From: Acidimicrobiales bacterium
GTDB lineage: Bacteria; Actinomycetota; Acidimicrobiia; Acidimicrobiales; Iamiaceae
Assembly: GCA_035547835.1 (NCBI GenBank)
Contig: DASZTW010000005.1
Coordinates: 558,001-622,000, forward strand
DNA: 64,000 nt
Reading direction: 5' to 3'
Shown here: positions 1 to 64,000 of the stretch, one piece after another
Layout of the letters: each line of letters begins with the position of its first letter
Position numbering within the stretch: position 1 is the stretch's first letter
Program-made: the position numbers and the translations under genes
The notes under the pieces: generated by a model
The model's input: the letters and a program-made list of their open reading frames with translations, nothing else
Database searches by the model: none
Told to the model about the DNA's origin: nothing

Positions 1-1
1 A

Positions 2-841
2 TCAGGACGCGACGGGAGCGACGCGTTGACGCCGCTTGCGCACGTACAAGACGCCACCGGCGAGCACGGCGATGCCACCGACGATCGGCAGACCCTCCAT
101 CGGGAACGACGGGATCGGGCTGGTCGCGGCGTTGACGCCGCACGTCACCTTGCCGATGTTCACCGAGGTGCCCGTGGCCGTTCCCAACACGCTCAGCGCG
201 TCGAGGTGCAGCGCGGTCGCGGTGACCTGGCCACCGCTACCGGCCACCGTGGCCGGGGAGATCGCCAAGTTGGCGATGCCCGGGATGTTGACGTTGGGCA
301 GCGAGATGTTGATCGGCGTGCCGTTGGCCAGTTGCAGGTTGACGATCTGCGCGTGCGCCGTGGCGTTGCCCGACGAGTCAGCCGTGCACCACTCCAGGAC
401 GGCGTCGGCCTTGATGGCCCCGCTCAGCAGCGACACGCCACCGGAGGGTGCGCCCGTCACGGTGCAGGTGCCGTCGTTGCCGATCTGGACCAGGCCGCCC
501 TGGCCGACGGCGCCGGCGCAAGCAGCCGAAGTGCCATCGGTGAACGCCCGAGCTTGCTGGACCAAGGCGCCGGCGGTGGCCACGCCACCGAGTGAGCCCA
601 ACAGGCCCACCGAAGGAGCGGTGTTGCCGGTGTGGGTCTCGGTAGTGCCGTCGTTGGCGGCGGTGTAGACGCCGGTGTCGACGGTCGGGATGCTGAGCAA
701 GGTGACGTCGATGGCGTGCCCGGTCGATTGCGAGGTGTCGGCATACGCCGGCACGGACATCAACAGCACGCCGACGGCGGCGAACGCGACCAGGGCGAAC
801 ACCCTCGATCGTGCGCGTCGGTGATGGGTTGGCTTCTTCAT
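2..841 (-). CDS. Secreted surface protein with C-terminal sorting tail (choice-of-anchor-P-like)
   Basis: 279 aa. It opens with a basic n-region (HHRRARSR) and a hydrophobic core ending in VPAYA, a clear Sec signal peptide cut near residue 35. The middle is rich in Gly, Ala, Ser and Thr, with a few Cys, and has no catalytic motif. The last 40 residues hold S-F-P-M-E-G-L-P-I-V-G (245-255), a hydrophobic stretch and a basic stop (VRKRRQR), the tripartite form of an exosortase or sortase substrate. The ATG overlaps the upstream glycosyltransferase stop (ATGA), so it is the last gene of the exosortase operon and its probable substrate. The resemblance to choice-of-anchor P proteins is by general composition only. 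Processing is inferred. Confidence 0.8.
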   Translation of the reverse strand: MKKPTHHRRARSRVFALVAFAAVGVLLMSVPAYADTSQSTGHAIDVTLLSIPTVDTGVYTAANDGTTETHTGNTAPSVGLLGSLGGVATAGALVQQARAFTDGTSAACAGAVGQGGLVQIGNDGTCTVTGAPSGGVSLLSGAIKADAVLEWCTADSSGNATAHAQIVNLQLANGTPINISLPNVNIPGIANLAISPATVAGSGGQVTATALHLDALSVLGTATGTSVNIGKVTCGVNAATSPIPSFPMEGLPIVGGIAVLAGGVLYVRKRRQRVAPVAS

Positions 842-2439
842 GTTTCCTCCCGCGTTGAGACTGAGACAGTCGGTGCAGTGATGGTGGTTCTACGGGCGAA
901 CCGGCCGGTCACGAGAACCGGTCGCGGCGATTCGTCGGCCGGGGCGGCGAGGGCCGCTGCCGGATAGACGGACTGGAGCTGGCTCTGGTAGGGCGAGGCG
1001 ACCGCGGGGCGCAGGGCGACGGTCGGCCGACGCCGGGCGAAGGAACCCCGGGTGCTGAACCCGCCGGCGAGGCGCCGGGCGAAGCCGGGCAGCGGTCCGT
1101 GCGCCAGCCGAGGCACCAACCGCTCCGTCTTCTTCCAGTCGTGGCGCGACGCCACCAGCCGGATGAACGCCCACCACACGGCCAAGTGGTGGAAATACGT
1201 GTAGCCGACGTTGACGGCCGCAGTGGCGAACGCCTGAGGCCACGACAAGTTGGGGGCGTTGCGGCGCTTGTGGATCGGGCCCCAGATCATGAAGGGCGCC
1301 AAGCCGAACAGCAGGAACAGCGGCAAGATGCCCCAGGCGCCGCCGCGGAACCAGCCCATGAACCCGCCCGGGCTGGTGGCCAGGTAGTAGAGGGCAACCG
1401 CGGTGACGCCGCTGTACACCAGGCCACCGATGAGCTGCAGCCACGGCAGGCACAAGAAGTACGCGATCTCGAGGGCGCCGGCCGTCGAGACCTTCATCGA
1501 CCGCATGACCGGCCACAAGTACCGGATGCACTGCATCGAGCCCTGCGACCACCGACTGCGCTGGCGCAACAAGGGCCGCAAGCTCTTCAGGCCTTCCTGC
1601 GCCACCCATGTGTCGTGGCAGTACTCGTTGCGGTGGCCGGCGAGCAGGACGTGGATCCCGAGCTCGAAATCCTCGAGCAGCGCGCCGTGCCATGGTTCCG
1701 CCTCGGGCCCGCCGATCTCTCGCAGCACGGACAGGCGGCTGAACTGGCCGTTGCCGCCCATGCCCACGCTGTCGACCTTGCGACGCAGCAGTTGCATGCC
1801 GGCGATCGGGCCGGCGAACTCGAGGTCCTGCAACCGGATGAGCATGGAGTCGCGCTGCAACTCGCTGAGCGGGCCGCCGGGAGCGTCGAGGTGGTCGGTG
1901 ACCCGGACCTCGATCTGCACCGCACCCACGGCGGGGTCGCCGAAGCAGCCGTCGCCCGCCACGATCGAGCAACACGCAGGGTCGAGCCGCGCGTCGGCGT
2001 CGACCACACCGACGATCACGCGGTCACTGTCGACCTCGTCACCGACGAAGGCCGCGATGGCCCGATAGCCCGCGTTCAAGGCAGGGCCCTTCCCCTGGCG
2101 GGCCTCGGGCAGCTCACGCGTCACCACGTGGACGTCCGCCAACTCGGTGGCCAGCCGTTGCACGATGGCGGGTGTGCGGTCGGCGCTCGCGTCGTCGACC
2201 ACCCACAGGTGCGCATCCGGGAAGGACCGGCGCAACTCGACGACGGTGGCCTCGATCACGTACTGCTCGTCGAGGGCGGGGATGAGCAGGTGCCAATCGA
2301 ACGCAGCCGCGTCGCCCGGCTCGCCGGGCCGGTGCCGCAAGTACGGCACGATGATCATCACGACGTACGCGAGGAACGCGACGCACAACAAGAACGCCGC
2401 GGCGTTCAGCGCCGCCAGCAGCGTGGGGCCGCTAAGCAC
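838..2439 (-). CDS. Membrane family-2 (processive-type) glycosyltransferase
   Basis: 533 aa. One N-terminal membrane helix (about 5-32) precedes a GT-A domain: VDDASADR (81-88, nucleotide-sugar binding), D-A-D (147-149, metal), E-D (256-257, catalytic base region) and Q-R-S-R-W (293-297, the QxxRW motif of processive GT2 enzymes). Several C-terminal membrane helices follow, as in cellulose or hyaluronan synthase-like enzymes. The GTG at 2439 is chosen because it overlaps the exosortase stop by 8 nt and has GGGGAGG about 7 nt upstream; the open frame extends further but only shadows the exosortase. It probably builds or transfers a glycan at the membrane, perhaps onto the anchored protein. Donor and acceptor are unknown. 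Confidence 0.85.
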   Translation of the reverse strand: MLSGPTLLAALNAAAFLLCVAFLAYVVMIIVPYLRHRPGEPGDAAAFDWHLLIPALDEQYVIEATVVELRRSFPDAHLWVVDDASADRTPAIVQRLATELADVHVVTRELPEARQGKGPALNAGYRAIAAFVGDEVDSDRVIVGVVDADARLDPACCSIVAGDGCFGDPAVGAVQIEVRVTDHLDAPGGPLSELQRDSMLIRLQDLEFAGPIAGMQLLRRKVDSVGMGGNGQFSRLSVLREIGGPEAEPWHGALLEDFELGIHVLLAGHRNEYCHDTWVAQEGLKSLRPLLRQRSRWSQGSMQCIRYLWPVMRSMKVSTAGALEIAYFLCLPWLQLIGGLVYSGVTAVALYYLATSPGGFMGWFRGGAWGILPLFLLFGLAPFMIWGPIHKRRNAPNLSWPQAFATAAVNVGYTYFHHLAVWWAFIRLVASRHDWKKTERLVPRLAHGPLPGFARRLAGGFSTRGSFARRRPTVALRPAVASPYQSQLQSVYPAAALAAPADESPRPVLVTGRFARRTTITAPTVSVSTREET

Positions 2440-2983
2440 GATGCGACCTCCCCCGCCGGCCCCGCGACACGAAGTAGAAGAACGCCAGCGCGCCGAACAG
2501 CACACCGAACGTGGACACCACCGTGCCCAGGAACACGTGGCTGCGCTCGTAGCCGACCCGCAGACCCCACGCGCGGATCGCCGATGCGATGACGAACAAG
2601 CGGGCCTGGTTGGCCAAGAAGACCAGCACGACCGCCAGCGCGGTCGATGCGAGGCCACGCCGGACGGTGACGCGGCCCGTCAGCAACATCGCCGCGCCGA
2701 GGACGAGGAACGGCGCGACGAGGAACGCCGCCGAGCAGCCGGGGTCGAGCGCGACACCGACGTAGCGGCCCTTTGCCGAGAACAACACGTTCGGGCCGAG
2801 CGACCCGACCTGGTGCGCACCGGTGAGCCGCAGGACCGACGCCGCGACCGAGGTCTCGAAGAGGCGAACCGAGCGGTTGGCCGCCACGACGAGTGCCGCC
2901 AGCGCGACGAGGCCCGCAGCCAACACCACCGACGGCGGGCTGAAGCTGCGGTGGGACCTCGCGGGGATCACACTGGCGGTCAT
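2432..2983 (-). CDS. Exosortase/archaeosortase-family transpeptidase, short form
   Basis: 183 aa with about five hydrophobic segments. The expected catalytic trio is present in order: Cys83 in DPGCSAA, Arg128 in NQARLF and His149 in ERSHVFLG. Exosortases are membrane cysteine proteases/transpeptidases that recognise C-terminal tripartite sorting signals and move the protein to a new anchor, often glycolipid-like. This one is compact and lacks the long extra domains of EpsI-type fusions. It starts 12 nt after the 54-aa peptide and overlaps the glycosyltransferase by 8 nt, so the genes are probably co-translated. The family call is strong; the subtype and the exact recognition motif are not established here. 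Confidence 0.88.
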   Translation of the reverse strand: MTASVIPARSHRSFSPPSVVLAAGLVALAALVVAANRSVRLFETSVAASVLRLTGAHQVGSLGPNVLFSAKGRYVGVALDPGCSAAFLVAPFLVLGAAMLLTGRVTVRRGLASTALAVVLVFLANQARLFVIASAIRAWGLRVGYERSHVFLGTVVSTFGVLFGALAFFYFVSRGRRGRSHRA

Positions 2984-2995
2984 GGCGGAGTCAGA

Positions 2996-3160
2996 TCAGC
3001 GGTTGGCGCTGCGCACCATCGCGACGCGCAACAAGATGAAGCCGAGCGCGATCAGCACCAGGGCGAGGAGGGCGAAGCCGATCACAGGGAATCCGGTCGC
3101 CGCCAAGACACCACCCGTGCCGGCCACGGCGCCGCCGCCGAGGACCTTCCCTCCGTACAT
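2996..3160 (-). CDS. 54-aa membrane peptide with sorting-signal-like tail
   Basis: First gene of the exosortase operon. The ATG at 3160 has GAGGAG 6 nt upstream; an in-frame ATG at 3166 directly abuts that site, and a longer 80-aa frame has no better signal. The peptide is a short Gly-rich head, the motif L-A-A-T-G-F-P-V-I-G (19-28), a hydrophobic helix and a basic end (R35-R54 region). L-A-x-T-G resembles class E sortase signals, and G-F-P-V-I-G parallels G-L-P-I-V-G in the anchored protein at the other end of the operon. There is no separate signal peptide. It could be a mini-substrate, a cofactor subunit or a membrane scaffold; none of these is proven. Confidence 0.65.
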   Translation of the reverse strand: MYGGKVLGGGAVAGTGGVLAATGFPVIGFALLALVLIALGFILLRVAMVRSANR

Positions 3161-3496
3161 TCTCATCTCCTCGTCCGCCGCCACGAGAGAGCGGCTCGAT
3201 GAACAGGCAGGTCTGCTCCCCAGCGCTCTGCCCGCCACACCCCTCAGGTCGTCGCTCGGTCACGAGGGGCGCACCGCGAGCATAACGGATGCAACAGCCC
3301 AGATCGGGCATCGGGGACCGAGGTCGGTCGGGCCGCCACGTACCGCGGCGAACAGGCATCCCCCATCGCGGTTCGCGCCTTTCCCTACTCTCTCGCGTGC
3401 TGTCGTGCTCCGAGTGCCCGCATCGGGCAGACTGGTGGGCACGATTGTCGGGCACGATCAACCACACGGCACGCCGAGCTGCCGACGGAGCACGCA
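3161..3496. other. 336-bp intergenic region between divergent surface genes
   Basis: No convincing gene. It separates the exosortase operon (minus) from the L,D-transpeptidase (plus), so it should hold both promoters. Visible structure: an inverted repeat TGCCCG-CAT-CGGGCA (3415-3429) and a 9-bp direct repeat GGGCACGAT at 3437-3445 and 3450-3458 (13-bp period), both upstream of the transpeptidase. On the minus strand, TTATGCT near 3279-3285 could serve as a -10 for the exosortase operon. The repeats are possible regulator sites; no matching regulator gene is adjacent. Confidence 0.5.
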
Positions 3497-4726
3497 TTGA
3501 ACTCGATTCCCCCGCCTGCCGGGTTCGGTTGCCCTCGACCGGTCCGGACGTTGCGAACCAGACGCGTTGCGGTCCTGGGCTCCCTCGCGGCCCTCGTGTC
3601 GGTCGTCTTGATGGCAACCGGCTGCTCCTCCAGCGGCGGTGGGGTCAAGGTCGCCCGGACCACGACCACCGCCCCCGCGGCCCTCGTGACCGTGACCCCG
3701 GCAGGGGCCGCCACCGGAGTGGCCCTCGATGCCGCGCCGAACGTGATCGTGGAGCACGGCCGCATCACGAACGTGGCCCTGGCGGCTCCCGGTGGCCAAC
3801 CCGTCCCCGGTCAGATCTCACCCGACCAGCACACGTGGAAGGCATCCCCGGGCGTGCTGGTACCGAGCACCACGTACAGCGGCACGGTCTCGGTGCGCGG
3901 CGACAACGGCAAGACCATCGCCCAACCGTGGTCGTTCACCACCTCCGCGCCCGCCCGTGAGCTGCACACCGACTCGGTGAACGTCTGGGACGGTGGCGTG
4001 TACGGCGTCGGCATGCCGATCATCGTGCGGCTCAACACCGCGATCCCCCAGGCGAAGCGTGCGGAGCTCGAACAGCGCATCACGGTCACCGGGACCCCCA
4101 CGGTCACCGGCGCCTGGCGCTGGTTCAGCGACACCGAGCTGCACTGGCGCCCCCAGAACTACTGGACGCCGGGCACGAACGTCACCGTCGACATCAACTT
4201 CGCGGGTTTCGACGTCGACGGTCAGACCTGGGGCGTCGACGGGCGCAAGATCTCCTTCGCCATCGGTGACTCGCACATCTCGGTGGTCGACGCGGCAACG
4301 CACCAGATGGTGGTCCGCACCAACGGCGCCGTCGTCAAGACCATGCCGGTGTCCACCGGACGCGACAAGTACCCGACCAAGTCCGGCATCCATGTGATCA
4401 ACGAGCGCGCCCAGAAGGTGATCATGGACTCGGCCACCGTCGGGATCCCCAGGAACTCACCCGACGGCTACTACGAGACCGTCTACTGGAACGTCCGCAT
4501 CTCGAACTCGGGTGAGTTCGTGCATGCCGCGCCGTGGTCGGTGGGGTCGCAGGGGCGAAGCAACGTGTCGCATGGTTGCGTCAATGTCTCCACGGCCAAC
4601 GCGGAGTGGTTCTTCAACTACAGCCGAGTGGGCGACGTGGTCCAGGTCGTGAACACACCCGAGCAGCTCCAACCGTCCAACGGTTACGGCGACTGGCAGA
4701 TCCCGTGGGCGCAATGGGCGTCGTGA
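3497..4726 (+). CDS. L,D-transpeptidase lipoprotein (Ig-like plus YkuD domains)
   Basis: 409 aa. The TTG start at 3497 has GGAG 6 nt upstream and gives a basic n-region (RPVRTLRTRR), a hydrophobic stretch and the lipobox M-A-T-G-C with Cys43 as the lipidation site. A Ser/Thr/Gly linker leads to Ig-like domain(s) (about 60-240), then a YkuD catalytic domain with the conserved His in EFVHAAPW and S-H-G-C-V-N (358-363), nucleophile Cys361. Such enzymes make 3-3 cross-links in peptidoglycan, or attach proteins to it, at the outer face of the membrane. It is divergent from the exosortase operon, placing two cell-surface functions side by side. The architecture matches actinobacterial Ldt proteins. 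Confidence 0.93.
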   Translation: MNSIPPPAGFGCPRPVRTLRTRRVAVLGSLAALVSVVLMATGCSSSGGGVKVARTTTTAPAALVTVTPAGAATGVALDAAPNVIVEHGRITNVALAAPGGQPVPGQISPDQHTWKASPGVLVPSTTYSGTVSVRGDNGKTIAQPWSFTTSAPARELHTDSVNVWDGGVYGVGMPIIVRLNTAIPQAKRAELEQRITVTGTPTVTGAWRWFSDTELHWRPQNYWTPGTNVTVDINFAGFDVDGQTWGVDGRKISFAIGDSHISVVDAATHQMVVRTNGAVVKTMPVSTGRDKYPTKSGIHVINERAQKVIMDSATVGIPRNSPDGYYETVYWNVRISNSGEFVHAAPWSVGSQGRSNVSHGCVNVSTANAEWFFNYSRVGDVVQVVNTPEQLQPSNGYGDWQIPWAQWAS

Positions 4727-4730
4727 CGCG

Positions 4731-5147
4731 ATGACCGACCACACCGAGCCACTCGGCTCTGGGGCGCCCGCCGGAACGCCCGACCTTGCCAGCCTCCTCG
4801 CCGATCCGCCTGCGGGGTTGGTCGACCGCCTGACCGCGATGATCGCCAGCCACCTCGGCCCGCTGGTCGTCGACTCGGTGCGTGCCCAGCTGTCGGCCGG
4901 CGCGGCTGCAGGCGCCGCGACACCTGCGGTCCTCGAGCTCGAAGTCTCCGAAGAGCTGCTCGAGCAACTGTCGGGTGCGGTCCGCATCGAGCTCGACCGC
5001 ACGATGGGCGACCTCTCCCGCGAGGTGTCGGCGCTGCGCGATCAGCTCGACCGCATCGAACAGCGCCTCGGTGGCGAGACGGCGTCGGCCGGGCCACGGG
5101 TCGTCTCCGGCCAGGCAACCTTCGGTCAGGCCGCGCCGGGCCAGTAG
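4731..5147 (+). CDS. Small hypothetical protein with C-terminal coiled coil
   Basis: 138 aa, starting 4 nt after the transpeptidase stop, so probably co-transcribed. No signal peptide or membrane helix is seen. The centre is Ala/Gly-rich (AGAAAGAATPA); residues about 80-115 form an acidic/basic heptad region (ELLEQLSGAVRIELDRTMGDL and on to RDQLDRIEQRL) likely to be a coiled coil; the tail is low-complexity. I do not recognise a family. Its 3' end overlaps the converging acyl-CoA synthetase by 22 nt. A cytoplasmic partner or scaffold is possible but unsupported. Confidence 0.6.
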   Translation: MTDHTEPLGSGAPAGTPDLASLLADPPAGLVDRLTAMIASHLGPLVVDSVRAQLSAGAAAGAATPAVLELEVSEELLEQLSGAVRIELDRTMGDLSREVSALRDQLDRIEQRLGGETASAGPRVVSGQATFGQAAPGQ

Positions 5148-6670
5148 CGCGCTCGCAGATCGCGCTTGCGGAGTTTGCCGGTCGGCAGCCGCGGCAGTTC
5201 GCCGACGAAGTCGACCGACCGCGGGCACTTGTAGGCCGCCAACCGCTCCCGGCAATACGCGATCAACTCGGCGCCGAGCTCGTCGGAGGCGTCGTCGGGG
5301 TCCAACAGCTCCACGACAGCCTTGACCTGCTCACCCATCTCGGGGTCCGGCACCCCGATGACGGCGACGTCGGCGACAGCCGGGTGCACCGCCAGCGCGT
5401 TCTCGACTTCCTGGGGGTAGATGTTGACCCCGCCCGAGATGATCATGTGCGAGACGCGGTCGGACAGGTACAAGAAGCCGTCGGCGTCGAGCGTCCCTAT
5501 GTCGCCCAGCGAGCTCCACCCTTTGTCGTTGACGGACTCGCGGGTCTTGGCCGCGTCGTGGTGGTACTCGAACGAGACGCCGCTCTCGAACCAGATCTGC
5601 CCCGGCTCGCCAACCGGCTGCTCGGTACCGTCCTCGTCGAGGATGTGGATCGGCCCGAGCAGCGACCGACCCACCGTGCCGGGGTGGGCCAACCAGTCCG
5701 CCGGGCTGGCGTAGCAGAAGCCGTTGCCTTCGCTGCCGGCGTAGTACTCGTGCACGATCGGGCCGAGCCAGTCCATCATCGCCGACTTCACCTCGACCGG
5801 GCACGGGGCCGCGGCGTGGATGACGGCTCGGAGGCTCGACACGTCGCGCGCGGTGCGCACGGTCTCGGGCAACTTGAGGAGGCGGATGAAATGAGTGGGG
5901 ACGAACTGCGCGTGGGTCACGCGGTGTCGCTCGATCAGCTCGAGCACCTCCTCCGCGTCGAACTTCTCCATGACCACCACGGTGCCGCCCAATCGCTGGA
6001 CGGCGATCGACCAGCCGATCGGCGCGGCGTGGTACAGCGGTGCCGGCGACAGGTACACGCTGTCGGAGCCGAACCCGAACAAGCCCTGCAGCATGAGCGT
6101 GAGACCCTGGTCGACCTCACCGAACGGCTTCTCCTGCACCGGGTGGACGATGCCTTTGGGTCGCCCCGTCGTACCGGAGCTGTAGAACATCCACGAACCG
6201 GTGACCTCACGTTCGAGCCGTTCGGCCGGACTCGCGGCAAGGGCGTTCTCATACCGGTCGAAGCCCGGCACGTCGCCGTCGGCGACGAGACGACTCGTGA
6301 CGCGGTCGAGTGCCGAGCCGGCCGCCGCCACCACCCCGGCGAGCTTCGCTGATGTCACCAACGCCGTCGCGTCGCAGTCGTCGATGATGTAACCGGCCTC
6401 GTCGGCGGTGAGGTGCCAGTTGATCGGCGTGATCCGCAGACCGCTGCGGAGCGCCGCCCAGGTGACCTCGAAGCAGCGCGGGTGGTTCTCCATCATCAGC
6501 GCCACGTGGTCACCGGGCCGCAGCCCATCTGCCCACCACCGCTGCGCGAGACGGCACGACCGATCCTCGAGCTGGCCGTACGTCACCGTCTCGCCGGAAC
6601 CCATCACCACCGCGATGGCGCCCTCCGGCGCGCCGAGCAGTCCTGTCACGGGGAGCGAACTTACCTGCAC
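5126..6670 (-). CDS. Acyl-CoA synthetase (AMP-forming, FadD4-like)
   Basis: About 514 aa. ANL-superfamily ligase: P-loop YSSGTTGRPKG (163-173), adenine-binding region HEYYAGSEGNG, GDIGTLDADGFLYLSDR (ribose-binding Asp), the hinge region MIISGGVNIYP and the C-terminal catalytic Lys in LPTGKLRKRDL. It makes acyl-AMP, then acyl-CoA, from a free acid in the cytoplasm. The start is uncertain: GTG at 6670 (GGAG directly before it) or GTG at 6649; ATG at 6606 would cut into the conserved N-terminus. The frame runs on upstream but only shadows the opposite gene. It is divergent from the two-domain dehydrogenase, whose next step would act on its product. Confidence 0.88.
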   Translation of the reverse strand: MQVSSLPVTGLLGAPEGAIAVVMGSGETVTYGQLEDRSCRLAQRWWADGLRPGDHVALMMENHPRCFEVTWAALRSGLRITPINWHLTADEAGYIIDDCDATALVTSAKLAGVVAAAGSALDRVTSRLVADGDVPGFDRYENALAASPAERLEREVTGSWMFYSSGTTGRPKGIVHPVQEKPFGEVDQGLTLMLQGLFGFGSDSVYLSPAPLYHAAPIGWSIAVQRLGGTVVVMEKFDAEEVLELIERHRVTHAQFVPTHFIRLLKLPETVRTARDVSSLRAVIHAAAPCPVEVKSAMMDWLGPIVHEYYAGSEGNGFCYASPADWLAHPGTVGRSLLGPIHILDEDGTEQPVGEPGQIWFESGVSFEYHHDAAKTRESVNDKGWSSLGDIGTLDADGFLYLSDRVSHMIISGGVNIYPQEVENALAVHPAVADVAVIGVPDPEMGEQVKAVVELLDPDDASDELGAELIAYCRERLAAYKCPRSVDFVGELPRLPTGKLRKRDLRARYWPGAA

Positions 6671-6733
6671 CTCCGCACGGGGCGCGTGCTGCGCCCGGAC
6701 CAGGGAGCGCGAACCCGCCGGTACTGTGGCCCG

Positions 6734-8902
6734 ATGTCCATCGCGATCACCGACGACCACGCCGCGCTCGCCGCATCGGTGGCGGGCTTCCTCGAACAGC
6801 ACAGGTCGCGGGCAGCGGCGCGGGCCCTGCTCGACGGCGCGCCCGACGCACTTCCCGAGTTCTGGGCCGAAGCGGCCGCGCTCGGGTGGCTGGGCCTTGC
6901 CATCCCCGAAGCGCACGGCGGATCGGGGTTCGGCCTCCCCGAGGCGGTGATCGTCGCCGAGCAGCTCGGCGCGGCCATCGCGCCCGGCCCGTTCGTGCCC
7001 ACCATGATCGCAGGAGCGGTCTTGTCGGCCGCCGGTTCGACGGAGCAGCGCGCCCGCCACCTGCCGGGCCTGGCAGCCGGCACGACGGTCGGCGCGGTCG
7101 CCACCGCCGGCGACGTCGAGCTCCGCGGCGCGACGGGCGCCAAGACCGCCCACGGCAACGCCGGCGTCGTGGTCAGCGGGGGCCTGGCCGACTTGCTGCT
7201 CGTGGCCGCCGGCGCCGACCTCGCGATCATCGACGCCTCGGGCGCCGGTGTCGATATCACTGTGCCGACCAACCTCGATCCCACCCGGCCCAGCGCCCGC
7301 GTGCAGCTCGACGGCGCGCGGGCCGACGTCGTGCCCGGCGGGCGACGCATCCTCATCGACCTGGCGCGCGTCCTGTTCGCCGCCGAAGCCACCGGTATCG
7401 CCCGCGCGTGCACCGATCAGGCCGCCGCGTACGCCAAGGAGCGCAAGCAGTTCGGGCGGGTGATCGCCACGTTCCAGGCGGTGAAGCACCACTGCGCCAA
7501 CATGGCGGTGGCCACGGAGCTGGCGACCGCCGCGGTGTGGGACGCAGCACGCGCTGCAGCATCGGATGGCGACCAGCTCACGTACCTGGCCGCCGTCGCC
7601 GCCAGCCTCGCCGTCACGGCAGCCGAGCTCGACGCGCAGCTCAACACCCAGGTCCACGGGGGGATCGGGTTCACGTGGGAGCACGACGCGCATCTCTACC
7701 TGCGCCGCGCGTCGACGCTGATGAGCGTGGTCGACCCAGTCGTGGCCGCGACCGAGGTCACCGACCAGGCGCGGGCGGGCACCACCCGCGACGGCCACAT
7801 CGAGCTCCCGCCCGAGGCCGAGCCGATCCGAGCGGAAGTGCAGAAGTTCTTGGCCGGTCTCGACGGGCTCGACGCCGACGCTCGCCGCGACGCGCTGATC
7901 GAGTCGGGCTACGCGATGCCGCACTGGCCCAAGCCGTGGGGCCGCGATGCGAGCGCCGTCGAACAGCTCGTGATCGAACAGGAGTTCACTTCCGCTGGTG
8001 TGCAACGACCGCAGCTCGGCATCACGGGCTGGGTCATCTTGACGCTCATCCAGCATGCGACGGACGACCAGGTGACGCGCTGGGTTCGCCCGGCGCTGAA
8101 CCAGGAACTGATCTGGTGCCAGCTGTTCAGCGAGCCTGATGCAGGGTCCGACGCGGCGGGCATCACCACCCGCGGCACCCGGGTCGACGGCGGTTGGCTG
8201 GTCAACGGCCAAAAGGTGTGGACCAGCGGTGCGCACCAGGCCGCATTCGGCCTGGCCACCATCCGCACGAACCCCGACGTGCCGAAGCACGAGGGGATCA
8301 CCACCATGGTGATCGACCTGCACGCCGAAGGGGTCGAGGTCCGGCGGCTCAAGATGCCCACCGGCGACTCCGAGTTCAACGAGGTCTTCTTCAACGACGT
8401 GTTCGTGCCCGACGACGACGTCGTGGGTCCGGTCGACGCGGGTTGGACGGTGGCCCGCGCCACGCTCGGCAACGAGAGCGTCAGCATCGGCGGAGGTCAA
8501 GGCGGCATGTCGATTCCCGGCAACCTGCTGATCGGGGCGTACGACGCGCACCCCGAGCGGATGGCCGACGGCCCGGCCCGCATCGGTCGTTACATCGCGC
8601 AGCAACAGGCGATGCAGCTCATGAACCTACGCAGCGCGCACCGTGCGGTGGCCGGCGCCGAACCGGGTCCCGAGGGCGCGATCACCAAGCTCGTGCTGTC
8701 GGAGATCGGCCACGACTCGGCGGCCATCCTCCACACACTCGCCGGTCCCGAAGGCGCGTTCCTCGACGGCGCGACCGACCTCAGCGGTCGGCTCGTCCTG
8801 TTGCACCGAGCGATGTCGATCGCCGGTGGAACGAGCGAGATCAAGCGCAACCAGATCGGCGAGAGGATCCTCGGTCTCCCGCGCGACCCGCTGATCAACT
8901 GA
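6734..8902 (+). CDS. Two-domain acyl-CoA dehydrogenase (FadE34-like fusion)
   Basis: 722 aa, about twice the usual length. Residues 1-350 resemble the partner subunit lacking the FAD-domain signature but keeping the C-terminal helical motifs ERKQFGRVIATFQAVKHH (about 235) and QVHGGIGFTWEHDAH (about 305). Residues 370-722 carry the full set: W-C-Q-L-F-S-E-P-D-A-G-S-D (about 461), the NGQKVWTSG substrate-face motif and GGTSEIKRNQIGERILGLPRDP at the end. Mycobacterial FadE34-type enzymes have this fused layout and oxidise bulky steroid side-chain CoA esters; the substrate here is unknown. The ATG at 6734 is the only start fitting domain 1. TACTGT lies a few bases upstream, so the leader may be very short. 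Confidence 0.9.
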   Translation: MSIAITDDHAALAASVAGFLEQHRSRAAARALLDGAPDALPEFWAEAAALGWLGLAIPEAHGGSGFGLPEAVIVAEQLGAAIAPGPFVPTMIAGAVLSAAGSTEQRARHLPGLAAGTTVGAVATAGDVELRGATGAKTAHGNAGVVVSGGLADLLLVAAGADLAIIDASGAGVDITVPTNLDPTRPSARVQLDGARADVVPGGRRILIDLARVLFAAEATGIARACTDQAAAYAKERKQFGRVIATFQAVKHHCANMAVATELATAAVWDAARAAASDGDQLTYLAAVAASLAVTAAELDAQLNTQVHGGIGFTWEHDAHLYLRRASTLMSVVDPVVAATEVTDQARAGTTRDGHIELPPEAEPIRAEVQKFLAGLDGLDADARRDALIESGYAMPHWPKPWGRDASAVEQLVIEQEFTSAGVQRPQLGITGWVILTLIQHATDDQVTRWVRPALNQELIWCQLFSEPDAGSDAAGITTRGTRVDGGWLVNGQKVWTSGAHQAAFGLATIRTNPDVPKHEGITTMVIDLHAEGVEVRRLKMPTGDSEFNEVFFNDVFVPDDDVVGPVDAGWTVARATLGNESVSIGGGQGGMSIPGNLLIGAYDAHPERMADGPARIGRYIAQQQAMQLMNLRSAHRAVAGAEPGPEGAITKLVLSEIGHDSAAILHTLAGPEGAFLDGATDLSGRLVLLHRAMSIAGGTSEIKRNQIGERILGLPRDPLIN

Positions 8903-8951
8903 GGTGCGGTGAGCTGCCGGCGCCGTGCGCGCCAGCAGCACCGCCACCGCG

Positions 8952-10136
8952 TCAGATCCGCTGGATCAGCGTGCCCGTGCCCAGCCCGCCGCCGCAGCAC
9001 ATGGTGGCGAGGCCGTACTCGCCGTCGCTGCGCTCGAGCTCGTGCAGGGTCTTGGTCAACAAGATGCAGCCGGTGCCGCCGAGCGGGTGGCCGAGCGCGA
9101 TCGCCCCGCCGTTGGGGTTCACCTTGCCCATGTCCGGCTTCAGGGTCCTGGCCCACGCCAGCACGACCGAGGCGAACGCCTCGTTGATCTCGAACACGTC
9201 GATGTCGTCGATCGTGAGGCCCTGGCGGTCGAGCAGGCGCTGGGTGGCGGGGATCGGACCTTCGAGCATCAGCACGGGGTCGCACCCGACCAGGCAGGTC
9301 TGCAGCACACGGGCCTTGGGCGTCAACCCCAGCTCCTTGGCCTTGTCGGCCGTGGTGACGAGCACGGCCGCCGCACCGTCGGAGATCTGCGAGCTGCTGC
9401 CCGCCGTGTGCACGCCGTCGGGGCGAGCCACCGGCTTGAGGTTGGCGAGCGCTTCCAAGCTCGTGTCGCGCAGCACTTCGTCGACGCCGAACGTGATGGT
9501 CTCGTCGAGCCGCTTGCCGTCGGCGTCGACCTGCGTGGCTTCGATCGGCAGGATCTGGCCCTCGAAACGGCCTTCGTCAACAGCCCGCCGGGCGCGGATC
9601 TGCGACTCGAGGCCGAACGCGTCGGTGTCGGCGCGGGTGATGCCGTACTTGTCGGCGATGCGCTCGGCGCCCTCGAACTGCGACGTGTACTCGTAGTGCG
9701 TGGCGTACGTGCGGTTGATCGGCTTGCCGTGACCGGCCTTGGCGCCGTCCATCGCGTTCGCACCGAGGGGCACCATGCTCATGTTCTCGACGCCGCATGC
9801 CATGGCGATGTCCTCGGCGCCCGAGCCAACCAGGTTGACGGCCAGGGCCAGCGCCTGCTGCGACGATCCGCACTGGCTGTCGACCGTCGTCGACGCGACG
9901 TTCTCGTCGAGACCCGCGCCCAACCAGGCCGTGCGGGTGATGTTGGCGGACTGCGCGCCGACCTGGTCGATGCAACCGCCGACCACTTGGCCGACCTGGC
10001 TCGAGTCGACACCGGCGCGACGCAGAACCTCAGCCTGGACCGGACCAAGCAGGTCGATCGGGTGGGTGTTCGACAGCGTGCCGTTCTTCTTGCCCACGGC
10101 CGTCCGGACGGCCTCGACGATCACGACTTCGGGCAT
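8952..10136 (-). CDS. Thiolase (acetyl-CoA C-acyltransferase, FadA5/FadA6-like)
   Basis: 394 aa, the normal length for degradative thiolases. Nucleophile Cys89 in D-S-Q-C-G-S-S, His350 in G-H-P-L-G-G-T-G and the acid/base Cys in MCCGGGLGTG (380/381) are all present, so full activity is expected: cleavage of 3-ketoacyl-CoA with CoA, releasing acetyl- or propionyl-CoA. The ATG has a strong GGGGGAG 4 nt upstream. It converges with the two-domain acyl-CoA dehydrogenase, and a 146-bp gap holding a hairpin separates it from the SDR upstream, so it may have its own promoter. Confidence 0.93.
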   Translation of the reverse strand: MPEVVIVEAVRTAVGKKNGTLSNTHPIDLLGPVQAEVLRRAGVDSSQVGQVVGGCIDQVGAQSANITRTAWLGAGLDENVASTTVDSQCGSSQQALALAVNLVGSGAEDIAMACGVENMSMVPLGANAMDGAKAGHGKPINRTYATHYEYTSQFEGAERIADKYGITRADTDAFGLESQIRARRAVDEGRFEGQILPIEATQVDADGKRLDETITFGVDEVLRDTSLEALANLKPVARPDGVHTAGSSSQISDGAAAVLVTTADKAKELGLTPKARVLQTCLVGCDPVLMLEGPIPATQRLLDRQGLTIDDIDVFEINEAFASVVLAWARTLKPDMGKVNPNGGAIALGHPLGGTGCILLTKTLHELERSDGEYGLATMCCGGGLGTGTLIQRI

Positions 10137-10200
10137 TTGCTCCCCCTAGAAAGCGCTCTTCTCGACGGCCTGCAACCTATTCCGTCCCCCCTCCCTCTCA

Positions 10201-10256
10201 CCATTCTGGGCACCTGACGGTGCCCCCTCGGGCGCGCTTACAGATGCCCGGAACGG
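10201..10256. terminator. Nested hairpin between SDR and thiolase genes
   Basis: Outer arms 10201-10212 (CCATTCTGGGCA) and 10245-10256 (TGCCCGGAACGG) pair at 10 of 12 positions; inside is a perfect GGGCACC-TGAC-GGTGCCC stem (10208-10225) that overlaps the outer arm, so the two are alternatives. It lies 3' of the SDR (ends 10283, minus) and could end that transcript. The outer arms resemble those of the larger hairpin at 26993-27046. Confidence 0.45.
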
Positions 10257-10282
10257 GATTGGGGTCACAACGGGCTCGGGCG

Positions 10283-11095
10283 TCAGGTGAAGTCGGAGCC
10301 GCCGTCGACGTTGAGGTTGGCGCCGGTCATGTACGTGTTGGCGCGCGAGCCGAGGAACGCGATGACCGGCCCGATCTCCGAGGGGTCGGCGGCGCGGCGC
10401 ATGTACGCCGGGTGGCCGAAATCCTCGTCGATCACCCGCATGGCGTCGTACAAGTCGTCGGGGTCGACGCCCCGCTCGGGCGGCAGGGACGCCAGATAGC
10501 CCTGCAACCCAGGCGACAGGAACGACCCGGGTGACACCGTGTTCACGAGAATGCCCTCGGGTGCGAGGCTGACCGCCAAGTTCTTGCTCACGCTGGTCAG
10601 CGCCGCTTTCGACGCGGTGTACGCGGGCAGCGACGGTGACTGCCGCTTGGTCGAGTGGGCCGACACGTTCACGATGCGGGCCCACTCGGCCGCCCGCAGC
10701 AGCGGCAGGGCAGCTCGCACGCAACGCACGGCGCTCACCGTGCCGATGTCGAACGTGGCGAGCCACTCGGCGTCGTCGAGCGCGTCGATGGACCCGATGC
10801 CCACGCCGACCGGCCCAGCTGCGTTCACCAGCACGTTGACGTGCCCCCAGCGCTGGCCCACCTCGTCGAACGCGCGCTGGACCTGGTCGGTGGACAACAA
10901 GTCGGTGGAGATGCCGGCCGCGTCGGCCGCCCCTTTCGCGTGGAGCGCTTCGACCGTGCGGTCGAGGTCGGGTTGGCTGCGTGCCAGCACGACGACCACC
11001 GCCCCGTCGGCGGCGAACACCTCGGCCGCGGCCCGTCCCATCCCCCGGCTGCCGCCGTTCACGACGACCACTGCCCCGTCGAGTCCCAGGTCCAT
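10283..11095 (-). CDS. Short-chain dehydrogenase/reductase
   Basis: 270 aa classical SDR. Rossmann motif N-G-G-S-R-G-M-G (13-20, in place of TGxxxGxG), N-A-A-G (91-94), active-site Ser near 145 in VNVSAHS, Y159-x3-K163 in Y-T-A-S-K, and a C-terminal NVDGGSDF. It probably oxidises or reduces a hydroxy/keto group on a CoA ester or ring substrate with NAD(P). The ATG has GAGGAGG 5 nt upstream; the much longer open frame through the opposite gene is not real. It is divergent from the acyl-CoA-synthetase-like gene across a 63-bp region with an AT-rich palindrome. Confidence 0.88.
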   Translation of the reverse strand: MDLGLDGAVVVVNGGSRGMGRAAAEVFAADGAVVVVLARSQPDLDRTVEALHAKGAADAAGISTDLLSTDQVQRAFDEVGQRWGHVNVLVNAAGPVGVGIGSIDALDDAEWLATFDIGTVSAVRCVRAALPLLRAAEWARIVNVSAHSTKRQSPSLPAYTASKAALTSVSKNLAVSLAPEGILVNTVSPGSFLSPGLQGYLASLPPERGVDPDDLYDAMRVIDEDFGHPAYMRRAADPSEIGPVIAFLGSRANTYMTGANLNVDGGSDFT

Positions 11096-11118
11096 GTGCG
11101 CCTCCTCGGAGCGAATCG

Positions 11119-11131
11119 TATATTGAATATG
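11119..11131. promoter_or_regulatory. AT-rich palindromic promoter element
   Basis: TATATTGAATATG contains the perfect palindrome ATATT-G-AATAT between two divergent genes. TATATT (11119-11124, plus) is a plausible -10 for the ligase gene starting at 11159. A near-identical 13-mer occurs at 24636-24648 upstream of an acyl-CoA dehydrogenase. Confidence 0.45.
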
Positions 11132-11158
11132 ACGCCTGCCACGGAGGACCGCGCCGGA

Positions 11159-12751
11159 ATGAGCCTCGCCGACCTGCTGTTCGCAGCTGACGTCGCCGGC
11201 GACACCGTACGGGTCCACCTCGGCGAGCAGCAGACGACGCAAAGCGAGCTCGTCGAGCTCGCGACCGGCCTCGTCGACCAGCTCGCCGCGGCAGGCGTAC
11301 AGCCCGGTCAGGCGGTGGGGGTCCTGCTCCCGAACTCTGCGACCCTCATCGCGACGCTGTTCGCCGTGCTGCGCGCGGGCGCGGTGTACGTCCCGCTCAA
11401 CCCGCGACTGCCGGCACCCGAGCTGGCCGAGGTCCTCGGCGCGACACGACCTGCCGCCGTGGTGACCGACCAGCCTGACCGCTTCCCTGGCCGCGTTGGC
11501 ACGATCGCGCCATCGGGCGACGGGACCTGGCAGCGCAACGGGGACGCTGATCCCACCGCCGACACGCACCCAGACGGCGTGGCGCTCGTGCAGTTCACGT
11601 CGGGGACCACCGGCCGGCCGCGACCCATCGAGCTGCGCGCAGAGACGGTGGAGCGGCTCATGGCCGGCGTCGTCAAGACGGTCCGCGGGCGCCGCGACCG
11701 CGCGACCGCTACCGCGAAGGCCCCGATGCCGAACTTGTTGCCGGTGTCGCTGTCGCTGTGGGCCGGCCTGTACAACGTGTTGTTCGCGTTCGTCGTCGGC
11801 GCCCCGGTGGTGCTGATGGACGAGTTCGACACCCGGGAGTTCGCGAGGCTCGTGCACCGCTACGGGATCCGCTCGGTGATCCTCCCGCCCGCCGCGCTCA
11901 CGATGCTGACCGAGGATCCGGCCGTCGACTCCCTGGCACCGCTTCGCCTGGTTCGCAGCGTGAGCGCGCCGCTGTCGCCCTTGCAGGCCCGACGGTTCCG
12001 CGACCGCTTCGGCGCCGCCGTCCTCAACGGCTACGGGCAGACCGAGCTCGGCGGCGAAGTGATCGGTTGGAGCGCCGCCGACGCCCGCGAGCACGGCGAC
12101 GACAAGCTCGGCTCGATCGGCCGCCCGCACGACGGCATCGAGGTCCGCGTGTGCGACGAGGATGGCGCCGTGCGTGCCACCGACGAGCTCGGTGAGCTGT
12201 GGATCCGCACGCCCGCGACGGCCCGGGCGGTCGAGCCTGCGCTCGCCGATCGGGTCAGCCCCGACGGCTTCGTCCGCACAGGTGACCATGCCCGCGTCGA
12301 CTCCGACGGGTTCGTCTGGGTCGAGGGCCGCCTCTCCGACATGATCAACCGCGGCGGTCTGAAGGTCTTCCCGGCGCAGGTCGTCGAAGTGCTCCTGCTC
12401 GACCCCGCCATCGCCGACGCGGCGGTGGTCGGCGTCCCCGACGATCGGCTGGGGGAGGTGCCCTGGGCGTTCGTCGTGGCCACCGACGACCGGCCGATCG
12501 ATGCGGGTTCGGTGCAAGCGAGATGCCGGCAGCACCTGGCCGCGTACAAGGTCCCCGTGGAAGTCGTGGCCGTGCCCGCGCTCCCCCGCAACGAGCTCGG
12601 CAAAGTGCTGACCCGAGAGCTCGTGGCTCGGGCGCGAGGAGTACCCTTGGACTCGTTCGCCAAGGGGGGCAGCGCCACGCCGCGCGACGCGAAGCCCGAC
12701 GGCCACGCGGCCGCCGGCACCACTCGAAAGGACTCCGATGGACGCCGATGA
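11159..12751 (+). CDS. Acyl-CoA synthetase-like AMP-binding protein
   Basis: 530 aa from the ATG at 11159 (GGAGG 11 nt upstream); an in-frame ATG at 11129 lies inside the palindromic -10 region and is less likely. ANL fold: FTSGTTGRPRP (the usual PKG Lys is Arg-Pro), LNGYGQTELGGE, GDHARVDSDGFVWVEGR, hinge MINRGGLKVFPAQ, and C-terminal LPRNELGKVLTREL with the catalytic Lys. The altered P-loop end is unusual but occurs in divergent members. A Gly/Ala-rich tail of about 35 residues follows. The 3' end overlaps the amidohydrolase start by 14 nt, so the ligase and amidohydrolase form an operon. Confidence 0.82.
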   Translation: MSLADLLFAADVAGDTVRVHLGEQQTTQSELVELATGLVDQLAAAGVQPGQAVGVLLPNSATLIATLFAVLRAGAVYVPLNPRLPAPELAEVLGATRPAAVVTDQPDRFPGRVGTIAPSGDGTWQRNGDADPTADTHPDGVALVQFTSGTTGRPRPIELRAETVERLMAGVVKTVRGRRDRATATAKAPMPNLLPVSLSLWAGLYNVLFAFVVGAPVVLMDEFDTREFARLVHRYGIRSVILPPAALTMLTEDPAVDSLAPLRLVRSVSAPLSPLQARRFRDRFGAAVLNGYGQTELGGEVIGWSAADAREHGDDKLGSIGRPHDGIEVRVCDEDGAVRATDELGELWIRTPATARAVEPALADRVSPDGFVRTGDHARVDSDGFVWVEGRLSDMINRGGLKVFPAQVVEVLLLDPAIADAAVVGVPDDRLGEVPWAFVVATDDRPIDAGSVQARCRQHLAAYKVPVEVVAVPALPRNELGKVLTRELVARARGVPLDSFAKGGSATPRDAKPDGHAAAGTTRKDSDGRR

Positions 12752-14018
12752 CCTGATCCTCGTGAGCGTCGACGACCACCTGGTCGAGCCGCCACACCTG
12801 TTCGACGGGCGCCTGCCGGCCAAGTACCAGGACCAGGCACCAAAGGTCGTCCAGACCAAGGACGGCTCCGACGTGTGGACGTTCAACGGCTCCGTCATCC
12901 CCAACGTCGGGCTCAACGCGGTGGCGGGTCGCCCGAAGGAGGAGTACGGCATCGAGCCGACCGCCTTCGACGAGATGCGGCCCGGGTGCTTCGACATCCA
13001 CGAGCGCATCAAGGACATGGACGCCGGCGGGATCCTCGGCTCGATGTGCTTCCCGTCGTTCCCCGGCTTCAGCGGCCGGCTGTTCGCCGCCGCCGACGAC
13101 AAGGACCTCGCGTTGGCGGTGGTGCAGGCGTACAACGACTGGCACGTCGACGAGTGGTGCGGCTCCTACCCGGGGCGCTTCATCCCGATGGCGCTCCCCG
13201 TCTTGTGGGACCCCGAACTGGCCGCCGCCGAAGTGCGCCGCCTCGCCGCCAAGGGCTGCCACTCGGTCACGTTCACCGAGAACCCCGCCGCGCTCGGCTA
13301 CCCGAGCTTCCACACCGACCACTGGGACCCGCTGTGGACGGCGTTGTGCGACGAGAACGTCGTGCTCTCCGTGCACTTGGGCTCGTCGGGCAGGTTGGCG
13401 GTCACCGCGCCAGATGCCCCGATGGACGTGATGATCACGCTCCAGCCGATGAACATCTGCCAAGCGGCAGCCGACTTGTTGTGGTCACGGATCCCCAAGC
13501 ACTTCCCGGACATCAAGATCGCCCTGTCCGAGGGCGGCACCGGCTGGATCCCGTACTTCCTCGACCGCCTGGACCGCACGTACGACATGCACCACTTGTG
13601 GACGGGTCAGGACTTCGGCGACCGACTGCCGAGCGACGTGTTCCGCGACCACTTCCTCACCTGCTTCATCGCCGACCCGGTCGGGATCGCGCTGCGCGAC
13701 ATGATCGGCATCGACAACATCGCCTGGGAATGCGACTACCCGCACTCCGACTCCTCGTGGCCGCACGCCGCCGAGGAACTGGCAGCCGTTGCGGCCGACG
13801 TGTCCGACAGCGACCTCAACAAGATCACGTACGAGAACGCGTGCCGCTGGTATTCGTTCGACCCGTTCGCACACCGTGCCAAGGAAGATTGCACGGTGGC
13901 CGCGCTGCGGGCCGAAGTGCCGGACCACGACGTGTCGGAACGATCGATGGACCACGGCCGCCTCGAGCACAAGGGCCCCGGCAGCCTGGCGGAGCTGGCC
14001 GCCAAAGCCTCGGCCTGA
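12738..14018 (+). CDS. Amidohydrolase-2 (ACMSD-like) family protein
   Basis: 426 aa TIM-barrel metal hydrolase/decarboxylase-like protein. Metal-site positions: D-D-H-L-V-E-P near the N-terminus (usual HxH replaced by DxH), His in SVHLGSSG, Glu in ALSEGG, and Asp in W-E-C-D-Y-P-H-S-D-S-S-W-P. This layout is common in actinobacterial amidohydrolase-2 proteins in steroid and aromatic catabolism clusters; known relatives decarboxylate or hydrolyse C-C or C-N bonds. The ATG has AAAGGA 5 nt upstream and overlaps the ligase gene. A paralogue lies at 50377-51573, also paired with an acyl-CoA synthetase. The reaction is not predictable from sequence. Confidence 0.85.
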   Translation: MDADDLILVSVDDHLVEPPHLFDGRLPAKYQDQAPKVVQTKDGSDVWTFNGSVIPNVGLNAVAGRPKEEYGIEPTAFDEMRPGCFDIHERIKDMDAGGILGSMCFPSFPGFSGRLFAAADDKDLALAVVQAYNDWHVDEWCGSYPGRFIPMALPVLWDPELAAAEVRRLAAKGCHSVTFTENPAALGYPSFHTDHWDPLWTALCDENVVLSVHLGSSGRLAVTAPDAPMDVMITLQPMNICQAAADLLWSRIPKHFPDIKIALSEGGTGWIPYFLDRLDRTYDMHHLWTGQDFGDRLPSDVFRDHFLTCFIADPVGIALRDMIGIDNIAWECDYPHSDSSWPHAAEELAAVAADVSDSDLNKITYENACRWYSFDPFAHRAKEDCTVAALRAEVPDHDVSERSMDHGRLEHKGPGSLAELAAKASA

Positions 14019-14021
14019 ACG

Positions 14022-14039
14022 GGCCGGTCAGACCCGGCC
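14022..14039. terminator. Candidate bidirectional terminator hairpin
   Basis: GGCCGG-TCAGAC-CCGGCC (6-bp stem, 6-nt loop) just after the amidohydrolase stop, between convergent genes. No U-tract is present, as is usual in very GC-rich actinobacteria. Confidence 0.4.
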
Positions 14040-14107
14040 GAGCCGGGATGGTTGGCGGCCAGACGCACCCGAGGCGGTGCGGCGGTCGCAGTCGGTTCAG
14101 CCGCCGC

Positions 14108-15355
14108 TCACGACGCGAACTCGGCGGCGATGGCGTCGAGCGCGCCTTGCAGCGTGGTCGATCCGCCGGGGGGATCCGGCAGCCGCACCGGGCCGTGCTC
14201 CCGGCTGGGCAACAAGATCGTCGCGTGGCCCGGGGTGGTGAGCTCGCCGCGCTGGCTCACCGCCGATAGTTCCACGTCGACGGCCGGACGATCGCCGGCG
14301 GCGAGGTACTTGCGCACCACCGTGCCGCGCAGCCACTGCGCGTCGCCCACGTAGTTGAAGCGCCGGAACTCGCAGTCGAGCTTCCACAGCCAGGCGTCGT
14401 CGCCCATCCAGTCGGTGCACAGGTGGATGAGCCACGTCTCCCGCATGCGCCCGTAGTCGAACGTCGTCGGGTTGCCCGAGCGGCGGGCGAACTCCGGGTC
14501 CCAGTGCACGCGCTGCATCACGTCGGGAACGTTCTGTTCGTCGCGGTGGAAGAAGCGCGGGATCCGTTGGCGGTTCTGGTAGCCGAGTCGCAGCGGCTTC
14601 ACCCCGTACAGGCCCATGCCCATGCCCACGTGCCAGCAGATCATGTCCGTGACGGTGAGCGGCCCTTTCACCATCGGGCCGAGCCCGGCGCCTTCGACCA
14701 CGTCTTCCCACCACCGCGGCGCCGCGCCACGTGGGCTTTCGGCGGCGTACTGCGCTTCGAGCGCGGCGATCTCCTCGTCGGTCCACACCGCCGGCTCGAT
14801 CGCGTCGTACTTCTTGCGCGCACGGGCCTTGGTCCGCTCGGTTCGCACCATCAGGCGCCGCTGGGTGGCCAGCAGCGTGCCCGCTCCGTCGCGGAACACC
14901 TGCCCGGTCCACTCGTGGATGGCTCGCTCCGCGAACTCGCTGGGCTTGTCGAGGGCAGCCACCAAGGCGTTGCGTCGCAACACCCGCCGGTCCGGTCGCA
15001 GCGGCGCCCACCATTCGCGCGCGCTCGCGGCGTAGAACGCATGGACCCCGCGCAGCGGGTCGCCCCTCATGAGGCCACGATGCTCGGCGGGGACTTCGGT
15101 GACCTCGTCTTCGCCGATCAGCGTGTCGCCGCCCACCAGCGGGGGCGGCGCGATCGGCCCTTCCCAACGAGTAGCTGCCGCGTACCCCGGGTCGCACCAC
15201 AGCGGGTTGTCGTCGCCATACGCCTCCGCCACGTGGCGGAACGCGTCGGTGCCCGGCCGTGCGTAGTGCGGTGGCATCGGGTGGGGCTCGGGGATCCCGA
15301 TGCGGGCCCGGAGGCGGGCGACCCCCTCGTCGGTGATCGTCCCCCCGTCGGCCAT
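14108..15355 (-). CDS. MaoC/FAS1-dehydratase-like acyl dehydratase
   Basis: 415 aa from the ATG at 15355. It has two hot-dog-like halves: the N-terminal half (about 1-180) has the MaoC-N pattern (PPLVGGDTLIGEDEV, GDPLRGVHAFYAAS, TLLATQRRLM); the C-terminal half includes GPLTVTDMICWHVGMG and a later WLIHLCTDWMGDDAW, NYVGDAQWLRGTVV and LTTPGHATILLPS. Proteins of this kind hydrate enoyl-CoA in steroid and fatty-acid catabolism. TATAAT lies 9 nt before the ATG with no Shine-Dalgarno site, pointing to a leaderless mRNA. It is divergent from the GntR regulator, its likely controller. Confidence 0.8.
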   Translation of the reverse strand: MADGGTITDEGVARLRARIGIPEPHPMPPHYARPGTDAFRHVAEAYGDDNPLWCDPGYAAATRWEGPIAPPPLVGGDTLIGEDEVTEVPAEHRGLMRGDPLRGVHAFYAASAREWWAPLRPDRRVLRRNALVAALDKPSEFAERAIHEWTGQVFRDGAGTLLATQRRLMVRTERTKARARKKYDAIEPAVWTDEEIAALEAQYAAESPRGAAPRWWEDVVEGAGLGPMVKGPLTVTDMICWHVGMGMGLYGVKPLRLGYQNRQRIPRFFHRDEQNVPDVMQRVHWDPEFARRSGNPTTFDYGRMRETWLIHLCTDWMGDDAWLWKLDCEFRRFNYVGDAQWLRGTVVRKYLAAGDRPAVDVELSAVSQRGELTTPGHATILLPSREHGPVRLPDPPGGSTTLQGALDAIAAEFAS

Positions 15356-15364
15356 CGGCTCGAT

Positions 15365-15370
15365 ATTATA
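15365..15370 (-). promoter_or_regulatory. Consensus -10 box (TATAAT), leaderless start
   Basis: Perfect TATAAT on the minus strand ends 9 nt before the MaoC-like ATG (15355), placing transcription start within about 3 nt of the codon. It sits in the palindromic ATAT-T-ATAT stretch (15363-15371) of the divergent promoter region shared with the GntR gene. Confidence 0.6.
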
Positions 15371-15458
15371 TACGAATCGGCCCAAGCACAGAGGGCGAGC
15401 ACCGCGCCGGGTCCGGTCTCGGCGCCCGCCGTCCCCCGACCGGCCCGGAGGTGAGCAC

Positions 15459-16181
15459 ATGCCAGCAGAGCGGCCGTCGGAGCCGACCTCGAACGGCCGG
15501 CAGCTGGCGGCCGTCGCGACGGTCCCCCGCCTCAGCAGCGGCGACCAGGCGGCGCTCTACATCCGCCGCTTGATCTTCGACGGTCACTTGCAGCCCGGCA
15601 CGCGCGTGCCGCAAGACGATGTCGCCCGGGCGCTCGGGCTGAGCCGCATCCCGATACGCGAAGGCCTCATCGCCTTGGAGCGCGAGGGCTGGGTCACCAT
15701 CGAGCTCCACCGCGGCGCGTTCATCAACACGCTCGACCCTGACACCGTGCGCGACCACTACGCGCTGTACGGCCTCATGTACGGGTTCGCCGGCCAACAG
15801 GCATTGCAGCGCGCCGACACCGGCAAGCTCGTCGAGACGTTGGAGCCAATCGCCCGATCCGTGCGATCCACGACCGACCCTGCTGCCTTCACGCAACAGA
15901 CCGTGCAGTTCCATCGGACCGTGGTGGACGCCAGCCACTCGACCCGCGTCCGAGTCGCGATCCGCGGCTTGTCGAGCTTGATCCCGGGCGTCTTCTTCGA
16001 GCTGGTGCCGGATGCCATGCCCATCGAGCGGCGTGGTCTCCCCGCCATCACCCGCGCCTTCAAGGCCGGCGACGCGGAGCGGGTGGCCGGCGAATACCAG
16101 ACGATGATGCGTCGGGTCGGCGAGAAGGTCGTCACGCTGTTCACCGGCCGAGGGCTCTTCGCGGGAGAGGGCGACGCGTGA
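15459..16181 (+). CDS. GntR-family (FadR/FCD-type) transcriptional regulator
   Basis: 240 aa. After a loose N-terminal leader, residues about 28-100 form the winged helix: AALYIRRLIFDGHLQPGTRVPQ, DVARALGLSRIPIREGLIALEREGWV. The rest is an all-helical FCD-type ligand domain (about 105-235) with His residues (FHRTVVDASHS) where FCD proteins bind metal or acids. The ATG at 15459 has GGAGGTGA 5 nt upstream; an upstream in-frame extension lacks a site and covers the divergent promoter. It overlaps the next gene by 4 nt (GTGA). It probably controls the divergent hydratase gene and its own operon in response to an organic acid or acyl-CoA. Confidence 0.9.
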   Translation: MPAERPSEPTSNGRQLAAVATVPRLSSGDQAALYIRRLIFDGHLQPGTRVPQDDVARALGLSRIPIREGLIALEREGWVTIELHRGAFINTLDPDTVRDHYALYGLMYGFAGQQALQRADTGKLVETLEPIARSVRSTTDPAAFTQQTVQFHRTVVDASHSTRVRVAIRGLSSLIPGVFFELVPDAMPIERRGLPAITRAFKAGDAERVAGEYQTMMRRVGEKVVTLFTGRGLFAGEGDA

Positions 16182-16915
16182 ACGACAAGGTCTACATCCA
16201 CGAGTACATCGACATCATCGGGCACCACCGCGCCCGTTACATGCACCACATGACGGCCAACTTCAGCCCGATCGGCCAAGAGGAGCGCGACCAGCTCTGC
16301 TACGGCGTGTGGGGCGTGGTCGGCAGCACGGGTCGCTGGCCCGAAGTCGTCAACATCTGGGAGGAAGACGGCCTCGACGGTCTGGCGTCGTCGTTCCGCT
16401 ACGAGCTCGGCCACGCGTCGCTGCAGGACCCCAAGTTGGCACGGTGGTGGGCCAGAGCCGCAGAGTTCCGATCCGGCGGGATCGACCGGCTGCTCCTCCC
16501 CGCGCCGTGGACCCGCACGATCACCGAGCTGTGCGCGGACGGCGTGCGCGGCGAGCTGTACGCCCACGACGAAGTGCACGTCGCGCCTGGTACCGCAGCC
16601 GACTACCTCGAGCGGGTCCGCGACGAAGGCGCGCCCGCGTTGGGCGCCCATGGCTGGGAGCTGGCCGGCGCATGGCAGACCGTGATGCGCCACGACGACG
16701 AGTGCTTCGTGCTGTGGGCGGTGCCCTCCTGGGAGCAGTGGGCCGAGGCCGTCAAGGCAGAGCGAGCAAGCGGGGCGACCGGCGCGTGGCATCGCCGCAA
16801 CATCGAGTTGACCACGGGGTTCGCCCGCTACTTGCTGGTCGACGCGCCACTGTCGCCGTTACGGATCGGCCGGCAGCCGTCGCGCGACGACCGCACCGAG
16901 CTCTGGGACGACTGA
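16178..16915 (+). CDS. NIPSNAP-like hypothetical protein
   Basis: 245 aa, GTG start overlapping the GntR stop by 4 nt. It seems to contain two ferredoxin-like alpha/beta segments: one around 10-100 (YIDIIGHHRARYMHHM, WPEVVNIWEEDGLDGL) and one around 120-210 (GELYAHDEVHVAPGTAADYLERV, WQTVMRHDDECFVLW, W-E-Q-W-A-E-A). That pattern resembles NIPSNAP or dimeric alpha/beta-barrel proteins. No catalytic motif is evident. Translational coupling to the GntR suggests a role in the same substrate pathway. Family assignment is tentative. Confidence 0.55.
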   Translation: MNDKVYIHEYIDIIGHHRARYMHHMTANFSPIGQEERDQLCYGVWGVVGSTGRWPEVVNIWEEDGLDGLASSFRYELGHASLQDPKLARWWARAAEFRSGGIDRLLLPAPWTRTITELCADGVRGELYAHDEVHVAPGTAADYLERVRDEGAPALGAHGWELAGAWQTVMRHDDECFVLWAVPSWEQWAEAVKAERASGATGAWHRRNIELTTGFARYLLVDAPLSPLRIGRQPSRDDRTELWDD

Positions 16916-16961
16916 CCCCGGCACGCCGACCGACCCGCCGCGCGGCGGTGGCGCGTGCCCC

Positions 16962-17405
16962 TCAACGTCCGCGCGAGCGGCAGGCCGCGCACGTGCCGCT
17001 CAACGCGAAGTGGCCCGCGTCGAGGACGAAGCCGTGGTCGCGCTCCACTCGACGCGCGACGGAGTCGAGCAGCCCAGGTGGGACTTCGACGACCCGGCCG
17101 CACCGGTCGCACACCAGGTGGTGGTGGCGGTGGTCCGCGTCGGACAGGTGGTATACCGCGGCCCCCGACCCGATGTGGATGTGTTCGACGATGCCGAGCT
17201 CGGCCAACCGGTCGAGCGTGCGATAGACGGTCGACTCCTGGAACTCGGGGTCGAGGTCGCGCACGGCACCGGTGACAGCCGCCGCAGTGAGATGGTGATC
17301 ATCGGAGTCGAGCAGGGCCCGCACCACGGCTTTGCGGGTGGCGGTCACCCGCCCGCCGTCGCGGCGCAGCGACGCGACGATCTCCTCGTAGCGGGCTTCA
17401 TCCAC
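16962..17405 (-). CDS. Fur-family metal regulator (Nur/Zur-like)
   Basis: 147 aa from GTG 17405, which overlaps the ATPase stop by 8 nt; a GTG-less longer frame to ATG 17483 is possible. The winged helix (about 5-78) includes RVTATRKAVVRALL and STVYRTLDRL; then a dimer domain with His-rich D-H-R-H-H-H-L-V-C-D-R-C (91-102) and C-A-A-C (139-142), the two CxxC pairs of a structural zinc site. Last gene of the Ni/Co transporter operon, so it likely represses the operon when metal is plentiful. The TTGC-N9-GCAA dyad over the operon promoter matches the published Streptomyces Nur box spacing, favouring nickel; the CxxC pairs are more Zur-like. Confidence 0.87.
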   Translation of the reverse strand: MDEARYEEIVASLRRDGGRVTATRKAVVRALLDSDDHHLTAAAVTGAVRDLDPEFQESTVYRTLDRLAELGIVEHIHIGSGAAVYHLSDADHRHHHLVCDRCGRVVEVPPGLLDSVARRVERDHGFVLDAGHFALSGTCAACRSRGR

Positions 17406-18273
17406 GGTCGGCAATGTACCGATCTGCGACTTGTTCGCCGTGGTGCCTGCTGACGTGCTCGTGGGAGTGCCAGGTGGCGCCATGGTGGTGGGCGTGGTCG
17501 TGCACGAGGTTCACGGATCGCAGCAGGCCGGCATCGTCGAGCACCTCGCTGACGGCCGCGTCGGCCACGAGCCGATGCTCCTCGGAGAAGACCACGGCGC
17601 GCTCGGCGATGCACGGTGCCAGCTCGAGATCGTGCGTCGCGACCACGATGGTCTTGCCGGCACCGCGCAGTTCCACCAACAACTCCACCAACCACCCCTG
17701 CGTGCGCGGATCGAGCGCCGCCGTCGGCTCGTCGAAGAGCAGCACTTGCGGGTTCATCACCAGCACCGCTGCGACGGCAACGCGCTTCTTCTCGCCGCCC
17801 GACAGCTGGTAGGGGGCCCGATCGGCCAGCGCCGACATGCCGAGCAACTCGAGCATCTCGTCGACTCGATCGCCGGCCGCTTCGGGCCCGATGCCCATGT
17901 TGAGCGGGCCGAACGCCACCTCGTCACGCACGGTGGGCGAGAACACCTGGGCGTCGGAGTTCTGGAACACGAAACCCACCCGCGAACGGAAGCCTGCGTT
18001 GAAGCCCGCGTCGGCCAGTGACGCTTCGTCGACCGGCTCGCCGAAGGCCCGGTACGCGCCGCGGTCGGGGAACACGAGACCGTCGACCACCTTCAGCAGG
18101 GTCGACTTCCCCGACCCGTTGGCGCCCAGCAGCGCGACGCTCTCACCGCTGCCGACGCGGAGTGAGACGTCGTCGAGGGCAGGGAAACGGCCGAGGTAGG
18201 CGTACGACACCGCGTCGAGATCGAGCAGCGGCTCGCCGGCACCCGAGCGCTCCGAGAGCGCCACGTCAGACAC
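17398..18273 (-). CDS. cbiO: ECF transporter ATPase (CbiO/NikO) with His-rich tail
   Basis: 291 aa. Walker A G-A-N-G-S-G-K-S-T (50-58), Q-loop in VFQNSDAQVF, signature L-S-G-G-E-K-K, Walker B V-L-L-F-D-E-P-T, and H-loop VVATHDLEL: a complete ABC ATPase of the CbiO type that powers cobalt or nickel uptake. The last 37 residues add ten His (258, 260, 262-264, 269, 271, 273, 277, 278), a probable metal-binding tail not part of the ATPase fold. GTG at 18273 overlaps the CbiQ stop by 8 nt. Order in the operon: CbiM, CbiQ, CbiO, Fur. Confidence 0.95.
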   Translation of the reverse strand: MSDVALSERSGAGEPLLDLDAVSYAYLGRFPALDDVSLRVGSGESVALLGANGSGKSTLLKVVDGLVFPDRGAYRAFGEPVDEASLADAGFNAGFRSRVGFVFQNSDAQVFSPTVRDEVAFGPLNMGIGPEAAGDRVDEMLELLGMSALADRAPYQLSGGEKKRVAVAAVLVMNPQVLLFDEPTAALDPRTQGWLVELLVELRGAGKTIVVATHDLELAPCIAERAVVFSEEHRLVADAAVSEVLDDAGLLRSVNLVHDHAHHHGATWHSHEHVSRHHGEQVADRYIADRG

Positions 18274-19195
18274 CGACGATCCCGTCGAGCCAGAGCATCC
18301 CAGCAGCGACCGCGAGGCAGGCGACCGACCACCCGACGTCGACCAAGCGGACCGTGGCGCCTCGCAACGTGCGGGCGTCGCCCGACCATCCGCGCGCCAC
18401 CAGCGCCTGGTGCACCTCGTCCGACAGCGCGTGCGCCCGCCCGAACAGGGCACCCGCGCTCGCGGCGACGAACGGGCGACCGCGGGCAGCGGCAGCCTCG
18501 GCGTGGACGGTGCGGGCTTTGCGGGCCATGAACATCTCGTCGACGGCGTCGAGCAGCACGAACACGTAGCGGTAGGTCATGGCGAGCACGAGCACGAAGA
18601 TCCGGGGCACGGCGACGGCGCGCAGGGCGGCCAGCAGCCGAGACCACGACGTCGTCAACGTGAGCAGCACCACCAACGAGATCGACACTGCGACCCTCGC
18701 GACGATGAGCGCCGCGGCAGAGAGGCCTTGGCTGGTGACGCCGACCGGATGTCCGAACCACGAGCCCCACGACCAGATGACGTGACCGTGCGTCACGACG
18801 TTGAGCGTGGCCGGGAGCACGACGACTCCGGTGAACACGGGCACGGACAGCCACACCCGCTTCACGAAGAAGCGGACCGGGATGGCGGACATCGCGGCGA
18901 GGGCGAGCGTGAGGACGTACAAGGCGGCGAGACCAGTGAGGTGGTGCACGAACGCAGCCGCGACGAGCAGTCCGAGCAGCGACACGAGCTTGACCCTGGC
19001 GTCGAGCCGCTGGAGCAGGCCCGGCGCGCTGGCGACGTCGTCGGCGCGCAACGCCTGGCGGACCACGCCCGCGCCGCCCGCGAGGGTCTTGTCGACGAAC
19101 CCGTGCTTGGTGCGCACACCGGTGCAACCGCACGGGCACAGACCCATCTCGGGCGCGAGCAGCCAATCGGGTGTGCGAGTCGACCCCGCGCTCAC
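18266..19195 (-). CDS. cbiQ: ECF transporter transmembrane protein (CbiQ/NikQ) with Cys-rich N-terminus
   Basis: 309 aa. Residues 1-60 are a soluble extension containing C-P-C-G-C (20-24) before the membrane part; from about 65 there are 5-6 helices, with the ATPase-coupling region A-R-G (VARGWSGDARTLRG, near 268-280) typical of EcfT/CbiQ proteins. It couples the substrate-binding CbiM to ATP hydrolysis. GTG at 19195 overlaps the CbiM stop (GTGA). The N-terminal C-x-C-x-C could bind Ni or Co on the cytoplasmic side. The longer open frame through CbiM is a shadow. Confidence 0.92.
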   Translation of the reverse strand: MSAGSTRTPDWLLAPEMGLCPCGCTGVRTKHGFVDKTLAGGAGVVRQALRADDVASAPGLLQRLDARVKLVSLLGLLVAAAFVHHLTGLAALYVLTLALAAMSAIPVRFFVKRVWLSVPVFTGVVVLPATLNVVTHGHVIWSWGSWFGHPVGVTSQGLSAAALIVARVAVSISLVVLLTLTTSWSRLLAALRAVAVPRIFVLVLAMTYRYVFVLLDAVDEMFMARKARTVHAEAAAARGRPFVAASAGALFGRAHALSDEVHQALVARGWSGDARTLRGATVRLVDVGWSVACLAVAAGMLWLDGIVGV

Positions 19196-20268
19196 GCAAC
19201 GCTCCCCGGCCGCCGTCGCCGCCAGGCGCGCCACAGGAGCCACAGGCTGCACACGACGATCGCGATCGCTGCGAGCCCGACAGCGGCGGACACGAGGTAC
19301 GCGAGCGCGGGGTGGCGGTCGTTGCGGAAGCTGTAGCCGTCGAAGATCGCGTGGTGGAAGAAACCGGCGTAGTGGCGCAAGCCGTCCGGCACCGCCGTGA
19401 GCCCGTACTGGTGAACGGCGAGGTCGTGCGGAGCGACCTCGCCGAACGCGGAGCCTGGGGCGATGAGGCCGAGCGGGGTGAGCAGCGCCATTCCGCCGAG
19501 ACCGATCCATGCCCAACGCCATCCATGGCTCGCCGGCGCCCGCTCCACCTCGCCGTCGTCGCCAACCGCGGCGTCGTCGTCGGGCACCGCGGCGTGGTTG
19601 ACGCGCAGCATCGGGACGTTGGCCCGCTGGAGGTACGCGATCACTCCGGCGGTGAGCGCGGCGTCGACGGCACCAGCGATGAGGAGGTGGGCGAGCATCA
19701 TCGCCGGGATCGCTTGCGACAAGTGGAACGGCGCGTACAACGGCGTGCCATCGGCGCGGTGGAACAAGTCGGGCTGGATGCCGAACTCGATCGCTGCGCA
19801 CAGCGCCGCGGCGTTCAGGCCGATGTAGGCACCGGCGCCCGCGGCCACGGCTCGCGACGGTGAGGTGAGCGACGCCCGGCGGGCCCCGAGGCGGTACACG
19901 CCGTAACCCACGAACGGCATGACGACGGCCATGTTGCAGCAGTTGACGCCATACGCCAGCACCCCTCCGTCGCCGAAGAACAACGCCTGGATCGCCAACG
20001 CGATGCTCACCGCGATCACCGCAGCCCACGGGCCCAACAAGCACGCGACCAGAACGGCACCGACGGCGTGGGCGGTCGTGCCGTCGGGGATCGGCACGTT
20101 GAACATCATCACCAAGAAGCAGTACGCCGCGCCGATCGCGAGCAGCGGGACGTGGCGGCTGGTGACGACCTTTTCGGCCCGCCGGGCCGCCACGGTCCAC
20201 ACCGGCACGGTCGCGCCGAACCCGACCGCGCACGTCTGGGGGCTCAGGTAGCCATCTGGGATGTGCAC
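19192..20268 (-). CDS. cbiM: ECF transporter substrate-binding protein CbiM/NikM with PDGLE-like C-terminus
   Basis: 358 aa. It begins M-H-I-P-D-G-Y-L, the mature N-terminus in which His2 takes part in metal binding in CbiM/NikM. Several membrane helices follow, with the conserved MMFNVPIPDGTTAHA and AIQALFFGDGGVLAYGVN. Residues about 250-358 carry a PDGLE-type segment (AVPDGLRHY) with another helix, taking the place of a separate CbiN/NikN. GTG at 20268 with AGGGG about 8 nt upstream. First gene of the operon, about 63 bp downstream of the Nur-box-like dyad. Nickel rather than cobalt is inferred from that operator. Confidence 0.95.
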   Translation of the reverse strand: MHIPDGYLSPQTCAVGFGATVPVWTVAARRAEKVVTSRHVPLLAIGAAYCFLVMMFNVPIPDGTTAHAVGAVLVACLLGPWAAVIAVSIALAIQALFFGDGGVLAYGVNCCNMAVVMPFVGYGVYRLGARRASLTSPSRAVAAGAGAYIGLNAAALCAAIEFGIQPDLFHRADGTPLYAPFHLSQAIPAMMLAHLLIAGAVDAALTAGVIAYLQRANVPMLRVNHAAVPDDDAAVGDDGEVERAPASHGWRWAWIGLGGMALLTPLGLIAPGSAFGEVAPHDLAVHQYGLTAVPDGLRHYAGFFHHAIFDGYSFRNDRHPALAYLVSAAVGLAAIAIVVCSLWLLWRAWRRRRPGSVA

Positions 20269-20321
20269 GAGCCGACCCCTGTCTGCCGAACCCGTCTCAC
20301 GATGGCGGCCAGCAACTGCGC

Positions 20322-20350
20322 ATCCTATTCAATTGCCAGTCAGTCGCAAT
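20322..20350 (-). promoter_or_regulatory. Promoter with Nur-box-like operator for the Ni/Co transporter operon
   Basis: On the minus strand TTGCGA (20349-20344) and TAGGAT (20327-20322) form a -35/-10 pair with a 16-bp spacer. The dyad ATTGCCAGTCAGTCGCAAT (20332-20350) has TTGC-N9-GCAA, the same spacing as the reported Streptomyces Nur box tTGCaa-N5-ttGCAA, and covers the -35 and most of the spacer, so binding would block RNA polymerase. The Fur-family gene is at the end of this operon. Confidence 0.65.
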
Positions 20351-20377
20351 AGGAGCAGGCGGAGTCGGACCCGGAGC

Positions 20378-21670
20378 TCAGGTCCAGGCGATGATGCGAC
20401 CGGCCGCGGCCGCGAACTCGTCGAGCGGCGCCGGATCGATGGCGACCGACGCCACACCGACCCGCTGGCCGCGCGCGAGTTCTTCCGCACGGGCCCGATG
20501 CGCCGGTTGATCCAAGCGTTCACCCTCAGCCGACCAGGCCTCGACCGCAACGGGCACGCCGAGTCGGCGGGCCGCGTCGAGCACGGCTGCGACCTCGTCC
20601 GACGGAGGCCCGTCGACCACCGCGAGTGCGGCCCGGTTCGGTTCGTGCAACCGCGCCACCAGGACACAGGCCGCGGCGAACCCCTCGGACGATCCGTCGG
20701 CGGGCACGAGCACGCTCCCCAGCTCGGTCGTGCCGAAGGTCCGAGCCACCCAGAACCCCGCGATCCCGGGGTCGGCCGCGACCAGGCCGCCCGGCCCGAG
20801 CGCATCGTGGAGGTCGAGCGTTGCCCGCGCAGGGTGCAGCGGTGACCCGCTGCGGGCCCAGCCCGCCTGCGTGACGGACGCCAGGCGGTCGCGCAGCGGT
20901 GGCACCGCGAGCGGCCGCCACGGCCGGCCGACCTGTTCGGCCATCGGCGCCAACGAGCGCGGGTCGAGCTCGACTGCGGGGGCCAACCGCCACCGCTCAT
21001 CGGGTGACTCGAGGGGATCGAGGCCCGACGCGACGATCAAGTCGGTGTCGGCGAGGCCTGCCAACTCGAAGTCCCGCGCTTGCAGGCCGATCGTCGCCCA
21101 GTGGTGGCGGCTCTGCCAGTGCAGGACGCCCTTGGCGCCCCACGTGTTCAACGTGCCAGCGCTGAGCGCGACGGCCAGCGCATGGAAGCCCGACACCATC
21201 CCGGCCTGCACCACGCCCGGACCGACGAGCACCACCGGGGCGACCGCCTGCGCGATGCGCGCCACCACGTCGGCCTCCGGCGGTTGCCAGCGCTCCGGGC
21301 CCGGCGCGGCGGGCGGCCAGACGTCGTCGGTGGGGCTGGTCGGATCGAACGTCGCGTCGAGATCGACACCCCGCGCGAGCTCCGGAAGGGCATCGACGAG
21401 CTCGGTCGGCGCTGCGGCGAGCAGCGGGCGGGCACCGCCCGGGCCATCGTGGTCGGCCGGCGCACCACTCCCCCCTGCGACCCGGAACCGGCCGTCGCCT
21501 TCGTGTACGAGCGCGGACCGGTTGCGGACCCGACGGTGCGCCGCCGCCAGCGTCGGTGCGACCGCAGGCGGCACCTCGACCACGTCGAGCCCGGGCCACG
21601 GCTCGCCGTACACCACGTCTCCTCCCGCGGCGCGCCACACCCGGCCGAGGAGCTGGCCGGCGGTGATCAC
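20378..21670 (-). CDS. ThDP-enzyme-like protein, probably degenerate
   Basis: 430 aa, shorter than the 550 or so of acetolactate synthase-type enzymes. The N-terminus (MITAGQLLGRVWRAAGGDVVYGEPWPG) resembles the start of a ThDP Pyr domain; the centre (PVVLVGPGVVQAGMVSGFHALA, TDLIVASGLDPLES) resembles the TPP-M domain; the C-terminal part (GGLVAADPGIAGFWVARTF, AALAVVDGPPSDEVAAVLDAARRLGVPV) resembles the PP domain, but the GDG-x(about 25)-N cofactor motif is not visible. It may be a non-catalytic or altered-cofactor member. Its GTG is 7 nt after the crotonase stop, so it is the last gene of the dehydrogenase-crotonase-crotonase operon and may act on the same CoA intermediate. Confidence 0.6.
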   Translation of the reverse strand: MITAGQLLGRVWRAAGGDVVYGEPWPGLDVVEVPPAVAPTLAAAHRRVRNRSALVHEGDGRFRVAGGSGAPADHDGPGGARPLLAAAPTELVDALPELARGVDLDATFDPTSPTDDVWPPAAPGPERWQPPEADVVARIAQAVAPVVLVGPGVVQAGMVSGFHALAVALSAGTLNTWGAKGVLHWQSRHHWATIGLQARDFELAGLADTDLIVASGLDPLESPDERWRLAPAVELDPRSLAPMAEQVGRPWRPLAVPPLRDRLASVTQAGWARSGSPLHPARATLDLHDALGPGGLVAADPGIAGFWVARTFGTTELGSVLVPADGSSEGFAAACVLVARLHEPNRAALAVVDGPPSDEVAAVLDAARRLGVPVAVEAWSAEGERLDQPAHRARAEELARGQRVGVASVAIDPAPLDEFAAAAGRIIAWT

Positions 21671-21677
21671 GCTCGGG

Positions 21678-22505
21678 TCACCCCTCGGCGCCCTGGGCAG
21701 GAGCCGGCGTCTGCCACCGGGCGGGGCGCCGCTCGGCGAAGGCCTGCGGACCCTCGGTCTGGTCAGGGTGACCCCACATCCCGACCAGCTCCTTCGCCCC
21801 CTCTCGGCACGCCTCGCTCAACCCGTGTTCGAGCGAGCCCCACAGCGCCCGCTTGGTGGCGGCCATCGCGGCCGGCGAGTTGCGGGCGATCGTCTCGCCC
21901 AGGGTTTGTGCCGCGTCGCGCAACGCGCCGGGCGGGTCGACCACTTGGCTCACCATCCCGAGCTCGTACGCCCGCTGGGCCGACATCCGCTCGTGCGCAC
22001 CCACCAGCGCCATGCGCATGACGGCCTCGGCCGGCATCTTCTTCATCAACCCGATGGCTTCCAGCGCCACGACTTGCCCCACCGACACATGCGGGTCGAA
22101 GAACTGCGCATCGGACGCCGCGATCACGATGTCGGCATCGGCGATCCAGTGAAAGGCACCGCCGGCGCAGATTCCGTTCACCGCGGTGATGACCGGCTTC
22201 GACACGTGCTGGTGCCAAGCCGTGAAGTGGAGGTCGTCGTCCACGACGGACTGGCGGTACCGCTCCATGCCTTGACCGTCGGTGGCGAGCTCGGTCACGT
22301 CGACGCCGGTCTGGAAGGCGCGACCTTCGCCGGTGTGGACGATCACGCGCACGTCGGGATCGCGGTCGAGCTCGAGCCAGGCCACCGCGAACTCGTCGCG
22401 CATGTGCGACGACATCGCGTTGAGCCGCTCGGGCCGGTTGTTGATCAACCAACCCACCGGGCCGTGGCGCTCCACGATCAGCGTGTCGAACGTCGAGAAC
22501 GTCAT
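21678..22505 (-). CDS. Crotonase-fold protein, downstream tandem copy
   Basis: 275 aa. Crotonase core with the oxyanion-hole stretch SKPVITAVNGICAGGAFHWIADADIVIA and FFDPHVSVGQVVALEAIGL. The two Glu of classical enoyl-CoA hydratases correspond here to His in G-A-F-H-W and D-P-H-V, so ordinary hydration chemistry is doubtful; isomerase, thioesterase or lyase activity is possible. It overlaps the upstream copy by 4 nt (ATGA). The C-terminal 130 residues of the two copies are almost the same (for example MALVGAHER, AYELGMVSQVVDPP, GMWGHPDQTEGP), a recent tandem duplication whose N-terminal halves have diverged. Confidence 0.85.
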   Translation of the reverse strand: MTFSTFDTLIVERHGPVGWLINNRPERLNAMSSHMRDEFAVAWLELDRDPDVRVIVHTGEGRAFQTGVDVTELATDGQGMERYRQSVVDDDLHFTAWHQHVSKPVITAVNGICAGGAFHWIADADIVIAASDAQFFDPHVSVGQVVALEAIGLMKKMPAEAVMRMALVGAHERMSAQRAYELGMVSQVVDPPGALRDAAQTLGETIARNSPAAMAATKRALWGSLEHGLSEACREGAKELVGMWGHPDQTEGPQAFAERRPARWQTPAPAQGAEG

Positions 22506-23332
22506 GGCTGCGGTTGCTCCTCGTTCGCAGGATGTGGGCTGACCGCGAGCCACACCGGCGCTCGCTTCTCCGCGAACGCGAGCGGTCCTTCGGTCTGGTC
22601 GGGGTGGCCCCACATCCCCACCAGTTCCTTGGCGCCGGCGCGGCACGCCTCGCGCAGGCCTGCCTCCAACGCGCCCCACAAGGCCCGTTTCGTGGCGGCC
22701 ATCGCGGCGGGCGAGTTGCGGGCGATCTTGGCGGCCAGGGCACGGGCCTCGTCGCGCAACCGCTCGGGCGGGTCGACCACTTGGCTGACCATGCCGAGCT
22801 CGTACGCCCGCTGGGCCGACGTCCGCTCGTGCGCACCCACCAGCGCCATGCGAGTCACGGCCTCGCCCGACATCTTCTTCATCAGCCCGATGGCCTCGTA
22901 CGCAGTGACTTGCCCGACCGACACGTGCGGGTCGAGGAACGTCGCGTCCGACGCGGCGATCACGATGTCGGCGTCGGCCACGAAGTGCAGCCCGCCACCC
23001 GCACACGTGCCGTTGACCGCCGCGATGACCGGCTTCCAGACCTGGTTGTGCCACGCCGTGATGCGAAGCTCCGCACGCTTGGTGCGCCGTGACTGCTCGC
23101 GCAGCGCCTCCGGGTCGCCGCTGAGCTGACGAAGGTCGAGCCCCGTCTGGAACGACCGACCTTCACCGGTGTTCACGATCACACGCACGTCGGGATCGGC
23201 GTCGAGCTCCCGCCACGCCCGTTCCAGCTCGGCCAACATCGCGGCGTCCATGGCGTTGGCCGCGTCGGGTCGGTCGAAGACGAGCCAACCGATCGGCCCT
23301 TCCCGCTCGACGCGGAGGGTCTCGTACGCCAT
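22502..23332 (-). CDS. Crotonase-fold protein, upstream tandem copy
   Basis: 276 aa from the ATG at 23332, which overlaps the dehydrogenase stop as TGATG; an extra eight codons upstream are in frame but lack support. Core: WKPVIAAVNGTCAGGGLHFVADADIVIA and FLDPHVSVGQVTAYEAIGL. As in its neighbour, both catalytic-Glu positions appear as His (G-L-H-F, D-P-H-V). The tail has a short Pro/Glu/Gln-rich end. It probably acts just after the acyl-CoA dehydrogenase encoded directly upstream. Having two non-identical copies in one operon suggests a heteromer or two substrates. Confidence 0.85.
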   Translation of the reverse strand: MAYETLRVEREGPIGWLVFDRPDAANAMDAAMLAELERAWRELDADPDVRVIVNTGEGRSFQTGLDLRQLSGDPEALREQSRRTKRAELRITAWHNQVWKPVIAAVNGTCAGGGLHFVADADIVIAASDATFLDPHVSVGQVTAYEAIGLMKKMSGEAVTRMALVGAHERTSAQRAYELGMVSQVVDPPERLRDEARALAAKIARNSPAAMAATKRALWGALEAGLREACRAGAKELVGMWGHPDQTEGPLAFAEKRAPVWLAVSPHPANEEQPQP

Positions 23333-24624
23333 CAGCTTCTCGGCACCTCCCGCCACGGCGCGTCACGGTACGGGTCGACGTCGCGCGGCAACCCGAGCAC
23401 GCGCTCGGCGACGATGTTCTTGTTCACCTCGCTGGTGCCCCCTTCGATGGTGTTGGCGCGGCTCCGCAACATGCCCTTCACCTCACGGGGCAACGTCGCT
23501 GCCCAGTCCGCATCCGCGCGGGCCTCCCATGCGGTCGATGCGATGCCGAGCAGGTCAGCAGCCAGCTCCTGCATCCGCTGGTTGAGGTCGCCTTGGTGGA
23601 CCTTGCCCACCGACGTCTCAGGCCCCGGCGACCGCCCCGCTCTCAACGTGGCCCGCACGCGCTGGTTGGTCCAGCTCCGGATCTGCTCCTCCCCGTACAC
23701 GCGCACGATGGCCTGACGAGCGACTGGGGCGTCGGCCGACCACCGCCCGTCGCGGTCAGCGACCCGGGCCAACTCGAGCAAGTGACCGGCGCCAGAACCC
23801 CCGATGCGGTCGACACCCCCCGACCCCGACCCGGACACCATCTGACGTTCCCCCGAGAGCGTGGCGCTGGCGACGACCCAGCCGGCGCCGACCTCACCCA
23901 CCCGGCAGTCGTCGGGGATCCGCACCTCCGTGAGGAACACCTCGTTGAAGTCGGCTTCGCCGCCCATGTGGCGCAACGGCCGGACCTCGACGCCGGGCGA
24001 GTGCAGGTCGAGCAGGAAGTACGTGATGCCCTTGCGCTTGGGCGCGCCGGGATCAGTGCGCGCCAACAGCACTGCACGGTCCGCGAGGTGTGCCCACGTG
24101 GTCCACACCTTCTGGCCGCTCACCACCCAGGTGTCGCCGTCGCGCTCGGCACGGGTCGCGAGCGACGCGAGGTCGGAGCCAGCACCGGGCTCGCTGAACA
24201 GCTGGCACCACATCTCCTCGTTGCGCACGATCGGCGGCAAGTACCGCAGCCGTTGCTCTTCGGTGCCGTGGGCGAACAGCGCCGGGGCCGCCAAGTTGAG
24301 GCCGAGCGGGTTGAGGCGCCCGAGGTTGAACAGCTGGAGCTCGGCCTCCACCACCCGCGCGGCGGACGGCTCCAGATCGAGTCCGCCGTATGCCACCGGC
24401 CAAGTCGGGGCCACCAGCCCCGACGCCCCGAACACCGGGTACCACTGCTCGTACGCCTCGCGGGTGCGAATCGCTCGGATGGCGGAACGCCCGCCGCGCG
24501 CGGCCGCTTCCCGCCACGGCAACGGCACGTTGGCGTCGATCCAGCGGCGCACGGCCTCGATCGCTTCATCGGCCGATGACCCCGGCGGCATCGCCAAGGC
24601 GCGGTTGGCAACCGGCTCCCCCAT
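23332..24624 (-). CDS. Acyl-CoA dehydrogenase (FadE-type)
   Basis: 430 aa from the ATG at 24624. FAD/substrate signature W-C-Q-L-F-S-E-P-G-A-G-S-D, then VVSGQKVWTTWAHLADRAVLLART, C-terminal EGGTSEVNKNIVAERVLGLPRD. The length and motifs match single-domain FadE enzymes that oxidise bulky acyl-CoA esters. Starts at 24687 or 24645 would place codons inside the AT-rich palindrome (24636-24648) and lack ribosome sites; ATG at 24591 would trim 11 residues. First gene of the operon with the two crotonases and the ThDP-like protein. A 5'-GTGGGG-like Shine-Dalgarno site is absent, so a short or absent leader is possible. Confidence 0.88.
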   Translation of the reverse strand: MGEPVANRALAMPPGSSADEAIEAVRRWIDANVPLPWREAAARGGRSAIRAIRTREAYEQWYPVFGASGLVAPTWPVAYGGLDLEPSAARVVEAELQLFNLGRLNPLGLNLAAPALFAHGTEEQRLRYLPPIVRNEEMWCQLFSEPGAGSDLASLATRAERDGDTWVVSGQKVWTTWAHLADRAVLLARTDPGAPKRKGITYFLLDLHSPGVEVRPLRHMGGEADFNEVFLTEVRIPDDCRVGEVGAGWVVASATLSGERQMVSGSGSGGVDRIGGSGAGHLLELARVADRDGRWSADAPVARQAIVRVYGEEQIRSWTNQRVRATLRAGRSPGPETSVGKVHQGDLNQRMQELAADLLGIASTAWEARADADWAATLPREVKGMLRSRANTIEGGTSEVNKNIVAERVLGLPRDVDPYRDAPWREVPRS

Positions 24625-24635
24625 CGCCCGGTTTG

Positions 24636-24648
24636 CATATTGCATATG
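24636..24648. promoter_or_regulatory. AT-rich palindrome upstream of acyl-CoA dehydrogenase
   Basis: CATAT-TGC-ATATG, a perfect 5-bp inverted repeat, 12 bp before the dehydrogenase ATG at 24624. It differs from the 11119-11131 element at two of 13 positions. It may be a -10 region, an operator, or both. Confidence 0.45.
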
Positions 24649-24706
24649 ATCCAGCCTACGACTCGGCCCAACTGAGGTCCCAGCCACCGCTCACCCCGAG
24701 CGCGGG

Positions 24707-26944
24707 TCAGTCGCTGTGCAGGCTGGTGCGCAGCAGCTCGCCGAGGTGGTCAGCGTCGGGTTTGCCGGCGTGGATGGTCACCCGATGCAGCGCACCGGTC
24801 CACCGAGCAGGCACGTCGTAGTCGGGCGTGACGGGAAGACCCTCGTCGTGACCCAACCGGAGCTGCGTCCCACCGTGCTGCCACGCGAACGGCAAGACGA
24901 CATCGACCTCCACCTCCGTCAGGTGCCCCGGCACGCCCACCCCGATGACGCTGCCGTCGCCGGCGCGTCGCAGGGTGGCCACCACCGTCTGGTCTCCCGA
25001 GCCCAGCCGTTCGGCCGCCTCGACGCGCACGCCGACGCCGCCGACGTTGAGGTCGAATCGGGCGACGCCGCCGTGTACCCACAGCGCGTAGCCCGCGTTC
25101 CAGTCGCCGAGCGCGCACAGCACGCCCTCGGGTGCGGGCGCATCCGGTCCCTGCCCGTCCACCGTCACTTCGGCAACGATGGTGCCGCCCCCAGCGAGGA
25201 AGGGCACCGACTCGTCGTTCACCGGGCCTCCGGCCGGCACGAACGTGGCCGGGTTCGGTGGTGGGTGGGGCATCGGCAACATCGCGTCGAGCCGCGCCAC
25301 GAGCCCGTCGGCCAGCGGGAACACCTGGTTGCGGCCGGCTTCCATCATCCACGTCTGTTCGAGCCGCGCCACCACGTCAGGATGCTCCCCGCTCACGTCG
25401 TCGGCCTCGGAGAAATCCGCGTCGAGATCGAACAGCGCCCACTGGTCGGTGGCGAAGTCACGGCTGCCTTCCAGCAGGCGCTCCTCGTCAATGACCCCGG
25501 TCGACACGTGGTCGGTCGTTGCCTTCCAACGGCCGTCGATCAGCGCTCGCGACCCCAGCATCTCGAAGTACTGCGTGCGGGGTGGGTCGATGGCACCGTC
25601 AGCGAAGCTCGGCATCAGCGACCGCCCGTCCACCCTCTGCTGCACGACACCGTCGACGGCCGCGGGCCAGTCGACGCCGCACGCGTCGAGCAGCGTCGGC
25701 GCCACGTCGACCACGTGGGCCATCGTGGAGCGCACCGCGCCCCGGTCGGCAATGCCAGCCGGCCAGTGCACGATCAGTGGGGTGCGGGTGCCGCCGAGCC
25801 ACGTGTAGCGCTTCCACAGCCGGAACGGGGTGTTGCCGGCCCAAGCCCAGCCCCACGCGTAGTGCGGGTACCCGCGCACGCCGCCCCAATCGTCGACATG
25901 CTCGAGGTTGCCCGCCACGGACTCCGCGAGGCCGCCCGAGAAGCGATGCTCGTTGTAGGTGCCGAGCTGGCCTCCTTCCGCGCTCGCGCCGTTGTCGGAG
26001 AACGCCACGACGATGGTGTCGTCGAGGATGCCGGACGACGCGAGCGCGTCGAGCAAGCGACCGATCTGCGCGTCGGTGTGCATGAGGAAGCCGGCGTACG
26101 TCTCTTGCATGCGGGCGAAGAGGCGACGTGCGTCCGCGTCGAGGTCGTCCCACGCCGGAACCCACGAGGGGCGCGGCGTGAGCGTGGTGCCCTCGGGCAC
26201 CACGCCGAGCTCGAGCTGACGGGCGAACGTGCGCTCCCGCCAGCGGTCCCATCCGTCGTCGTACGCGCCCCGGTACGGCTCGATCCACTCCGGCGCCACA
26301 TGGTGCGGCGCGTGCATCGCGCCGGTCGCGAAGTACAAGAAGAACGGCTTGCCGGGCGCGGCCTGCTGCTGGGCGATCACGCGCTCGATGGCTTGATCTG
26401 CCAGGTCCTCGGTGAGGTGGTACCCCTCGTCGGGGGTGGCGGGCGGCGAGACGTAGTGGTTGTCGGCCACCAGGTTCGGCACCCACTGGTTGGTGTCGCC
26501 TTGGAGGAAGCCGTAGTACCGCTCGAAGCCGAAGCCGAGTGGCCACGAGTCGAACGGTCCCGCCACCGACCGGTGACCGCGCGGGGTCAGGTGCCACTTG
26601 CCGACCGCCAACGTCGAATAGCCGGCGTCGCGCAGCACCCGCGGGATCGGCGCGGCCGAGCGCGGGAGCTGCGAGGTGTAGCCGGGGCGGCTGAGCGGCA
26701 TGTCGCACAAGAAGCCCATCCCGACTGCGTGGTGGTTGCGGCCCGTGAGCAACGCGGCCCGCGTGGGCGAGCACAGCGCGGTCACGTGGAAGCGGTTGTA
26801 CCGCAGGCCCCCCGCTGCCAGGCGGTCGAACGAGGGCGTCGCGATGTCGGCCCCGAAGCACCCGAGCTGGGCGAAGCCGAGGTCGTCGAGCACGATCACC
26901 ACGACGTTGGGCCGGCGGGCGCGGCGCCCCGGCGATTCGGTCAT
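24707..26944 (-). CDS. Arylsulfatase-family sulfatase
   Basis: 745 aa from the ATG at 26944 (GGAGG 5 nt upstream; a further in-frame start lies in the hairpin region). N-terminal metal site V-L-D-D-L-G (18-23) and the formylglycine motif C-S-P-T-R-A-A-L-L-T-G-R-N with Cys58, which needs a formylglycine-generating enzyme not seen in this window. Further sulfatase blocks: VGKWHLTPRG, FSDNGASAEGG, GTRTPLIVHWPAG. The last 200 residues form a beta-rich domain as in large actinobacterial arylsulfatases. There is no signal peptide, so it is cytoplasmic. It would release sulfate from organic sulfate esters, perhaps sulfated sterols or phenols, before CoA activation. Confidence 0.93.
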   Translation of the reverse strand: MTESPGRRARRPNVVVIVLDDLGFAQLGCFGADIATPSFDRLAAGGLRYNRFHVTALCSPTRAALLTGRNHHAVGMGFLCDMPLSRPGYTSQLPRSAAPIPRVLRDAGYSTLAVGKWHLTPRGHRSVAGPFDSWPLGFGFERYYGFLQGDTNQWVPNLVADNHYVSPPATPDEGYHLTEDLADQAIERVIAQQQAAPGKPFFLYFATGAMHAPHHVAPEWIEPYRGAYDDGWDRWRERTFARQLELGVVPEGTTLTPRPSWVPAWDDLDADARRLFARMQETYAGFLMHTDAQIGRLLDALASSGILDDTIVVAFSDNGASAEGGQLGTYNEHRFSGGLAESVAGNLEHVDDWGGVRGYPHYAWGWAWAGNTPFRLWKRYTWLGGTRTPLIVHWPAGIADRGAVRSTMAHVVDVAPTLLDACGVDWPAAVDGVVQQRVDGRSLMPSFADGAIDPPRTQYFEMLGSRALIDGRWKATTDHVSTGVIDEERLLEGSRDFATDQWALFDLDADFSEADDVSGEHPDVVARLEQTWMMEAGRNQVFPLADGLVARLDAMLPMPHPPPNPATFVPAGGPVNDESVPFLAGGGTIVAEVTVDGQGPDAPAPEGVLCALGDWNAGYALWVHGGVARFDLNVGGVGVRVEAAERLGSGDQTVVATLRRAGDGSVIGVGVPGHLTEVEVDVVLPFAWQHGGTQLRLGHDEGLPVTPDYDVPARWTGALHRVTIHAGKPDADHLGELLRTSLHSD

Positions 26945-26992
26945 TGCGTCCTCCGTGAGAGCTGGCCGCGGTTCTACCACCCCCCACCCCCA

Positions 26993-27046
26993 CCGTTCTG
27001 GGCTGCCATTTACGCGCTGGGACGCGTAGAAAGCAGCCCAGAACGG
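26993..27046. terminator. Large nested hairpin between divergent genes
   Basis: Perfect 14-bp arms CCGTTCTGGGCTGC (26993-27006) and GCAGCCCAGAACGG (27033-27046) enclose a second perfect stem TACGCG-CTGGGA-CGCGTA (27011-27028). A third small repeat CACCTG-CGT-CAGGTG follows at 27054-27068. It lies in a divergent intergenic region (sulfatase start 26944, CoA-transferase start 27132), so termination is not the obvious role; it may be a transcript insulator, a regulatory RNA fold or a mobile palindrome. Confidence 0.6.
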
Positions 27047-27131
27047 GAGCTAACACCTGCGTCAGGTGACGGGGTTCGGTCGTGGTACAACTGACGCCGC
27101 TGTCACCCACGCGCGTCGATCAGGGGGACCG

Positions 27132-28349
27132 ATGACCGCAGTCATGGAAGGCGTCCGCATCCTCGAAGTCGCGGAGCACACGTTCGTACCGGCCGCGTCG
27201 GCGTTGCTCGCCGACTGGGGTGCCGAGGTCATCAAGATCGAGCACGTGGAACGAGGCGACGCGATGCGCGGCCTCGCGTCGAGCGGCCTGGCGATCTTCG
27301 GCGGCGGCGTGCACGTGCTGCTCGAGCACTCGAACCGGGGCAAGCAGAGCCTCGGTCTCGACCTCACCACTCCGCAGGGCCTCGACATCTTGTACAAGCT
27401 GGCCGCTACCAGCGACGTCTTCCTCACCAACAAGTTGCCGCAAGTGCGCACCAAGTTGAAGATCGACGTCGACGACATCCGGGCCCACAACTCCGAGATC
27501 ATCTACGCCCGCGGCACGGGCCAGGGTGAGCGGGGGCCCGACGCACAGCACGGTTCCTACGACTCGCTCGGATACTGGGCACGCTCGGGCGTGGCCATGG
27601 GCGTGAAGCGACCCGACTACGACTACGTGCCGGCACCACCCGCGCCGGCCTTCGGCGACTCGATCGGTGCCATGACCATCGCGGGCGGGATCATGGGCGC
27701 GCTGTACCACCGCGAGCGCACGGGCAAGGGCACGGTGGTCGACGTGTCGCTGCTCGGGGTCGGCATGTGGTCGATGGGCGCCGCGCTCGCGCTGTCGCTG
27801 CAGCTCCAGCGGGGCTGGACCGCGCCACCGGCCGGCGGTTTCAGCGGCAACCCGCTCACCAACACGTACCAGACCAGAGACGGCCGCTTCATCGCCATGA
27901 CCTGCCTGCAGCCCACCAGGTACTGGGCTGAGGCGTGCGAGGTGCTCGGGATCCCCGAGCTGGCCACCGACGAGCGGTTCGCCGCCACGGGCGGCACCGG
28001 CGAGCACGCCCAGGCAGCATCCGAAGCCGTGCGCGATGCCTTCTTGACCCGCACCGGCGAGGAGTGGCTCGAGGCGCTCGCGTCGTTCAGCGGCCAGTGG
28101 GCGCTGGTGCAGGACTCGCTCGAGGTGACCACTGACCCGCAAGCGGTCGCCAACGGCTACGTGCAGGAGTGCCACACCAAAGAAGGGGTGGCGTTCGGTC
28201 TGGCGGCCGCGCCGGTGCAGTACGACGAACACCCCGCACAGCCCAAGCGCGCGCCGGAGTTCAACGAACACGGCGACGCGTTGCTCGAGTCGATCGGCCT
28301 CGACATGGACCAGATCCTCGAGTTGAAAGTGCAGGGTGTCGTCGCCTGA
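27132..28349 (+). CDS. Class III (CaiB/BaiF) CoA-transferase
   Basis: 405 aa from the ATG at 27132 with AGGGGGA upstream; the frame extends 22 codons further but covers non-coding repeats. Typical blocks: ILEVAEHTFVPAASALLADWGAEVIKIEH, GLDLTTPQGLDILYKLAATSDVFLTN, IIYARGTGQG, the likely catalytic Asp in A-F-G-D-S-I-G, and NPLTNTYQTRDGRFIAMTCLQ. Family members move CoA between acids through an acyl-Asp intermediate, or act as racemases. It is divergent from the sulfatase and convergent with the thiolase/DUF35 genes. The donor and acceptor acids are unknown. A second member lies at 56538-57782. Confidence 0.92.
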   Translation: MTAVMEGVRILEVAEHTFVPAASALLADWGAEVIKIEHVERGDAMRGLASSGLAIFGGGVHVLLEHSNRGKQSLGLDLTTPQGLDILYKLAATSDVFLTNKLPQVRTKLKIDVDDIRAHNSEIIYARGTGQGERGPDAQHGSYDSLGYWARSGVAMGVKRPDYDYVPAPPAPAFGDSIGAMTIAGGIMGALYHRERTGKGTVVDVSLLGVGMWSMGAALALSLQLQRGWTAPPAGGFSGNPLTNTYQTRDGRFIAMTCLQPTRYWAEACEVLGIPELATDERFAATGGTGEHAQAASEAVRDAFLTRTGEEWLEALASFSGQWALVQDSLEVTTDPQAVANGYVQECHTKEGVAFGLAAAPVQYDEHPAQPKRAPEFNEHGDALLESIGLDMDQILELKVQGVVA

Positions 28350-28409
28350 CGCGCCCGGCTGTCGCGAGACTTCCGGCTGCCTTGGCGGTCGGCGGTCGCG
28401 CCCGAAGCC

Positions 28410-29558
28410 TCAGGTCGTGACGATCGAGACGCCGGCGGTCCCGGGCGCCCCGTAGAGCTGCGCGTAGCCCACTCGTGGGCTGCCCGGCACTTGGCGGTCC
28501 CCCGCCTCGCCGCGCAGCTGCAACACCAACTCGTGGATCTGACGCAGACCCGACGCGCCGATCGGCTCGCCGTTCGCGATCAGGCCGCCGTCGGTGTTCA
28601 CGGGCAATGCACCGCCGATCTCGAACGCGCCGTCGGCGACGAGCTGCTCTTGTGCGCCGTCCTCGCAGAACCCGTTCTCGGCCAAGTGGATGACCTCCGC
28701 GCCGGCGTCGGTGTCCTGCAGCTGCACGACGTCGACGTCGTCGGGGCCGAGGGCGGCTTCCTCGTAAGCCGCTTTGGACGCGTACACCGTGGGGGCATCG
28801 TCCTGGTCGACCGCCGCCCACGAGCTGTGGACCTCGAACGCGCCGTACCGCCGGGTGCGCAGCGCAGTGGCCCGCAAGAAGATCGGCGTGCGCGAGGTGT
28901 ACTGCTCGACCAGGTCGGCGCGGCACAGCACCGCGGCGGCAGCCCCTTCGTTCGGTGCGCAGAACATGTACTGCGTCAGCGGGTAGTTGAGCATCCGTGA
29001 CGACAAGATCTCGTCCGCTGCGATGGGCTTGCGACGGAAGGCGTTCGGGTTGAGCTCGCCGTTGCGGTACGCCTTGGCCGCCACTTGCGCCAGGGTCTCG
29101 TGCGAGATGCCGTAGTCGTGCATGTAACGGTTGATCTTCATCCCGAAGAACTTGGTGGTCAGGAAGTGGCCAACGTCGCCGTACCACGGCGGCGCGCCGT
29201 AGTGGACGGGATCCGCGGTGAAGGCGCCCGCGTCGTGCTTGTCCATCCCGACCGCCATGCCGATCTCGTAGTTGCCCGAGCGGATGCCGTCGGCCGTGAG
29301 CTGGAGCGCGGTGGCCGCCGTGGCGCAGCCGTTGTAGACGTCCATGAACGGGATGCCCGTGCAGCCGAGCAGGCCGACGACGGCGTCGGGGTTGTCGACC
29401 TCGCGGCTGCCACCGAACGCGAACTGGACCTGTGGCCACGTCACCCCCGCGTCGGTCAACGCGGCGCGGGCCGCCTCGGCGCCCATGTCGATGGCGGACT
29501 TGTCGCCGAAGCGACCGAACGGATGGATGCCGACTCCGATGATGGCGACGTCGTACAT
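28410..29558 (-). CDS. SCP-x/Ltp2-type thiolase-fold enzyme
   Basis: 382 aa from the ATG at 29558 (GGGAGA 5 nt upstream). Thiolase fold of the lipid-transfer/SCP-x branch: MYDVAIIGVGIHPFGRFG, Cys78 in Y-N-G-C-A-T-A-A, and near the C-terminus N-G-E-P-I-G-A-S-G where thiolases have N-G-H-P, so the active-site His of that motif is Glu. Such proteins pair with DUF35 zinc-ribbon/OB proteins to make retro-aldolases or thiolases in steroid side-chain removal; the DUF35 gene lies directly upstream with a 19-nt gap. Reduced classic thiolase activity and aldolase-type cleavage are inferred. Confidence 0.85.
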   Translation of the reverse strand: MYDVAIIGVGIHPFGRFGDKSAIDMGAEAARAALTDAGVTWPQVQFAFGGSREVDNPDAVVGLLGCTGIPFMDVYNGCATAATALQLTADGIRSGNYEIGMAVGMDKHDAGAFTADPVHYGAPPWYGDVGHFLTTKFFGMKINRYMHDYGISHETLAQVAAKAYRNGELNPNAFRRKPIAADEILSSRMLNYPLTQYMFCAPNEGAAAAVLCRADLVEQYTSRTPIFLRATALRTRRYGAFEVHSSWAAVDQDDAPTVYASKAAYEEAALGPDDVDVVQLQDTDAGAEVIHLAENGFCEDGAQEQLVADGAFEIGGALPVNTDGGLIANGEPIGASGLRQIHELVLQLRGEAGDRQVPGSPRVGYAQLYGAPGTAGVSIVTT

Positions 29559-29577
29559 GGCGATCTCCCTGGGGCGC

Positions 29578-29997
29578 TCAGACCGGCTGGAACGCGAACG
29601 TGAGGACTTCGGTGCCGTCGTCATCGACCCGGAACGGCACGATCACGAGCTCCATGTCCATGCCGAAGTCGAGCTTGGCCGGATCGCTCTCGGTGAGGCG
29701 CGCCTCGACCCGCACCACGTCGCCGAGTTGCACGACACCCACGCCGAACGGCCGGAACGTCTCGAACGTCTCGCCGCCCGCGTACGGCTCCTTGGGCAAG
29801 AACTCCTGGGTCGTGAACGTCCACAGCGTGCCGCGCTCGGGCAGCAGCAACTCGTCGAGGCCGGGCATGCCGCAGCGCGGGCACGACGCCCGCGAAGGGA
29901 ACACCACCGCACCGCACGCCGCGCAGCGTGCCCCGATGAGACGCGGGTCGTCCGATGGCCACGTGAACACGCCGGGAGCAAAGGCGACCTGGGTCAT
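29578..29997 (-). CDS. DUF35 zinc-ribbon/OB-fold partner protein
   Basis: 139 aa. N-terminal rubredoxin-like zinc ribbon C25-A-A-C28 and C39-P-R-C42, then an OB fold (GTLWTFTTQEFLPKEPY, GVGVVQLGDVVRVEARL, DMELVIVPF). DUF35 proteins bind acyl-CoA and stabilise the SCP-x/Ltp2-type thiolase partner, here the next gene; steroid examples such as ChsH2-Ltp2 form a retro-aldolase. The ATG has AAGGAGATG-like coupling (CAAGGAGATGCC) a few nt upstream. It follows the small protein at 30050-30358 by 52 nt. Confidence 0.92.
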   Translation of the reverse strand: MTQVAFAPGVFTWPSDDPRLIGARCAACGAVVFPSRASCPRCGMPGLDELLLPERGTLWTFTTQEFLPKEPYAGGETFETFRPFGVGVVQLGDVVRVEARLTESDPAKLDFGMDMELVIVPFRVDDDGTEVLTFAFQPV

Positions 29998-30049
29998 GGC
30001 ATCTCCTTGCGGCGCACCAGCTTGGGTCGACCGGCGCCGCGCCGGACGT

Positions 30050-30358
30050 TCAGTCAGAAGCAGGCAAGGGCTTGGCGCCCTTGACGGGCAGCACCGTGCC
30101 GTTGGCGGTCAGCGCGCCGTCGCCCGCCTTCGTGCACAACAGCTCGACACCGAGGTCCTCGTCGGCGTAGCGCTTGCCGAGCGCGGGCCCGTCGCCGAGC
30201 GAGGCGTCGAGCGACGCGCTGCCGTCGGCTTGGTCGTCGGGGCCGAGCAAGGGGGCGCCGCCGCATGCCAGCTCGACCTCGTCGTCGGGGGCGCGAACGA
30301 CGACGACTTGCACATCGGACACGGCGCTCTGCAGCTTCAGGCCTGCCTTCAACTTCAT
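30050..30358 (-). CDS. Small conserved-looking hypothetical protein
   Basis: 102 aa, first gene of the set leading into DUF35 and the thiolase. GAGGAG lies about 11 nt before the ATG. It reads as a small beta-rich domain: VSDVQVVVVRAPDDEVELACGGAPLL, a Gly/Asp-rich middle, GKRYADEDLGVELLCTKAGDGALTANGTVLPV. Two Cys (C32 and C75) are separated by about 40 residues. No signal peptide and no membrane helix. I do not recognise the family; its place beside an acyl-CoA cleavage pair suggests a role in that pathway, perhaps a binding or chaperone protein. Confidence 0.6.
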   Translation of the reverse strand: MKLKAGLKLQSAVSDVQVVVVRAPDDEVELACGGAPLLGPDDQADGSASLDASLGDGPALGKRYADEDLGVELLCTKAGDGALTANGTVLPVKGAKPLPASD

Positions 30359-30470
30359 GGGTTCGTCGACTCCTCAGATGGTGCTGCCGGTGCAGTACCG
30401 TAGCGTCGATGACGCCGCTGTTAGAAATGCTCGGCCGGCGCGGCGCCGCCCACGAGAGGAGCAAGTGAAC

Positions 30471-31298
30471 ATGGGTCTGTTCGACGCCTTCAGGTACGAC
30501 GGCAAGCGGGCGCTGGTGGTCGGTGGCGCGACGGGAATGGGCGCCGCCACTGCAGAGCTGGTGCGTGACGCGGGGGCCGACGTGACCGTGATGGACCGAG
30601 CGGAGATCGAGCTCGGCGGGGTGACGACCGCGCAGGTCGACATGTCCGACAAAGCCTCGATCGAAGCGGCGGTTCGCGCTGTTGACGGCCCGTTCGACGC
30701 GCTGTTCTCGTGTGCCGGCGTCGCTGACGGCACGCCCGGCATCGAGCGGATCAACTTCATCGGTCATCGCCACTTCATCAACAAGCTGATCGACGCGGGC
30801 AAGCTCGGGCGCGGTTCGTCCATCGGCATGATCTCCTCCGCGGCGGGGTTCGGCTGGCAGGCGAACTTGGAGGCACTCAACGAGTACCTCGACGTCACCG
30901 ACTTCGACGAAGCCACCAAGTGGGCGGTCGACCACGGCCGCGCCGACTACATGTGGAGCAAGCTCGCGATCAACGCGTACGTCGCCCGCGAAGCGCTGTC
31001 GTTCCTCGAAAAGGGCATCCGGATCAACGCGATCCTCCCTGGCCCCACCGACACGCCGCTGGCGCGGGCCAACGAGGAGCTGTGGCTGGGGTTCGGCGCG
31101 GACTACCGGGAGCAGGCCGGCGTCGAGGCCAGCACGTCGCTGGAGCAGGCATATCCGCTGGTGTTCCTGTGCAGCGACGCGGCGTCGGTGATCACCGGCA
31201 TCACGTTGGTCACCGACGCGGGCTACTTCAGCGCCGGCATCACCGGTTCGTTCCCGTCGGCCACGCCGGTCGTCGGGTTCCTCAGCGGCAAGATGTGA
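30471..31298 (+). CDS. Short-chain dehydrogenase (3-alpha-hydroxysteroid dehydrogenase-like)
   Basis: 275 aa from the ATG at 30471 (AGGAG about 10 nt upstream; GTG 6 nt earlier is an alternative). Rossmann V-G-G-A-T-G-M-G (19-26), M-D near 44 suggesting NAD, S-C-A-G in place of NNAG, active Ser in MISSAAG, and Y-M-W-S-K. The insertion between Ser and Tyr (NLEALNEYLDVTDFDEATKWAVDHGRA) and the long C-terminal part resemble HsdA-type 3-alpha-hydroxysteroid/carbonyl reductases. It would oxidise a secondary alcohol on a polycyclic or branched substrate. It is divergent from the DUF35/thiolase group and converges with the fused DUF35-thiolase gene. Confidence 0.88.
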   Translation: MGLFDAFRYDGKRALVVGGATGMGAATAELVRDAGADVTVMDRAEIELGGVTTAQVDMSDKASIEAAVRAVDGPFDALFSCAGVADGTPGIERINFIGHRHFINKLIDAGKLGRGSSIGMISSAAGFGWQANLEALNEYLDVTDFDEATKWAVDHGRADYMWSKLAINAYVAREALSFLEKGIRINAILPGPTDTPLARANEELWLGFGADYREQAGVEASTSLEQAYPLVFLCSDAASVITGITLVTDAGYFSAGITGSFPSATPVVGFLSGKM

Positions 31299-31307
31299 TC
31301 CGGCGGC

Positions 31308-32957
31308 TCATGCGCCGTCGCGCTGGAGCAGCACCACCCCCGACGGGGTGCCGCCGCCCGAAGTGACGACCGCCGTGCGCGCGTCGGCCACTTGGCGCTC
31401 GCCGGCGTCGTGGCGCAGCTGGGTCACCGCCTCGTAGAAGAACCCGAAGCCGTGGGTCCGGCCCTCAGACAACTGCCCGCCGTGGGTGTTGACCGGCAAG
31501 TCGCCGTCGAGCGCGATGCGCTTGCCGCCGTCGATCCAGTCCTGCGCCTCGCCGATGCCGCAGAAGCCGAGGCCCTCGAGCCACGACACGGCGTTGAACG
31601 TGAACCCGTCGTAGACGAACGCCACGTCGACGTCGTCAGGGCGCAGGCTGGTGCGCGTCCACAAGTGGGCCGACTGGCCGAGCACCTGGGGCTCATGGGT
31701 GATCACGCCCTGGTCCCACGACACCCGCTCGAGGATCTGCGTGCCGACGGCCTCCACGCGGATCGCGGGCTTCGGGAGGTCGCCCGCGACACTCGCGTCG
31801 GAGACGACCACGGCGACCGACGCGTCGCAGGGCACGTCGCAGTCGTAGAGACCGAACGGCGAGGTGATCGGCCGCGCAGACAGGTAGTCGTCCATCGTCA
31901 TGGGGTCGCGGTAGATCGCGACGGGGTTCCGCGCCGCGTTGGCGCGGCCGTTCAGCGCGATGGCGCCGAGCAGCTCCCGGTTGGCGCCGTAGCGGTGGAA
32001 GTACTGGTTGGCGTTCATCGCGATCCAGTTGCTGGCCGACAGCGCGCCGTACGGCAGCCTCCACTGCATCCATCCCGACACCCGACCGCCACCGCTGTGC
32101 AGGCCGAGCGCCGCGTACGTCGATTCCCACACCGTCCGGAAGCACAGCACGTGGCGGCACAAGCCGTTGGCAACAGCGAGCATGGCGGCGACGATCGAGC
32201 CGCCCGGACCGGGAATGTCGCCACCGCCGTTGATCCACGTGGGATGCAACCGCAGCGCTTCCTCGACGGCGGTGACCCCGCCCTCGCTCATCCCCATGCC
32301 CGCCATGCCCGGGTACGTGGACAGCCCGTCGATGTCGTCGAGGGTGAGTCCGGCGTCGGCGACGGCTGCGAGGCAGGCATCCACCGTGAGCGACAGCGGG
32401 TCGACCATCAACCGCCGTCCCATCTGGGAGCGACCGATGCCCGACAGCACTGCCTTGTGCTCGAAGCGGTGGTCGCTGAGCGGCGCTCGCGGCGCGGGAA
32501 GGTCCGGCTCGGGCACACGCTCGGCGACATCGGGCTCGCCGGTCGGCTCGAACAGCGCCAACCACACGTCGCCGTGCTCCTCGAGACGCACGGCCACCTG
32601 CTGGCCGATGTGCACGTCGGCGGGGTCGCAGCCGACGATGTTCGTGGTCAGTCGGACGCTGGGGTCCTCCTCCAAGGCCACGTTCGCGATCACGTACGGC
32701 GGCTCGAACGCCGGGTGCCACATGTGGGCGTTGACGGTGTAGCCCACCACGCTGGCGCGACCGGACACCGGTGTCGGCGCGGACGACGTGCTCCGGCACG
32801 ACGGGCAGATCGGCACGGGCGGGTGCACCAGCGTGCCGCAGTCCGTGCAGCCCTGGACGCGCAGCACGCCGTCGGCGCCCGACTTCCAGAACCACTCCAC
32901 GCCAGGCGTGAGCTCGGGGAGTGGGCGGGGGAACGACGGTGCGCCTTCGGGGCTCAC
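31308..32957 (-). CDS. DUF35-thiolase fusion protein (ChsH2/Ltp2-like in one chain)
   Basis: 549 aa. Residues 1-150 are a complete DUF35 module: zinc ribbon C37-T-D-C40 and C51-P-S-C54, then an OB fold (RASVVGYTVNAHMWHPAFEPPYVIANVALEED). Residues about 165-549 are an SCP-x/Ltp2-like thiolase fold (HKAVLSGIGRSQMGRRLM, VDACLAAVADAGLTLDDIDGL, GDLPVNTHGGQLSEG). The usual nucleophile Cys position reads G-D-I-P-G-P-G-G-S, with no Cys, so classical thiolysis is unlikely and retro-aldol cleavage is favoured. GTG at 32957 has GAGGAGG 4 nt upstream. It follows the DapB-like gene by 24 nt in a minus-strand operon. The split version of this pair lies 1.3 kb away. Confidence 0.88.
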   Translation of the reverse strand: MSPEGAPSFPRPLPELTPGVEWFWKSGADGVLRVQGCTDCGTLVHPPVPICPSCRSTSSAPTPVSGRASVVGYTVNAHMWHPAFEPPYVIANVALEEDPSVRLTTNIVGCDPADVHIGQQVAVRLEEHGDVWLALFEPTGEPDVAERVPEPDLPAPRAPLSDHRFEHKAVLSGIGRSQMGRRLMVDPLSLTVDACLAAVADAGLTLDDIDGLSTYPGMAGMGMSEGGVTAVEEALRLHPTWINGGGDIPGPGGSIVAAMLAVANGLCRHVLCFRTVWESTYAALGLHSGGGRVSGWMQWRLPYGALSASNWIAMNANQYFHRYGANRELLGAIALNGRANAARNPVAIYRDPMTMDDYLSARPITSPFGLYDCDVPCDASVAVVVSDASVAGDLPKPAIRVEAVGTQILERVSWDQGVITHEPQVLGQSAHLWTRTSLRPDDVDVAFVYDGFTFNAVSWLEGLGFCGIGEAQDWIDGGKRIALDGDLPVNTHGGQLSEGRTHGFGFFYEAVTQLRHDAGERQVADARTAVVTSGGGTPSGVVLLQRDGA

Positions 32958-32981
32958 GCAGCCTCCTCGTGTCGACGGGTG

Positions 32982-34028
32982 TCAGCCGAGCGTCGGGATG
33001 ATCTGCGGGAGATCGACGCTCGTGCGGATGCCGGGATCGGCCGCGCAAACATACGGCACCGCGTTGACCGCCCGGTGAGCGGTGTAGCCGGGCGTGGTCG
33101 CCGCGAGCTGGTCGAGCGGCACCGGGAACCGCAAGTCGACTTCGAGCGGCGTGTCGCCCTGCACCGACACGTGCCACCCGTTCGGCTGCACGTCCCATTC
33201 CGGATCGAGGTCGGTCGTGCAGTACCACGTGGCGCGGAACTGCACGAGCGGACGGCCGCCGTGCGTGCCGGTCACCGTCGTGCGCTGCCCGGCCACCGTC
33301 CCGGCCTCGATCACGCCGGCCAGGATCTCGGTGCGCGCCGCGGCGACAGCAAGGGAGCCGGAGGACTCGAAACCATCGAGCGGCAGGCCGATCGCGTCGC
33401 CGACGACTGCAAGCGACGGCGCGAAGCTGTGGAGGAAGTGGTCGGCCCGACGTTGGTCGAACTCGCCCGGAGGGCGGCCGAACCCCATCAGCGAGAACAG
33501 CAGCTCGGGTGAGTCGCGCCGCGACAAGTTGGCGAACTCGTCGACCGCGAGGAAGTCGAGCCGGCGCTGGATCGACGCCAGCACGAGCGGCACAGCTTCG
33601 GTGATGAAGCCTGGGCTGCTCCCTGTGCTGTGGATCGACGCGCCGCCGGCGGTGCAGGCGGCTTCCACCCGGCGACGCGCGTCGGGATCCATGCTCGCCG
33701 GGCGATGGAACTCACCGCGGGTGGTCACGACGTTCTTGCCTGCCGCGAGCAGCGCGCAGATCTGATCGACGTCGCACCCTTGCGGCATGTACAGCACGCA
33801 GTCGGCGTCGCCGGCCACGATCGCGTCGGGGTCGTCGGTGGCGAGCACGCCGGTGTCGGCGGTGCCGCACAGCTCGCCCGCGTCGCTCCCCACTTTGTCC
33901 GGGCTGTGGACGTAGAGCCCGACGAGGTCGAGGTCGGGGTGCTCGATCACCGATCGCAGCGAACGCGAGCCGATGTTGCCGGTGGCCCACTGCGCGACCT
34001 TCCAGCGACGAGGTTGATCTGTGGTCAT
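32982..34028 (-). CDS. DapB-N-domain NAD(P)-dependent oxidoreductase
   Basis: 348 aa. N-terminal Rossmann domain with W-A-T-G-N-I-G-S-R-S-L-R (14-25), a DapB-N-like LYMPQGCDVDQICALLAAGKNVVTTRGEF, and GASIHSTGSSPGFITEAVPLVL; the C-terminal half is an alpha/beta catalytic domain. Similar actinobacterial proteins are annotated as dihydrodipicolinate reductase-like or 2,4-diaminopentanoate dehydrogenase-like, but no lysine-pathway gene is present here and the context is CoA catabolism, so a reductase of a keto or imine intermediate is more likely. The ATG overlaps the quinone oxidoreductase stop by 4 nt. Confidence 0.82.
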   Translation of the reverse strand: MTTDQPRRWKVAQWATGNIGSRSLRSVIEHPDLDLVGLYVHSPDKVGSDAGELCGTADTGVLATDDPDAIVAGDADCVLYMPQGCDVDQICALLAAGKNVVTTRGEFHRPASMDPDARRRVEAACTAGGASIHSTGSSPGFITEAVPLVLASIQRRLDFLAVDEFANLSRRDSPELLFSLMGFGRPPGEFDQRRADHFLHSFAPSLAVVGDAIGLPLDGFESSGSLAVAAARTEILAGVIEAGTVAGQRTTVTGTHGGRPLVQFRATWYCTTDLDPEWDVQPNGWHVSVQGDTPLEVDLRFPVPLDQLAATTPGYTAHRAVNAVPYVCAADPGIRTSVDLPQIIPTLG

Positions 34029-35017
34029 GGCCCACCTTCCTCCGTGTCGAGGTCGAGCACGACCTTGCCGATGGCTCGTCCCGAGGCCACCAGCTCCAAC
34101 GCCGCGACCACCTCCGAGAGCGGGAACACGGCTCCCACGTGCGGGGCCACCCGCCCGCTCGCGACCAACGCGCGCAGCTCCTGCTCGTTGCGCTCGAACT
34201 CCTCGGGGCGGCGCGCGGTGAAGTCGGCGAACTGGAAGCCGCGGATCTCGATGCCCTTCAACAGCACGAGGTTGAGCGGGATCCGCGGGATCTCGCCCGA
34301 CGCGTAGCCGACGGTCACGTACCGCCCGCCGGGGCGCAGCGACCGCAGAGCCGGCTCGGCCAGCGACCCGCCCACCGGGTCGACCACCACATCGGTGCCT
34401 GCGGGAAGCTGCTCGCGCAGCGCCGCGCGCAAGTCGGCGGCGCGGTGCTTGACGAGCCGGGTCGCGCCACAGTCGCGGGCCACGGCGAGCTTGTCGTCGG
34501 TCGACGCCACGGCCGTGACCACGGCGCCGAGCTGCCGCCCGATCTGCACCGCCGCGAGCCCGACTCCCCCGCCGGCGCCGAGCACCACGAGCTCCTCGCC
34601 GGGGCGCAGTTCGGCGACCGAGCGCAACACGTGGAACGCCGTGCGATGCGCGACGCCGGAAGCCGCGCCCGCACGAAAGTCCGTGGACGGCGGCAGCGCC
34701 GTGACTGCCGCCGCGCCGATCACCGCTTCCTCGGCAAAGGCACCGACGAACGCGGTGCCGGCCACGCGCGCTCCGACGTCGACGCTCGACACGTCGGGCG
34801 CGACCTCGGTCACCACCCCGGCAAGCTCGCTGCCCGGGACGAACGGCAACGGGGCCGTCAGCTGGTACCGGTCGGCGACCACCAACACGTCAGGAAAGTT
34901 CACGGCCGCGGCGTGCACCCGCACGCGCACCTGCCCGGGCCCGAGCGGCGGCGCCGGCAGGTCCTCGACCCGCACCACGTCGGGCGGGCCGTGTGCTCGG
35001 CACACCGCAGCGCGCAT
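34025..35017 (-). CDS. NADPH:quinone oxidoreductase (zinc-independent MDR)
   Basis: 330 aa medium-chain reductase. N-terminal GroES-like domain (PPLGPGQVRVRVHAAAVNFPDVLVVADRY), then Rossmann V-L-G-A-G-G-G-V-G-L-A-A-V-Q-I-G, and GGRYVTVGYASGEIPRIPLNLVLLKGIEIRGF, the NADPH-binding pattern of QOR-type enzymes. Catalytic zinc Cys residues are missing, as expected for this branch. It could reduce enones or enoyl-CoA. The ATG overlaps the kinase-like gene's stop as TGATG, so APH-like, QOR, DapB-like and the DUF35-thiolase fusion look co-translated. Confidence 0.92.
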   Translation of the reverse strand: MRAAVCRAHGPPDVVRVEDLPAPPLGPGQVRVRVHAAAVNFPDVLVVADRYQLTAPLPFVPGSELAGVVTEVAPDVSSVDVGARVAGTAFVGAFAEEAVIGAAAVTALPPSTDFRAGAASGVAHRTAFHVLRSVAELRPGEELVVLGAGGGVGLAAVQIGRQLGAVVTAVASTDDKLAVARDCGATRLVKHRAADLRAALREQLPAGTDVVVDPVGGSLAEPALRSLRPGGRYVTVGYASGEIPRIPLNLVLLKGIEIRGFQFADFTARRPEEFERNEQELRALVASGRVAPHVGAVFPLSEVVAALELVASGRAIGKVVLDLDTEEGGP

Positions 35018-36081
35018 CAGCGTTGGTCGTAGTCGGTGGTGGCTGCCAAGTCGGCAGCGGCTCGCATCGAGTCGAGCACGATCGGTCCGAACGCCCGCAG
35101 CGCGGGGGTCTCGTCGGTGGCTCGCTGGAAGCCCTGCTCGAGCACGATGGCCAACTTCCACTTGGCGAGGACCAGGTAGTAGTCGATGTCGTCGACCTGG
35201 CGGCCCGACACTTCGGCGTAGCGGTCGAGCAGTGCAGCGCGTGGCGGCATGAAGGTCATGTCGACGTAGCCGCCGGGGTCGGCGTCCTCGACGGTCTCCT
35301 CGGGCCAGCTCGCGACCACCCACGCCAGGTCGAGCTTCGGATCGCCGACCGTGCCCATCTCCCAGTCGACGATGGCCGCCATCTCGGCCGGCGCGCCGTG
35401 GCGGTACATGACGTTGGCGAACTGGTAGTCGCCGTGCATGAGTCCTGGGATGTAGTCGAGCGGTCGGTGGGAGCGCAGCCAGGCCGACGCCTCGTCGAGC
35501 CCGGGGATGTCGCGGCCTTTGATCCGTTCGAGGAACGCCAGCCAGCGGTCGACTTGGCGCTCGTGATAGCCGTCGGGTCGGCCCAGGTCCGAGAGCCCAC
35601 GTGCCTGCCAGTCGACCTTGGAGAGCTCGGCGATCGCATCGACCAGCTCGAACGCCAGCCCTTGGCGTGCATCGGTGTCGGTGTCGAACGGCGCCGGCCA
35701 CGGCCCCCCTTTGAGGCCCATCGGTGACCAGCCGTCGACGAACCCCATCAAGTAGAACGTGCGGCCCAGCACTGCGGGATCGGTGCAGACCGCGACTGCC
35801 GCGGTGTGCGGCACGTCGGTGCCGTCGAGCGCTTCGATGATGCGCCACTCGCGGACGATCCCCTTGTCGCGATCGGCGGGAGCCGTCGGCGGCGGGATGC
35901 GCATGGCGCAGTGGAGCTCGCCGCGTCGCAGTTCGTAGATCTCGTTCTGGCTGCCACCGGACACGTACCGGCTCTCGATCGGCGCACCCTTGCCGGGAAG
36001 GTCGGTCGTGTCGAGCCAGGCGGCCAGGCCCGCGAGCTGCGCTGCATCGAGCGTCGGGTCGGTGGTCTCGGCAGCGCTCAT
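35017..36081 (-). CDS. Aminoglycoside-phosphotransferase-like kinase (FadE36-type)
   Basis: 354 aa from the ATG at 36081 (GGGGAG 4-5 nt upstream). Protein-kinase-like fold: Gly-loop region RYVSGGSQNEIYEL, catalytic H-G-D-Y-Q-F-A-N (about 214), metal-binding D-W-E-M-G-T-V-G-D-P-K-L-D-L-A-W (about 239). The family includes ACAD10 N-terminal domains and mycobacterial FadE36, thought to phosphorylate hydroxyacyl-CoA or hydroxy acids in catabolism rather than antibiotics. First gene of a four-gene operon; across the divergent promoter region lies an SDR. An antibiotic-resistance role is not indicated. Confidence 0.88.
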   Translation of the reverse strand: MSAAETTDPTLDAAQLAGLAAWLDTTDLPGKGAPIESRYVSGGSQNEIYELRRGELHCAMRIPPPTAPADRDKGIVREWRIIEALDGTDVPHTAAVAVCTDPAVLGRTFYLMGFVDGWSPMGLKGGPWPAPFDTDTDARQGLAFELVDAIAELSKVDWQARGLSDLGRPDGYHERQVDRWLAFLERIKGRDIPGLDEASAWLRSHRPLDYIPGLMHGDYQFANVMYRHGAPAEMAAIVDWEMGTVGDPKLDLAWVVASWPEETVEDADPGGYVDMTFMPPRAALLDRYAEVSGRQVDDIDYYLVLAKWKLAIVLEQGFQRATDETPALRAFGPIVLDSMRAAADLAATTDYDQR

Positions 36082-36111
36082 CGATCTCCCCTTCTGATCG
36101 CAGGACACCCC

Positions 36112-36138
36112 AAGAATAGCGTTCTTCGATAGCAGAAC
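36112..36138. promoter_or_regulatory. Inverted repeats in the APH-SDR divergent promoter
   Basis: AAGAA-TAGCG-TTCTT (36112-36126) overlaps GTTCT-TCGATAGC-AGAAC (36121-36138), giving three AGAA/TTCT half-sites; TAGC recurs at 36117 and 36130. The 94-bp region between divergent starts (36081 and 36176) is unusually AT-rich. The TetR gene at 36966-37712 is the nearest candidate regulator. Confidence 0.45.
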
Positions 36139-36175
36139 AAGACTTCCCAGATGCGGTTGCCTGTGCCATGCTCGG

Positions 36176-36943
36176 GTGGTGAACCGCTTCGAGGAGCTGC
36201 ACGACCTCACCGACCAGGTGTCGATCGTGACCGGCGGCGCCACGGGCATCGGGCGGGCGATCGTCCAAACGTTCGCCGAAGCCGGCGCTCACGTCGTCAT
36301 CGCGTCACGCAAGTTCGACAAGTGCGAGGAGGCCGCCCGCGAAGTCGCCGCCTCGACCGGACGCAAGGCGCTCGCGGTGCAGTGCCACGTCGGTCATTGG
36401 GACCAGTGCGAAGCGCTGTTCGCTCGGACGATCGACGAGTTCGGCCGCGTCGACGTGTTGGTGAACAACGCCGGCATGTCGCCGCTCTACGAGCACATCG
36501 ACACGGTCACCGAGGAGCTGTGGGACAAGACCGTGGCGGTGAACCTCAAAGGCCCGTTCCGCCTCGCCGCGCTGTGTGCGCGCCACATGGCCGATCACGA
36601 CGGCGGATCGATCATCAACGTCGGCACCGTGGGTTCGCTGATGGCCAGCGTCGTCGAGTTGCCGTACGCCTGCGCGAAAGCCGGCCTCAACGCGATGACC
36701 GTGGGAATGGCCGACGCGTATGCGCCAAAGGTGCGCGTGAACGCGATCCTGCCGGGTCCGTTCCGCACGCAGCTCAGCAAGGACTGGGCGCCCGAAGGTC
36801 CCGATGCGCCGTTCGTCCCGCTCAACCGGATGGGTGAGCCGGAGGAGATCGCGCCGCTGGCCCTGCACTTGGCCAGCCGCGCGTCGAGCTTCACGACCGG
36901 CGCCATCATCCGCGTGGACGGCGGGGTCACCCGCCGCGTCTGA
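36176..36943 (+). CDS. Short-chain dehydrogenase with Thr at the Ser position
   Basis: 255 aa, GTG start at 36176 or the adjacent GTG at 36179; no good ribosome site is seen. Rossmann T-G-G-A-T-G-I-G-R (19-27), NNAG, Y-A-C-A-K, GAIIRVDGG near the end. In INVGTVGSLMASVVELPY the residue 13 before the catalytic Tyr is Thr rather than Ser, a conservative change that keeps a hydroxyl group. The R in ASRKF after beta-2 suggests NADP. It probably handles a hydroxy/keto CoA intermediate with the divergent APH-QOR operon. It converges with the TetR gene. Confidence 0.87.
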   Translation: MVNRFEELHDLTDQVSIVTGGATGIGRAIVQTFAEAGAHVVIASRKFDKCEEAAREVAASTGRKALAVQCHVGHWDQCEALFARTIDEFGRVDVLVNNAGMSPLYEHIDTVTEELWDKTVAVNLKGPFRLAALCARHMADHDGGSIINVGTVGSLMASVVELPYACAKAGLNAMTVGMADAYAPKVRVNAILPGPFRTQLSKDWAPEGPDAPFVPLNRMGEPEEIAPLALHLASRASSFTTGAIIRVDGGVTRRV

Positions 36944-36965
36944 CGGGGTTGCCCCGGCGTCGCCT

Positions 36966-37712
36966 TCAGCTGGCGGCGATGCCTCGGAACACGAGATCCC
37001 AATGGGTCTCGGCTGCGTCGTCCGCACGCGACGGCAACGACACCCCGGCGATCGTGTACGAGAACGCGTTGAACATCACCGACTCGAGCACGACCCCGGC
37101 CACCTGCTTGGTGGGCACGTCGCCCCGGATCGCACCCGACGCCTGGGCCTCGCCGAGGATCTCCTCGAACAACGTGACCAGCGGGACGAATGCGCGGGCC
37201 GCCTCCACCGGATGGGCGGTGAGGAGCTGCAGCGCGAAATCGACCAGCACCGGAGCGTTCGGCGACGGGGTACCCCCGCCCCTCTTCGGGCGGCTGGCCG
37301 GCCGGCACGTGCGGTGGTACTCCGTGACGAAGCGGTGCACCCGCGCGAGCGGCTCGTCCTCCTCGTCGACCACCTCGCGGAGATGGTCCGACGTGGTGCG
37401 AACGGACTCTTCGAACAAGGCGAGCAGCAGTTCGTACTTGCCGTCGAAGTACTGGTAGAAGCTGCGCAAGCTCTGGCCCGACCGCTCGACCACCTCTTGC
37501 ACGGTGAACTCGTTGCTTTCCCCGCTCTCCATCAGCTCGAGCGCAGCGTCGAGGAAGCGCTGCACACGACTCTCGGCTCGGGTGCGGGCCGAGTCGAGCG
37601 AGCGGGCGACCGCGAGCTCCCGCCAGCTCCCCGCCTCACCACGGCTCACGCCGCCTTTGCCCGCCTTGGTCCGAGCTGATCCGGCGGCCGACTTCCCACT
37701 CGCCTTCGCCAC
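36966..37712 (-). CDS. TetR-family transcriptional regulator
   Basis: 248 aa, GTG start with GGAGGAG 8 nt upstream. A Lys/Ser/Gly-rich N-terminal arm of about 45 residues precedes the helix-turn-helix (about 50-100: ESRVQRFLDAALELMES, FTVQEVVERSGQSLRSFYQYFDGKYELLLALFEE). The C-terminal ligand domain has a low-complexity insert with RPKRGGGTPSPNAP. The long basic arm is unusual for TetR and may add DNA contacts. It lies 75 bp downstream of the acyl-CoA synthetase, with a perfect inverted repeat at 37727-37742 in the gap, probably its own operator. Confidence 0.9.
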   Translation of the reverse strand: MAKASGKSAAGSARTKAGKGGVSRGEAGSWRELAVARSLDSARTRAESRVQRFLDAALELMESGESNEFTVQEVVERSGQSLRSFYQYFDGKYELLLALFEESVRTTSDHLREVVDEEDEPLARVHRFVTEYHRTCRPASRPKRGGGTPSPNAPVLVDFALQLLTAHPVEAARAFVPLVTLFEEILGEAQASGAIRGDVPTKQVAGVVLESVMFNAFSYTIAGVSLPSRADDAAETHWDLVFRGIAAS

Positions 37713-37726
37713 GTGTATCGCTCCTC

Positions 37727-37742
37727 CGCTCTGAGTAGAGCG
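37727..37742. promoter_or_regulatory. Inverted repeat upstream of TetR gene
   Basis: CGCTCT-GAGT-AGAGCG, a perfect 6-bp inverted repeat 15 bp before the TetR GTG (37712) and 46 bp after the ligase stop. Position suits autoregulation; a short terminator for the ligase is the alternative. Confidence 0.45.
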
Positions 37743-37787
37743 TCGATCTCGAAAAGCGATGTTACCGACCCGCGCTGGAGAGAACGC

Positions 37788-39479
37788 TCATATGCGCTCG
37801 GCCGCGTCGTATGCGTCCAGGGCGCCGTCGCGGAGCTGTTGGCGCAACACGAACTTCTGCACCTTCCCCGACGGTGTGCGCGGGAACTCGTCGACCACGT
37901 GCAGCGACTCGGGCCACTTCTGCTTCGCCAGCCCGGCTGCGGCGAGGTGCGCACGTACGTCGGCGATGGCCGGCCGGCCGGCACCGGTGCCGAGCCGCAA
38001 CACGGCGGCCGCGCGCTCGCCGAGTCGGGGATCAGGCGCTGCCACCACGCTCACTTCGACGACACCAGCCAATCCCATCAGCAACTCCTCGACTTCCTGC
38101 GCGCTGATGTTCTCGCCGCCGCGGATGATCACGTCGGCCACCCGGTCGGTGATCGTGAGGTAGCCGTCCTCGTCGACCACACCGACGTCGCCAGTGCGGT
38201 ACCAGCCGTCGTCGTCGAAGGCCTGCTCGGTCAGGACCGGGTCGACGTAGCCCATGAACAAGTCGGGGCCCCGGCTGGAGATCTCGCCCGCCTCGTCGAG
38301 TCGGATCTCGACCCCGGGCAAGGGGGAACCATCGGTGGTCATGCGCTTCACTGCTGGCTCGTCGAGGAGGCAGCCAGTGATCGACGGATGCTCGGTGCTG
38401 CCGTAGGAGCGGAACGCCTCGATGCCCATCGCTGCCAGTCGCTCCATCACCGGCACGGGGACGCTCGAACCACCCAGGCCGGCGAACGGCATCATCGCCA
38501 GGTGCTCGCTCGTGAAGTGGGGATGATCGAGCAAGCTGGTGAGGAAGTACGTGGCGCCACCGCCGACGCCGAGCCTCTCGGTGCGCATCAGGCGCAGCAC
38601 TTCGCTCGGGTCCCACACATCGATCAGGTTCACGGACCGTTCGCGCAACAACGGCACCAAGAACGCGTTGAGCATCCCGATGAAGTGCCCGACGGGCGCT
38701 CCGGTGATCTGGGCGGGACCACCTCTAGGGAACATGTGGTCGAGCTGGCGGGTCTCGAAACCGATCGTGCGGTGCGAGTGGATCACGCCTTTGGGGTCCC
38801 GCGTGGTGCCCGAAGTGAACGCGACCAGCGCCGGGCTGTCGGGATCGACCGGAAGCGGACCGTCGAGCGGTTCGGCGTCGACGAGGTCCGGGTCAGCCAA
38901 CGATGCGAACGGTGTCGCGCCGTCGGGAATCTCGCCGGGCGGGGTGTCGCCGACGACCACCCACTGCGGCGTCGGATGATCGCGGCCGTCGTCGGCGCCG
39001 AAGCGGTCGCCGTACAACCCGCCGTAGAGCTCGAGGTGGTCGACGCTGCCGAAGCGGTCGGCGGTGATCAACACCTCCGGTTGCACCGTCCGCACGATGT
39101 AGGCCACTTCCTTGGCGCCGTAGAAGTGCACGATGGGGACGACCACGGCGCCGAGGTACGCCGCAGCCCAGAACGTCACGCCCGCCTCGGCCCAGTTGGG
39201 GAGCTGGAACGCCACGACGTCGCCAGGCCCCACACCGCGGGCCCGCAGCGACCCGGCGAGGGCACGGGCCGAACGGTCGATGTCGGCGAACGTGCCGCGC
39301 CACGGCCGCACCGCGGAGAACACGTTGAACGGCGTGGCGCCGAGCGTGGCCAGTCCGTTGGCGACGGTGGCCCCGAGGCTGTCGTCGTCCCACCAGCCTT
39401 CGGCCACGTAGCGGGCGCGCAAGTGCTCGGGCACCGCGCGCAGCGGCCATTGGCGTGTCGGGCGGTCTGCGTCCCCCAC
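37788..39479 (-). CDS. Acyl-CoA synthetase (cyclohexanecarboxylate-CoA-ligase-like)
   Basis: 563 aa, GTG start with GAGGAGG 5 nt upstream. ANL motifs: VAFTSGTTRDPKGVIHSH, EAFRSYGSTEHPSITG, W-Y-R-T-G-D-V-G-V-V-D-E-D-G-Y, hinge VIIRGGENIS, and T-P-S-G-K-V-Q-K with the catalytic Lys. The N-terminal extension (about 60 residues, RYVAEGWWDDDSLGATVANGLA) occurs in medium/alicyclic acid ligases such as the AliA/short-chain FadD group. It would activate a free acid for the dehydrogenases encoded nearby. It may share control with the TetR encoded directly downstream. Confidence 0.9.
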   Translation of the reverse strand: MGDADRPTRQWPLRAVPEHLRARYVAEGWWDDDSLGATVANGLATLGATPFNVFSAVRPWRGTFADIDRSARALAGSLRARGVGPGDVVAFQLPNWAEAGVTFWAAAYLGAVVVPIVHFYGAKEVAYIVRTVQPEVLITADRFGSVDHLELYGGLYGDRFGADDGRDHPTPQWVVVGDTPPGEIPDGATPFASLADPDLVDAEPLDGPLPVDPDSPALVAFTSGTTRDPKGVIHSHRTIGFETRQLDHMFPRGGPAQITGAPVGHFIGMLNAFLVPLLRERSVNLIDVWDPSEVLRLMRTERLGVGGGATYFLTSLLDHPHFTSEHLAMMPFAGLGGSSVPVPVMERLAAMGIEAFRSYGSTEHPSITGCLLDEPAVKRMTTDGSPLPGVEIRLDEAGEISSRGPDLFMGYVDPVLTEQAFDDDGWYRTGDVGVVDEDGYLTITDRVADVIIRGGENISAQEVEELLMGLAGVVEVSVVAAPDPRLGERAAAVLRLGTGAGRPAIADVRAHLAAAGLAKQKWPESLHVVDEFPRTPSGKVQKFVLRQQLRDGALDAYDAAERI

Positions 39480-39583
39480 CGGTCCCTCCTCGACGGCGAT
39501 CCAGCCGGCTCACCTTAGGCACGACCCACTGTCCGAACCAGTCTCATTGCCGCATTCCGAGAACTTGGTTATCGTCAGTCGTC

Positions 39584-40021
39584 ATGGCCACGCCGGAACT
39601 GCCGCTCGACGACGTCATCGAGATCCAACAGCTCTTGGCGCGCTACGCCGTCGGTATGACCAAGGACGACGTCGAGTCGGTCATGCAGGTCTTCACCCCC
39701 GACGGCTCGTACTCGGCGTTCGGCGACACGTACTCGTTGGCCGACTTCCCCACGCTCGTCGCCGCCGCGCCCAAGGGTCTGTTCATGGTGGGCCCGCCCG
39801 CACTCGACCTCGACGGTGACGAAGGCCGCGGCGAGCAACCGTTGTGCTTCGTGGAACAACAGACCCACGACATGCGCATCGGCTACTACACCGACACGTA
39901 CCGGCGCACCGGCGACGGCTGGCGGCTCCACACGAGATCGATGACCTTCTTGCGCAAGAGCGGCGCACGCGATCACGGCCGGGCGCACGACCCCACCCGG
40001 CCCGCGCCGTCGGCGGGCTGA
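39584..40021 (+). CDS. SnoaL/nuclear-transport-factor-2-like protein
   Basis: 145 aa from the ATG at 39584. NTF2-like cone fold: helix IEIQQLLARYAVGMTKDDVESVMQVFTPDG, then sheet strands including QTHDMRIGYYTDTYRRTGDGWRLHTRSMTF. Members act as small-molecule isomerases, cyclases or dehydratases, or as binding proteins; the D-D-V and H residues could line a pocket, but no specific motif decides. The stop is 6 nt before the dehydrogenase ATG, so it leads the operon with the paired dehydrogenases. Upstream lies an AACCA...TGGTT repeat (around 39536-39570) that may be regulatory. Confidence 0.82.
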   Translation: MATPELPLDDVIEIQQLLARYAVGMTKDDVESVMQVFTPDGSYSAFGDTYSLADFPTLVAAAPKGLFMVGPPALDLDGDEGRGEQPLCFVEQQTHDMRIGYYTDTYRRTGDGWRLHTRSMTFLRKSGARDHGRAHDPTRPAPSAG

Positions 40022-40027
40022 CCCTCG

Positions 40028-41158
40028 ATGGAGCTCGACGAATTCCGTCCTGCCCTCGACCGTTGGCTCGACGAGCACGAAGCGGAGCTGACGCCGCCAT
40101 ATCAGGGCAAAGCCACGCTCGACGACCAGATGGCGCACTTGTCGACGGTGAAGCGCCTCGCGTTCGACGCTGGGTGGATGCGCCACGGCTGGCCCGAGCG
40201 CGTGGGCGGGCTGGGCGGCTCGCCGCTGCTGCGTGCCTATCTCGGCGAAGCGCTCACGTCGCGCGGCATGGTCGAGCCCGGCATCTACTCGATGACCGAG
40301 GTCTTGGCACCGACCATGATCCACTACGCACCGGCCGACCTCGCCGCCGTCATGGTCCCCCGACTCCTCCGAGGCGACGAGACCTGGTGCCAGGGGTTCT
40401 CCGAGCCCGGCACGGGCAGCAACTTGGGTTCGCTGACGTGCAGGGCGGTGCGCCACGACGACGGCTGGCTCGTCACGGGCCAGAAGGTGTGGACCAGCCT
40501 CGCCCAGTACGCACAGCGCTGCGTGCTGCTCACCCGAACCGGCGACGTCGAGTCGGCCCACCGGGGCATCACCGCGCTGTTCGTCGACATGGACTCACCC
40601 GGCATCACCGTGCGACCGATCCAGACCATGCACGGCTTCCCGGAGTTCTGCGAGGTCTTCTACGACGACGTGCACGTGCCGCTCGGACGCACGCTGGGCC
40701 ACGAGGGCCAGGGCTGGTCCGTGGCAATGGACTTGTTGCCGTACGAGCGCAGCACCGCGTTGTGGCACCGCGCCTCGCACTTGCACACCCGGCTCCAGCA
40801 ACTGCTCGAGACCGCGAGCGCGGGCACACTCGACCCGGCACGTCTCGGCGAGGTGGCCCAGACCCTCCTCGCGTTCCGCGCCCGCTCGCGCGCCACGCAG
40901 CACCGGCTGCACAACGGCGAGCGGCTCGGTCCGGAGACGTCGATCGACAAAGTGCTCGTGGCCACCGCCGAGCAGGCCGTGTACGACCTCGCCGAAGAGG
41001 CGCTCGCGACCGAGATCACCGTCGGCGACGACCTCCGCAGCGGCGCGTGGCGCAGCGAGTACCTGTACTCGCGCGCCGCGAGCATTTATGGCGGCAGCGC
41101 GGAGATCCAGCGCAACATCATCGCCCGGCGGCTGCTCGACCTGGGCGACGACCGATGA
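40028..41158 (+). CDS. Acyl-CoA dehydrogenase, FAD-signature subunit of a pair
   Basis: 376 aa. W-C-Q-G-F-S-E-P-G-T-G-S-N (about 119), LVTGQKVWTSLAQYAQRCVLLTRT, and C-terminal IYGGSAEIQRNIIARRLLDLG. It has the full FAD/acyl-CoA binding layout. Its ATG follows the SnoaL stop by 6 nt, and its end overlaps the next dehydrogenase gene (ATGA), so the two should form a heteromer, as with the FadE alpha2beta2 enzymes of steroid side-chain degradation, where each subunit completes the other's cofactor site. A matching pair sits on the other strand at 42963-45144. Confidence 0.92.
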   Translation: MELDEFRPALDRWLDEHEAELTPPYQGKATLDDQMAHLSTVKRLAFDAGWMRHGWPERVGGLGGSPLLRAYLGEALTSRGMVEPGIYSMTEVLAPTMIHYAPADLAAVMVPRLLRGDETWCQGFSEPGTGSNLGSLTCRAVRHDDGWLVTGQKVWTSLAQYAQRCVLLTRTGDVESAHRGITALFVDMDSPGITVRPIQTMHGFPEFCEVFYDDVHVPLGRTLGHEGQGWSVAMDLLPYERSTALWHRASHLHTRLQQLLETASAGTLDPARLGEVAQTLLAFRARSRATQHRLHNGERLGPETSIDKVLVATAEQAVYDLAEEALATEITVGDDLRSGAWRSEYLYSRAASIYGGSAEIQRNIIARRLLDLGDDR

Positions 41159-42141
41159 TCTCCGACGCCGAAGTCGAGCTGTTCGACCAGAGCATCCGCG
41201 CCGCGGCCGAACAGCACCGGGGGGCAGATCTCGACCCCGCGCTCGCGGACCTCGGATGGGACGACGCCCTCGCGGATGACCCGCACCTCGCGGTGTCGCG
41301 TCTGTTCGAAGTGCAAGGCGCGGTGAACGCGACCTCCTCGGCACTGGACCGGGTGTTGTCCCGCGCACTCGCGCTCCCGGCTGCCGACCGCGACGGGGCC
41401 TCTGCCGCGGCCGCGACCGTCGTGGTGCTGCCGACGCTTGGGAGCAGCCAGCCACCCGGCACGCTGACCGACGGCCGGCTGTCGGTCACCAGCGCGCTGA
41501 CCACCACCGCGCCGAGCTCACGTGACCGCGCGTTGGTGGTGGCTCGCACCACCGAACACGACGTGGCCGTGGTGGTCCCGACCGCGGCGTTGACTTCGGT
41601 CGGGGTCAGTGGCCTCGATCCGAGCCTGGGCCTGTGCAGCGTCAGCGCAGCGGGCCTCGAGGTGGGGGCGGTCACCGACGTCGCCACGTGGGAGAACGCC
41701 GTTGCCGCCGCACGGGTTGCCATCGGTCACGAGCTGGTCGGCCTGTCGCGGACGATGCTCGAGATGGCCCGCACCCACGCGCTCGAACGGATCCAGTTCG
41801 GCCGTCCCATCGCCGGCTTCCAAGCAGTGCGCCATCGCTTGGCCGAAGCGTTGGTCGCGATCGAGATGGCCGACGCGGTGCTCGACGCCGCGTGGCTCGA
41901 TGGGTCACCCACCACCGCGGCCATGGCGAAGGCCCTGGCAGGTCGGTCGGCCCGCACGGTGGCGCGCCACAGCCAGCAGGTGCTCGCCGGGATCGGCTTC
42001 ACCACCGAGCACCCCTTTCACCGCTACATGCGGCGGGCGTTGGTGCTCGACGAGCTTTTCGGTTCGGCACGGGCGCTCACCCGACAACTGGGCGACGACC
42101 TGATCGCCACGCGCCGCCTCCCCGCGCAACTCCCGCTCTGA
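41155..42141 (+). CDS. Acyl-CoA dehydrogenase, shortened partner subunit
   Basis: 328 aa. The N-terminal two-thirds are divergent and lack the W-C-x-x-F-S-E-P signature; the C-terminal helical domain is clear: ARTHALERIQFGRPIAGFQAVRHRLAEALV (about 200-230) and VLAGIGFTTEHPFHRYMRRALVLDELFG. This is typical of the second subunit in FadE heterotetramers. Translationally coupled to 40028-41158. The stop is followed 15 bp later by a strong hairpin, so the operon probably ends here. Confidence 0.88.
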   Translation: MISDAEVELFDQSIRAAAEQHRGADLDPALADLGWDDALADDPHLAVSRLFEVQGAVNATSSALDRVLSRALALPAADRDGASAAAATVVVLPTLGSSQPPGTLTDGRLSVTSALTTTAPSSRDRALVVARTTEHDVAVVVPTAALTSVGVSGLDPSLGLCSVSAAGLEVGAVTDVATWENAVAAARVAIGHELVGLSRTMLEMARTHALERIQFGRPIAGFQAVRHRLAEALVAIEMADAVLDAAWLDGSPTTAAMAKALAGRSARTVARHSQQVLAGIGFTTEHPFHRYMRRALVLDELFGSARALTRQLGDDLIATRRLPAQLPL

Positions 42142-42156
42142 GCGCGGTCTGCCCCG

Positions 42157-42175
42157 AGCCGGGCCGGACCCGGCT
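42157..42175. terminator. Bidirectional terminator hairpin
   Basis: AGCCGGG-CCGGA-CCCGGCT, a perfect 7-bp GC stem with a 5-nt loop in the 39-bp gap between convergent genes (dehydrogenase ending 42141, crotonase ending 42181). No U-tract. Confidence 0.6.
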
Positions 42176-42180
42176 GCAGG

Positions 42181-42966
42181 TCAGGTGTCGCGGGACAACA
42201 ACCGGTCGAGGTTGGCGCGCAGCTCGGGCGAACGGAACGAGCGGTCCTCGGCCGCCAGCGCGAAGTCGAGTGTGGCGACTACCGCGCGTTCGAGGTGCAA
42301 GTTCAGGATCCGCTTGGTGTCCTCGACCGCGCGCCGCGGCAGCTTCGCGATGCGCTCGGCGCAGGCCAACGCTTCGTCGAGCACGGCATCGTCGGCAACC
42401 ACGTGGTTCACCAGGCCGATCTGCGCGGCTCGCTCCGCCGGGATGCGGTCACCGGTCAGGGCGTACTCCTTGGCGAGCTGCAAGCTGGTGAGCAGCGGCC
42501 ACGTCACGGGACCGCCGTCCGCGGCGACCAGACCGACGGCCACATGCGGATCGGCGAGATGGGCGCTCTCCGCCATGAACACGATGTCGGACAGCGCCAC
42601 GATGCTGCATCCGAGCCCGACCGCCGGGCCGTTCACCGCCGCGATCACCGGCACCCGGCAATCCACCATGCCGGTCACGATCTGGCGGCCATGGGTGAGC
42701 GACAGCTCGCGCAGGTCGGCGTCGCGGCTCAGCTCGTCGATGTACGCGAAGTCGCCTCCGGCGGAGAACGCGCGGCCGTTGCCGGTGAGCACCAGCACCC
42801 TCGCGTCGCGGTCGGCGCTCACTTGCGGGAACAGCTCTGCCAAGCCCTGGTGGAGCTGGTGGTTGGTCGCGTTGAGGTCGTCGGGACGGTTCAGGCGCAC
42901 GACCCGAATCGGTCCGTCGACCTCGAGTTGGATCTCGGGCGGCAGGTCGTAACTGGGGGCGGTCAT
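42181..42966 (-). CDS. Enoyl-CoA hydratase/isomerase-family protein
   Basis: 261 aa, ATG overlapping the dehydrogenase stop by 4 nt. Crotonase motifs: FSAGGDFAYIDEL (oxyanion Gly region), VPVIAAVNGPAVGLGCSIVALSDIVF, AHLADPHVAVGLVAADGG. The first catalytic-Glu position reads Ser (G-C-S) and the second His (P-H-V), so simple hydratase chemistry is not certain; many crotonases with this pattern are isomerases or of unknown function. Last gene of a P450, ligase, paired dehydrogenase, crotonase operon running from 48066 to 42181. Confidence 0.88.
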   Translation of the reverse strand: MTAPSYDLPPEIQLEVDGPIRVVRLNRPDDLNATNHQLHQGLAELFPQVSADRDARVLVLTGNGRAFSAGGDFAYIDELSRDADLRELSLTHGRQIVTGMVDCRVPVIAAVNGPAVGLGCSIVALSDIVFMAESAHLADPHVAVGLVAADGGPVTWPLLTSLQLAKEYALTGDRIPAERAAQIGLVNHVVADDAVLDEALACAERIAKLPRRAVEDTKRILNLHLERAVVATLDFALAAEDRSFRSPELRANLDRLLSRDT

Positions 42967-44090
42967 CCGGGCAGCTCCAGGATTCGGCGGGCGATCAGGT
43001 TCCGTTGTATCTGGGCGGTCCCGCCCATCACGCTCTGCGCCCGGCTGTACAGGTACACCTTGAGCCACGTGTCGTCGCCGGCGCCGTGGCCCGCGCCGCC
43101 GACCGACAGTGCGGCGTGGCCGACCGTCTGCTCGGCTTGGGTCATCAGCAGCTTGTCGACGGACCCCTGCGGGCCGTGCTCGATGCCGTCGAGCCGTGCC
43201 GACAGCCGGCGGCTCACGTGCGCGCGCAACATTTCCGACTCGACCATCGCCCACGCCAAGTCGCGACGCTGCTCGGCGTCGTAGCCGTCCGGGTCGACGC
43301 GCACGAAGTCGGTGAGCTGGCGGACGACCTTGCGGTAGCGCGACACGTAGCCGAGCTCGCCGGGCTCTCGCTCGTGGCTCACCACGGTCATCGCCAACGC
43401 CCAGCCCTCGCCGGGCTCGCCGATCATGTTCGCCGCGGGGACGCGAGCGCCGTCGAACACGACTTCGCCGAACTCCTTGGTGATGCCGTTGATCATCCGC
43501 AGCGGCCGCTGCTCGACGCCGCGCTGGTCCATCGGCAAGGCGAACGCCGAGATGCCTTTGTGCTTCGGCACGTCGTGGTCGGTTCGCGCGAGGAGCATGC
43601 ACCAGTCGGCATCGTCGGAGTAGCTGGTCCACACCTTGTGGCCGACCACGACGTAATCGTCGCCATCGCGGTCGGCTCGAGTCCGCAGCGACGCGAGGTC
43701 GGACCCTGCATCGGGCTCGCTGAACCCCTGGCACCACCGGTCACGGCCGTTCACGATGCCCGGCAGGAACCGCCGCTGGATGTCCTCGTTGCCGTGCTCG
43801 AGGATGCCTTGCACGAGATACCCGAGGCTGGGCCGGGGAGGCGCGCCAGCTGCGGCCAACTCGTCGTCGAGGATCACGTCGAACACGGTCGACATCCCCT
43901 GGCCGCCGATCTCGACCGGCCATGACATCCCGAAGAACCCCGCGTCGTACAGCGCGTGGTGCCAAGCCGCCATGCCCGCCCAGTACTCGTCGTCGGTCGA
44001 CGAGGTCGGCAAACCCGGGTTGTTGGTGGCCAACCACTCGCGGAGCCGGAGGCGGAAGGCCGCTTCGTCGGGCGCGTCACCAAAGTCCAT
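42963..44090 (-). CDS. Acyl-CoA dehydrogenase, FAD-signature subunit of second pair
   Basis: 375 aa from the ATG at 44090 (GGAGG 5 nt upstream). W-C-Q-G-F-S-E-P-D-A-G-S-D (about 117), VVVGHKVWTSYSDDADWCMLLART, C-terminal VMGGTAQIQRNLIARRILELPG. Its start overlaps the preceding partner gene by 14 nt and its stop overlaps the crotonase by 4 nt. Together with 44077-45144 it forms a second heteromeric dehydrogenase; gene order in both pairs relative to the shared convergent end is FAD-signature and partner in opposite orders, which argues against a simple inversion of one pair. Confidence 0.92.
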   Translation of the reverse strand: MDFGDAPDEAAFRLRLREWLATNNPGLPTSSTDDEYWAGMAAWHHALYDAGFFGMSWPVEIGGQGMSTVFDVILDDELAAAGAPPRPSLGYLVQGILEHGNEDIQRRFLPGIVNGRDRWCQGFSEPDAGSDLASLRTRADRDGDDYVVVGHKVWTSYSDDADWCMLLARTDHDVPKHKGISAFALPMDQRGVEQRPLRMINGITKEFGEVVFDGARVPAANMIGEPGEGWALAMTVVSHEREPGELGYVSRYRKVVRQLTDFVRVDPDGYDAEQRRDLAWAMVESEMLRAHVSRRLSARLDGIEHGPQGSVDKLLMTQAEQTVGHAALSVGGAGHGAGDDTWLKVYLYSRAQSVMGGTAQIQRNLIARRILELPG

Positions 44091-45144
44091 CGAAGCCTCC
44101 GACTCCGTGGCACGCGAGCACGCGGGCCAAGTTCGGGCCGGCGCCGCCGAGGATGTCGATCGACAGCAGCGCCCGGCGCAGGAACACGTGCGCGAGGCAG
44201 TCCCAGGTGTTGCCGATGCCGCCGTGGACCTGGATCGCGGTCTCGCACACCTGCCGAGCAGCCCGCGCCGAGTACGCCTTGGCACCCGCCGCCGACAACA
44301 GCGCCTGCGCCGGCGGGAGCGAGTCGACCGCCCACGCGGCGTGCAAGGTGGCGCTGCGCGACCCTTCCATCGCGACGAGCGCGTCGGCGAGGAGGTGTTG
44401 CACGGCTTGGAACGAACCGATCGCGGCGCCGTACTGGCGACGCTCGATCGCGTACGCGCGTGCCAGCTCGACCGCGCCTCGCATCACGCCGACGAGGTCG
44501 GCGCTCGTGGTGGCCAAGCCCAAGGCCGTCCAGCGACGCACGTCCTCGTCGGTCAGCAGCCGTGCCTGGCCGGGCAGCCGTTCGGGCGCGGCGTCGCCGG
44601 ACGGGACCGTGAGACGGGTGAGGTCGGTGGGATCACCGGTGTCGAGGGGATCGCGGCGCGGGAGCGATCGCAGCGGCACGCTCGCCACCTCGTATCCCTC
44701 GGAACCCATGGCACGGAGGAACAAGGCGCGCGTCGCACCCTGCGCATCGACGGCGATACCACCGCCAGGCCCCTGGTGCGCGGTGACCTGCGCGACTTCG
44801 GCGAGGCCGGGCGCAAGCAGGACCGTCTCGACTTCGGCGGCGCTCGGCGCGCCGGCCAGGCGACGCAGTTCCGCGGCGAGCGTGGGACCCGTGAACGGCG
44901 CGTCGGCGAGTCCGCGGCCGAGTTCCTCGGCCACGATCGCCACTTCGACGCCCGAGGCGAGCGGCGCACCGCCGTCGCTCTCCACGCGCAGCTCGTGCCA
45001 GCCCGAGGACGCCACGGCGGCCACGAGCTTGCCGGCCCGTACCGTGTCGCCCAGGTCGGCGACCGTCGAGGCGGAGAGCTGGTCCACCAGCTGCGTGGCC
45101 GCCGCCTCGAGCGCCGCCTGCTCTGCGGAGAGCCGGACGTCCAT
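44077..45144 (-). CDS. Acyl-CoA dehydrogenase, partner subunit of second pair
   Basis: 355 aa. The N-terminal helical domain (MDVRLSAEQAALEAAATQLV) and middle domain are weakly conserved and lack the SEP signature; the C-terminal domain is clear: ARAYAIERRQYGAAIGSFQAVQHLLADALVAME and CETAIQVHGGIGNTWDCLAHVFLRRALL. ATG overlaps the ligase stop as TGATG. It should assemble with the downstream 42963-44090 product into a heterotetramer in which the catalytic and FAD sites are shared. Confidence 0.9.
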   Translation of the reverse strand: MDVRLSAEQAALEAAATQLVDQLSASTVADLGDTVRAGKLVAAVASSGWHELRVESDGGAPLASGVEVAIVAEELGRGLADAPFTGPTLAAELRRLAGAPSAAEVETVLLAPGLAEVAQVTAHQGPGGGIAVDAQGATRALFLRAMGSEGYEVASVPLRSLPRRDPLDTGDPTDLTRLTVPSGDAAPERLPGQARLLTDEDVRRWTALGLATTSADLVGVMRGAVELARAYAIERRQYGAAIGSFQAVQHLLADALVAMEGSRSATLHAAWAVDSLPPAQALLSAAGAKAYSARAARQVCETAIQVHGGIGNTWDCLAHVFLRRALLSIDILGGAGPNLARVLACHGVGGFDGLW

Positions 45145-46688
45145 CAGGCCTCCTCGCTCGGCACATCCGCCGCCGTGGCGCCGGACGCGAGCAGCGACGG
45201 GGTGAGCTCCTCGCGAAGGGTGCGTCGCAGCGCCTTTCCGGAGGCAAGGCGTGGGATCGCGTCGACCACGACCACGTGGCGCACCTGCTTGTACGTGGCG
45301 AGCGAGTCGGCCACCAGCCGCGCGAGCTCCCCGTCGGCGACCGGATGCGCCGGGTCGAGCTGCACCGCGGCCACCGGCACCTCACCGGCAGACTCGTCGG
45401 CCAAGCCGAACACGGCGCAGTCCCGCACGGCCGGATGCCCGAGCAGGACCGCCTCGATCTCGGCCGGCGCGACTTGGAAGCCGCGGACCTTGATCATCTC
45501 CTTGGAGCGGTCGGTCAGGTGGACCCAGCCGTCCGGCTCGAGCCAGCCGACGTCGCCGGTTCGATACCAGCCGTCGACGAACGCGTCGGCCGTCGCGGCG
45601 TCCGGGAGGTAGCCGGTCATCACAGACGGGCTGTGGACCTGGATCTCGCCCACCTCGCCCGGCGCCAGCACTTCTCCCGTGTCGAGGTCGGCCACCCGCA
45701 GCGACACGCCGTCGGGTGGCAACCCGGCCGAGTCGAGCCGCCACTCGTCAGGGCGGTCGACCGGGTTCACGCTGATCACCGGTACTTCGCTGGCGCCGTA
45801 CGCCGGTAACCACCGCACGCCGGTTCGCTCGGTGACCACGCGAGCGACGTGGTCGGTCACCGGGGTGGCGCCCCACATGATGTAGCGCAGCGACGACAAG
45901 TCGTAGCGCTCGAGATCCGGGTGGTTCGCCAGCGCCAGCGCGATCGGCGCGACCGCCATCTCCAAGGTCATGCGGTCCGACTCGATCCGCGCCAGCACTT
46001 CGTCGAGGTCGAAGCGCGCGTGCAGGCGCACCATGGCGCCAGCCGCGGCCGCCGTCACCAAGTTGAGCAGGCCGAGGATGTGCGAGGGCGGGGTGGCGAC
46101 CTGGAACCGATCGTCGGGCCCCAAGCCGAGGGTCTGCACCCAGTGGCGCGTGGCGTGACCCATCGACGAGTGGCTGTGGCGAACGGCCTTCGGCAGACCC
46201 GTCGTGCCGGAGCTGAACACCAAGACGGACTCCGCGGTGTCGGCCACGTCGGCGGGCGGCAGCGGGCGGCGATCCTGGCCGGCCGCACCGGCCAGCGGCG
46301 GCGAGTCGAGGTCGAGCACCACCGATGGGCTCAGGTGCTCGGACATCACCGCGGTCGAGTCCCCGTCGGTGACGGCGTGTGAGGGAGCGGTGATGGCGAG
46401 CGCATGGCCGACTTCGCGCGTCTTCCATGCCGGGCTCACGAGCACCGCGGCCGCGCCCAGCTTGCTGATGGCGTTGACCGCCACCACGAACTCGACCCGG
46501 TTCGAGGTCATCACCGCGACCCGCGAGCCGACCTCGACGCCGGCCGCGGCGAGCACCCGGGCGAACGCGTTGGCGAGCCCGTCGAGCTCGCCGTACGTCC
46601 ACTGCGCCTCGCCGGCCCGAACTGCCACGCGGTCACCCCAGCGCTGCGCGGCTTCTTCGAGCCCGTGATGCAGCAGCACCGATGTCAC
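45144..46688 (-). CDS. Acyl-CoA synthetase (FadD-type)
   Basis: 514 aa from GTG at 46688; the frame continues upstream into the P450 gene, but the first conserved block (HHGLEEAAQRWGDRVAV) begins just after this GTG. ANL motifs: VFSSGTTGLPKAVRHSH, WLPAYGASEVPVISVN, W-Y-R-T-G-D-V-G-W-L-E-P-D-G-W, hinge MIKVRGFQVAP, and LASGKALRRTL with the catalytic Lys. In an operon after the P450 (31-nt gap filled by two palindromes) and before the dehydrogenase pair, so it probably activates the acid produced by P450 oxidation. Confidence 0.88.
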   Translation of the reverse strand: MTSVLLHHGLEEAAQRWGDRVAVRAGEAQWTYGELDGLANAFARVLAAAGVEVGSRVAVMTSNRVEFVVAVNAISKLGAAAVLVSPAWKTREVGHALAITAPSHAVTDGDSTAVMSEHLSPSVVLDLDSPPLAGAAGQDRRPLPPADVADTAESVLVFSSGTTGLPKAVRHSHSSMGHATRHWVQTLGLGPDDRFQVATPPSHILGLLNLVTAAAAGAMVRLHARFDLDEVLARIESDRMTLEMAVAPIALALANHPDLERYDLSSLRYIMWGATPVTDHVARVVTERTGVRWLPAYGASEVPVISVNPVDRPDEWRLDSAGLPPDGVSLRVADLDTGEVLAPGEVGEIQVHSPSVMTGYLPDAATADAFVDGWYRTGDVGWLEPDGWVHLTDRSKEMIKVRGFQVAPAEIEAVLLGHPAVRDCAVFGLADESAGEVPVAAVQLDPAHPVADGELARLVADSLATYKQVRHVVVVDAIPRLASGKALRRTLREELTPSLLASGATAADVPSEEA

Positions 46689-46713
46689 GAGAAGAGTCTT
46701 CTCAAAATTGAGA
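46689..46713. promoter_or_regulatory. Two adjoining palindromes before the acyl-CoA synthetase start
   Basis: GAGAAG-AGT-CTTCTC (46689-46703) is directly before the GTG at 46688 and shares bases with TCTCAA-AA-TTGAGA (46700-46713). Together they fill the 31-nt gap after the P450 stop. They may be an operator for an internal promoter, an attenuator, or an RNA-processing hairpin; the first would mask the ribosome site. Confidence 0.5.
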
Positions 46714-46719
46714 TCGACG

Positions 46720-48066
46720 TCAACTTTGGAAATCGCGCGGGTTCGAGCGGGCTGCCGGAGGTGGAACCGCATCCGGCGCTGCCGGAGTCAGCAGGAGGTG
46801 CAAGCGCCGCAAACCGCGCAGCACGTACGTGGGCTCGAATCGGAAGTCGCGGTCGTCCGCGGGCCCGTGGCGCTCTTCATCGATCGCGATGTGGCTGGTC
46901 TTGGACAGGAACGTCGCCACGCTCACCACGGTCTCCAACCGCGCCAGCGGGCCGCCCGGGCAGGCGTGGACGCCACGGCCGAACGAAAGGTGCGCGCTGG
47001 CGTTCTCCCGGTCGGGCCGGAACTCGTCGGGGCACTCGAAGCGGGCCGGGTCCCGGTTGGCGGCTCCGGGGAAGATGCCGAGTTGGGTGCCGGCCTCGAC
47101 CTTCACCCCACCGACCGTGGTGGTGACCCTCGCTGTGCGGGCCTGGGACTTCACCACGCTCTCGAACCGCAGCACTTCCTCGATGAACGCCCCGATCCGT
47201 GACGGGTCGTCACGCAGGAAGTGCTGGATGTCGGGGTTCTCGGCGATGATCCGCAGCGACATGGCGATCAGCCGCGACGACGTGTCCTGTCCGGCGGCGA
47301 ACAGGAACGTGCCCATCCGTACGACCGCCTCGGCTTCGGGCACTCGGCCGTCTCGATACGTCGCGGTCGCCATCTCACTGAGCACGTCACCGCGCGGGTG
47401 GGCGCGGCGATCCTCGACGTAGTCACGGAAGCGCGCCTGGAGGAACTCGAGCGGGTCGTGGACCAGCGGCACGGCCTCGCTGCCCGGCCCGCCGCGGACC
47501 GGATCCGCGCGGGCCGCGCCCACGCCGTCGAGCCGCTCGCGAAAGGCGTTGCGGTCCGCTTCGGGGATCCCGAGCAGGTACGCGATCACCAAGGTGGTGA
47601 ACACCCGGCCATAGTCGCGCAGCACCTCGACGCGGCCGTCTCGCACCGCGGGCTCGACCATCTGGGCGGCCAGGTCCCACATGAACGCCTCGTTCTCCCG
47701 CATCCGCTTGGGGGTGAACAAGCGCATGATCAGGCCACGCTGGTCCTCGTGCAGCGGCGGGTCCTGCGTGACCATGTACTCGCTCATCGGCAGCTCATCG
47801 CGGTGGGCGGCGATGAAGTCGTTGACGTCGTCGCCCTCCGGACGCGCACCGAAGCCCGGGAACGGACCGGTCACCGCGTTGCACGACGAGAAGCGTTCGT
47901 GGTCGCGGAGCACTTCGACCGTCTCGTCGTACGTGGTGATGGCCACCACCCCGTGGTGCGGCAGCTCGACGACCGGACCTTTGGCGCGCCAGTGCGCGAA
48001 GAAGGGGTATGGGTCGTCGATCGCGGCGGCATCGGTGTAGAAGTCGAGCTCGTCGAACGCGGCCAT
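46720..48066 (-). CDS. Cytochrome P450
   Basis: 448 aa soluble bacterial P450. I-helix A-A-G-Q-D-T-S-S (about 255), E-x-x-R in EEVLRFE, heme loop F-G-R-G-V-H-A-C-P-G-G (about 359-369) with the Cys ligand. No membrane anchor. It would hydroxylate or oxidise a hydrophobic substrate with electrons from a ferredoxin and reductase not in this operon (a KshB-type reductase with its own 2Fe-2S domain lies at 55385-56491). First gene of the operon; a two-palindrome operator in the divergent gap to the TetR gene at 48170 suggests repression by that TetR. Confidence 0.95.
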   Translation of the reverse strand: MAAFDELDFYTDAAAIDDPYPFFAHWRAKGPVVELPHHGVVAITTYDETVEVLRDHERFSSCNAVTGPFPGFGARPEGDDVNDFIAAHRDELPMSEYMVTQDPPLHEDQRGLIMRLFTPKRMRENEAFMWDLAAQMVEPAVRDGRVEVLRDYGRVFTTLVIAYLLGIPEADRNAFRERLDGVGAARADPVRGGPGSEAVPLVHDPLEFLQARFRDYVEDRRAHPRGDVLSEMATATYRDGRVPEAEAVVRMGTFLFAAGQDTSSRLIAMSLRIIAENPDIQHFLRDDPSRIGAFIEEVLRFESVVKSQARTARVTTTVGGVKVEAGTQLGIFPGAANRDPARFECPDEFRPDRENASAHLSFGRGVHACPGGPLARLETVVSVATFLSKTSHIAIDEERHGPADDRDFRFEPTYVLRGLRRLHLLLTPAAPDAVPPPAARSNPRDFQS

Positions 48067-48107
48067 CGACTGCCTCTCGCCAGTGCGGGCGAACCCGCCA
48101 GAATCGA

Positions 48108-48127
48108 TGCTGAGCAGTTGCTTAGCA
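48108..48127. promoter_or_regulatory. Candidate TetR operator, two palindromes one helical turn apart
   Basis: TGCT-G-AGCA (48108-48116) and TGCT-T-AGCA (48119-48127) are separated by 2 bp, so their centres are 11 bp apart on the same DNA face. A further CTTA-GCAG-TAAG dyad overlaps the right half. The site lies 42 bp before both the P450 start (48066, minus) and the TetR start (48170, plus). Confidence 0.6.
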
Positions 48128-48169
48128 GTAAGTTCGAAGGATCGTCAACGACGCTCGGGAGGCGGACCG

Positions 48170-48763
48170 GTGAGCAGCACCCGAAGGCTTGGCGCCGAGG
48201 ACTCGGCCACCCGGCGCAAGTTGCTCGACGCCGGGCTCCAGCTCATGCTCGAAGACGGCTACGCGGGCGTGACGTCACGCAAGGTCGCCGCCAAAGCCGG
48301 CCTCAAGCCGCAGCTCGTCCACTACTACTTCCGCACGATGGACGAGCTGTTCGTCGCCATGCTCCGCCGCGGGGCGGAGTACAGCCTCGCCCGCCAGGAG
48401 GCGGCCTTCGCCGCGCCACGCCCGTTGCACGCGATGTGGGAGTTCAACAGCGAGCCTGACGGCGTGGCGCTGATCGCCGAGTTCTACGCGCTCGCCAACC
48501 ACCGTCCGGCCATCCGCGAGGAGGTCGCCGCGTACGCGGAGCGCTTCCGGGAGCAGCAGGCCGCTGCGCTCCACGTGTTGTTGGCTGAGCGAGGAATCGA
48601 CACCGGCGACCTGCCACCCGTGGTGATCCCGGTGCTGATGACCAGCGTGGCCCGTGTGCTGGTCATGGAAGAGGGGCTCGGGATGAAGAACGGCCATGCC
48701 GAGACCCGAGCCATCGTCGAGCAGTGGCTCGACCGACTCGAGTCCGGCGACCTGCTCTCGTGA
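48170..48763 (+). CDS. TetR-family transcriptional regulator
   Basis: 197 aa from the GTG at 48170 (GGGAGG 8 nt upstream); the frame extends upstream across the operator but is non-coding there. Helix-turn-helix about 10-55: ATRRKLLDAGLQLMLEDGYAGVTSRKVAAKAGLKPQLVHYYFRTMDELFVAMLRR. A typical-length ligand-binding domain follows. Divergent from the P450-ligase-dehydrogenase operon with a two-palindrome operator between, so it probably represses that operon and itself until an acyl-CoA or substrate binds. It converges with the acyl-CoA synthetase at 48791. Confidence 0.92.
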   Translation: MSSTRRLGAEDSATRRKLLDAGLQLMLEDGYAGVTSRKVAAKAGLKPQLVHYYFRTMDELFVAMLRRGAEYSLARQEAAFAAPRPLHAMWEFNSEPDGVALIAEFYALANHRPAIREEVAAYAERFREQQAAALHVLLAERGIDTGDLPPVVIPVLMTSVARVLVMEEGLGMKNGHAETRAIVEQWLDRLESGDLLS

Positions 48764-48790
48764 GCCTCGCCGGTCATGTCGCCCGACGCG

Positions 48791-50380
48791 TCATCCGTCC
48801 TGCGCGGCGAGGCGGCGGAGGTCGTCCTTGACGACTTTGCCGGTGGCGTTGAGCGGCAAGGCATCGACGACCACCACCCGGCGCGGCACCTTGTAGTTCG
48901 CCATCTGCTCCCTGCTCCACGCGATGACCTCGGCCGGGTCGATCGTGGCCCCCGCCGCCGGCACCACGAACGCCACGCCGACCTCGCCGAGGCGATGGTC
49001 GGGCACGCCGATGACCGCCGCTTGCGCGAGCGACGGGTGGCGCAACAGCGCGTTCTCGATCTCGGCCGGGTACGCGTTGAAACCGCCGACGATGAACATG
49101 TCCTTCGAGCGGCCCACGATGCGCAGGCAGCCGTCGTCGCCGATGATCCCGAGGTCACCCGTCTTCAACCAACCGTCGGGCGAGAGCGCCGCGGCAGTGG
49201 CCTCGGGGTCGTCGAGGTAGTGCGACATGATGCTGCGCCCCCGCAGCAGCACTTCGCCGGGCTCGCCGGTCGGCACGTCCGCGCCCTGGTCGTCGACGAT
49301 CCGCAACTCGAAGCTGGGCCGCGCCCGCCCGACCGTGGTGGCGACCGTCTCGGCGTCGTCGTCGGGCGAGGTGGCGGCCGCCGTGCCGCCCTCGGTGAGG
49401 CCGTAACCGGTGACCACCACCCGGAACGGCAACTCGTCGTGGATCCGTCGGATCAGTTCGACGGGGATGTCGGCTGCGCCGGTGACCGCCACGCGCAACG
49501 TCGACAGGTCGTGGCCGTCACGGCCGGGGTGGTCGAGGATCGACTGGTAGATCGTGGGGGCCCCCGGCAACACGGTCACCGCGTCGGCGGCCACCCGCGC
49601 CAACACCCGGTCGACGTCGAACACCGATTCCGGAAGCATCACCGCACCGGCGGCAACCGAGGCCAAGATCCCGGCCTTCAAGCCGAACATGTGGAAGTAC
49701 GGGTTGACCATCAGGTAGCGGTCGCCTGCGGTGAGGCCGGTCATGGCCACCCAGTCCGTGGCCACCGTCAGCGTGCGGCCGTGGGTCTGCACCACGCCTT
49801 TGGGCGAGCCCGTCGTGCCGGACGTGAACAAGATGTCGGACGGGTTCTCGGTGTCGACCGCCCGCCACCGCTCGCCGAGTGTGGCGAGCGACGCGGTGGT
49901 GGCGCCGGCCAGGAAGGCGTCGAAGGTGACCGCGCCGGCCGGCGCGTCGGGCTGGAAGACGACCGTGGTCGTCAGCGCAGGAAGCTCGGCGCCGGCCTCG
50001 CGCAACAGGGCGACGTAGTCGACGCCGATGAAGTCGGTGACCGTGAACAGCACTCTTGCTCGGCTTCTCGCCAAGATGTCGGCCGCTTCGGCCCCCTTGA
50101 AGCGGGTGTTGACCGGCACCAGCACGCAACCAGAACCGAACACCCCGAGCGCGGCGAGGATCCAACTGGCGCTGTTCGGTGCCCAGATCGCCACGCGGTC
50201 GCCCACCTCCACGCCCGCTGCGACAAGGGCGGCGCCGACGCGGCGGGCGCCTGCGGCGAGCTCGCGGTACGACAGCCGCTGGTCGCCGTCGATCACCGCG
50301 GGGTGGTCGCCGAATCGCCCGCCGGCCGCGTCGACCATCGCGCCGATGGTCGGCCAGGTGCCCTCGCCGCCCGCCGTCAT
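48791..50380 (-). CDS. Acyl-CoA synthetase (FadD3-like)
   Basis: 529 aa from the ATG at 50380, overlapping the amidohydrolase stop by 4 nt; the longer frame is a shadow. ANL motifs: LFTSGTTGSPKGVVQTH, VVVTGYGLTEGGTAA, W-L-K-T-G-D-L-G-I-I-G-D-D-G, hinge MFIVGGFNAYPAE, LNATGKVVKDDL with the catalytic Lys. The overall layout resembles FadD3, which activates the ring-derived acid (HIP) in steroid degradation, but assignment to that substrate needs a tree. Operon with the upstream amidohydrolase. Confidence 0.9.
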   Translation of the reverse strand: MTAGGEGTWPTIGAMVDAAGGRFGDHPAVIDGDQRLSYRELAAGARRVGAALVAAGVEVGDRVAIWAPNSASWILAALGVFGSGCVLVPVNTRFKGAEAADILARSRARVLFTVTDFIGVDYVALLREAGAELPALTTTVVFQPDAPAGAVTFDAFLAGATTASLATLGERWRAVDTENPSDILFTSGTTGSPKGVVQTHGRTLTVATDWVAMTGLTAGDRYLMVNPYFHMFGLKAGILASVAAGAVMLPESVFDVDRVLARVAADAVTVLPGAPTIYQSILDHPGRDGHDLSTLRVAVTGAADIPVELIRRIHDELPFRVVVTGYGLTEGGTAAATSPDDDAETVATTVGRARPSFELRIVDDQGADVPTGEPGEVLLRGRSIMSHYLDDPEATAAALSPDGWLKTGDLGIIGDDGCLRIVGRSKDMFIVGGFNAYPAEIENALLRHPSLAQAAVIGVPDHRLGEVGVAFVVPAAGATIDPAEVIAWSREQMANYKVPRRVVVVDALPLNATGKVVKDDLRRLAAQDG

Positions 50381-51573
50381 GCGACGACGGCGTCCTCGAC
50401 GTTCATCAACCGCGCCAAGTTGCCGCCCATGATCTTGCGGACGGTGTCGTCGGGAAGGCCGGCGAGCTCCTGCACGTACGTGGCGGGGCTGGCAAGCCCT
50501 TCGGGGTGCGGGTAGTCGGATCCGAACAACACGTGCTCCACGCCGATGAGCTCGGCGAGCGCGCCGAGGTCCTCCTCCCAGAACGGGCTCACGTAGATGT
50601 TGCGCTTGATGACGTCGATCGGGTTCTCCATGAAGTCCTGCGGCATCTTCTTGTAGACGTCCGCGAGGTTCTTCAACAGCGGCTCCACCCAACTGCTGCC
50701 GTTCTCGATCACGGCGACCTTGAGGCGGGGGAAGCGCGACAGCGCGCCGTGGCACACGAGCGCCGCGACCGCGTCTTCGACGGGTCGCCACTGCGACAGC
50801 ATCCGGAACGCCTGGGGCTGGAACGGCAGGAACTCGCTCGAGCTGCCCATCCAGTCGTTGTTGTAGCGCTCGTAGCCGCTGTCAGAGGAGTGCATGCCCA
50901 CGAGGACGTCGTGCTCCACGACCCGCTCCCAGAACGGATCGAACTCCGGCAGCCCGAACGAGCGGGGCCCTCGGAACCCGGGCACCGGTGCGGGCCGGAT
51001 CAACACGGCCTTGGCGCCGCGCTCGACCACCCACTCGAGCTCCTCGATGGCCTTGTCGACGATCGGCAGCGTGATGACCGGGGTGGCGAAGATGCGCTGC
51101 TCGTAGTTGAACGTCCACGTCTCGTACATCCACTGGTTCAGCGCGTGGATCACGGCGTGGGTCATCTCGGGGTCCTCCCGCATGCGCTCCTCGATGAGGC
51201 TCGCCAACGTCGGGAACATCAGCGCGCGGTCGAGCCCCTGTTCGTCCATCAGCTCGATCCGCGGCGCGGGCTCGCGGAACGCGGGGATCGCCCGCATCGG
51301 CTCGCCGAAGATCTCCCTGCGGCTCTTGCCTTCGGGGTTGCCGTGGCGGAAGTAGTCCTCTTGGGCGCCCGGCCGGGCCACGACGTCGAACGTCGGGTTC
51401 GGGATGTACTCGCTGATCTGGCCGCGGACCACGATCTTGGTGCGGCCTCGCACGTCGACGTAGTCGACGGCCCCCTTGTAGCGATCCGGGAGGAACTTGG
51501 TCATCGCCTCCTTGGTCTCGTACATGTGGTTGTCCGCGTCGAACACCGGGCAATCGATCATGCGCGTCGACAT
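50377..51573 (-). CDS. Amidohydrolase-2 family protein
   Basis: 398 aa, GGGGGAG 6 nt before the ATG. TIM-barrel amidohydrolase: V-F-D-A-D-N-H-M-Y-E-T at the N-terminus (D-x-x-H in place of HxH), His in VGMHSSDSGYERY, Glu in AVIENGSSWVEP, and L-F-G-S-D-Y-P-H-P-E-G near the C-terminus with the metal-site Asp. Paralogue of 12738-14018, and again next to an acyl-CoA synthetase, here in the order amidohydrolase-ligase. It probably hydrolyses or decarboxylates a ring-derived intermediate. TAAGAT at 51617-51612 (minus) may be its -10 box. Confidence 0.87.
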   Translation of the reverse strand: MSTRMIDCPVFDADNHMYETKEAMTKFLPDRYKGAVDYVDVRGRTKIVVRGQISEYIPNPTFDVVARPGAQEDYFRHGNPEGKSRREIFGEPMRAIPAFREPAPRIELMDEQGLDRALMFPTLASLIEERMREDPEMTHAVIHALNQWMYETWTFNYEQRIFATPVITLPIVDKAIEELEWVVERGAKAVLIRPAPVPGFRGPRSFGLPEFDPFWERVVEHDVLVGMHSSDSGYERYNNDWMGSSSEFLPFQPQAFRMLSQWRPVEDAVAALVCHGALSRFPRLKVAVIENGSSWVEPLLKNLADVYKKMPQDFMENPIDVIKRNIYVSPFWEEDLGALAELIGVEHVLFGSDYPHPEGLASPATYVQELAGLPDDTVRKIMGGNLARLMNVEDAVVA

Positions 51574-51663
51574 CGCTGCTCTCCCCCGACGGTTGTGAGA
51601 ATGGCCCTCTTATCTTAGAGTAACGAGGATTCCGGGTCACGATCGCCCAGGGGGAACCTCCGC

Positions 51664-52869
51664 ATGACCACCGCCACTCCCGAGCTGTACTACGACCCCT
51701 ATGACTTCGAGATCGACACCGACCCGTACCCGGTTTGGGCGCGGCTCCGCGACGAACAGCCCCTCTACTACAACGAGCGCTACGACTTCTGGGCGCTGAG
51801 CCGCTTCGAGGACGTGGAGCGGGCCTTCGTGAACTGGCAGACGTTCAGTTCTGCCCGGGGCACGTTGATCGAGCTCATCAAGAGCGACATGACGATCCCA
51901 CCCGGCTCCATCATCTTCGAGGACCCGCCCGGTCACGACGCCCGCCGCAAGCTCCTCTCGCGGGTGTTCACGCCACGTCGCATGCGCGAGATCGAGCCGA
52001 AAGTCCGGGCGTTCTGCGCCCGCGGCCTCGACCACCTGGTCGGATCGGGCGGCTTCGACTTCATCACCGACATCGGCACCGAGGTCCCGATGCGCACGAT
52101 CGGGATGCTCCTCGGCATCCCCGAAGAAGACCAGATCGCACTCCGCGAGCAGATCGACGAAGGGTTGCGCCTCGAAGACGGCACGATGCCGGACCTCTCC
52201 GACGCCCAGGCCATGGCGCAGGGCCAGGCTGCGGCGTTCGCCGACTACGTCGACTGGCGCGCCGACCACCCGTCCGACGACCTCATGACCGAGTTGCTCA
52301 ACGCGGAGTTCGAAGACGAGACCGGCGAGACCCGGCGACTCACCCGCGAGGAGCTGTTGAACTACGTCAACTTGCTCGCGGCCGCCGGCAACGAGACCAC
52401 CACCCGCCTGATCGGCTGGGCCGGCAAAGTGCTCGCCGAGCACCCGGACCAGCGCCGGGAGCTGGTCGACAGCCCCGAGCTGATCCCCAAGGCCATCGAG
52501 GAGCTCCTCCGCTACGAAGCGCCGTCACCGGTCAACGCGAGGTACGTGACCGCCGACGTGGAGCTGCACGGCCGTGTGGTGCCGGCCGGCAGCGCGATGA
52601 TCCTCCTCAACGGCGCGGCCAACCGTGACGAGCGCAAGTTCCCCGACGCGGACCGTTTCGACATCCACCGCGTGATCGACCACCACCTGGCGTTCGGCTA
52701 CGGCATCCACTTCTGCCTCGGCGCGGCGCTGGCCCGCATGGAAGGCCGAGTCGCGCTCGACGAGATCCTGAAGCGCTTCCCCACCTGGGAGGTCGACTGG
52801 GACCGGGCGGTACAGGCCCGCACCTCGACGGTGCGGGGCTGGGAGCGACTGCCGGTGCGGACCCCCTGA
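51664..52869 (+). CDS. Cytochrome P450
   Basis: 401 aa, GGGGGAA 8 nt before the ATG. I-helix A-A-G-N-E-T-T-T (about 239), E-x-x-R in ELLRYE, heme loop F-G-Y-G-I-H-F-C-L-G-A-A (about 343-354). Compact bacterial class I-type P450 without ferredoxin fusion. It is divergent from the amidohydrolase-ligase operon over a 90-bp gap, so possibly co-regulated, and it converges with the CitE-like gene. It is clearly different from the P450 at 46720 (heme loops FGRGVHACPGG versus FGYGIHFCLGAA). Redox partner is not adjacent. Confidence 0.95.
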   Translation: MTTATPELYYDPYDFEIDTDPYPVWARLRDEQPLYYNERYDFWALSRFEDVERAFVNWQTFSSARGTLIELIKSDMTIPPGSIIFEDPPGHDARRKLLSRVFTPRRMREIEPKVRAFCARGLDHLVGSGGFDFITDIGTEVPMRTIGMLLGIPEEDQIALREQIDEGLRLEDGTMPDLSDAQAMAQGQAAAFADYVDWRADHPSDDLMTELLNAEFEDETGETRRLTREELLNYVNLLAAAGNETTTRLIGWAGKVLAEHPDQRRELVDSPELIPKAIEELLRYEAPSPVNARYVTADVELHGRVVPAGSAMILLNGAANRDERKFPDADRFDIHRVIDHHLAFGYGIHFCLGAALARMEGRVALDEILKRFPTWEVDWDRAVQARTSTVRGWERLPVRTP

Positions 52870-52905
52870 CCTGCTGATCGCCGCCTGGTGCGCGGTGGCC
52901 CGAGC

Positions 52906-53829
52906 TCACGCGCCGGCGGACTCCTCGGCGGCCAGCGCGGCCTTGTGCAACGTGTTCTCGGCGAGCCGCATGTGGGCGGCGTCGACCAGACGGCCGTCGC
53001 GCCCGATCGCTCCCACGCCGTCCGCTTCTGACGCCCGATACACCTCGATCGACTCGCGCGCCGCGGCAACTTCGGCCTCGGTCGGCGAGAACACCTCGTG
53101 CGCGATGGCGATCTGCGACGGGTGGATGCACCACTTGCCATCGAAGCCGAGCGAGGCGGCCTGGGTGGCCGATTCGCGGTAGCCGTCGGGGTCCTGGTAG
53201 GCGGGGTACGGCGCGTCGATGGCATCGATCCCCGCCGCCCGCGCCGCGGTCAGCACCTGCACCCGGGCGAAGTGCCAGAAGTCGCCGGGATACCCGTCGA
53301 CCGGATCGAAGTTCCCGTCGACCCGGGCGTGCAACGAGGCCGACAGATCGCCAGCGCCGAAGATGATGGCTTCGAGGCGGTCGCTGGCCCGGGCGATCTC
53401 AGCGGCGTTGGCGAGGCCTTCAGCTTCCTCGATCAGCACTTCGAGCCCGATGCGCTGCGTCAAGCCCAGCTTCCGCTCGAGCTGCGTGAGCAACGTGTCG
53501 AACCACCACACGTCGCGCGCGGTTCGGGCCTTCGGGATGATCAGCACGTCGAGCGCGTCTCGGGCACCGGTGACCACTTCGATCACGTCGCCGTGGCACC
53601 ACGGCGTGTCGAGGCCGTTCACCCGCACGGCCCGCACGGTGCGGCCCCAGTCCTGCTCGGTGAGGGCGGCGACCGCGATCGCCCGCGCACCTTCCTTCGC
53701 TACGGGCGCGCAGGCGTCCTCGAGGTCGAGGAACACGAGGTCGGCGCCCGACGACGCGGACTTCACGCACATCTTCTCGCTGCTGGCCGGCGTGGCCAGC
53801 TCTGAACGTCGAGCGCGGGGTCGAAGCAC
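52906..53829 (-). CDS. HpcH/HpaI (CitE-like) aldolase/lyase
   Basis: 307 aa, GTG with GAGGAGG 4 nt upstream. CitE/malyl-CoA-lyase barrel: LVFLDLEDACAP (substrate and metal Glu/Asp), LIIPKARTARD, GLEVLIEEAEGLAN, IIFGAGDLSASLHAR, and F-D-G-K-W-C-I-H-P-S-Q-I near 240. Members split or form beta-hydroxyacyl-CoA (malyl-, methylmalyl-, citramalyl-CoA) in a metal-dependent retro-Claisen/aldol reaction. It follows the LLM monooxygenase by 23 nt in the same operon. Which acid is cleaved is not fixed by the sequence. Confidence 0.9.
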   Translation of the reverse strand: MLRPRARRSELATPASSEKMCVKSASSGADLVFLDLEDACAPVAKEGARAIAVAALTEQDWGRTVRAVRVNGLDTPWCHGDVIEVVTGARDALDVLIIPKARTARDVWWFDTLLTQLERKLGLTQRIGLEVLIEEAEGLANAAEIARASDRLEAIIFGAGDLSASLHARVDGNFDPVDGYPGDFWHFARVQVLTAARAAGIDAIDAPYPAYQDPDGYRESATQAASLGFDGKWCIHPSQIAIAHEVFSPTEAEVAAARESIEVYRASEADGVGAIGRDGRLVDAAHMRLAENTLHKAALAAEESAGA

Positions 53830-53852
53830 CGGACCTCCTCGTTTCGCTGGTG

Positions 53853-55202
53853 TCAGGGCCGGGCCACCGCCGGCCGCTCGAGGCCGAGGTTCTCACGCAA
53901 CGTCGCGCCGGTGTAGCGATCCCGGAACAGGCCGCGGCGCTGGAGCTCGGGTACGACCATCCGCACCACGTCCTCGTACGCGCCGGGGCAGTGCGTTGCG
54001 GCGAGGACGAACCCGTCGCACGCACCGGTGGTGAACCACTCCTCCATCTGATCGGCGACTTGCGCGCCGGTTCCCACGAACCTCGGCCCCTGCAACAACG
54101 TGGCGCGGTAGCCGGCGATGTCGCCCAACGTGACCGTGCCGACGCCGATGTGCTGGCGGATGTTCTGCACCAGCCCCCGGATGCCGTTGACCGACTCGAT
54201 CAGCTCGTCCGTGATCGGATCGTCGATCGACAGCGCCGAGAAGTCGTAGTTCATGAGCTCTGACAGCAACGTGAGCGACGCAACCGGGTCGACGAGGTCG
54301 TTGAGCAGCAGCTGCTCGCGGTCTTGCGCCTGGGCCTCGCTCTCGGCCACCACTGCGTACGCCATCGGCAGCATCTTCACGGAGGCGGGGTCACGGCCAC
54401 CCTCGGCCAGGCGGTCCTTTTGGTCCTTGTAGTGCGACCGGGCGACTTCGATGGCGGGGTCACCGGTGAAGATCAGCTCTGCCCAGCGCGCCGCGAACTC
54501 GCGACCGCGCCCCGACGATCCGGCTTGCAGCAGCACCGGGCGGCCTTGTGGCCCGCGCGGCACGGTCAACGGGCCGCGCACTTTGAAGTACTCGCCGTCG
54601 TAGCGCAGCTCGCGGACCGCGTCGGGGTCGGCGAAGACTCCGGCCGCTCGATCGAGGATCAACGCGTCATCGTCCCAGGTGTCCCACAGGCCGGTCGTGG
54701 CCTCGAGGAACTCGTCGGCCCGGTCGTAGCGCTCGTCGTGGCCGAGGATCTGGTCGACGCCGAAGTTCTGGGCCTCGGCGTCGTTCACCGACGTGACGAT
54801 GTTCCACGCGGCGCGCCCGTTGGTGAGGTGATCGAGCGTCGCGAAGGTCCGAGCGACGTGGAACGGCGTGTAGTACGTGGTCGAGTACGTGGCCCCCAGA
54901 CCGATGTGCTCGGTCACGCCCGCCACCACGCCGAGCACCACGCTCAAGTCGAGCTTGACCGGCCGGGCGCCCGTGCGGACCGCTTCGGCAACCGAGCCGC
55001 CATAGATGCCCGGCATGGCGAGCCGGTCATCGAAGAACATCATGTCGAAGCACCCTTGCTCGAGGATTCGTCCGAGCTTCTGGTAGTAGCCCGCCGTCAG
55101 GAACCCGTGCTCGGTGGCAGGGTGGCGCCAGGATCCGCTGTACACCGACGTGTTGCCCGCTTGCATGAAACCAACCAGTGCCATCTGGCGCTGCGTGCTC
55201 AC
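53853..55202 (-). CDS. LLM-class flavin monooxygenase (NtaA/DszA-like)
   Basis: 449 aa from GTG 55202 (GGGAG 7 nt upstream); the extra 37 upstream codons are probably untranslated. Bacterial luciferase-like barrel of the NtaA/SnaA/DszA group: MALVGFMQAGNTSVYSGSWRHP, CFDMMFFDDRLAMP, LGATYSTTYYTPFHVARTFATLDHLTNGRAAWNIVTS, ILGHDERYDRADEFLEA, GRPVLLQAGSSGRGREFAARWAELIFT. Members are two-component FMNH2-dependent oxygenases that open rings or attack sulfones and amines; a flavin reductase is not adjacent. Upstream of the CitE-like lyase; divergent from the KshB-like reductase. Confidence 0.92.
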   Translation of the reverse strand: MSTQRQMALVGFMQAGNTSVYSGSWRHPATEHGFLTAGYYQKLGRILEQGCFDMMFFDDRLAMPGIYGGSVAEAVRTGARPVKLDLSVVLGVVAGVTEHIGLGATYSTTYYTPFHVARTFATLDHLTNGRAAWNIVTSVNDAEAQNFGVDQILGHDERYDRADEFLEATTGLWDTWDDDALILDRAAGVFADPDAVRELRYDGEYFKVRGPLTVPRGPQGRPVLLQAGSSGRGREFAARWAELIFTGDPAIEVARSHYKDQKDRLAEGGRDPASVKMLPMAYAVVAESEAQAQDREQLLLNDLVDPVASLTLLSELMNYDFSALSIDDPITDELIESVNGIRGLVQNIRQHIGVGTVTLGDIAGYRATLLQGPRFVGTGAQVADQMEEWFTTGACDGFVLAATHCPGAYEDVVRMVVPELQRRGLFRDRYTGATLRENLGLERPAVARP

Positions 55203-55384
55203 GATGGTGCTCCCTGCCGTCGCCTGTGGAGGCCGGCACGTGAACGTCCGGCAGGTCAGATGATAATCTAACTCTCCCATTACGGAAACCACGTTGCTAC
55301 CCCCGTCCACCAAGGGCGGACCAGCAATCCAGAAGGTGCGGCATCGAAGCCACGGCAGGCGGTGCCCGACGAGCAGAGGGCCTG

Positions 55385-56491
55385 ATGACGGAGCACGCCG
55401 ACATCAAGCGGGAGCACGGCTATCACCCGTTGCGGGTGAAGGACGTCGTGCAGGAGACCGCCGACACCAGGTCGTTCGTGCTCGACGTCCCCGACGACCT
55501 CGCCGCTCTCTTCCGCTACGAAGCCGGCCAGTTCTGCACGTTCCGCGTGCGACTGGGTGACGACGAGCACTTGCGGTCGTACTCGATGTCGAGCGCACCA
55601 GAGACCGACGCCGACCTGACCGTCACCGTCAAGCGCGTGCCCGGCGGGCTGATCTCCAACTGGTTCAACGACCACGTCGACGTCGGTGACACGCTCGAAG
55701 TGACTCGACCCGCGGGCGTGTTCTGCGTGCAGGAAGGCGACCGCCCGCTGGTCGCGCTGTGCGGCGGGAGCGGCATCACGCCCGTCGTGTCGATCGTCAA
55801 GCGCGTGCTCACGACCACCGATCGCCGGGTGAAGGTGCTGTACGCCAACCGCGACGGGCAGTCCGTGATCTTCGGTGAGCTCCTCGCGAACCTCACCGCC
55901 ACGCACCCCGCCCGGCTCCGCGTCGAGCATCACCTCGACACGGAGCGCGGGCTCGTCGACGGCTCCGAGATCACCTCGCTCGTCGGCCCCGATCTCGACA
56001 CCGACTTCTACGTGTGCGGCCCGACGCCGTTCATGGATCTCGTGGAAGGCACGCTGCTCGCGGCGGGCGTCGCCGCCGACCGCATCGCCATCGAGCGGTT
56101 CGCCGCCACCGTCGTGTCGACGTTGCCCGCCGCCGGGTCCACGCTGGTGGCGGAGCCGGCTCCCGAACCGGTGTCGTCCAGCGATGCCGGGGCCGGCGCC
56201 GCGCCACAGGTGCCCGCCGAGCTCACCATCATCTTGAAAGGCAAACGCCACGTGGTCGCGTACCACGCGCCGGACACGGTGCTCGAGACCGCCCGCCGCG
56301 GCGGCCTCGCCGCACCGTTTTCGTGCGAGGCCGGCAACTGCGCCACGTGCATCGCGCAGCAACACGATGGCTCGGCCACCATGCACGCCAACAACGCCTT
56401 GAGCGACGACGAAGTGGCCGACGGATGGATCCTCACCTGCCAGGCCGTGCCCGAAGGCCCGACGGTGACCGTCGAGTACGAATCGTTCTGA
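55385..56491 (+). CDS. Oxygenase reductase, FAD/NAD plus C-terminal 2Fe-2S (KshB-like)
   Basis: 368 aa. FAD site R-S-Y-S-M-S-S (about 64), NAD site C-G-G-S-G-I-T-P (about 124), FYVCGPTPFMD, then a linker rich in Pro, Ala and Glu, and a plant-type ferredoxin domain with C-E-A-G-N-C-A-T-C (about 313) plus the last Cys in LTCQA (about 351). This order (FNR then ferredoxin) matches KshB/PaaE-type reductases that feed Rieske oxygenases or P450s. No oxygenase gene touches it; it may serve the Rieske enzyme at 60097 and the P450s in trans. Divergent from the LLM-lyase operon over a 182-bp gap. Confidence 0.93.
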   Translation: MTEHADIKREHGYHPLRVKDVVQETADTRSFVLDVPDDLAALFRYEAGQFCTFRVRLGDDEHLRSYSMSSAPETDADLTVTVKRVPGGLISNWFNDHVDVGDTLEVTRPAGVFCVQEGDRPLVALCGGSGITPVVSIVKRVLTTTDRRVKVLYANRDGQSVIFGELLANLTATHPARLRVEHHLDTERGLVDGSEITSLVGPDLDTDFYVCGPTPFMDLVEGTLLAAGVAADRIAIERFAATVVSTLPAAGSTLVAEPAPEPVSSSDAGAGAAPQVPAELTIILKGKRHVVAYHAPDTVLETARRGGLAAPFSCEAGNCATCIAQQHDGSATMHANNALSDDEVADGWILTCQAVPEGPTVTVEYESF

Positions 56492-56500
56492 TCCGCGATC

Positions 56501-56521
56501 GGCCGCGGCCACCGTGCGGCC
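56501..56521. terminator. Candidate terminator between reductase and CoA-transferase
   Basis: GGCCGC and GCGGCC arms (6 bp) with a 9-nt loop in the 46-bp gap between convergent genes. Modest stem; no U-tract. Confidence 0.35.
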
Positions 56522-56537
56522 TCGGACCCGCCGGTGG

Positions 56538-57782
56538 TCAGATCACGCCGTCGCGCCGCAGCTCCTCGAGCTCAGAGGGGGTCCGCCCGAGCAGCTCGGA
56601 GAGCACTTCGTCGGTGTGCGCGCCGAGCGACGCCCCGAGCCAGCGGATCTCGCCGGGCGTGCCCGACAGCACGGGCATCACGTTCGGAACGGCCAGCGGC
56701 CCTATCCGCGAGTCGTGCGTGGTGATGGTGTTGCGATGCTGGTACTGCTCATCCTCAAAGATCTCGGCGATCGAATACAGCGGGCCAGCCGGCACTTCCG
56801 CGGCGCGGCAAGCGGCGAGCACCGCGTCGCGATCCATCGATCCAACCCACTTGCCGACGAGCGCGTTCACCTCGTCGCGGGCGGCGAGGCGTCGCTCCTT
56901 GGTGCCGAACCGGTCCGCCGCCGCGAGCTCGGGCGCCCCCATGGCACCGGCCAATCGCCGGAACATGTCGTCGTTGGTGCAGGCGATGGCGATCCACCGG
57001 CCGTCGGCAGCTTCGTAGTGGCTGTGCGGTAGCACGTTCACGGTGTCGGCACCCATCCGTTCGCGCACGAAGCCGGACTGCTGGAATGCCGGCGCGATCT
57101 CGTCGAGCACCCGGAAGGTCGCCTCGAAGAGCGCGTGGTCGATGAACTGACCCTCACCCGTGAGCTCTCGGGCCCGGAGCGCGAGCAGCACGCCCACGGC
57201 GCCGTACAGCCCGGAGATGTAGTCGGCCAGCGACGTGGAGCCAGGGGTCACCGGACGTCCGCCCGGCTCGCCCGCGAGGTACGCGAGGCCGGAGAACGCG
57301 TGCGCGATGCGAGCGAAGCCCGGCTGGTCGCTCATCGGCCCCGACTGCCCGTAGGCCGACACACGCAACAAGATCACGCCGGGATTGAGCGCTCGCATGG
57401 CGGCGTAGTCGAGACCCCAACGCTCCAGCACACCGGGGCGGAAGTTCTCGATCACGACGTCGACCTCGGCGATCAGGCCGCGGAGCAGCTCGACACCTCG
57501 GGGGTCGCCCATGTCGATGGTGACCGACCGCTTGTTGCGGGCCTCGCTGAGCCACACGAGCGTGTCGCCGCACTCGGTCTCAGTGCCGAACTGCCGGAGG
57601 CGGTCGCCGCTGCCGGGCCGCTCGACTTTGATCACGTCGGCGCCGAACTCGCCGAGGATCGTGGCGCAGAAGGGACCCGCGATGTACGTGCCGAGGTCGA
57701 GCACGCGGATGCCGTCGAGGGCGTGGACGCCCGGTGTCGGCGTCGCGGGCTCCGGGTCGTCGTCGGCAGTCGGCGTCGTCAT
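56538..57782 (-). CDS. Class III (CaiB/BaiF) CoA-transferase
   Basis: 414 aa from the ATG at 57782; the frame extends further upstream without support, and a GTG at HALDG is also possible. Motifs: DGIRVLDLGTYIAGPFCATILGEFGADVIKVE, NKRSVTIDMGDPRGVELLRGL, VDVVIENFRPGVLERWGLDY, catalytic Asp in S-L-A-D-Y-I-S-G, and DGRWIAIACTNDDMFRRLAGAMG. Closer to the formyl-/succinyl-CoA transferase core than the paralogue at 27132. It would pass CoA between acids without ATP, an alternative to the FadD ligases. It is divergent from the LLM oxidoreductase at 57953. Confidence 0.94.
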   Translation of the reverse strand: MTTPTADDDPEPATPTPGVHALDGIRVLDLGTYIAGPFCATILGEFGADVIKVERPGSGDRLRQFGTETECGDTLVWLSEARNKRSVTIDMGDPRGVELLRGLIAEVDVVIENFRPGVLERWGLDYAAMRALNPGVILLRVSAYGQSGPMSDQPGFARIAHAFSGLAYLAGEPGGRPVTPGSTSLADYISGLYGAVGVLLALRARELTGEGQFIDHALFEATFRVLDEIAPAFQQSGFVRERMGADTVNVLPHSHYEAADGRWIAIACTNDDMFRRLAGAMGAPELAAADRFGTKERRLAARDEVNALVGKWVGSMDRDAVLAACRAAEVPAGPLYSIAEIFEDEQYQHRNTITTHDSRIGPLAVPNVMPVLSGTPGEIRWLGASLGAHTDEVLSELLGRTPSELEELRRDGVI

Positions 57783-57952
57783 CGTGTTCGTCTCGGGAGG
57801 GTTGGTGGTTCTCGCCACGCGCCGGCACCGGGCGGAGCCTGCCCGGCGAGTGAGCGGCCCGCGCAAGAGTGACCTTCGCGCCTGGGGATAAGTCTATTCT
57901 CAACTGCAGCGCCGCGGTAACCTCGCCGCATTCGAACGCAGGGGGACCATAC

Positions 57953-58876
57953 GTGAAGCACTGGGTCACCTACCCGTTGGTCAACCACCCGGCCAACACG
58001 GAGCTGATGTCGCACGCCGCGATCCGGGCGTTCGCCGAGACGGCGGAAGCGGCGGGTTTCGACGGCATCGGGTTCACCGACCACCCCGCACCCACCGACC
58101 GGTGGCTGCAAGCAGGCGGCCATGACGCACTCGACCCTTTCGCCGTGCTGGCGTACGTCGCGGCGATCACCGAGCGATTGCGTCTGATCCCCAACATCTG
58201 CGTGCTGCCGTACCGCAACCCGTTCGTGGTGGCAAAGGCGGTTGCCACCATCGCGATGTTGTCGAACGACCGGTTCATCTTGGCGGCCGGCACCGGTTAC
58301 CTGCGCGGCGAGTACCGCGCGCTCGGCGTCGACCCCGATGAGCGCAATGGCCGCTTCGACGAGGCGCTCGCGGTGCTGCAGGGCGTGTGGACCACCGACG
58401 ACTTCGCGTTCGACGGCGAGTACTTCCACGCGGTCGGCCAGACCGCCAACCCGAAGCCGGCCAAGCGGGTCCCGATCTGGATCGGCGGCAACAGCGCGCA
58501 AGCGCGACAGCGGGTGGCCACCGTCGGCGACGGATGGAACCCGTTCGCCGCGCCCAGAGTTGTGGCCAAGACCGCGCGCACTCCCCCGCTCGAGTCCGCC
58601 GACGACTTGGCGGCACTGCTCGACGACCTGTGGCGGCGCGTCGACGAAGCCGGCCGCGACCGCGCCACGATCGACATCGCGTTCACGACGAACGAAGGCG
58701 GCGACCCAGCTGGCGACCACTTCGACTCGGCGGCCCACCTCGAAGGGCTCGAGCGGCTGGCGTCCATCGGCGTCACCTGGGCATCGGCAGGTGTGCCGGG
58801 CGACTCGCTCGCGCACGCGCTCGAGACGTTGGAGCGCTACGGCCGCGAGGTGATCGCGGTCGAACGCCGCGGCTGA
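57953..58876 (+). CDS. LLM-class F420-type oxidoreductase
   Basis: 307 aa from GTG 57953 (GGGGGA 7 nt upstream). Luciferase-like barrel: AIRAFAETAEAAGFDGIGFTDHPAPTDRW, LDPFAVLAYVAAITERLRLIPNICVLPYRNPFVVAKAVATIAMLSNDRFILAAGTGYLRGEYRALGVD, NGRFDEALAVLQGVW, KRVPIWIGGNSAQARQRVATVGDGWNPF. This pattern is that of actinobacterial F420-dependent LLM oxidoreductases. It would carry out hydride transfer on a hydrophobic ketone, alcohol or enoyl substrate. It converges with the SDR at 58884 (7-nt gap). Confidence 0.92.
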   Translation: MKHWVTYPLVNHPANTELMSHAAIRAFAETAEAAGFDGIGFTDHPAPTDRWLQAGGHDALDPFAVLAYVAAITERLRLIPNICVLPYRNPFVVAKAVATIAMLSNDRFILAAGTGYLRGEYRALGVDPDERNGRFDEALAVLQGVWTTDDFAFDGEYFHAVGQTANPKPAKRVPIWIGGNSAQARQRVATVGDGWNPFAAPRVVAKTARTPPLESADDLAALLDDLWRRVDEAGRDRATIDIAFTTNEGGDPAGDHFDSAAHLEGLERLASIGVTWASAGVPGDSLAHALETLERYGREVIAVERRG

Positions 58877-58883
58877 CTCGACC

Positions 58884-59732
58884 TCAGCGAGGACCGAGCA
58901 CCCAGTCATCGCCGAGGCGGTACCACCCACCGGCGGCATGGGTGCCGCCGTCGACGTGCAACGTGTGCCCGGTGACGTACGCCGACAGATCCGAGGCGAG
59001 GAACACGGCGGCGCCGGCGAGGTCGGCCACCGTCCCGGCCCGTCCCATCGGGATGCCGGCGCCGAGGTCGCGGGCGGGCTCGTCACCCACCCCAGCTGCC
59101 GCGAGGGCGGCAAGGCCTTCGGTGAGGCAGACATCCGGCGCGAGCGCGTTGACTCGGATGCCGTACGTGGCGAGCTCCACGGCAGCGGTCTGGGTGAAGT
59201 TCACGACCCCGGCCTTGGCGGCGGCGTAAGCCGCATAACCCGGAGCGGCGCGCACGCCTTCGATCGACGTGACGTTGATGATGCTGCCGCCGCTCCCCCG
59301 CTCGACCATCGACCCCGCGACCCGCCGGGTGGCGCGCAGCACATGACCCAAGTTGGCGCGGTGCAGGGCGTCGAAACCGTTGTCGGAGGTGGTCAGCAAC
59401 GGGCGATGGAACGCGCCGCCGGCGTTGTTCACGAGCACGTCGATCTGCCCGAACCGGTCGAGGGTCGTGGCGAGCGCGGCATCCAACGCGACGCCGTCGC
59501 GCACGTCGACCACCACCGCCAGACCACCGACCGCTGCCGCGACCTCCGCCGCGGTCGCTGGGTCCTGCTCCCAGATCGCCACCGATGCGCCGAACGTGGC
59601 GAAGCCCTCGGCGATCCCCCGGCCGATACCGGCGCCACCGCCGGTCACGACTGCGACCTTGCCGTCGAGCCGTGCTGCGTCGCCAGCAAGCGACGGTCGG
59701 TCCGCGGACGCCGCGCGCGGGGCGTCGGTCAT
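58884..59732 (-). CDS. Short-chain dehydrogenase
   Basis: 282 aa from the ATG at 59732 (GGAG 6 nt upstream, in preference to ATG 59744). Rossmann T-G-G-G-A-G-I-G-R-G (30-39), NNAGGAFH, active Ser in INVTSIEG, Y-A-A-A-K, VTGHTLHVDGG. V-D-V-R-D near the adenine pocket suggests NAD. Last gene of the minus-strand operon crotonase, LLM, CMD, Rieske, small protein, SDR; after a dihydroxylation it could oxidise the cis-diol or another alcohol. A short C-terminal extension (AAGGWYRLGDDWVLGPR) is specific to this subgroup. Confidence 0.9.
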   Translation of the reverse strand: MTDAPRAASADRPSLAGDAARLDGKVAVVTGGGAGIGRGIAEGFATFGASVAIWEQDPATAAEVAAAVGGLAVVVDVRDGVALDAALATTLDRFGQIDVLVNNAGGAFHRPLLTTSDNGFDALHRANLGHVLRATRRVAGSMVERGSGGSIINVTSIEGVRAAPGYAAYAAAKAGVVNFTQTAAVELATYGIRVNALAPDVCLTEGLAALAAAGVGDEPARDLGAGIPMGRAGTVADLAGAAVFLASDLSAYVTGHTLHVDGGTHAAGGWYRLGDDWVLGPR

Positions 59733-59757
59733 GCCCCGCTCCATCGGGTCGGCGCCC

Positions 59758-60087
59758 TCACACCGCTGGTTGTATCACCACGTCCATCGACGACGCGCCG
59801 CTCTCGGGCACGCGCGGCTGGCGCCACACCTCGACCGGGAACGACACGGTGACCAACGAGGAGAACAGCCACAACAAGTTCTGGTCCTCGTCGGAGATGT
59901 CGTCGAGCGACACGCCCTCGAGGTAGTCGGCACCCGCTTCGAGCCGCGGGAAGGCCGCGTCGTAGAACTCCTGCAGCTCGTCCATCGTGCTGTCCAAGCG
60001 GCGCGCATAGCGGTGGTACTCGGAGTAGACGGCCCACTTCGGCGCGAACGGCTCGAGATCGGCGAAAGCCTCGGGAAGCATCGGCAT
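59758..60087 (-). CDS. Small acidic hypothetical protein next to the Rieske oxygenase
   Basis: 109 aa, starting 9 nt after the Rieske stop, so co-translated. Helical N-terminal part (FADLEPFAPKWAVYSEYHRYARRLDSTMDELQEFYDAAFPRLEAGADYLEGVSLDDISDEDQNLLWLFSSLVTVSFPVEVW). Not an NTF2-type ring-hydroxylase beta subunit and not a ferredoxin (no Cys). I do not recognise a named family. Its position suggests a helper or second subunit of the oxygenase. Confidence 0.7.
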   Translation of the reverse strand: MPMLPEAFADLEPFAPKWAVYSEYHRYARRLDSTMDELQEFYDAAFPRLEAGADYLEGVSLDDISDEDQNLLWLFSSLVTVSFPVEVWRQPRVPESGASSMDVVIQPAV

Positions 60088-60096
60088 CTGGGCTCC

Positions 60097-61383
60097 TCAG
60101 GATACGGCCGAGATCTGCACCGACGAGCTCGACTGCTGGCTCTGGCGGTACTCCTCGACGTACTTCTCAGCGGTGTTGTGGAGATGGCGCAAGGCGATCT
60201 CCTGGTCGTTCAAGGGGAACTCGCGGATCACCCGGGTCTCGAGCATCGACTGCGTGGCCTCGAGGGTGTTCGCGTCCTGGAGTCCGTACTCCTTGAAGGT
60301 GACGACCGCCAGCTCCTGCTGCAGGCGCTCGAAGGCGTTCTCCGGCGGCACGAAGTACAAGGTGCCTTCGAAGATGTGGGTGTTGTACGACGTCGGCCAG
60401 TAGTGGTACGTGAGATACCAGTTCGGCTTCCAGATCAGGATCATGAAGTTCGGGAAGAACAGGAACGAGTCCTCACCCCAGGCGGGGTGTTTGGCCGGGT
60501 TGACGAACTCGGGGATCTCGCCGATGTCGGGTGCGTCCCACACCCCGAACAAGCCGCTTCGCAGCACGCGCTCGATGGGCTTCACCATGTTCAGGTCTTT
60601 CGGCGGCGCCATGCCGCCCCACGACGACACCAGCGAGTGCGGGCCGTCGATGTCGTATGCCAAGGCCTCGTAACCGAAGCCCTGCAACTTGCGGGACTCG
60701 TCGGCCACGGCTTGCTTCGCGTGCAGAACAGGTGCGTGGTAGAACTCCATGAACGCGTCGATGAAGAGCTTCCAGTTCGCTCCGATCTCGGCGCGGTAGC
60801 GGTGCACCTCGGTCATCTTCTCGAACGGGTAGTGCTCGATCCCGGCGCCGAAGCGACCGAGGTACTCGCGCAAGTCCGGGGCTTCGGGGTCGAAGTTCAC
60901 GAAGATGAACCCGGCCCAGGTGTCGCAGCGAACCGGGACCAGGCCGAACTGCGCCATGTCGAGGTCGAAGAACTCCGACTCCTGTTGCACGAACGTGAGG
61001 GCGCCGTCGAGGTCGTATCGCCAGCCGTGGTACTTGCACGTGAACTGGCGGCACGTGCCGCTCGACTCCTCGCGGGGGTAGTCCTGCCACACGAGCTTGT
61101 TGCCGCGATGGCGACAGATGTTGTGGAAGCACCGCACCTCGCCCGCCTTGTCGCGGACCAAGATCACCGACGTCCCCGCCGCGTCGAGCTCGCGCGTGAA
61201 GTACGTGCCGTTGCGCGGGAGTTGCTCCACGCGGCCGACGTTCAGCCACGTCTTTTGAAAGATCGCCTTGCGCTCGAGCTCGTAGATCTCCGGCGAGATC
61301 GAGTCCTCGTAGGAGCGAGGAGCGGTGTCCATGGCGAAGTGCTCGGTCCAGCTGCCTTCGGGCGGCTTCGGAAAGTGGGCCAT
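60097..61383 (-). CDS. Rieske aromatic-ring-hydroxylating oxygenase, alpha-subunit type
   Basis: 428 aa from the ATG at 61383. Rieske cluster: C-R-H-R-G (about 93) and C-K-Y-H-G (about 116). Mononuclear iron site: N-W-K-L-F-I-D-A-F-M-E-F-Y-H-A-P-V-L-H (about 203-221) with two His and a later acid. Rieske plus catalytic domain in the alpha-subunit layout (vanillate/phthalate or carnitine-type size). It hydroxylates, dihydroxylates or demethylates a ring or amine substrate and needs a reductase; none is adjacent. It is longer and different in its Rieske context from KshA, so a steroid 9-alpha-hydroxylase call is not made. Promoter region holds a 15-bp palindrome. Confidence 0.93.
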   Translation of the reverse strand: MAHFPKPPEGSWTEHFAMDTAPRSYEDSISPEIYELERKAIFQKTWLNVGRVEQLPRNGTYFTRELDAAGTSVILVRDKAGEVRCFHNICRHRGNKLVWQDYPREESSGTCRQFTCKYHGWRYDLDGALTFVQQESEFFDLDMAQFGLVPVRCDTWAGFIFVNFDPEAPDLREYLGRFGAGIEHYPFEKMTEVHRYRAEIGANWKLFIDAFMEFYHAPVLHAKQAVADESRKLQGFGYEALAYDIDGPHSLVSSWGGMAPPKDLNMVKPIERVLRSGLFGVWDAPDIGEIPEFVNPAKHPAWGEDSFLFFPNFMILIWKPNWYLTYHYWPTSYNTHIFEGTLYFVPPENAFERLQQELAVVTFKEYGLQDANTLEATQSMLETRVIREFPLNDQEIALRHLHNTAEKYVEEYRQSQQSSSSVQISAVS

Positions 61384-61420
61384 GTTCGTGGGTCCCTCCG
61401 TCAGGTCGACGGTTACGATA

Positions 61421-62023
61421 TCACGAATCTCGCATTGCGAGAAGGTCGTTTCCGGGCAAGTCGTCGTCGACTTCGACCTGGAACGAGAGGAACGCCATCG
61501 CAAGCAGGTCGTACGTGCCGACCGTGAACACCAGGTCCATGAGCTCCTGGGTGTCGAACTCGGCGGCCAGGACGTCCCACGTCGCACCGCCGATGCGGGC
61601 GTGGGCGACCAACTCGTCGCAAGCCTGGAGCATCGCCCGGTCACGGGCCGACCAGCCAGGTGCACCGGGGCCCGCCGCGATCGCGCGGATCTCGTCGTCG
61701 GACAAACCGTTGTCGCGCCCGAGCACCACGTGCTGGCACCACTCGTAGTCGGACTTCCGCAACGCCGACACCCGCAGGATCAGCAGCTCACGGTCGCGCG
61801 TCGAGAGCGTGGACACGAACAGGACATGCGCGGTCAACGTGTGGAACGCAGTGGCCAAGTCGGGGTGCTGCGCCAATGTGCCGAGCGCATTCAGGCCTTT
61901 CGAGCGGTTCTCGTCGCGCCGGGGGAACGGGTGGCGGGGGTGTGCGGGCCGCATGGCGGCGAGCGCCGCCCTCATGCCCTCGGGCCATTCCTTCGGCGGC
62001 AACGGGGGGATGCGTGGGCTCAT
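61421..62023 (-). CDS. Carboxymuconolactone decarboxylase (AhpD-like) family protein
   Basis: 200 aa from the ATG at 62023 (GGAG 9 nt upstream). CMD fold: helices with RDRELLILRVSALRKSDYEWCQHVVLGRDNGLSDDEIRAIAAGP and LQACDELVAHARIGGATWDVLAAEF, TQELMDLVFTVGTYDLLAMAFLSFQVEVDDDL. The usual CxxC of AhpD is not seen; instead E-W-C-Q-H. Members act as lactone decarboxylases, peroxidases or unknown-function catabolic proteins. Middle gene of the operon; its last codons contain the palindromic element of the Rieske promoter. Confidence 0.88.
   Translation of the reverse strand: MSPRIPPLPPKEWPEGMRAALAAMRPAHPRHPFPRRDENRSKGLNALGTLAQHPDLATAFHTLTAHVLFVSTLSTRDRELLILRVSALRKSDYEWCQHVVLGRDNGLSDDEIRAIAAGPGAPGWSARDRAMLQACDELVAHARIGGATWDVLAAEFDTQELMDLVFTVGTYDLLAMAFLSFQVEVDDDLPGNDLLAMRDS
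61428..61442. promoter_or_regulatory. 15-bp palindrome upstream of the Rieske gene
   Basis: TCTCGCA-T-TGCGAGA, a perfect 7+1+7 dyad inside the last codons of the CMD gene and 45 bp before the Rieske ATG (61383). It could be an operator for an internal promoter of the Rieske-small protein-SDR part. Confidence 0.55.
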
Positions 62024-62057
62024 CGGTCGGCGCTCCTGGCGGTGACGGCTGCCGCGA

Positions 62058-63011
62058 TCACAACGCTCCCCCGAGCGACGCGAGGTACGCACGGGTGCGG
62101 CGCGAGGACTCGAGGCGATCGTCGCGGCTGTCGCCGATCGGCAGGACCCGGACCGACAGGTCGGTGACGCCCGCGTCGGCGAACGCCCGCAAGCGCCGCG
62201 CGATCATCTCCTCGGTGCCGGCGGCCATGATGTCGCCGACCGAGGTGGCATCGCCCTGGTCGAGCAGGCGCTGGTAGTTCGGCGAGACCTCGGCTTCGGA
62301 CAACACGCGGTTCGCCCTGGCCACCGCGACCTCGACGTCGCCCTCGGCGCACAGGCACACCGGCACACCCGCCACGATCCGCGGCGCCGGGCGACCTGCG
62401 TCTTCAGCCGCTCTGGTGATGCGAGGCGCGATGTGCTCGCCGATCGCCCGCTCGTCGGCCAACCACAGGATCGTGCCGTCGGTGTGGGCCCCGGCCAGTT
62501 GCAACATCACGGGCCCGAGGGCCGCGATGAGGATCGGCGTCGGGGTGATGTCGGTGACGTCGAGGGGGTTGTGCACGCGGTAGTAGTCGTTCACCACGTC
62601 GACCATCCCGGGGCCGGCAAAGGCCTGCTCGAGGACTTCGAGATACGCGCGCATCTGGGCGGCGGGCTTCTCGTAGGGCAACCCGAGCATCTCGTCGATC
62701 ACCCAGTGGTGCGACACGCCGAGCCCGAGCGCCAACCGCCCCCCGGCGACGGCCTGCACCGACAGTGCCTGGTGGGCCAATGCGATGGGATGGCGTGGTT
62801 GGATCGGCACGACGGCCGTGCCGATCTCGACCCGCCCGGTCTCCGCCGCAACCAGCGTGGCTGCTGTGAGGGCGTCGAACTCGTCAGGGATCTGCGGGAT
62901 CCACACCGACGACAGGCCGGCTTCTTCGGCCCAGCGGGCATCGGCCAGCATGCGGGACACCTTGGTGGCGTACCGACCTCGTTCCGGGCCGACCATGACT
63001 CCGATGCGCAC
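62058..63011 (-). CDS. LLM-class F420-type oxidoreductase
   Basis: 317 aa from GTG 63011 (GAGGTGG 5 nt upstream); upstream codons are not conserved-looking. Barrel motifs: RIGVMVGPERGRYATKVSRMLADARWAEEAGLSSVWIPQIPDEFDALTAATLVAAETGRVEIGTAVVPIQPRHPIALAHQALSVQAVAGGRLALGLGVSHHW, TPTPILIAALGPVMLQLAGAHTDGTILWLADERAIGEHIAPRI. Typical actinobacterial F420-dependent LLM protein. Upstream of the CMD protein (34-nt gap). It would add or remove hydride on a hydrophobic intermediate. Inverted repeat at 63069-63082 lies just upstream. Confidence 0.92.
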   Translation of the reverse strand: MRIGVMVGPERGRYATKVSRMLADARWAEEAGLSSVWIPQIPDEFDALTAATLVAAETGRVEIGTAVVPIQPRHPIALAHQALSVQAVAGGRLALGLGVSHHWVIDEMLGLPYEKPAAQMRAYLEVLEQAFAGPGMVDVVNDYYRVHNPLDVTDITPTPILIAALGPVMLQLAGAHTDGTILWLADERAIGEHIAPRITRAAEDAGRPAPRIVAGVPVCLCAEGDVEVAVARANRVLSEAEVSPNYQRLLDQGDATSVGDIMAAGTEEMIARRLRAFADAGVTDLSVRVLPIGDSRDDRLESSRRTRAYLASLGGAL

Positions 63012-63068
63012 CCCGGACCACCTCTCTGCGTCGTGCCTACGCCGCCGTGAGAACGTACTTCTTCCAGG

Positions 63069-63082
63069 AGTGTAACGACACT
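63069..63082. promoter_or_regulatory. Inverted repeat between crotonase and LLM genes
   Basis: AGTGT-AACG-ACACT (5+4+5) within the near-palindrome GGAGTGTAACGACACTTCC, 58 bp before the LLM GTG at 63011 and 11 bp after the crotonase stop. Operator or terminator candidate. Confidence 0.4.
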
Positions 63083-63093
63083 TCCAGCCGAGA

Positions 63094-63873
63094 TCAGGAG
63101 GGCAGGTCGCGCGGGATCCAGCTCGGGTCGCGCTTCTCCATGAACGCTGCCATCCCCTCGCGCGGCTCCTCGGAGCGGGCCAGAGCATCGAACATCGTGC
63201 GGTAGTCGATGTGGCCGTAGCGCTCGTTGATCATGCGCTTCACGTCGGCGCGGGCCTGCGGCGAGGTGTGGAGGATCTCGCCGGCTGCCCGCAAGGCCTC
63301 CGCGCGTAGGTCGTCATGAGGAACCACGCGCGAGATGAGGCCGATCCGCAACGCTTCGGCCGCGTCGATGCGCCGCCCGGTCAGCAGCAGGTCACGCGCC
63401 AGCGCGACACCGACATGCATGGGCAGCGCCGCCGCGAACGTCGCGTCGGAGATGCCACGCAGCAACTCCGGTGCCCGGAAGGTGGCCCGATCGCTGACCA
63501 CTGCGACGTCGGCCATCATCGCCACCAGCAGGCCACCGGCCTGGCAGATACCGTTGACCGCCGCCACCACCGGCGCGCGACTCTCGCGGATATCGGTGAA
63601 CGGAAGGAGGTCGTGCCCGATCGTCTCGGGCAGGTCGTCACCGGGCTCTGTTCGCCCTCCGAGGTCGCCGCCGGGCGCAAACACGTCGCCCGTGCCCGTG
63701 ATGATCAGCGCGGCGAGATCAGGGTCGTCGTTCACCAGGCGGACGGCACGCCGGAGCCCGAAGTACATGGCCGGCGTGAAGGCGTTGCGCGCCGCGGGGC
63801 GGTCGATCGTGCACCAGCCGATGGGACCCTCGCGTTCGAAGCGGAGGCCGGCAGCACCAAGGTCATCGCTCAC
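63094..63873 (-). CDS. Enoyl-CoA hydratase/isomerase-family protein
   Basis: 259 aa from GTG 63873. Crotonase motifs: PAARNAFTPAMYFGLRRAV, VFAPGGDLGG, APVVAAVNGICQAGGLLVAMMADVAVV, ATFRAPELLRG. The second catalytic Glu is kept (A-P-E-L), while the first is Leu (G-G-L-L-V), so isomerase-like or altered chemistry is possible. TATACT ends 6 nt before the GTG and there is no Shine-Dalgarno site, so the mRNA is probably leaderless; the longer upstream frame is not used. First gene of the Rieske operon; divergent from the SDR at 63957. Confidence 0.88.
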   Translation of the reverse strand: MSDDLGAAGLRFEREGPIGWCTIDRPAARNAFTPAMYFGLRRAVRLVNDDPDLAALIITGTGDVFAPGGDLGGRTEPGDDLPETIGHDLLPFTDIRESRAPVVAAVNGICQAGGLLVAMMADVAVVSDRATFRAPELLRGISDATFAAALPMHVGVALARDLLLTGRRIDAAEALRIGLISRVVPHDDLRAEALRAAGEILHTSPQARADVKRMINERYGHIDYRTMFDALARSEEPREGMAAFMEKRDPSWIPRDLPS

Positions 63874-63879
63874 AGCGGC

Positions 63880-63885
63880 AGTATA
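63880..63885 (-). promoter_or_regulatory. -10 box (TATACT) of a leaderless crotonase transcript
   Basis: TATACT on the minus strand (63885-63880) followed by GCCGCT and then GTG at 63873, so transcription should begin at or next to the start codon. Confidence 0.55.
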
Positions 63886-63956
63886 CGGTAGGCCCGTTCG
63901 CGGGAGCCGAGAACCGGATGTTCCACACCCCCGCGCCACGACCACGAGGAGCGCCC

Positions 63957-64000
63957 ATGACGGACACAACGCTGGTCGGCCTGGTGACCGGAGCTGGCCG
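63957..64000 (+). CDS. Short-chain dehydrogenase, 5' end only
   Basis: Cut by the window end after 14 codons. The ATG at 63957 has GAGGAG 6 nt upstream and the reading M-T-D-T-T-L-V-G-L-V-T-G-A-G matches the first beta strand and start of the TGxxxGxG motif of classical SDRs. Divergent from the crotonase gene. Confidence 0.6.
   Translation, partial: MTDTTLVGLVTGAG

Follow-up and report, generated by a model that had tools for sequence, protein, structure and literature searches.

An exosortase operon of Acidimicrobiales with a probable tail signal and a putative sortase-type membrane peptide

Introduction

The operon described here lies in a window, by which is meant the whole analysed stretch of 64,000 nucleotides, from a genome of the Acidimicrobiales, and it probably encodes an exosortase subtype of this order that is rare and unnamed. 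A dedicated, searchable tail signal, newly recognisable, probably exists as well. The explanation that best covers the whole, and one that is judged likely, would combine the rare exosortase with tail-bearing substrates, a GT2-made glycan and a sortase-type peptide.

What makes such a combination of interest? We know of no exosortase acceptor in Gram-positive-type envelopes. The substrates of the present enzyme appear to be very few, numbering two in the window genome, of which one is encoded in the exosortase operon together with a single GT2. Because the parts are few and lie in one operon, enzyme, signal and acceptor are testable together. The tail motif in its corrected form is a signal that can be used for searches. 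Furthermore, a family of leaderless LAxTG peptides is tied by sequence analysis to one GT2 family, and a possible link between sortase and surface glycan is suggested. Among the papers listed by a literature search, none treats a comparable actinobacterial exosortase system.

Organisation of the operon

The preliminary description had proposed a four-gene exosortase operon with tight spacings or overlaps, and both the operon and the gene positions are confirmed, with all four genes on the minus strand. The first gene (2996..3160, minus strand) encodes a leaderless 54-aa LAxTG membrane peptide of a conserved family, with LAATG, a hydrophobic helix and a basic C-terminus, and GAGGAG stands immediately upstream of ATGAGAATG. 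A spacing of 12 nt separates its stop from the start of the gene for the exosortase (183 aa; 2432..2983, minus strand). The gene for a processive GT2 glycosyltransferase of the XrtP-associated type (533 aa; 838..2439, minus strand) begins with GTG after GGGGGAGG, overlapping the 3' end of the exosortase gene, and its stop shares an ATGA overlap with the start of the gene for a secreted choice-of-anchor-P protein (279 aa; 2..841, minus strand), which is the proposed exosortase substrate and is referred to below as the target. A fifth gene of the operon, for 483 aa, begins 9 nt past the target stop, just beyond the window, and its product is classed from its sequence as a protein of unknown family. 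The set comprises five genes, for the LAxTG peptide, the exosortase, the GT2, the choice-of-anchor-P protein and the protein of unknown family.

The exosortase and its glycosyltransferase

Exosortases and archaeosortases are defined by a trio of Cys, Arg and His residues. The full trio that had been read in this short exosortase is borne out, since an alignment of three exosortases shows C83, R128 and H149 without variation (3/3), and the protein also lies above the cut-offs of the broad family models TIGR04178 (31.1 against 23 bits) and PF09721 (27.8 against 25.7 bits). Its scores with the subtype models are 72.7 bits for XrtR (NF012138, cut-off 150), 68.6 bits for XrtP (NF012139, cut-off 200) and 64.5 bits for XrtS (NF033767, cut-off 145). 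Because these values, 64-73 bits against 145-200, are nearly tied and far below all three cut-offs, the exosortase belongs, by these models, to none of the three subtypes. The operon nevertheless resembles the XrtP/XrtR/XrtS systems in its short exosortase, its NF053846-type glycosyltransferase and its choice-of-anchor-P domain. The predicted structure of the enzyme has a mean pLDDT of 69.0, and a Foldseek search of the PDB returned no match at E<=0.001.

With the PEP-CTERM/EpsH (exosortase A) system, as set out in PMC1569441, the operon shares the placing of an exosortase near polysaccharide genes and a tripartite C-terminal tail, but its signal is different and the exosortase scores 9.8 bits against 208 with the XrtA model. 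That source counted zero examples of PEP-CTERM in Actinomycetes.

How rare is the enzyme? Two strong homologues turned up among 297 further genomes from the order, and a narrow-pattern search of wider genome contigs returned only two loci, on contigs of the same lengths as G021:C242 and G272:C73. A random sample of 296 genomes of the phylum contained no named XrtP, the single match (1/296) being the window genome itself, below the cut-off. Among viral contigs 37 stretches fitted a pattern and 0 were confirmed, while plasmids gave no exosortase match; four distant glycosyltransferase matches occur on plasmids, and the listed neighbours of the three that were examined name no exosortase. Genome G259 carries a second, short exosortase-like frame on a separate contig.

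The GT2 scores 514.9 bits with NF053846 (XrtP-associated glycosyltransferase), just under the cut-off of 520, and a relative in G021 exceeds that cut-off with 529.3 bits. In the glycosyltransferase tree a moderately supported branch (85/73; found in 84% of the bootstrap trees) has the rows that carry a linked exosortase together on one side. The GT2 may be regarded as the candidate maker of a glycan associated with the exosortase system, and the proposal of an exosortase operon with its cognate GT2 and a secreted substrate is supported.

The shared motif and the corrected tail signal

The first and last products of the operon had been thought to share one signal, G-[FL]-P-[VI]-[IV]-G, which reads G-F-P-V-I-G at peptide residues 23-28 (codons 3077..3094, minus strand) and G-L-P-I-V-G at target residues 250-255. 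The coincidence inside one operon is real, yet it is not kept in relatives. The back-translated motif matches the whole genome 13 times, against 3 for a reversed-pattern control, and only the matches in peptide and target begin a C-terminal hydrophobic tail. Among the peptide relatives the motif is unconserved; the peptide's G23 is also the final residue of LAATG, and G-x-P-[IV] directly follows L[AP]xTG in just 2/16 peptides (those of the window and G272). The exact motif occurs in one of nine target tails, the window's own, and the genome search with it missed a second target on contig C17 because the fifth residue there is Ala. Reciprocal profiles were built from the peptide relatives with the window omitted and from the target tails with the window genome omitted. 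The first scored 42.1 bits on the peptide against 5.4 on the target tail, and the second 41.4 bits on the target tail against -0.8 on the peptide, a clear separation on which the shared motif is rejected as a single signal. That peptide and choice-of-anchor protein would both be exosortase substrates through this motif is accordingly rated very improbable. Besides the placing of these two genomic matches at a C-terminal helix, it has in its favour that G-x-P-I follows in both G272 products as well and that D or E stands at that position in both products of G761 and of G297; it is opposed not only by the profiles but by the far stricter conservation of L[AP]xTG (16/16) in the peptides, and by the presence of the peptide in 6 genomes where no exosortase was detected.

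The feature that recurs among target tails is P-x-[FIV]-P-x-x-G-x-P-[IV], found in 6/6 tails of the window group across unrelated proteins and represented in the target by PSFPMEGLPI at residues 244-253 (83..112, minus strand). One relative genus has the variant PLFG[SN]D, and as both G761 tails read PLFGSD the motif tracks the exosortase lineage. The target itself exceeds the cut-off of the choice-of-anchor P model NF040603 (38.1 against 27 bits) and stays under those of the LPXTG anchor models TIGR01167 (13.6 against 15.9 bits) and PF00746 (18.4 against 20 bits). Its tail is also under the cut-off of the PVV-CTERM model NF051874 (13.9 against 27 bits); like the PVV-CTERM of choice-of-anchor G proteins, it has P-[IV]-[VI] before the helix, but the conserved part in the window group is the upstream P-x-F-P-x-x-G.

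A profile made from the six operon target tails was run blind on 34 genomes and at E<1e-5 found three unlinked proteins, 3/3 of them within the 7 genomes that have a GT-linked exosortase, for which the chance is about (7/34)^3 = 0.009. One of the three is the window genome's own, an unlinked surface protein on C17 of about 426 aa from a probable Met, which shares with the target a tripartite tail of P-x-F-P-x-x-G-L-P-I, hydrophobic helix and Arg cluster. The blind tail in G021 is a 56-codon frame truncated by the contig end. When a nine-tail profile was run on 80 genomes the nine seeds scored E<=6.2e-12 and nothing else was better than 5.8e-4; in many genomes the tail searches scored the first 90 or 150 candidates, so that misses are possible. 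The search for further tails in exosortase-positive relatives thus favours a signal, though a different one from that first put forward: the notion of a dedicated sorting signal stands as P-x-[FIV]-P-x-x-G-x-P-[IV] and falls as G-[FL]-P-[VI]-[IV]-G.

Could the tails instead be ordinary C-terminal membrane anchors, with the exosortase acting on other protein substrates or on none? Two exosortase loci, in G231 and G250b, have no recognised target, which lends this some weight, but it is improbable given the motif common to all six tails of otherwise unrelated proteins and the confinement of the blind matches to genomes with a linked exosortase. In G474 a target-like protein without the tail motif adjoins the exosortase, and the other choice-of-anchor-P proteins of the window genome (two more loci) have different tails.

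With the tails taken as exosortase signals, the proposed mechanism is that the tail-bearing proteins would be exported by Sec and held in the membrane by the tail, after which Cys83 of the exosortase would cut at or near the P-x-x-G-x-P motif. The new C-terminus would then be passed to an acceptor, for which the probable candidate is a glycan or a glycolipid that the partner GT2 helps to make. The choice-of-anchor protein and the second surface protein are the presumed substrates.

The LAxTG peptide and sortases

The peptide carries LAATG at residues 19-23 (3092..3106, minus strand), a motif of the class E sortase type that appears as L[AP]xTG in 16/16 members of the family, and with its helix and three basic residues among the last 14 it fits the layout of a class E sortase substrate. 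The likeness extends to the LAXTG substrates of class E sortases in PMC5148588, which also holds the structure of S. coelicolor SrtE1, but in contrast to these the peptide is leaderless and 54 aa long, a bare transmembrane helix with no signal peptide, and its operon encodes an exosortase and no sortase. The best-matching family, NF058583 (LAXTG small protein), gives the window peptide E 0.0012 and 18.4 bits, under the cut-off of 65, and its relatives E values down to 1.3e-9 (G761), the best relative reaching 37.5 bits.

The 16 peptides occur in 15/23 GT-positive genomes and, at >=45 bits, in none of 374 GT-negative genomes, the line of 45 bits having been set after the gap from 45.0 to 39.8 was seen; 6/15 peptide genomes have no TIGR04178 match. 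Weak matches to the peptide profile are common (217/397 genomes at E<=0.001), and the few of these that were read as tails in other searches are sortase-type tails of long proteins. The peptide, which regularly accompanies the GT2 locus, is best read as no substrate of the exosortase. Sortases are present in 23/23 GT-positive genomes, with class E as best match in 7/7 genomes scanned, and the window genome has two, whose best class match is likewise E. A sortase gene lies 3.4-4.2 kb from the peptide in 3/15 peptide genomes, all of one genus, whose peptides join the family weakly (13-18 bits with the genus omitted).

The peptide is most likely a leaderless mini-substrate of a class E sortase, for which cleavage is predicted; it would insert N-out/C-in, and after the cut about 22 residues would stay on the wall. 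As other synthases are assisted by small membrane proteins, the peptide might also be pictured as a small subunit that assists the GT2 and stays uncut, with LAxTG a helix-cap motif. Such a role would agree with its bare, leaderless helix and with a distribution that follows the GT family and not the exosortase, but is on balance unlikely, for the invariable sequence of L[AP]xTG, helix and basic tail exceeds in specificity what a helix cap would require, and sortases accompany every GT-positive genome and are linked in one genus.

The sortase reading can be carried further to two sorting chemistries at one glycan locus, in which the exosortase would hand P-x-F-P-x-x-G-x-P-[IV] proteins to the GT2-made glycan while the peptide, as the protein primer of that glycan, would first be glycosylated on residue 2, a class E sortase then attaching it to the wall at L[AP]xTG. 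This extended scheme is highly speculative. Position 2 of the peptides is Tyr in 12/16 and Ser in 4/16.

Two signals in one operon

The four genes of the minus-strand operon, for a 54-aa peptide, a 183-aa exosortase, a GT2 glycosyltransferase (GT) and a secreted choice-of-anchor-P protein (the target), were located where the preliminary description had placed them, as were both copies of G-[FL]-P-[VI]-[IV]-G, which it had proposed as a signal common to peptide and target. Back-translation of this exact motif gives 13 matches across the genome of 3.7 Mb, against 3 for the control, and only the two window copies among them precede a C-terminal helix. Reciprocal profiles nevertheless speak against a shared signal. 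Against a peptide profile built without the window, the window peptide scored 42.1 bits and nine target tails at most 10.6; against a tail profile built without the window genome, the window tail scored 41.4 bits and that of a second target in the same genome (contig C17) 37.6, with sixteen peptides at or below 6.7 and the window peptide at -0.8. These scores indicate that, at the level of sequence, peptide and target carry two different signals, one per product. The exosortase system as first described stands, and what falls is the pairing of its products. With whole genera left out, 13 of 16 peptides scored 24.9-50.8 bits against the rest, and three of genus g98 scored 12.9-17.9.

The window exosortase exceeds the cut-offs of the broad families TIGR04178 (31.1 bits, cut-off 23) and PF09721 (27.8, cut-off 25.7) and falls far under those of the subtypes XrtR, XrtP and XrtS (72.7, 68.6 and 64.5 against 150, 200 and 145, respectively), a near-tie repeated in two close relatives. 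The GT reaches 514.9 bits against NF053846 (cut-off 520), the target 38.1 against NF040603 (cut-off 27) and the peptide a weak 18.4 against NF058583 (cut-off 65).

A fifth gene (483 aa) continues the operon beyond the window, and copies of this conserved gene lie on the minus strand at L006:10541-11992 (the window operon's surroundings), L061:1068-2789 and L058:5806-6954. Its relatives occupy the same neighbourhood in genomes G272 (E 1.2e-9) and G021 (E 4.6e-6). For the window copy, NCBIfam gave nothing at E<=1 and Pfam nothing at E<=0.01; for the G272 copy the scan covered Pfam. By eye, a polysaccharide ABC exporter pair, an epimerase and a GDP-mannose dehydratase lie directly downstream of the operon, outside the window (L006:5723-10489), and a divergent gene (window 3497-4726, plus strand) appears to encode a lipoprotein bearing an L,D-transpeptidase (YkuD-like) domain.

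Target tails

The tails of the operon targets carry PSFPMEGLPI (window), PMFPAKGLPI (G021), PVIPAAGAPI (G272), PLVPKQGVPV (G250), PLFGSDGMEI (G761) and PLFGNDGLEI (G297), the last two being secreted-type proteins immediately upstream of the peptide that were counted as targets because of their tails. Among the candidates scored in 34 genomes, a profile of these six found three further tails at E<1e-5: PAFPEQGYPI in G021 (C38, 5.4e-8, truncated by the contig end), PAFPVKGLPI in the window genome (C17:36525, 1.2e-7) and PLFGSDSVAV in G761 (C18, 6.9e-6). All three come from the 7 genomes whose exosortase is GT-linked; the strongest match among candidates scored in the remaining 27, some of which have other exosortases (G167, G140, G259, G712, G671), was 1.2e-4 and covered the helix part only. 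With nine tails and 80 genomes, only the nine seeds scored below 1e-10 (next 5.8e-4) among candidates scored, which in many genomes for these tail searches were the first 90 or 150. For the C17 protein a signal peptide is probable, and its DUF11-type match is weak, under cut-off. No target was recognised at the G231 locus or the second G250 locus, and a target-like protein in G474 lacks the tail motif.

The peptide family

Sixteen short leaderless peptides lie near these GT/exosortase genes in 15 genomes of 10 genera, every one combining L[AP]xTG with a hydrophobic helix and one or more basic residues close to its end. Residue 2 is Tyr in 12 and Ser in 4. Fifteen share a stretch with a GT; in G272 the peptide adjoins the exosortase and the GT is on a different contig. 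In a control of 249,405 bases the window's own was the only short peptide; the four other matches were tails of 293-966-codon frames. Across 397 genomes the top 16 matches (at least 45.0 bits) are the 16 peptides, the next scoring 39.8, and weak matches (E<=0.001) occur in 217. Since 12 of the peptides went into the profile and the remaining four belong to genera of its members, the construction itself accounts for part of the enrichment in GT-positive genomes; it does not account for the lack of any score of at least 45.0 bits in the 374 GT-negative genomes.

Each of the 7 genomes whose exosortase is GT-linked has the peptide, and 8 of the 23 GT-positive genomes lack it. Six of the eight other peptide genomes (G740, G117, G091, G729, G220, G280; completeness 81-97%) have no TIGR04178 match, and in G167 and G259 such a match lies on another contig. 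In G259 a short exosortase-like frame (211 codons; G259:C113:9950-10216), on another contig, has no window-type profile match at E<=0.01.

Distribution and history

Of 298 genomes of the order, 9 have an exosortase match (E<=0.001), counting the window genome; two others are strong (E 4e-35, 6e-34) and six range from 7e-4 to 7e-11. A phylum sample yields 2 matching genomes of 396 at E<=1e-5, the window genome among them, and a pattern scan of GTDB 220 at one genome per species confirmed two exosortase loci (Acidimicrobiales and Acidimicrobiaceae MAGs). This distribution suggests that the window organism belongs to the order. At E<=1e-50, 23 of 397 genomes have a GT match; five matches reach at least 389 bits (window, G021, G272, two in G250), and the next scores 313.

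In a tree of 23 GTs, from which the second G250 copy was excluded for its broken frame, the 7 with a linked exosortase are all found to one side of a branch with support 85/73 (84% of bootstrap trees), a grouping for which 0 of 500 shuffles were as low, and peptide-only and neither-type rows are intermixed. This one-sided branch suggests, with moderate support, that the exosortase probably joined a peptide-bearing GT locus once. At the second G250 locus (L062:7324-9357, minus strand) the GT match is split across two frames, with an exosortase match in the frame of the GT start, which may be real or an assembly error.

Possible mechanism and sortase involvement

Gene order, families, conserved tails and the co-occurrence of tail and enzyme are direct observations. 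The exosortase would cleave at the tail motif and the cut protein may then be transferred to an acceptor, either a glycan or a lipid; that exosortases as a class transfer a new moiety is likewise a proposal (PMC11980579; PMC1569441). The GT2 presumably has a role in the system. The peptide is predicted to be inserted N-out and might be processed by a class E sortase, the class whose signal is LAXTG (PMC5148588). A sortase over cut-off is present in every one of the 23 GT-positive genomes; class E was the best match for all seven sortases scanned (six genomes; one a fragment), two of them over the class E cut-off. No sortase lies near the peptide in 12 of the peptide genomes, where many contigs are short; in G117, G280 and G729, of one genus, it lies 3.4-4.2 kb away on the same strand. 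Four peptide/GT loci to which no exosortase is linked (L065, L066, L067, L070) contain DUF2334 proteins, and the G231 locus has a UDP-GlcNAc 2-epimerase.
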